From Sedimenticola sp. (GTDB lineage: Bacteria > Pseudomonadota > Gammaproteobacteria > Chromatiales > Chromatiaceae), in the NCBI GenBank assembly GCA_026197195.1, contig JAPHUG010000355.1, positions 1 through 10,846 on the forward strand: a stretch of DNA of 10,846 nucleotides. The letters run 5' to 3'. Of the stretch, positions 1-10,846 are shown one piece after another. How positions within the stretch are numbered: position 1 is the first letter of the stretch; every line of letters starts with the position of its first letter. Below the pieces are notes generated by a model. That model made no database searches and was not told where the DNA came from. It saw nothing but the letters and a program-made list of their open reading frames with translations. The position numbers and the translations under genes were made by a program.

Positions 1-929
1 GTCCAGAGCTCCTTGCCCAAGCGTGAAGGGTTATTGGCAATCACCGCATTGGCGGCCTTGAGAATGGTCGCCGTGGAGCGATAGTTCTGCTCCAACCGGA
101 CTAAAGGGGAATCACTGAAATGTTTGTTGAAGTCCCGAATATGCTCCACCCGGGCACCGCGCCAACCATAGATGGATTGGTCATCATCGCCCACCGCAAA
201 CAGGTTATTGCGCTCACCCGCCAGCAGCCGCAACCAGGCATACTGGATGGTGTTGGTATCCTGAAACTCATCCACAAGAATGTGCTGAAAACGCTCCCGA
301 TAGTGGTGCAGAATATCCGGCCTATCCCTTAACAGTTCATGGGCGCGCAACAACAGCTCAGCAAAATCCACCACACCGCCCCGCTCACAGGCCGCCTGGT
401 ATTCCGTGTAGATTCGGATCATGGTGCGCTGATAGGGATCGCCCCCGTCATCCATATGCTGGGGCCTGATCCCTTCATCCTTGCGGCCATTGATAAACCA
501 CTGCGCCTGACGCGGCGGCCAACGGGCCTCATCAAGATCCATCGCCTTGAGCAACCGCTTGATCATGCGGAACTGATCATCTGAATCGAGAATCTGAAAC
601 TGCTGGGGCAGATTGGCGTCCTTCCAGTGAGCCCGCAACAGGCGATGGGCCAAGCCGTGAAAGGTACCCACCCACATACCGCCGACCGGCTGGCCAAGCA
701 GATCCTCTATTCGACCCTTCATCTCCCGGGCCGCTTTATTGGTAAAGGTGACCGCCAGGATATTCCAGGGGGCCGCACCCACGACCTGCAACAGCCAGGC
801 AATACGGTGTACCAGCACCCGCGTCTTACCACTACCGGCACCGGCTAACACCAACATACCACCCGGCGGAGCAGAAACCGCTTCCCGCTGGGCATCGTTT
901 AAACCTTCAAGAATATGAGAGACGTCCAT
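1..929 (-). CDS. uvrD: DNA helicase II UvrD, N-terminal part (3' end beyond window)
   Basis: SF1A 3'-5' DNA helicase that removes incised oligonucleotides in nucleotide excision repair and acts in mismatch repair. Translating the minus strand from the ATG at 927-929 gives 309 residues open to the window edge, and they follow E. coli UvrD almost throughout. Visible motifs in order are the Q motif (LNDAQREAV, residues 10-18), Walker A (AGAGSGKT, 29-36), motif Ia (VTFTNKAAREM), the GTFHGLAHRLLRAH stretch, motif II (LVDEFQDTN), motif III (GDDDQSIYGWRGA) and motif IV (LEQNYRS). The start matches the family's MDVSxxL beginning. Only a weak Shine-Dalgarno (TAAG) lies upstream. The complete protein is usually about 720 residues, so roughly the first 43 percent is here. 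No canonical LexA box (CTG-N10-CAG) is seen upstream, unlike E. coli uvrD. Confidence 0.96.
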   Translation of the reverse strand, partial: MDVSHILEGLNDAQREAVSAPPGGMLVLAGAGSGKTRVLVHRIAWLLQVVGAAPWNILAVTFTNKAAREMKGRIEDLLGQPVGGMWVGTFHGLAHRLLRAHWKDANLPQQFQILDSDDQFRMIKRLLKAMDLDEARWPPRQAQWFINGRKDEGIRPQHMDDGGDPYQRTMIRIYTEYQAACERGGVVDFAELLLRAHELLRDRPDILHHYRERFQHILVDEFQDTNTIQYAWLRLLAGERNNLFAVGDDDQSIYGWRGARVEHIRDFNKHFSDSPLVRLEQNYRSTATILKAANAVIANNPSRLGKELW

Positions 930-1021
930 GGGAATATCTTAACAGTGGTTGCGCTGGATCACGACTATCGAAAATAGGTTTGTAGTAACCGATGGAATAG
1001 GGCGCTTATTGACCCGGGTCA

Positions 1022-1094
1022 TTTCCAGACAAAGACTAGCGCTCTATAAAGGGACCACGTGGAGGGCAATTGGATTTTTTACGCGCATTACAAT
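1022..1094 (+). promoter_or_regulatory. Candidate promoters for a plus-strand small transcript
   Basis: Two possible sigma70 promoters face the terminator at 1147-1180. The first has TTTCCA at 1022-1027, a 17-bp spacer and TATAAA at 1045-1050, giving a start near 1057. The second has a good -10 box, TACAAT at 1089-1094, giving a start near 1101, but no convincing -35. Both are matches by eye to consensus only. Confidence 0.3.
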
Positions 1095-1180
1095 AAACCC
1101 CGTGCTTGGGAGTCGCACATCATAAGGGGTTCCAGGAAGGAGTCTCACGGGCATTGATCGCGTCATGCCCGTTTTTTTTT
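1057..1180 (+). ncRNA. Candidate small RNA between uvrD and the acyl-CoA synthetase gene
   Basis: A strong plus-strand intrinsic terminator ends here, yet no plus-strand protein gene lies upstream: uvrD on one side and the synthetase on the other are both on the minus strand. The sequence between the candidate promoters and the terminator can fold into AACCCC (1096-1101) pairing with GGGGTT (1126-1131), then a single-stranded AGGAAGGAG stretch, then the terminator hairpin. Depending on the promoter used, the transcript would be about 80 or 124 nt. The exposed GGA triplets resemble CsrA/RsmA sites, and a U tail after a hairpin is also usual for Hfq-binding RNAs. I do not recognise a named family. 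The 5' end is uncertain. Confidence 0.4.
1147..1180 (+). terminator. Rho-independent terminator
   Basis: ACGGGCA at 1147-1153 pairs with TGCCCGT at 1166-1172. The stem can extend inward with TGA/TCA past a bulged T, leaving a 5-nt loop. Nine T residues follow at 1172-1180. The T tract is on the plus strand only; read on the minus strand the A run precedes the hairpin, so this is not an intrinsic terminator for the synthetase gene that ends at 1191. Confidence 0.8.
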
Positions 1181-1190
1181 TGCGCACCAG

Positions 1191-2756
1191 TCAGGCAGAC
1201 AACAGAGTGCAATAACGCTCACGCAACTTGGGTTTCTCGATCTTTCCCGTTGCATTCCGGGGAACCTGGTCAAACAAGACACGGCGGGGGCGTTTGTAGC
1301 GGGGCAGGCCTTCGGCATAGGCGATAACCGCCTGCTCCGTCAACTCACAGCCCGGTTTCAGTTGAATGATCGCCGTCACCACCTCACCCAGGCGCTGATC
1401 CGGTGTCCCGATCACCGCCACATCCTGAATGGCACAGTGCTCCATCAAAAAATGCTCCACCTCAACCGGCGAGACATTTTCACCGCCGGTAATGATCAGA
1501 TCTTTTTTACGATCCACCAGCCAGATAAAGCCCTCTTCATCGACGCGTGCCACATCACCGGTATGCAGCCATCCATCCCGCAACGTTTCAGCGGTGGCTT
1601 CCGCATTGCCATAGTAGCCCTGCATCACCCCCGGTCCCTTCACAATCAGTTCACCCGGCTCACCCACGGGCAGGGGCTGGTTATCGTCATCGACAATCGC
1701 GGCCTCCCAATCAAATCCAGGCTTTCCGATCGAACCTATCTTGTGGATGTTGCCCAGGCCCAGGTGGAGACAACCCGGACCGCTGCTTTCGGTCAGCCCG
1801 TAATTGGTATCGTACTCATGGTGAGGAAACAGCTTACGCCACGCCTTGATCAGATTGGGCGGCACCGGTTGGGCACCAATATGCATCAACCGCCACTGAT
1901 CCAGTTTATAACGGCTAAAATCGATAGCCCCGTTCTCCCAGGCGATCAGAATATCGTGCGCCCAGGGCACCAGTAACCAGACGATCGTCGCCTGCTCTTC
2001 CGAGATCGCCTGCAACACCCACTCAGGCTTTGCCCCTTTCAGCAACACCGCCTTGGCACCCACCACAAAATTGCCAAACCAGTGCATCTTGGCCCCGGTA
2101 TGGTAGAGCGGAGGAATGCAGAGAAAATTATCCTCATGGGTCTGCTTGTGGTGCTGATTCTCCACATAACAGGCGTGTTCAAGATTACGATGCGTCAGGC
2201 TCACCGCCTTCGGTTGCCCGGTGGTTCCCGAGGTGAAATAGAGGGCCGCCTCATCCATAAGCTGGAAGGAAACCGGCGGGGTATCCTCAGCCATACCGGC
2301 GATAAACTGTTCGTAGAGGACGGCATAATCAGGGCAGTCAGCATCCGGCCCAATATAGATATAGTGCTCCACCGACTGATCAAGCGCCGGTTTGATCGCA
2401 TTGATGCGCTCGATAAACTCAGGCCCAAACAGTAGCGCTTTCGCGGCTACCAGCTCATTACAGATCTTTAGGGTCTCTGACTCAAAGCGAAAATTGAGGG
2501 GCGCAACAATGGCACCTGAACGAATAATGCCGAAATAGCAGGGCAGCCATTCAAGCCCATTCATCATGAGATGAAGTACCCGATCGCCCTTAACGATACC
2601 CCGCGCCATTAGCGCATGGGCAAATACATTGGCGGTCGCATCAAATGCACGCCAACTGATCTCTCGTCGGCTGTTACGTTCAGGGTCGCGCTCAACCAAC
2701 GCAACCTCTTCACTGTACATACGGCTATTACGGGAAAGAATCTCGGTAATCAACAT
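1191..2756 (-). CDS. AMP-forming acyl-CoA synthetase (ANL superfamily)
   Basis: Adenylate-forming enzyme that activates a carboxylic acid with ATP to an acyl-AMP and transfers it to coenzyme A; cytosolic or loosely membrane-associated. Numbered from the ATG at 2754-2756 (521 aa) it shows the phosphate-binding loop TSGTTGQPK (175-183), the YGLTE adenine motif (319-323), the TGD motif (399-401) with the ribose-binding Asp, the hinge region DRKKDLIITGGENVSP, and the C-terminal NATGK with the catalytic Lys near 505. All key residues are present and the length is normal. A GTG at 2807 would add 17 residues but has no Shine-Dalgarno, and the family-like beginning MLITEILSRN supports the inner ATG, which has AGGT about 12 nt upstream. 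The many conserved aromatic and HTGAKMHWFG-type residues suggest a fatty or aryl acid substrate, but the acid cannot be fixed from sequence. It appears monocistronic. Confidence 0.93.
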   Translation of the reverse strand: MLITEILSRNSRMYSEEVALVERDPERNSRREISWRAFDATANVFAHALMARGIVKGDRVLHLMMNGLEWLPCYFGIIRSGAIVAPLNFRFESETLKICNELVAAKALLFGPEFIERINAIKPALDQSVEHYIYIGPDADCPDYAVLYEQFIAGMAEDTPPVSFQLMDEAALYFTSGTTGQPKAVSLTHRNLEHACYVENQHHKQTHEDNFLCIPPLYHTGAKMHWFGNFVVGAKAVLLKGAKPEWVLQAISEEQATIVWLLVPWAHDILIAWENGAIDFSRYKLDQWRLMHIGAQPVPPNLIKAWRKLFPHHEYDTNYGLTESSGPGCLHLGLGNIHKIGSIGKPGFDWEAAIVDDDNQPLPVGEPGELIVKGPGVMQGYYGNAEATAETLRDGWLHTGDVARVDEEGFIWLVDRKKDLIITGGENVSPVEVEHFLMEHCAIQDVAVIGTPDQRLGEVVTAIIQLKPGCELTEQAVIAYAEGLPRYKRPRRVLFDQVPRNATGKIEKPKLRERYCTLLSA

Positions 2757-2838
2757 CGCTGAAACGGACCTGGCACCTAAAACAGAGCTTACCCGGCCAA
2801 TCATCACGCTATCGCATCAGAACGCGCAATGGAGACAA

Positions 2839-2887
2839 ATCAGCACAGGTTATGTGGGGTTAATCTACCACATAAGCCAATGCTGAT
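2839..2887. repeat. 49-bp imperfect inverted repeat upstream of the synthetase gene
   Basis: Nested arms pair ATCAGCA (2839-2845) with TGCTGAT (2881-2887), GG (2848-2849) with CC (2877-2878), and TTATGTGG (2850-2857) with CCACATAA (2868-2875) around a 10-nt loop. It lies between the stop of the lipoprotein gene and the start of the synthetase gene. Neither strand has a T run after it, so it is not a textbook intrinsic terminator. It could be a factor-dependent termination hairpin, or the inner palindrome could be an operator for the synthetase gene. Confidence 0.6.
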
Positions 2888-2918
2888 GAACTTCTGCCTG
2901 AACCATTACCCGGTAATC

Positions 2919-3488
2919 TCATCGGGATTCCAGCGTGGCCAGGCTTCCCAGGGCGGCTGTAATCTCACTGAAGGTAGGGCGCAGAGATTCGGAAAAGTCC
3001 GCCATGGCGCCGTAACAGGTCAGCCGCATCACATTCGGCTGCTGCGAAGAGCTGAGCCAGAGGTGATAAAAATGTGCTACCAGAGGTTCACCACGCTCCC
3101 GTGCCGAAAGCCCCAGCCTTCGCAAAGGACTATTCCAACCCGCCAGTTGAATCATGGAATTCGCCACAATCTGGCTATGGCCCAACTGAACCCGCGTAAC
3201 CACGAAGCTGTCCGGATTAATGTGCTGTGGCTCCTGCTTCAGGTCACGCACCTCAAAATTGCAACTCGGGTGATACTGATCAAGATCGGAATGATCCGTG
3301 ACAACCCCTCGCTGTAGAAAACGCCGGGTATGGCCTGGCTCAATCTGAACGGCCACATGCAGGGTCAGCTCGCTCCCGGCAGGCACCTGATAGAACGCAG
3401 AAGTCCTGTCACGAACCGGTTGCTGGGAACAACCGATCAGAAACAGTACCCCCATGCTCACTAACACTCCTCTGAAAACAGAACCCAT
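2919..3488 (-). CDS. Small putative lipoprotein of unknown function
   Basis: I do not recognise the family. The ATG at 3486-3488 is chosen because a perfect GGAGGT sits 5 nt upstream; a GTG at 3503 would overlap that site. The 189-residue product starts with a basic residue and a hydrophobic segment ending in the lipobox FLIGC (Cys20), the signature of signal peptidase II cleavage and lipid attachment. Ser and Gln follow the Cys, with no Asp at +2, so outer-membrane sorting is expected. The mature part of about 170 residues has three further Cys-free blocks rich in beta-type residues (for example SELTLHVAVQIEPGHTRRF) and two cysteines that could form a disulfide. It is divergent from the Lys-rich exported protein gene, about 150 bp away. 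Confidence 0.75.
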   Translation of the reverse strand: MGSVFRGVLVSMGVLFLIGCSQQPVRDRTSAFYQVPAGSELTLHVAVQIEPGHTRRFLQRGVVTDHSDLDQYHPSCNFEVRDLKQEPQHINPDSFVVTRVQLGHSQIVANSMIQLAGWNSPLRRLGLSARERGEPLVAHFYHLWLSSSQQPNVMRLTCYGAMADFSESLRPTFSEITAALGSLATLESR

Positions 3489-3598
3489 TCTGCACCTCCA
3501 CACTAAGCGTAGACAATGACCGCTTGGCCCGGTTCATTGGTAGGCCACATCACTAGCCGAATTAACAATATTTTACCTCTTTTCATGAATCCAGCGTC

Positions 3599-3637
3599 TA
3601 TACTGGAAATTCTGAACAACATTTTAAGCAGCAGGTG
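3599..3637 (+). promoter_or_regulatory. Possible -10 box and ribosome binding site of the Lys-rich protein gene
   Basis: TATACT at 3599-3604 is a good -10 match 38 bp before the start codon, but no clear -35 precedes it at 16-18 bp. AGGTG at 3633-3637 is a Shine-Dalgarno 5 nt from the ATG at 3643. The 3489-3642 interval is a divergent promoter region shared with the lipoprotein gene. Confidence 0.4.
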
Positions 3638-3642
3638 TATCT

Positions 3643-3894
3643 ATGCGAATTCTTATCAGCACGCTACTCAGCACACTTCTACTCCTCAGCGCCGGTCAAG
3701 CCGTGGCCGAAAAAAAAGAGGGCAAAGCCTACGGGGCTGGCGGTGTATCCGAAGAGCATATGAGTGAAACGGCCGGTGAACACCGCAAGGCCTATGCAGG
3801 TGAAAAAGAGAAAAAAGTAAAAGAAGAGAAAGAAAAAAAGGAGAAGAAAATGAAGAAGGAGAAGAAAGAGAAAAAGATGAAAAAAGAAAAATAG
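3643..3894 (+). CDS. Small exported protein with Lys/Glu-rich tail
   Basis: An 83-residue protein with an Arg at position 2, a hydrophobic core (ILISTLLSTLLLLSAG) and an AVA signal peptidase I site at 20-22, so the mature product is about 61 residues in the periplasm or outside. Residues 23-52 are mixed and polar. From about residue 53 to the end only Lys, Glu, and a few Val and Met occur, in KEKK/KMKKEKK-like units, which should make one long charged helix or a disordered polycation. The DNA for the tail is almost pure purine on this strand, which is prone to slippage, so tail length may vary between strains. The Shine-Dalgarno and signal peptide argue that it is real and not a low-complexity shadow. 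Function is unknown; binding of anionic surface polymers or metals is only a guess. Confidence 0.72.
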   Translation: MRILISTLLSTLLLLSAGQAVAEKKEGKAYGAGGVSEEHMSETAGEHRKAYAGEKEKKVKEEKEKKEKKMKKEKKEKKMKKEK

Positions 3895-3917
3895 ATAACA
3901 GCGCCATCACTTCTCAA

Positions 3918-3948
3918 ACCAGGCTGTGGTGTCAACCCACCGCCTGGT
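3918..3948 (+). terminator. Hairpin after the Lys-rich protein gene
   Basis: ACCAGGC (3918-3924) pairs with GCCTGGT (3942-3948) and GTGG (3926-3929) with CCAC (3937-3940), around a 7-nt loop and one mismatch. It begins 24 bp after the stop codon. No T run follows, so it may be a factor-dependent terminator or a protective 3' hairpin. Confidence 0.45.
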
Positions 3949-4086
3949 CGCTCCCATATTAAAAACCCAACGCCAATCAAACCATAAAGAACAACAACCA
4001 GTGACCGAACCCCTGCCAAACAAGCCATCTTGGACTATGCTGAATTTAGGTTTGAAAAAACCTTGCTGGCTTGAAGGGGGGAAAGC

Positions 4087-4386
4087 ATGTTTGTAGCCAT
4101 GAGCAAGTTTGTCGTCACTAACAATATGAGTAACGAAGTGCGGGAGGCCTTTCGAAATCGTCCCGGTCTGGTTGATAGTGCCGAAGGTTTCATCCGCATG
4201 GAGGTACTGAATCCCGAAGATAACCCGGATGAATTCTGGCTCATCACCTACTGGCAGACCAGTGATAACTGGCATGAATGGTATCACGGGCACCAGTACA
4301 AGGCGTCACACAGCGGCATCCCAAAAGGACTGAAGTTAGATCCTGACGCCACAATGATTCGAACCTTTGAAGCAATCCCCTGTTAA
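4087..4386 (+). CDS. IsdG-type haem-degrading monooxygenase (ABM domain)
   Basis: A 99-residue single-domain protein of the antibiotic biosynthesis monooxygenase (dimeric alpha/beta barrel) fold. Members of the IsdG/HmoA/MhuD branch open the haem ring and release iron in the cytosol. The IsdG catalytic triad (Asn7, Trp67, His77) has clear counterparts: Asn12 in FVVTN, Trp65 in HEWYHG, and His75 in YKASH, with the same ten-residue Trp-His spacing. The RPG...GFIRMEVL stretch (25-41) is also typical. The start is set by a strong AAGGGGGG at 4074-4081, five bases before the ATG; the ATG at 4099 has none. It is followed after 24 bp by the B12-binding sensor gene and is probably co-transcribed with it and the diguanylate cyclase. 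Other ABM proteins oxidise quinone-like substrates, so haem as substrate is inferred from the triad. No clear promoter was found in 3950-4070. Confidence 0.8.
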   Translation: MFVAMSKFVVTNNMSNEVREAFRNRPGLVDSAEGFIRMEVLNPEDNPDEFWLITYWQTSDNWHEWYHGHQYKASHSGIPKGLKLDPDATMIRTFEAIPC

Positions 4387-4410
4387 GGTCTGTTGTGCGA
4401 GTAACTGGTT

Positions 4411-5442
4411 ATGACTACTGATCCACACACACCCTTTCCTGATATTGATAAAAACGCTGTGGTAGAGGCCGTCATAACAGCCTACCGTGAAAAGCAGCCG
4501 GCCCCTTTCCAGAGAGGCGGCCCAGCCTTTGAACAGAAATGTAGAGAGGACATCGCCTACCACCTCGATTATCTGAAAATCGCCACCCTCGCCAATGAGC
4601 CCGAGGTATTTGCCGAGTATTCACGCTGGCTCAGAGACGTACTACAAAACAGACAGGTACCCGAAGGCTGTATCACCACCTCTTACACCTTGCTGCAAAA
4701 CCATTTCACCCAGCGTCACCCGGAGCAGAGCAAAACCGTTTCAGCCATTATCGAGGCTGGTATCAATGCGGTGAATGATGACAAGCATCCACTGGTATCC
4801 CAACCGATAACCCGCGCACCCGAGCTAACAAAAAACTTTGCTTTAATGATCAGTCAGGGAGACCGCGCCAAGAGTCGTGAGCTCTATTTTGATCAGCTGC
4901 AACAAGGCCCAACACTGGCGCAAACCAATCTGGAACTGCTGCAACCCTCTCTGTACGAGATCGGTCGGCGCTGGCAAACCAATCAGCTGAGTGTCGCTCA
5001 AGAGCATATGGCCACCGCCATCTGCCAAAGCCTGATGGCCCAAGGCTTTGGTAAGGTCTCCTTTGCCCCCAGTACAGGAAAGCATGCTGTCTTTACCGCC
5101 GTCGAAGGGGCACAGCATGCCCTGGGGATACAGATGGTGGCAGATGGATTTGAAGAGGCGGGCTGGCGCTGTGATTATCTCGGGGCCAACACACCACTGA
5201 CTGACCTGATCACATTCCTGGATCGAGAAAAACCCGATCTGCTGGGACTTTCAGCCACGCTTCCAGTCGATATAACACGCGCCAGACAGATGACGACCCA
5301 ACTGCGTGTTGAACTGGGAAATGCCTGTCCCTTGATCATGGTGGGTGGGCTTGCTACCAATACCATCCCTCGCAGTTGGTCGCTCTGTGGTGCGGACATC
5401 TGGGCCATCAATACACTGGAAGCCATTAAAGAGAGCCAATGA
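4411..5442 (+). CDS. Cobalamin-binding sensor protein with CarH-like W-x9-EH motif
   Basis: A 343-residue soluble protein. Residues 1-125 are an all-helical region of unknown family. Residues 135-215 resemble the four-helix B12 cap domain (B12-binding_2), with IGRRW...VAQEHM giving Trp188-x9-Glu198-His199, the motif that covers the upper ligand of adenosylcobalamin in CarH/LitR photoreceptors. Residues 225-340 form the Rossmann-like B12 domain with His236 and Gly239 (xxHxxG, lower-axial ligand), GLSATLP and VGG. The usual acidic residue two before the His is Ala234. No MerR-type DNA-binding domain is present, so it should act through protein contacts. The next gene, a diguanylate cyclase, begins inside its stop codon (ATGA, 5439-5442), which argues for coupled translation and a direct partnership. 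No clear Shine-Dalgarno precedes its own ATG. Light sensing is inferred; a B12 or redox sensor is equally possible. It is unlikely to be a metabolic methyltransferase subunit, because no methyltransferase neighbours it. Confidence 0.85.
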   Translation: MTTDPHTPFPDIDKNAVVEAVITAYREKQPAPFQRGGPAFEQKCREDIAYHLDYLKIATLANEPEVFAEYSRWLRDVLQNRQVPEGCITTSYTLLQNHFTQRHPEQSKTVSAIIEAGINAVNDDKHPLVSQPITRAPELTKNFALMISQGDRAKSRELYFDQLQQGPTLAQTNLELLQPSLYEIGRRWQTNQLSVAQEHMATAICQSLMAQGFGKVSFAPSTGKHAVFTAVEGAQHALGIQMVADGFEEAGWRCDYLGANTPLTDLITFLDREKPDLLGLSATLPVDITRARQMTTQLRVELGNACPLIMVGGLATNTIPRSWSLCGADIWAINTLEAIKESQ

Positions 5443-6398
5443 ACCCCCTGTTACCGTCCGACGAAAAGAAATATATCCCGCTCTCTCTCATGAGTTTCCA
5501 AACCCTGCTGGTCGGTATTTTTCATCCGAACGGTGATGTACTCGAATCCAATGCCGGTTTTCGTACACTCCAATCCGATGATCATTCAAAAGAGGGATGG
5601 AACTGCAGTGAATGCTTCGTCAATCCCACCTTGGCACAATTAAAAACTACAGCCACACCCGCGACTGACCAGGCACCCATCTATCAAGGTGTTTTAACGC
5701 TCTGCTTTCCAGGCCATCAGTATCAGTCCGTAGAGGCCATGGTATTTCTACAGGATGGTCTGTTCTTTCTTGTCGCAGAATACAACGTCGAAGAGTTGGG
5801 ACAACTGAATACCCAGGTCACTGCTCTGAATGATGAGCTGACCCGAATGCAGCGGGAACTGGTACGCAGCAATCACAAGCTGGAAGAGCAGCGCGAACTT
5901 TATCGTATGGCCAGCATCACCGATGTATTAACCGGTCTCTATAACCGGCGCCACTTTATTGAATCACTCACTGAAGAGATGGAACGGTGTGATCGGTTCA
6001 ACAAGGCGCTCTCGTTAATACTCTGTGACATCGATCATTTCAAGCGTGTCAATGATACGTATGGGCATGATCAGGGTGATGCCGTATTGTGTGCCTTCTC
6101 CGCCCTGATCAAAAAAGAGTTACGCAGTTACGATGTTGCGGCCCGCTTTGGCGGAGAAGAGTTTGTCATACTGCTCCCCGAGTCGGACCTGGATCAAGCG
6201 GCCGTCATCGCTGAGCGATTAAGAGATATCGTAGCCACACACAAAGACGACGCACTGGCAACCTCGGTCACCGCCAGTTTTGGTGTCGCGCAGTACATTA
6301 AAGATGAAACCGAAGATGAACTGATCAAGCGCGCCGACCTGGCCCTCTATCAGGCCAAAACAAACGGACGCAATCGCATATCCACCTCAACAGACTGA
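5439..6398 (+). CDS. Diguanylate cyclase with N-terminal PAS-like domain (GGDEF)
   Basis: Condenses two GTP to cyclic di-GMP. The 319-residue product is cytosolic with no membrane segment. Residues about 15-115 look like a PAS-type sensor (LLVGIFHPNGDVLESNAGF start) and contain a Cys pair in WNCSECF. A coiled coil rich in Leu/Glu spans about 117-155 and should set the dimer. The GGDEF domain begins at DVLTGLYNRR (162 on), with metal-binding Asp197 in CDIDHFKRVND, active-site GGEEF (238-242) and the inhibitory RxxD site (Arg229-Asp232) five residues before it. Catalysis and product inhibition should both be intact. The start overlaps the stop of the B12-binding gene by four bases, so it is the likely output of that sensor. 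No EAL domain is present. An inner ATG at codon 18 is possible but would lose the overlap. Confidence 0.93.
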   Translation: MNPLLPSDEKKYIPLSLMSFQTLLVGIFHPNGDVLESNAGFRTLQSDDHSKEGWNCSECFVNPTLAQLKTTATPATDQAPIYQGVLTLCFPGHQYQSVEAMVFLQDGLFFLVAEYNVEELGQLNTQVTALNDELTRMQRELVRSNHKLEEQRELYRMASITDVLTGLYNRRHFIESLTEEMERCDRFNKALSLILCDIDHFKRVNDTYGHDQGDAVLCAFSALIKKELRSYDVAARFGGEEFVILLPESDLDQAAVIAERLRDIVATHKDDALATSVTASFGVAQYIKDETEDELIKRADLALYQAKTNGRNRISTSTD

Positions 6399-6412
6399 CA
6401 CACAAATCTAAA

Positions 6413-6456
6413 CACTATCGCAGATAGTGATCTATTATCGACACGTCCCGATAATA
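6413..6456. repeat. Two adjacent hairpins between convergent genes
   Basis: CACTATC (6413-6419) pairs with GATAGTG (6423-6429) around a 3-nt loop. TATTATCG (6433-6440) pairs with CGATAATA (6449-6456) around an 8-nt loop. They sit between the end of the cyclase gene and the end of the opposing thioredoxin gene. No T tract follows either, so they are probably 3'-end structures or bidirectional factor-dependent terminators. Confidence 0.5.
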
Positions 6457-6506
6457 AGGGCGGTTACCATAGGGTCTTCTTAAGGTGGACATCTTGAGGT
6501 AACGAT

Positions 6507-6845
6507 TTACGATGCTTTCCAGAGACGATAGATACGATCAACCTGACTGGTTAATTCGTGAAGACTAAAACCCCGCACTAACTCGAAGTACATCTGATCT
6601 TCGATATAGAGCTTTATCACCGGCAAGCTGAACACGCTATGTTGTGCACAGATAGCCGGACTCTGTTCACAGTCAACATAGGCCAGCGCAATATCAGGAA
6701 ACTGCTCTGTCATTAATGTTTCTATTTTTGGTTTGATGGACTGGCAAACACCACAATGCGCTCCGCCAAACAAGATAAGCAAAGCACCGTCAGATTTCAA
6801 TTGATCCAACTGGGTGATGGAAGAGAGAGTTTGCATCGTGGTCAT
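6507..6845 (-). CDS. Thioredoxin-like protein
   Basis: A 112-residue thioredoxin-fold protein that probably reduces disulfides in the cytosol. The redox motif is C31-G-V-C34 (HCGVCQSIKP), differing from the classical CGPC, and the cis-proline is Pro75 (FSLPVIKLY). The central strand LLILFGG and the C-terminal helix are in the usual places, and the length is normal. There is no signal peptide. Three starts are possible: TTG at 6866, ATG at 6845 and ATG at 6836. The first lacks support. The two ATGs each have a CAGG-type site nearby, and 6845 is a choice, not a certainty. Two extra cysteines (Cys59 and Cys66) are unusual. It lies downstream of the quinone reductase gene on the same strand, 79 bp apart, and may share its transcript. 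Confidence 0.85.
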   Translation of the reverse strand: MTTMQTLSSITQLDQLKSDGALLILFGGAHCGVCQSIKPKIETLMTEQFPDIALAYVDCEQSPAICAQHSVFSLPVIKLYIEDQMYFELVRGFSLHELTSQVDRIYRLWKAS

Positions 6846-6923
6846 ACCTGGCCTGCCTGCGATCAATGCGCGCTTGTTTTAACATTGCGTGAACGGCGGT
6901 CCATAACACTCAGGACATTAGGC

Positions 6924-7514
6924 TCACCAGCTTGCGATTGCTTTATCAATCCGTTTTTTAAATGCAGCAATCTTTTGCTCATTCAGTTTTTCACTATTGT
7001 ACAGAGAAAGAAACTGGAGTTTGCTGTTTCTGGCACAGGTACCCAGCAAGGCCCACTTTATTATTCGTTTCACGGGTTGTCGCAGTATCAGGTGATCCAC
7101 CCACCAAGGTGAACCCAGTGTGGTTACCACTAATACTTTTCTGAGATGATGCAGCCGAGGCTTGATGGGGCCATAATCAGTGGCATGATCATAGGCGATT
7201 CCGGGTCCCCAGACACGATCAAACCATCCCTTGAGCATGGCAGGAAAACCAAACCACCAGGTTGGAAACAGCAGCACCAACGCCTCCGCTTCCTGAAGTT
7301 CGCGGACCTGTTCTGAAATGCCTGATGAGTCATATTCCCCATCATAATAGGATCTTCTTTCAATCGCGGTTAATGCCGGCTCAAAACCCTCAGCATAGAG
7401 GTCTCTGACCGTCATCTCGTAACCCATTTGGGTTAGCTTGTTTTCGATGTGCATGCCCAACTGTTTGCAGAGGCTGTCATCTAATGGATGTGTTGTAACC
7501 ACAAGGCATTTCAT
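6924..7514 (-). CDS. NAD(P)H quinone oxidoreductase, flavodoxin fold (NQO1/KefF-like)
   Basis: An FAD- or FMN-dependent enzyme that transfers two electrons from NAD(P)H to quinones or electrophiles, cytosolic. The product of 196 residues opens with MKCLVVTTHPLDDSL, the typical first strand and flavin phosphate loop of the family. It contains the hallmark LLFPTWWFGFPAMLKGWFDRVWGPGIAY block, and later VVTTLGSPWWV. The ATG at 7512-7514 is chosen because the family begins here; an in-frame ATG at 7553 would add 13 very basic residues not seen in the family, and neither has a good Shine-Dalgarno. In enteric bacteria KefF regulates a potassium efflux channel, but no KefC-like gene is in this window, so the name should not be transferred. 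Confidence 0.88.
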   Translation of the reverse strand: MKCLVVTTHPLDDSLCKQLGMHIENKLTQMGYEMTVRDLYAEGFEPALTAIERRSYYDGEYDSSGISEQVRELQEAEALVLLFPTWWFGFPAMLKGWFDRVWGPGIAYDHATDYGPIKPRLHHLRKVLVVTTLGSPWWVDHLILRQPVKRIIKWALLGTCARNSKLQFLSLYNSEKLNEQKIAAFKKRIDKAIASW

Positions 7515-7575
7515 ACTTTTATTATGCCAACGATGCCGCTTTTTTGCAGCCATGAAAGGGAAATAATAGAGCGTG

Positions 7576-7631
7576 GTAGGGTGGGCATGGTTTTAATGCC
7601 CACGCAGTGGTTACCACATATCTTGTCCGAA
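7576..7631 (+). repeat. Dispersed hairpin repeat, copy 1 (56 bp)
   Basis: Identical base for base to 8541-8596. It starts with GTAGG and contains GTGGGCAT pairing with ATGCCCAC around a 7-nt loop, then GTGGT-t-ACCAC as a second hairpin, and ends TTGTCCGAA. Looser similarity (AAT-rich, then TCACA) continues for about 18 bp. The bipartite palindrome recalls REP or MITE elements. It lies upstream of the quinone reductase gene. Confidence 0.85.
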
Positions 7632-7763
7632 TAATAATAATTTCACATCTAACCAAACAGTGTAAATCTGCTTAAGCACATAAATGTACCCAACCTACTT
7701 GGCTTTGGACGTAAATCATCCCAAAGAATATGATACTAAAGAGCTCCGAATTCTTTCGTATTA

Positions 7764-8405
7764 TTACATTTTAGTCTGGCTAATGTAGCGATGGCCATTT
7801 TGCGGAAAGTATATAACTTCCTTATTTCCAACATCCAAGGCTGCACAGTTTCTTGCGCCACAATACAAATAGGCAAAACCATTGCCCATTTTTTGGGATT
7901 TAAGATTTATCTTATTAAACTCTCCTTTCTCAATCTTTAACAATAATTGTCTAGCTTCCTCTTTCCCCTGAGATTCATATTTCACCATAGTTAATAGAAA
8001 AATCACTGAAACAAATAGTATTACCCACGCATTATTATTTCTTGTGCGATATTTTCTCTCAAACGCACGATGTTTCTTAGTTGAAAGCTTTAGCTTCTTC
8101 TTTAATCCAACAAATTTTCTACCGTTCGAAAAGCTTTTAAAAAGATAATTACTAAGCTCAATTTTATACGCAGAATGGATAGTCACAAAGACCGCCCAAA
8201 TAAACGGAACTGTAAGGATCGTCCATATGTTGAGGATCATTCCATGATATATAATTTGATGGAAATTCCTATCCAAAATATCACTATCAAGATTCAACAA
8301 AGCAAAATATCCGTGTGTAAATGCTGTACTAGCCGAATAAAGAAAGGCCGTTACACACGCAAGGATTGCAGCACTGTCTAAGATCTTAATTGTCGACTCC
8401 TTCAA
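7764..8405 (-). CDS. Hypothetical three-helix membrane protein
   Basis: Family not recognised. The 213-residue frame has hydrophobic helices at about 10-37, 53-78 and 126-143, a strongly basic stretch between the second and third (LKKKLKLSTKKHRAFERKYR) that should face the cytosol, and a polar C-terminal region of about 70 residues with two Cys in YCGARNC. The codon at 8403-8405 is TTG with no ribosome site before it. A good AAGGAG lies inside the frame, six bases before an ATT codon at 8388-8390, and no ATG or GTG is near. The start is therefore odd: ATT, TTG, or a start lost by mutation. The gene is AT-rich compared with the left part of the window and sits between two identical 56-bp direct repeats, which fits recent acquisition. 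Confidence 0.6.
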   Translation of the reverse strand: MKESTIKILDSAAILACVTAFLYSASTAFTHGYFALLNLDSDILDRNFHQIIYHGMILNIWTILTVPFIWAVFVTIHSAYKIELSNYLFKSFSNGRKFVGLKKKLKLSTKKHRAFERKYRTRNNNAWVILFVSVIFLLTMVKYESQGKEEARQLLLKIEKGEFNKINLKSQKMGNGFAYLYCGARNCAALDVGNKEVIYFPQNGHRYISQTKM

Positions 8406-8540
8406 AAAATCAACATTTAGGTTAATGGACGCAAAGTATAAAAGCTGTGAATCGCTCCAGCTTGCTCATTAGCCACTTGTCATCACTAAATGAAACTTCG
8501 CACATACTGGGCAGTTACTTAAATACCGAACGCTTGAATT

Positions 8541-8596
8541 GTAGGGTGGGCATGGTTTTAATGCCCACGCAGTGGTTACCACATATCTTGTCCGAA
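8541..8596 (+). repeat. Dispersed hairpin repeat, copy 2 (56 bp)
   Basis: Perfect direct copy of 7576-7631, with the same two palindromes. Together the two copies bracket the membrane protein gene in a segment of about 965 bp. It also lies just beyond the 3' end of the DUF2726 gene, where its hairpins could protect or end that transcript. Confidence 0.85.
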
Positions 8597-8621
8597 CAAA
8601 TAATATCTCACAACCACATTG

Positions 8622-9287
8622 TTAAGCATTTGAATTTTCGATGTAACGACATTTCGGAAAAGCACTGCATGCGAGAAACTGGGTGCCCTTGTGTTCTCCC
8701 TTCTTCGCAATCTTTTTGACAAGGGGTGAAGCGCATTTTGGGCACACGTGTTTTTCTTTATCTTCGGCTTGGATTATTTCAGGCAACGAAGGCTCGTCCA
8801 CAGCTTCTTCTACCGGAGGAAAAAGGACATTCCGTACATCGCTTATGCTGTACGTTGCTGCGGCTTTGAAACGGTGCAATGGCAGCCCAGCGCCGGAACA
8901 GGCACTTTCAAGGAAGCGATCTCGTTCCAGGCGTTTTCCTTTAGCATGTGATTTATCATCCAATTCGACGACAGCCAGAACCGACAGCGTATCAGGCGTA
9001 CAAATAACGTAATCAAAGTGCTTGGAGGAGATTCGATTGAATGCTTTTTGCCAGTTGCTTCTCCCCAGGCCTTTGGGTGGTCGGAGGATATCGGCTACAC
9101 GCACTTTTCCAAAAACAACGGCCTGATCTTGTACCGCTTGATTTAAGACACCGAAGAAAGACCTTTCAGCAGGCGAAAATAATTGTCCATTTTTTTCGTA
9201 CGAGAAATCATTCGCGCCATCCCTCTGTTTCGCAAGTATTACTAGTACTACCAGAAATAATAGACCCAGCAAAAGCAACCATTCCAT
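8622..9287 (-). CDS. Membrane-anchored DUF2726 nuclease-fold protein with C4 zinc finger
   Basis: A 221-residue protein. The ATG at 9285-9287 has AAAGGA six bases upstream; a longer frame to 9335 has no such site. Residues 3-20 (WLLLLGLLFLVVLVILAK) form one N-terminal membrane helix. Residues about 35-165 match DUF2726, a PD-(D/E)XK nuclease-like fold: LFSPAERSFFGVL, then VRVADIL, then FDYVICTPDTL followed by AVVELDDKSH and the KRLERDRFL helix. After an acidic linker comes a topoisomerase-type C4 zinc ribbon (CPKC near 183, then FLACSAFPKC). Known members carry this combination in many proteobacteria without a settled function. The acidic residues needed for metal binding seem present, but nuclease activity is not shown. 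It lies alone between two hairpin repeats. Confidence 0.85.
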   Translation of the reverse strand: MEWLLLLGLLFLVVLVILAKQRDGANDFSYEKNGQLFSPAERSFFGVLNQAVQDQAVVFGKVRVADILRPPKGLGRSNWQKAFNRISSKHFDYVICTPDTLSVLAVVELDDKSHAKGKRLERDRFLESACSGAGLPLHRFKAAATYSISDVRNVLFPPVEEAVDEPSLPEIIQAEDKEKHVCPKCASPLVKKIAKKGEHKGTQFLACSAFPKCRYIENSNA

Positions 9288-9383
9288 GTCGTTTCCTTTT
9301 ATGCGTAACGCTTTAGCTTTAGAGTGGCCGGGCAATAGCGAGTATGTCCCAACGTCACGATAGCATGCGACAACAGTTACACC

Positions 9384-9412
9384 GCGTGGGCATTAAAACA
9401 TGCCCACCCTAC
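9384..9412 (-). repeat. Dispersed hairpin repeat, copy 3 (inverted, short)
   Basis: The minus strand reads as the first 29-30 bp of copies 1 and 2, with one G missing in the loop, and keeps the GTGGGCAT/ATGCCCAC palindrome. The second hairpin and the tail of the long copies are absent, so this is a truncated or minimal unit in the opposite orientation. Confidence 0.8.
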
Positions 9413-9569
9413 CTGGCTGCCAATCTAACTGTCATGTAATCAATGCTGCCCCCAGAGAATTGAAGGTATGATTTACACACAACTATTTTATTGATTTATC
9501 GGGCGTGTCCATATATGACCCTATTGATACTGACTGCCTTAATGTTCAAAAGCCTATTGTTACGCATGT
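9413..9569. other. Gene-free AT-rich spacer
   Basis: Together with 9288-9383 and repeat copy 3 this makes about 280 bp without a gene, between the DUF2726 gene and the end of the Shedu-like gene. I see no strong terminator, tRNA or attachment site in it. Confidence 0.5.
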
Positions 9570-10846
9570 TTAATAGTTTATTACTTTTTGCTCAGATGTT
9601 TCGACTAAAGAAGCCCTGTGCTCCTCTAGGAAAGGGGCACCTTTAACTCTGTCATATAGTTTTAGAAGCCTACTCTTTGCCCTCTGAATAACAACTTGAT
9701 AGTCCATGGGCTGAATAATGCACCTATCATTATTTTCCTTTCTAACTCCCCTTTCGATTGGATCTACTTCGCTACCTAGGACAAAACATGTGACCCTAGT
9801 ATTTTGATCAATTAAGCCATTTTTGAGCAACTCGGTGACATAACGCCAACATTGCCCCTTTTCATCTGTACTAATTGGAACTCCTGGCTTTTTAAGCTCC
9901 ACAACTACCAGCCTATCAACCCCAATTTCTCCCCCGTCTTCGTCATAGGTTGGGTAGGAATACGCTCCTACAGAACTGTCAGGCAAAATAGCAAAGTCAG
10001 GCCGATTCCTTGTACCTTTCTCATTGGAGTTGAATAGCTTCTGTATTACCTTCGTCATTCCCTCGTTTGAAGTAAACTCAATAGTTTCAAACTCAGGGCC
10101 AAATATCCATAAGCCTTGATGGAACAAAGGCTGAAGATCTTGTACTTCTCTGGTGTTTGTATCAAATACTCTTTCTCTCAGCTCATCAAGTATTCTTAGC
10201 CTCAGCTGCAACTCATCAAGAACTTCTTTAGCGAGATCTAAGCTCCACTCAGATAGAATGATGTGCAGATTATCTATTTGACTTGAATCTAACTCGTGTA
10301 GCTTGCTTATAAGTGCATACTTAGTATCTGACTGCTCCATCGCGACTAGAACGCCCGCCATTTTTGAAAGGTCTTTCTCTGTAATCGAAGTACACTCTTC
10401 CTGTACTTTCGATACAAAATCTTCCCATCTCTCTGCTCTCAATGGAGTTAGTGTTTGTAGCTTATCGCGATGAGTGCTCTTGATAATGTCCAGGGTCTGT
10501 TTTCTTTTTTGTTTCGTTTGCCCTAGTAAATGCGCCTTAACGAATGAGAAAACTGCATCCCGAGCCTCGATGAACTCTTCATTTTCAACGAATCCAGTCC
10601 AATCTTTTTTAACATGTGGGCTCAAAAAATCTGACTCAATAATAAAGGTATGACGCTTTGCCTCTTTACTTCTTCCATCGACAATATCTTCTAGGCCGTA
10701 GCTCTTCCAATTAGACTCACCAACCAAGCGCCCCTTTACATGCCACGCCACACCGTGCTGTTTGGTAGTTTTGTCTGACTCTTGAGTATCAATGATAGTA
10801 ACGCGAACCTCATGACCAGACTCAAGGACTAATTTCTCTTCTGATA
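9570..10846 (-). CDS. C-terminal part of a large protein with Shedu (DUF4263)-like nuclease domain, 5' end beyond window
   Basis: The minus frame is open from the window edge to the stop at 9570-9572, giving 424 residues. The GTG at 10751 is not a real start, because the frame continues upstream without a stop (SEEKLVLESGHEVRVTIIDT...). The last 200 residues resemble the DUF4263 domain of the antiphage protein SduA: DLQPLFHQGLWIFGPEFE, then RPDF with Asp at 9996-9998, then VVVELKKP with Glu at 9897-9899 and Lys just after, then a Gln in GQCWRYV. This is a complete D...ExK...Q set of a PD-(D/E)XK nuclease. The middle is helical. The first residues could be the end of a GHKL ATPase/transducer region as in some Shedu relatives, but this is a guess. 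It is AT-rich and sits at the edge of the repeat-bearing island. Other restriction-type nucleases remain possible. Confidence 0.72.
   Translation of the reverse strand, partial: SEEKLVLESGHEVRVTIIDTQESDKTTKQHGVAWHVKGRLVGESNWKSYGLEDIVDGRSKEAKRHTFIIESDFLSPHVKKDWTGFVENEEFIEARDAVFSFVKAHLLGQTKQKRKQTLDIIKSTHRDKLQTLTPLRAERWEDFVSKVQEECTSITEKDLSKMAGVLVAMEQSDTKYALISKLHELDSSQIDNLHIILSEWSLDLAKEVLDELQLRLRILDELRERVFDTNTREVQDLQPLFHQGLWIFGPEFETIEFTSNEGMTKVIQKLFNSNEKGTRNRPDFAILPDSSVGAYSYPTYDEDGGEIGVDRLVVVELKKPGVPISTDEKGQCWRYVTELLKNGLIDQNTRVTCFVLGSEVDPIERGVRKENNDRCIIQPMDYQVVIQRAKSRLLKLYDRVKGAPFLEEHRASLVETSEQKVINY

Follow-up and report, generated by a model that had tools for sequence, protein, structure and literature searches.

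The window analysed here, a 10,846-nucleotide stretch of Sedimenticola DNA, contains three adjacent genes that we read, with a probability of roughly 60%, as a light-sensing operon encoding a photocobilin, a diguanylate cyclase and an ABM-family protein that would make, hold or load a bilin (Table 1). Photocobilins, a recently described class of light sensors that respond across a broad spectrum, were shown in 2024 to switch a diguanylate cyclase, either fused to it or in trans (passages of PMC10979010). The sensor type is known, and the dedicated ABM partner, with serine at the position of a catalytic asparagine (Ser-type), looks to be the new element. The natural source of the bilin and the natural targets of photocobilins are questions that this operon touches. 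It offers a natural stand-alone photocobilin, a form whose function is termed "less clear" in PMC10979010, with a likely target adjoining, a coupling domain that the cyclase has in common with some of the kinase outputs, and a conserved partner that resembles haem oxygenases. With three genes, both questions can be put to the test in E. coli.

Gene order and genome context

The three genes are consecutive ORFs on the + strand with 24 bp between the ABM and photocobilin genes, and the row of genes and four-base overlap of the second and third described in an earlier note on this DNA were confirmed. Pfam assigns ABM to the first product, B12-binding_2 plus B12-binding to the second and GGDEF to the third. 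The identical order is present in a same-genus genome (G002, 99% complete), with 86%, 68% and 68% identity to genes 1, 2 and 3, respectively; the window's own assembly is 65.6% complete. The sensor gene is patchily distributed, being present in one of eight other same-genus genomes and in seven of the 369 Gammaproteobacterial genomes sampled, the window's own among them. An RNA regulator was rejected, as a search across the window gave no Rfam match, and a scan for promoters and terminators gave a result near the shuffled background.

Two other regions of the window are recorded here. Positions 3643-3894 (+) encode a small Lys-rich protein with, by eye, a signal-like start and no Pfam match, and this protein is also encoded upstream of the operon in G002. 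The 393 aa product of 9570-10751 (-) weakly resembles the C-terminal domain of Shedu SduA (E 0.004, under the cut-off); its gene adjoins a DUF2726/zinc-ribbon gene and is possibly defence-related.

Table 1. Positions in the window of the three genes and of their predicted domains and residues
Feature	Position	Strand	Basis
ABM protein, 99 aa, IsdG/HmuQ-like fold, photocobilin-linked Ser-type subfamily	4087..4386	+	Pfam ABM E 5.4e-13
Ser6, IsdG catalytic Asn position	4102..4104	+	alignment to IsdI and TT1380
Trp65 (IsdG Trp67 position)	4279..4281	+	33/33 linked ABMs
His75 (IsdG haem ligand His77 position)	4309..4311	+	33/33 linked ABMs
Photocobilin, 343 aa: photoglobin, four-helix cap, Rossmann B12 domain	4411..5442	+	Pfam, profiles, predicted fold
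N-terminal photoglobin, residues 14-122	4450..4776	+	profiles, fold
Cys44-Arg-Glu-Asp47, aligned with phycocyanin alpha Cys-Ala-Arg-Asp; Asp47 = SasPcob Asp270	4540..4551	+	alignments
Trp73 = SasPcob Trp296 (near bilin D ring there)	4627..4629	+	78/78 homologues
B12-binding_2 four-helix cap	4837..5040	+	PF02607 E 6.4e-12
Trp188-x9-Glu198-His199, AdoCbl upper-ligand pocket signature	4972..5007	+	78/78; aligned to SasPcob Trp61/Glu71/His72
B12-binding Rossmann domain	5083..5427	+	PF02310 E 4.2e-16
His236, predicted lower axial Co ligand (SasPcob His108)	5116..5118	+	78/78 homologues
ATGA overlap, photocobilin stop/cyclase start	5439..5442	+	4 bp, read from sequence
Diguanylate cyclase, 319 aa	5439..6398	+	GGDEF E 1.4e-49
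N-terminal coupling domain of cyclase	5439..5813	+	no Pfam match
Helical stalk with LNDELTRMQREL motif	5820..5912	+	motif pattern
I-site RSYD (residues 229-232, RxxD) and active-site GGEEF (residues 238-242)	6123..6164	+	read from sequence

The photocobilin and its output partners

By sequence and predicted fold, the second gene encodes a photocobilin, with a CarH-type B12 module (W-x9-EH signature and axial His), a fused photoglobin, and the Asp and Trp of a bilin pocket. The B12 domain with His236 recognized in the earlier note was borne out; the residue counts refer to a 78-row alignment that omits duplicates (L001, L003) and broken or partial copies (L009, L016, L017, L021, L066). A bare B12 sensor is, however, ruled out, as the N-terminal ~122 residues, ahead of the CarH-type domain, are a phycobiliprotein-like photoglobin (Pfam Phycobilisome E 8e-4, under the family cut-off). 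Asp47 and Trp73 of the predicted bilin pocket are spaced 26 apart, as are Asp270 and Trp296 in SasPcob. Cys44 is at the position of the bilin-attachment Cys of phycocyanin, where SasPcob aligns Thr; Cys is present in 35 of 78 homologues, and a covalent linkage is putative. An apparent tie between Cys44 and ABM (21/32 versus 14/46, Fisher p 0.003) was rejected, as nothing remains once relatedness is allowed for. The four published light-signature motifs, GxxW, EH, GxxH and GxxxP (passages of PMC11796333), are all present in a by-eye reading of the window protein. The Trp, Glu-His, His, and the Gly and Pro of GxxxP, are invariant in the family, and the Gly of GxxH is absent in L003/L010. A single-sequence structure model was poor (pLDDT 43) and was discarded, and a match of the globin to a designed repeat protein (PDB 7rdr, E 2.5e-8) was taken as an artefact.

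As compared with SasPcob and AbDPcob (8J2W, 8J2X, 8J2Y; passages of PMC10979010), the window protein agrees in the fold of the B12 module and in the pocket residues, and has equivalents of SasPcob Asp270 and Trp296 in its photoglobin and, as for AbDPcob, a predicted c-di-GMP output. The globin is C-terminal in both of these proteins but N-terminal in the window protein, a group mentioned in the same source; the window cyclase is a separate gene, and the ABM partner is a further difference from both. The CarH/LitR B12 photoreceptors differ in having a DNA-binding domain, which the window protein lacks, and in lacking a photoglobin. The earlier note had presented an effect of B12 on c-di-GMP, instead of on DNA or RNA, as the novelty, a claim that falls because photocobilins have already been reported to switch a diguanylate cyclase.

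The third gene encodes a full GGDEF domain with a GG[DE]EF active site and an I-site, the sequence features of an active diguanylate cyclase, in agreement with the earlier description of a complete enzyme. NCBIfam SiaD is its best-scoring diguanylate cyclase model, at 201.8 bits against an equivalog cut-off of 290. As described in passages of PMC8457831, SiaD is likewise a soluble diguanylate cyclase with a helical stalk that is switched by a separate binding protein, although the activator, SiaC, is not a photoreceptor.

A neighbourhood count, proposed in the earlier note, placed a cyclase next to the sensor in only part of the family. Relatives were taken as the best 80 of at least 537 by likeness to the window family, and 79 downstream genes were scanned, those of the window, of L002 (the G002 locus) and of 77 of the 80 relatives (L010, L030 and L063 left out). 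Of these genes, 52 encode kinases (HATPase_c) and 19 encode cyclases (GGDEF), so that kinases are the commoner neighbours. The cyclase gene at L006 is convergent. In four Hymenobacteraceae (Bacteroidota) loci (L018, L024, L028, L056), the partner is short and stops after the stalk motif, with no kinase or cyclase within the same ORF; L018, L024 and L028 were scanned singly.

The coupling domain of the cyclases corresponds to the domain at the N terminus of kinase partners from Betaproteobacteria (hhalign 100%, E 6e-40; 10 cyclases, 7 kinases). With 23 other kinases (from Chloroflexota, Thiotrichaceae, Competibacteraceae and others), the alignment was confined to the last helix (44.5%), and one N-terminal domain common to all partners is not supported for that group; the rows of all three sets were hand-picked. 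A comparison of the coupling domain with the PDB gave no trustworthy match, the designed repeat proteins and weak matches returned being taken as artefacts. The stalk motif occurs with both types of output, at 30 of 84 loci when the window's own copy (L001) is counted, by a pattern written after viewing the sequences and with no control.

The ABM protein and its linkage to photocobilins

The top PDB matches of the ABM protein are TT1380 (1iuj), IsdI and HmoB-type proteins; its NCBIfam HmuQ score, 41.4 bits, is far below the cut-off of 130. With IsdG, IsdI, MhuD and HmuQ it shares the fold family and the Trp and His of the catalytic triad, and it differs from them in the Asn to Ser change, in a C-terminal PKGLKLxP stretch that is largely conserved in the linked ABMs, and in adjacency or fusion to a sensor. 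The earlier reading, that the Asn/Trp/His triad of IsdG is kept, therefore stands for Trp65 and His75 but not for Asn. Ser is present in 32 of the 32 photocobilin-linked ABMs that have the column (33 aligned, own copy included), and a canonical triad is ruled out in the window protein. The triad of IsdG is Asn7, Trp67 and His77, with Asn7 called critical (passages of PMC6018153), and haem cleavage may for this reason be lost in the window ABM. A Ser-type ABM need not, however, be dead, as MhuD Asn7Ala is described in the same set of passages only as lowering activity. Control loci (L085-L114), of which only 18 of 30 had an ABM profile match, contain nine photocobilin-adjacent ABMs, all with Ser and all also in the 33-ABM alignment, and nine unlinked ABMs. 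Three of the unlinked ABMs keep Trp and His, and all three have Asn; they come from photocobilin-bearing genomes (those of L008, L032 and L073) with no linked ABM seen. The remaining six lack the triad.

A conserved ABM neighbour was upheld by the neighbourhood count: ABM is beside or downstream of the photocobilin in 31 of the best 80 of at least 537 relatives, a fraction biased to the window's relatives by that choice. In 30 it is upstream on the same strand, with gaps of -14 to 55 bp save at L017, where the frame is broken, and in one (L059) it is downstream, within a fusion protein. With ABM matches averaging 2.5 per genome (118/48) and ~4,000 genes per genome assumed, ABM would be expected immediately upstream by chance at ~0.05 of 80 loci. 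The hosts are labelled Pseudomonadota, Bacteroidota, Planctomycetota, Thermodesulfobacteriota, Nitrospirota and Gemmatimonadota. No ABM is shown in the other 49 of these best 80, among which L008 and L080 have almost no visible upstream sequence and L009 and L033 have <400 bp; photocobilins in general therefore do not need ABM. Twelve of the 369 Gammaproteobacterial genomes match the window ABM at 1e-10. Four of these ABMs (own, G111, G255, G325) are Ser-type, and each adjoins a photocobilin, the arrangement in G111 being divergent. The remaining eight matches are weaker, seven being read as Asn (L135 left out), with no photocobilin ORF at any of the eight loci. Looked at from the sensor, ABM adjoins the photocobilin in four of the seven photocobilin-bearing genomes of this set.

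In a quick tree built from 77 photocobilins, in which 30 of the 74 inner branches are weak, the ABM label takes 10 changes (shuffled mean ~25), at least five of them forced by well-supported branches, and the pair has therefore been gained or lost repeatedly. ABM and photocobilin distances are correlated (Mantel r 0.65, 31 pairs, 0/9999 shuffles as high), shared ancestry contributing. Ser-type ABMs are also fused, at L059 to a kinase with a sub-threshold PAS match, at L128 to a PAS domain and at L076, by eye, to a PAS-like part. These may not be three independent events, as L076 and L128 share a Cys-rich end and the L059 and L076 photocobilins are sisters. The ABM fusions L076:3532-4833 and L128:811-1827 both finish in a Cys-rich ICMxC...HGYCPxC segment.

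PF00115, an oxidase family that also covers NO reductases, is present in 31 of 32 ABM-bearing genomes versus 21 of 47 others (Fisher 5e-7), the sole ABM-bearing genome without it being the window's own incomplete genome. The association is not significant when relatedness is allowed for (2.7 pairs the same way, 0.0 opposite, p 0.25). Replacement of a missing haem oxygenase by ABM was rejected, as PF01126 is not anticorrelated with ABM, either overall (6/32 versus 6/47 genomes, p 0.53) or within PF00115-bearing genomes, with the proviso that absence of PF01126 is weak evidence because this model can miss distant haem oxygenases. Both comparisons omit L008 and L080 (contig edges) and L019.

Mechanism, alternatives and related arrangements

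In the proposed mechanism, the photocobilin would bind AdoCbl through His236 in its CarH-like module, and its photoglobin would probably bind a linear tetrapyrrole. Visible light would split the Co-C bond, directly or via the bilin, with a change in the four-helix cap and in the dimer contacts, and the rearranged photocobilin would contact the cyclase directly, at its N-terminal domain and helical stalk, altering c-di-GMP output. The ABM protein would make, hold or load a haem-derived bilin for the globin, and in some loci appears to be physically part of a signalling protein. Signalling from photocobilin to cyclase in trans is likely, by analogy with the published switching of a diguanylate cyclase by photocobilins and of SiaD by a stalk-binding protein (passages of PMC10979010 and PMC8457831). 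The suggestion in the earlier note that the B12 protein controls second-messenger output is well supported by the analogy with photocobilins; the photoglobin had been missed. Bilin occupancy and the direction of the effect cannot be assumed, as biliverdin binding to AbDPcob is weak, at about 20% occupancy, and with biliverdin-free SasPcob the effect on AbDGC was reversed, activation occurring in the dark (passages of PMC10979010).

A haem-degrading-type partner would be explained by the presence of a bilin-binding globin, and we put bilin supply or loading by ABM at about even odds. In the BBAG-2/photoglobin clusters described in passages of PMC10151467, a bilin-binding globin and a B12 protein are likewise near a bilin-making gene, but there the bilin genes encode a canonical haem oxygenase and a bilin reductase rather than an IsdG-fold ABM with Ser. 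The possibility that ABM is instead a non-enzyme, a haem- or bilin-binding or structural adaptor that relays or gates the signal within the photocobilin-output complex, deserves serious weight but is the less probable. The uniform Ser of linked ABMs as against Asn in the unlinked ABMs with Trp and His, the fusions to signalling-type proteins, and the distance correlation, to which shared ancestry contributes, all fit an adaptor, whereas invariant Trp and His would be odd in a pure scaffold, the company of PF00115 suits an O2-using enzyme and, given MhuD Asn7Ala, Ser need not abolish activity. That ABM acts on some other substrate and is merely co-transcribed is very improbable. PF03992 covers many non-haem enzymes, and the NCBIfam haem-degrader cut-offs are not reached, but upstream pairing at 30 of the best 80 of at least 537 loci over several phyla, the fusions, and the adjacency of all four Ser-type ABMs found in 369 genomes to a photocobilin argue against it.

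Under the wider model of the earlier note, the input could also be cobalamin or haem status rather than light, which we judge improbable. Cyclase activity in the dark already differs between the apo and AdoCbl-bound forms of AbDPcob (passages of PMC10979010), many relatives are from lineages labelled anaerobe or sediment, and the window's family, probably Sedimenticolaceae, includes a Sedimenticola symbiont, Candidatus Sedimenticola endophacoides (L003 within L010). Against this, the window protein has, by eye, the four light-signature motifs, with the residues named above invariant in the family and the Gly of GxxH not. Beyond the preferred reading of a light-sensing operon, a broader picture is speculative and rather unlikely as a whole. 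This would be a widespread three-part photoreceptor in which the Ser-type IsdG-fold subunit would be dedicated to making or loading the chromophore, cleaving haem when required and delivering the bilin to Cys44/Asp47 of the photoglobin, with light, oxygen, haem and B12 read together and passed to a cyclase or kinase through an interchangeable coupling domain.

The literature search found no paper on an ABM partner or on photoglobin-type gene neighbourhoods in general; the most relevant photoglobin study (Schneider 2022), which reportedly describes neighbourhoods with signalling domains, lay outside that search. The kinase/cyclase link may for this reason already have been published, and so may the ABM link. 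In the main text of PMC10979010, a term search for haem oxygenase, monooxygenase and operon found none of the three.

Other arrangements of photocobilin-like sequences were also seen. L030:3321-5984 is a single 888-aa ORF, PAS-PAS-GGDEF-B12 by Pfam with, by eye, a photoglobin between, so placed that the globin precedes the B12 domain, unlike the B12-then-globin order of AbDPcob. Homologues at L023 and L027 are on contigs labelled Lokiarchaeota, with a kinase following that of L023, and one Gammaproteobacterial genome (G445) has three photocobilin-like matches (L142-L144).
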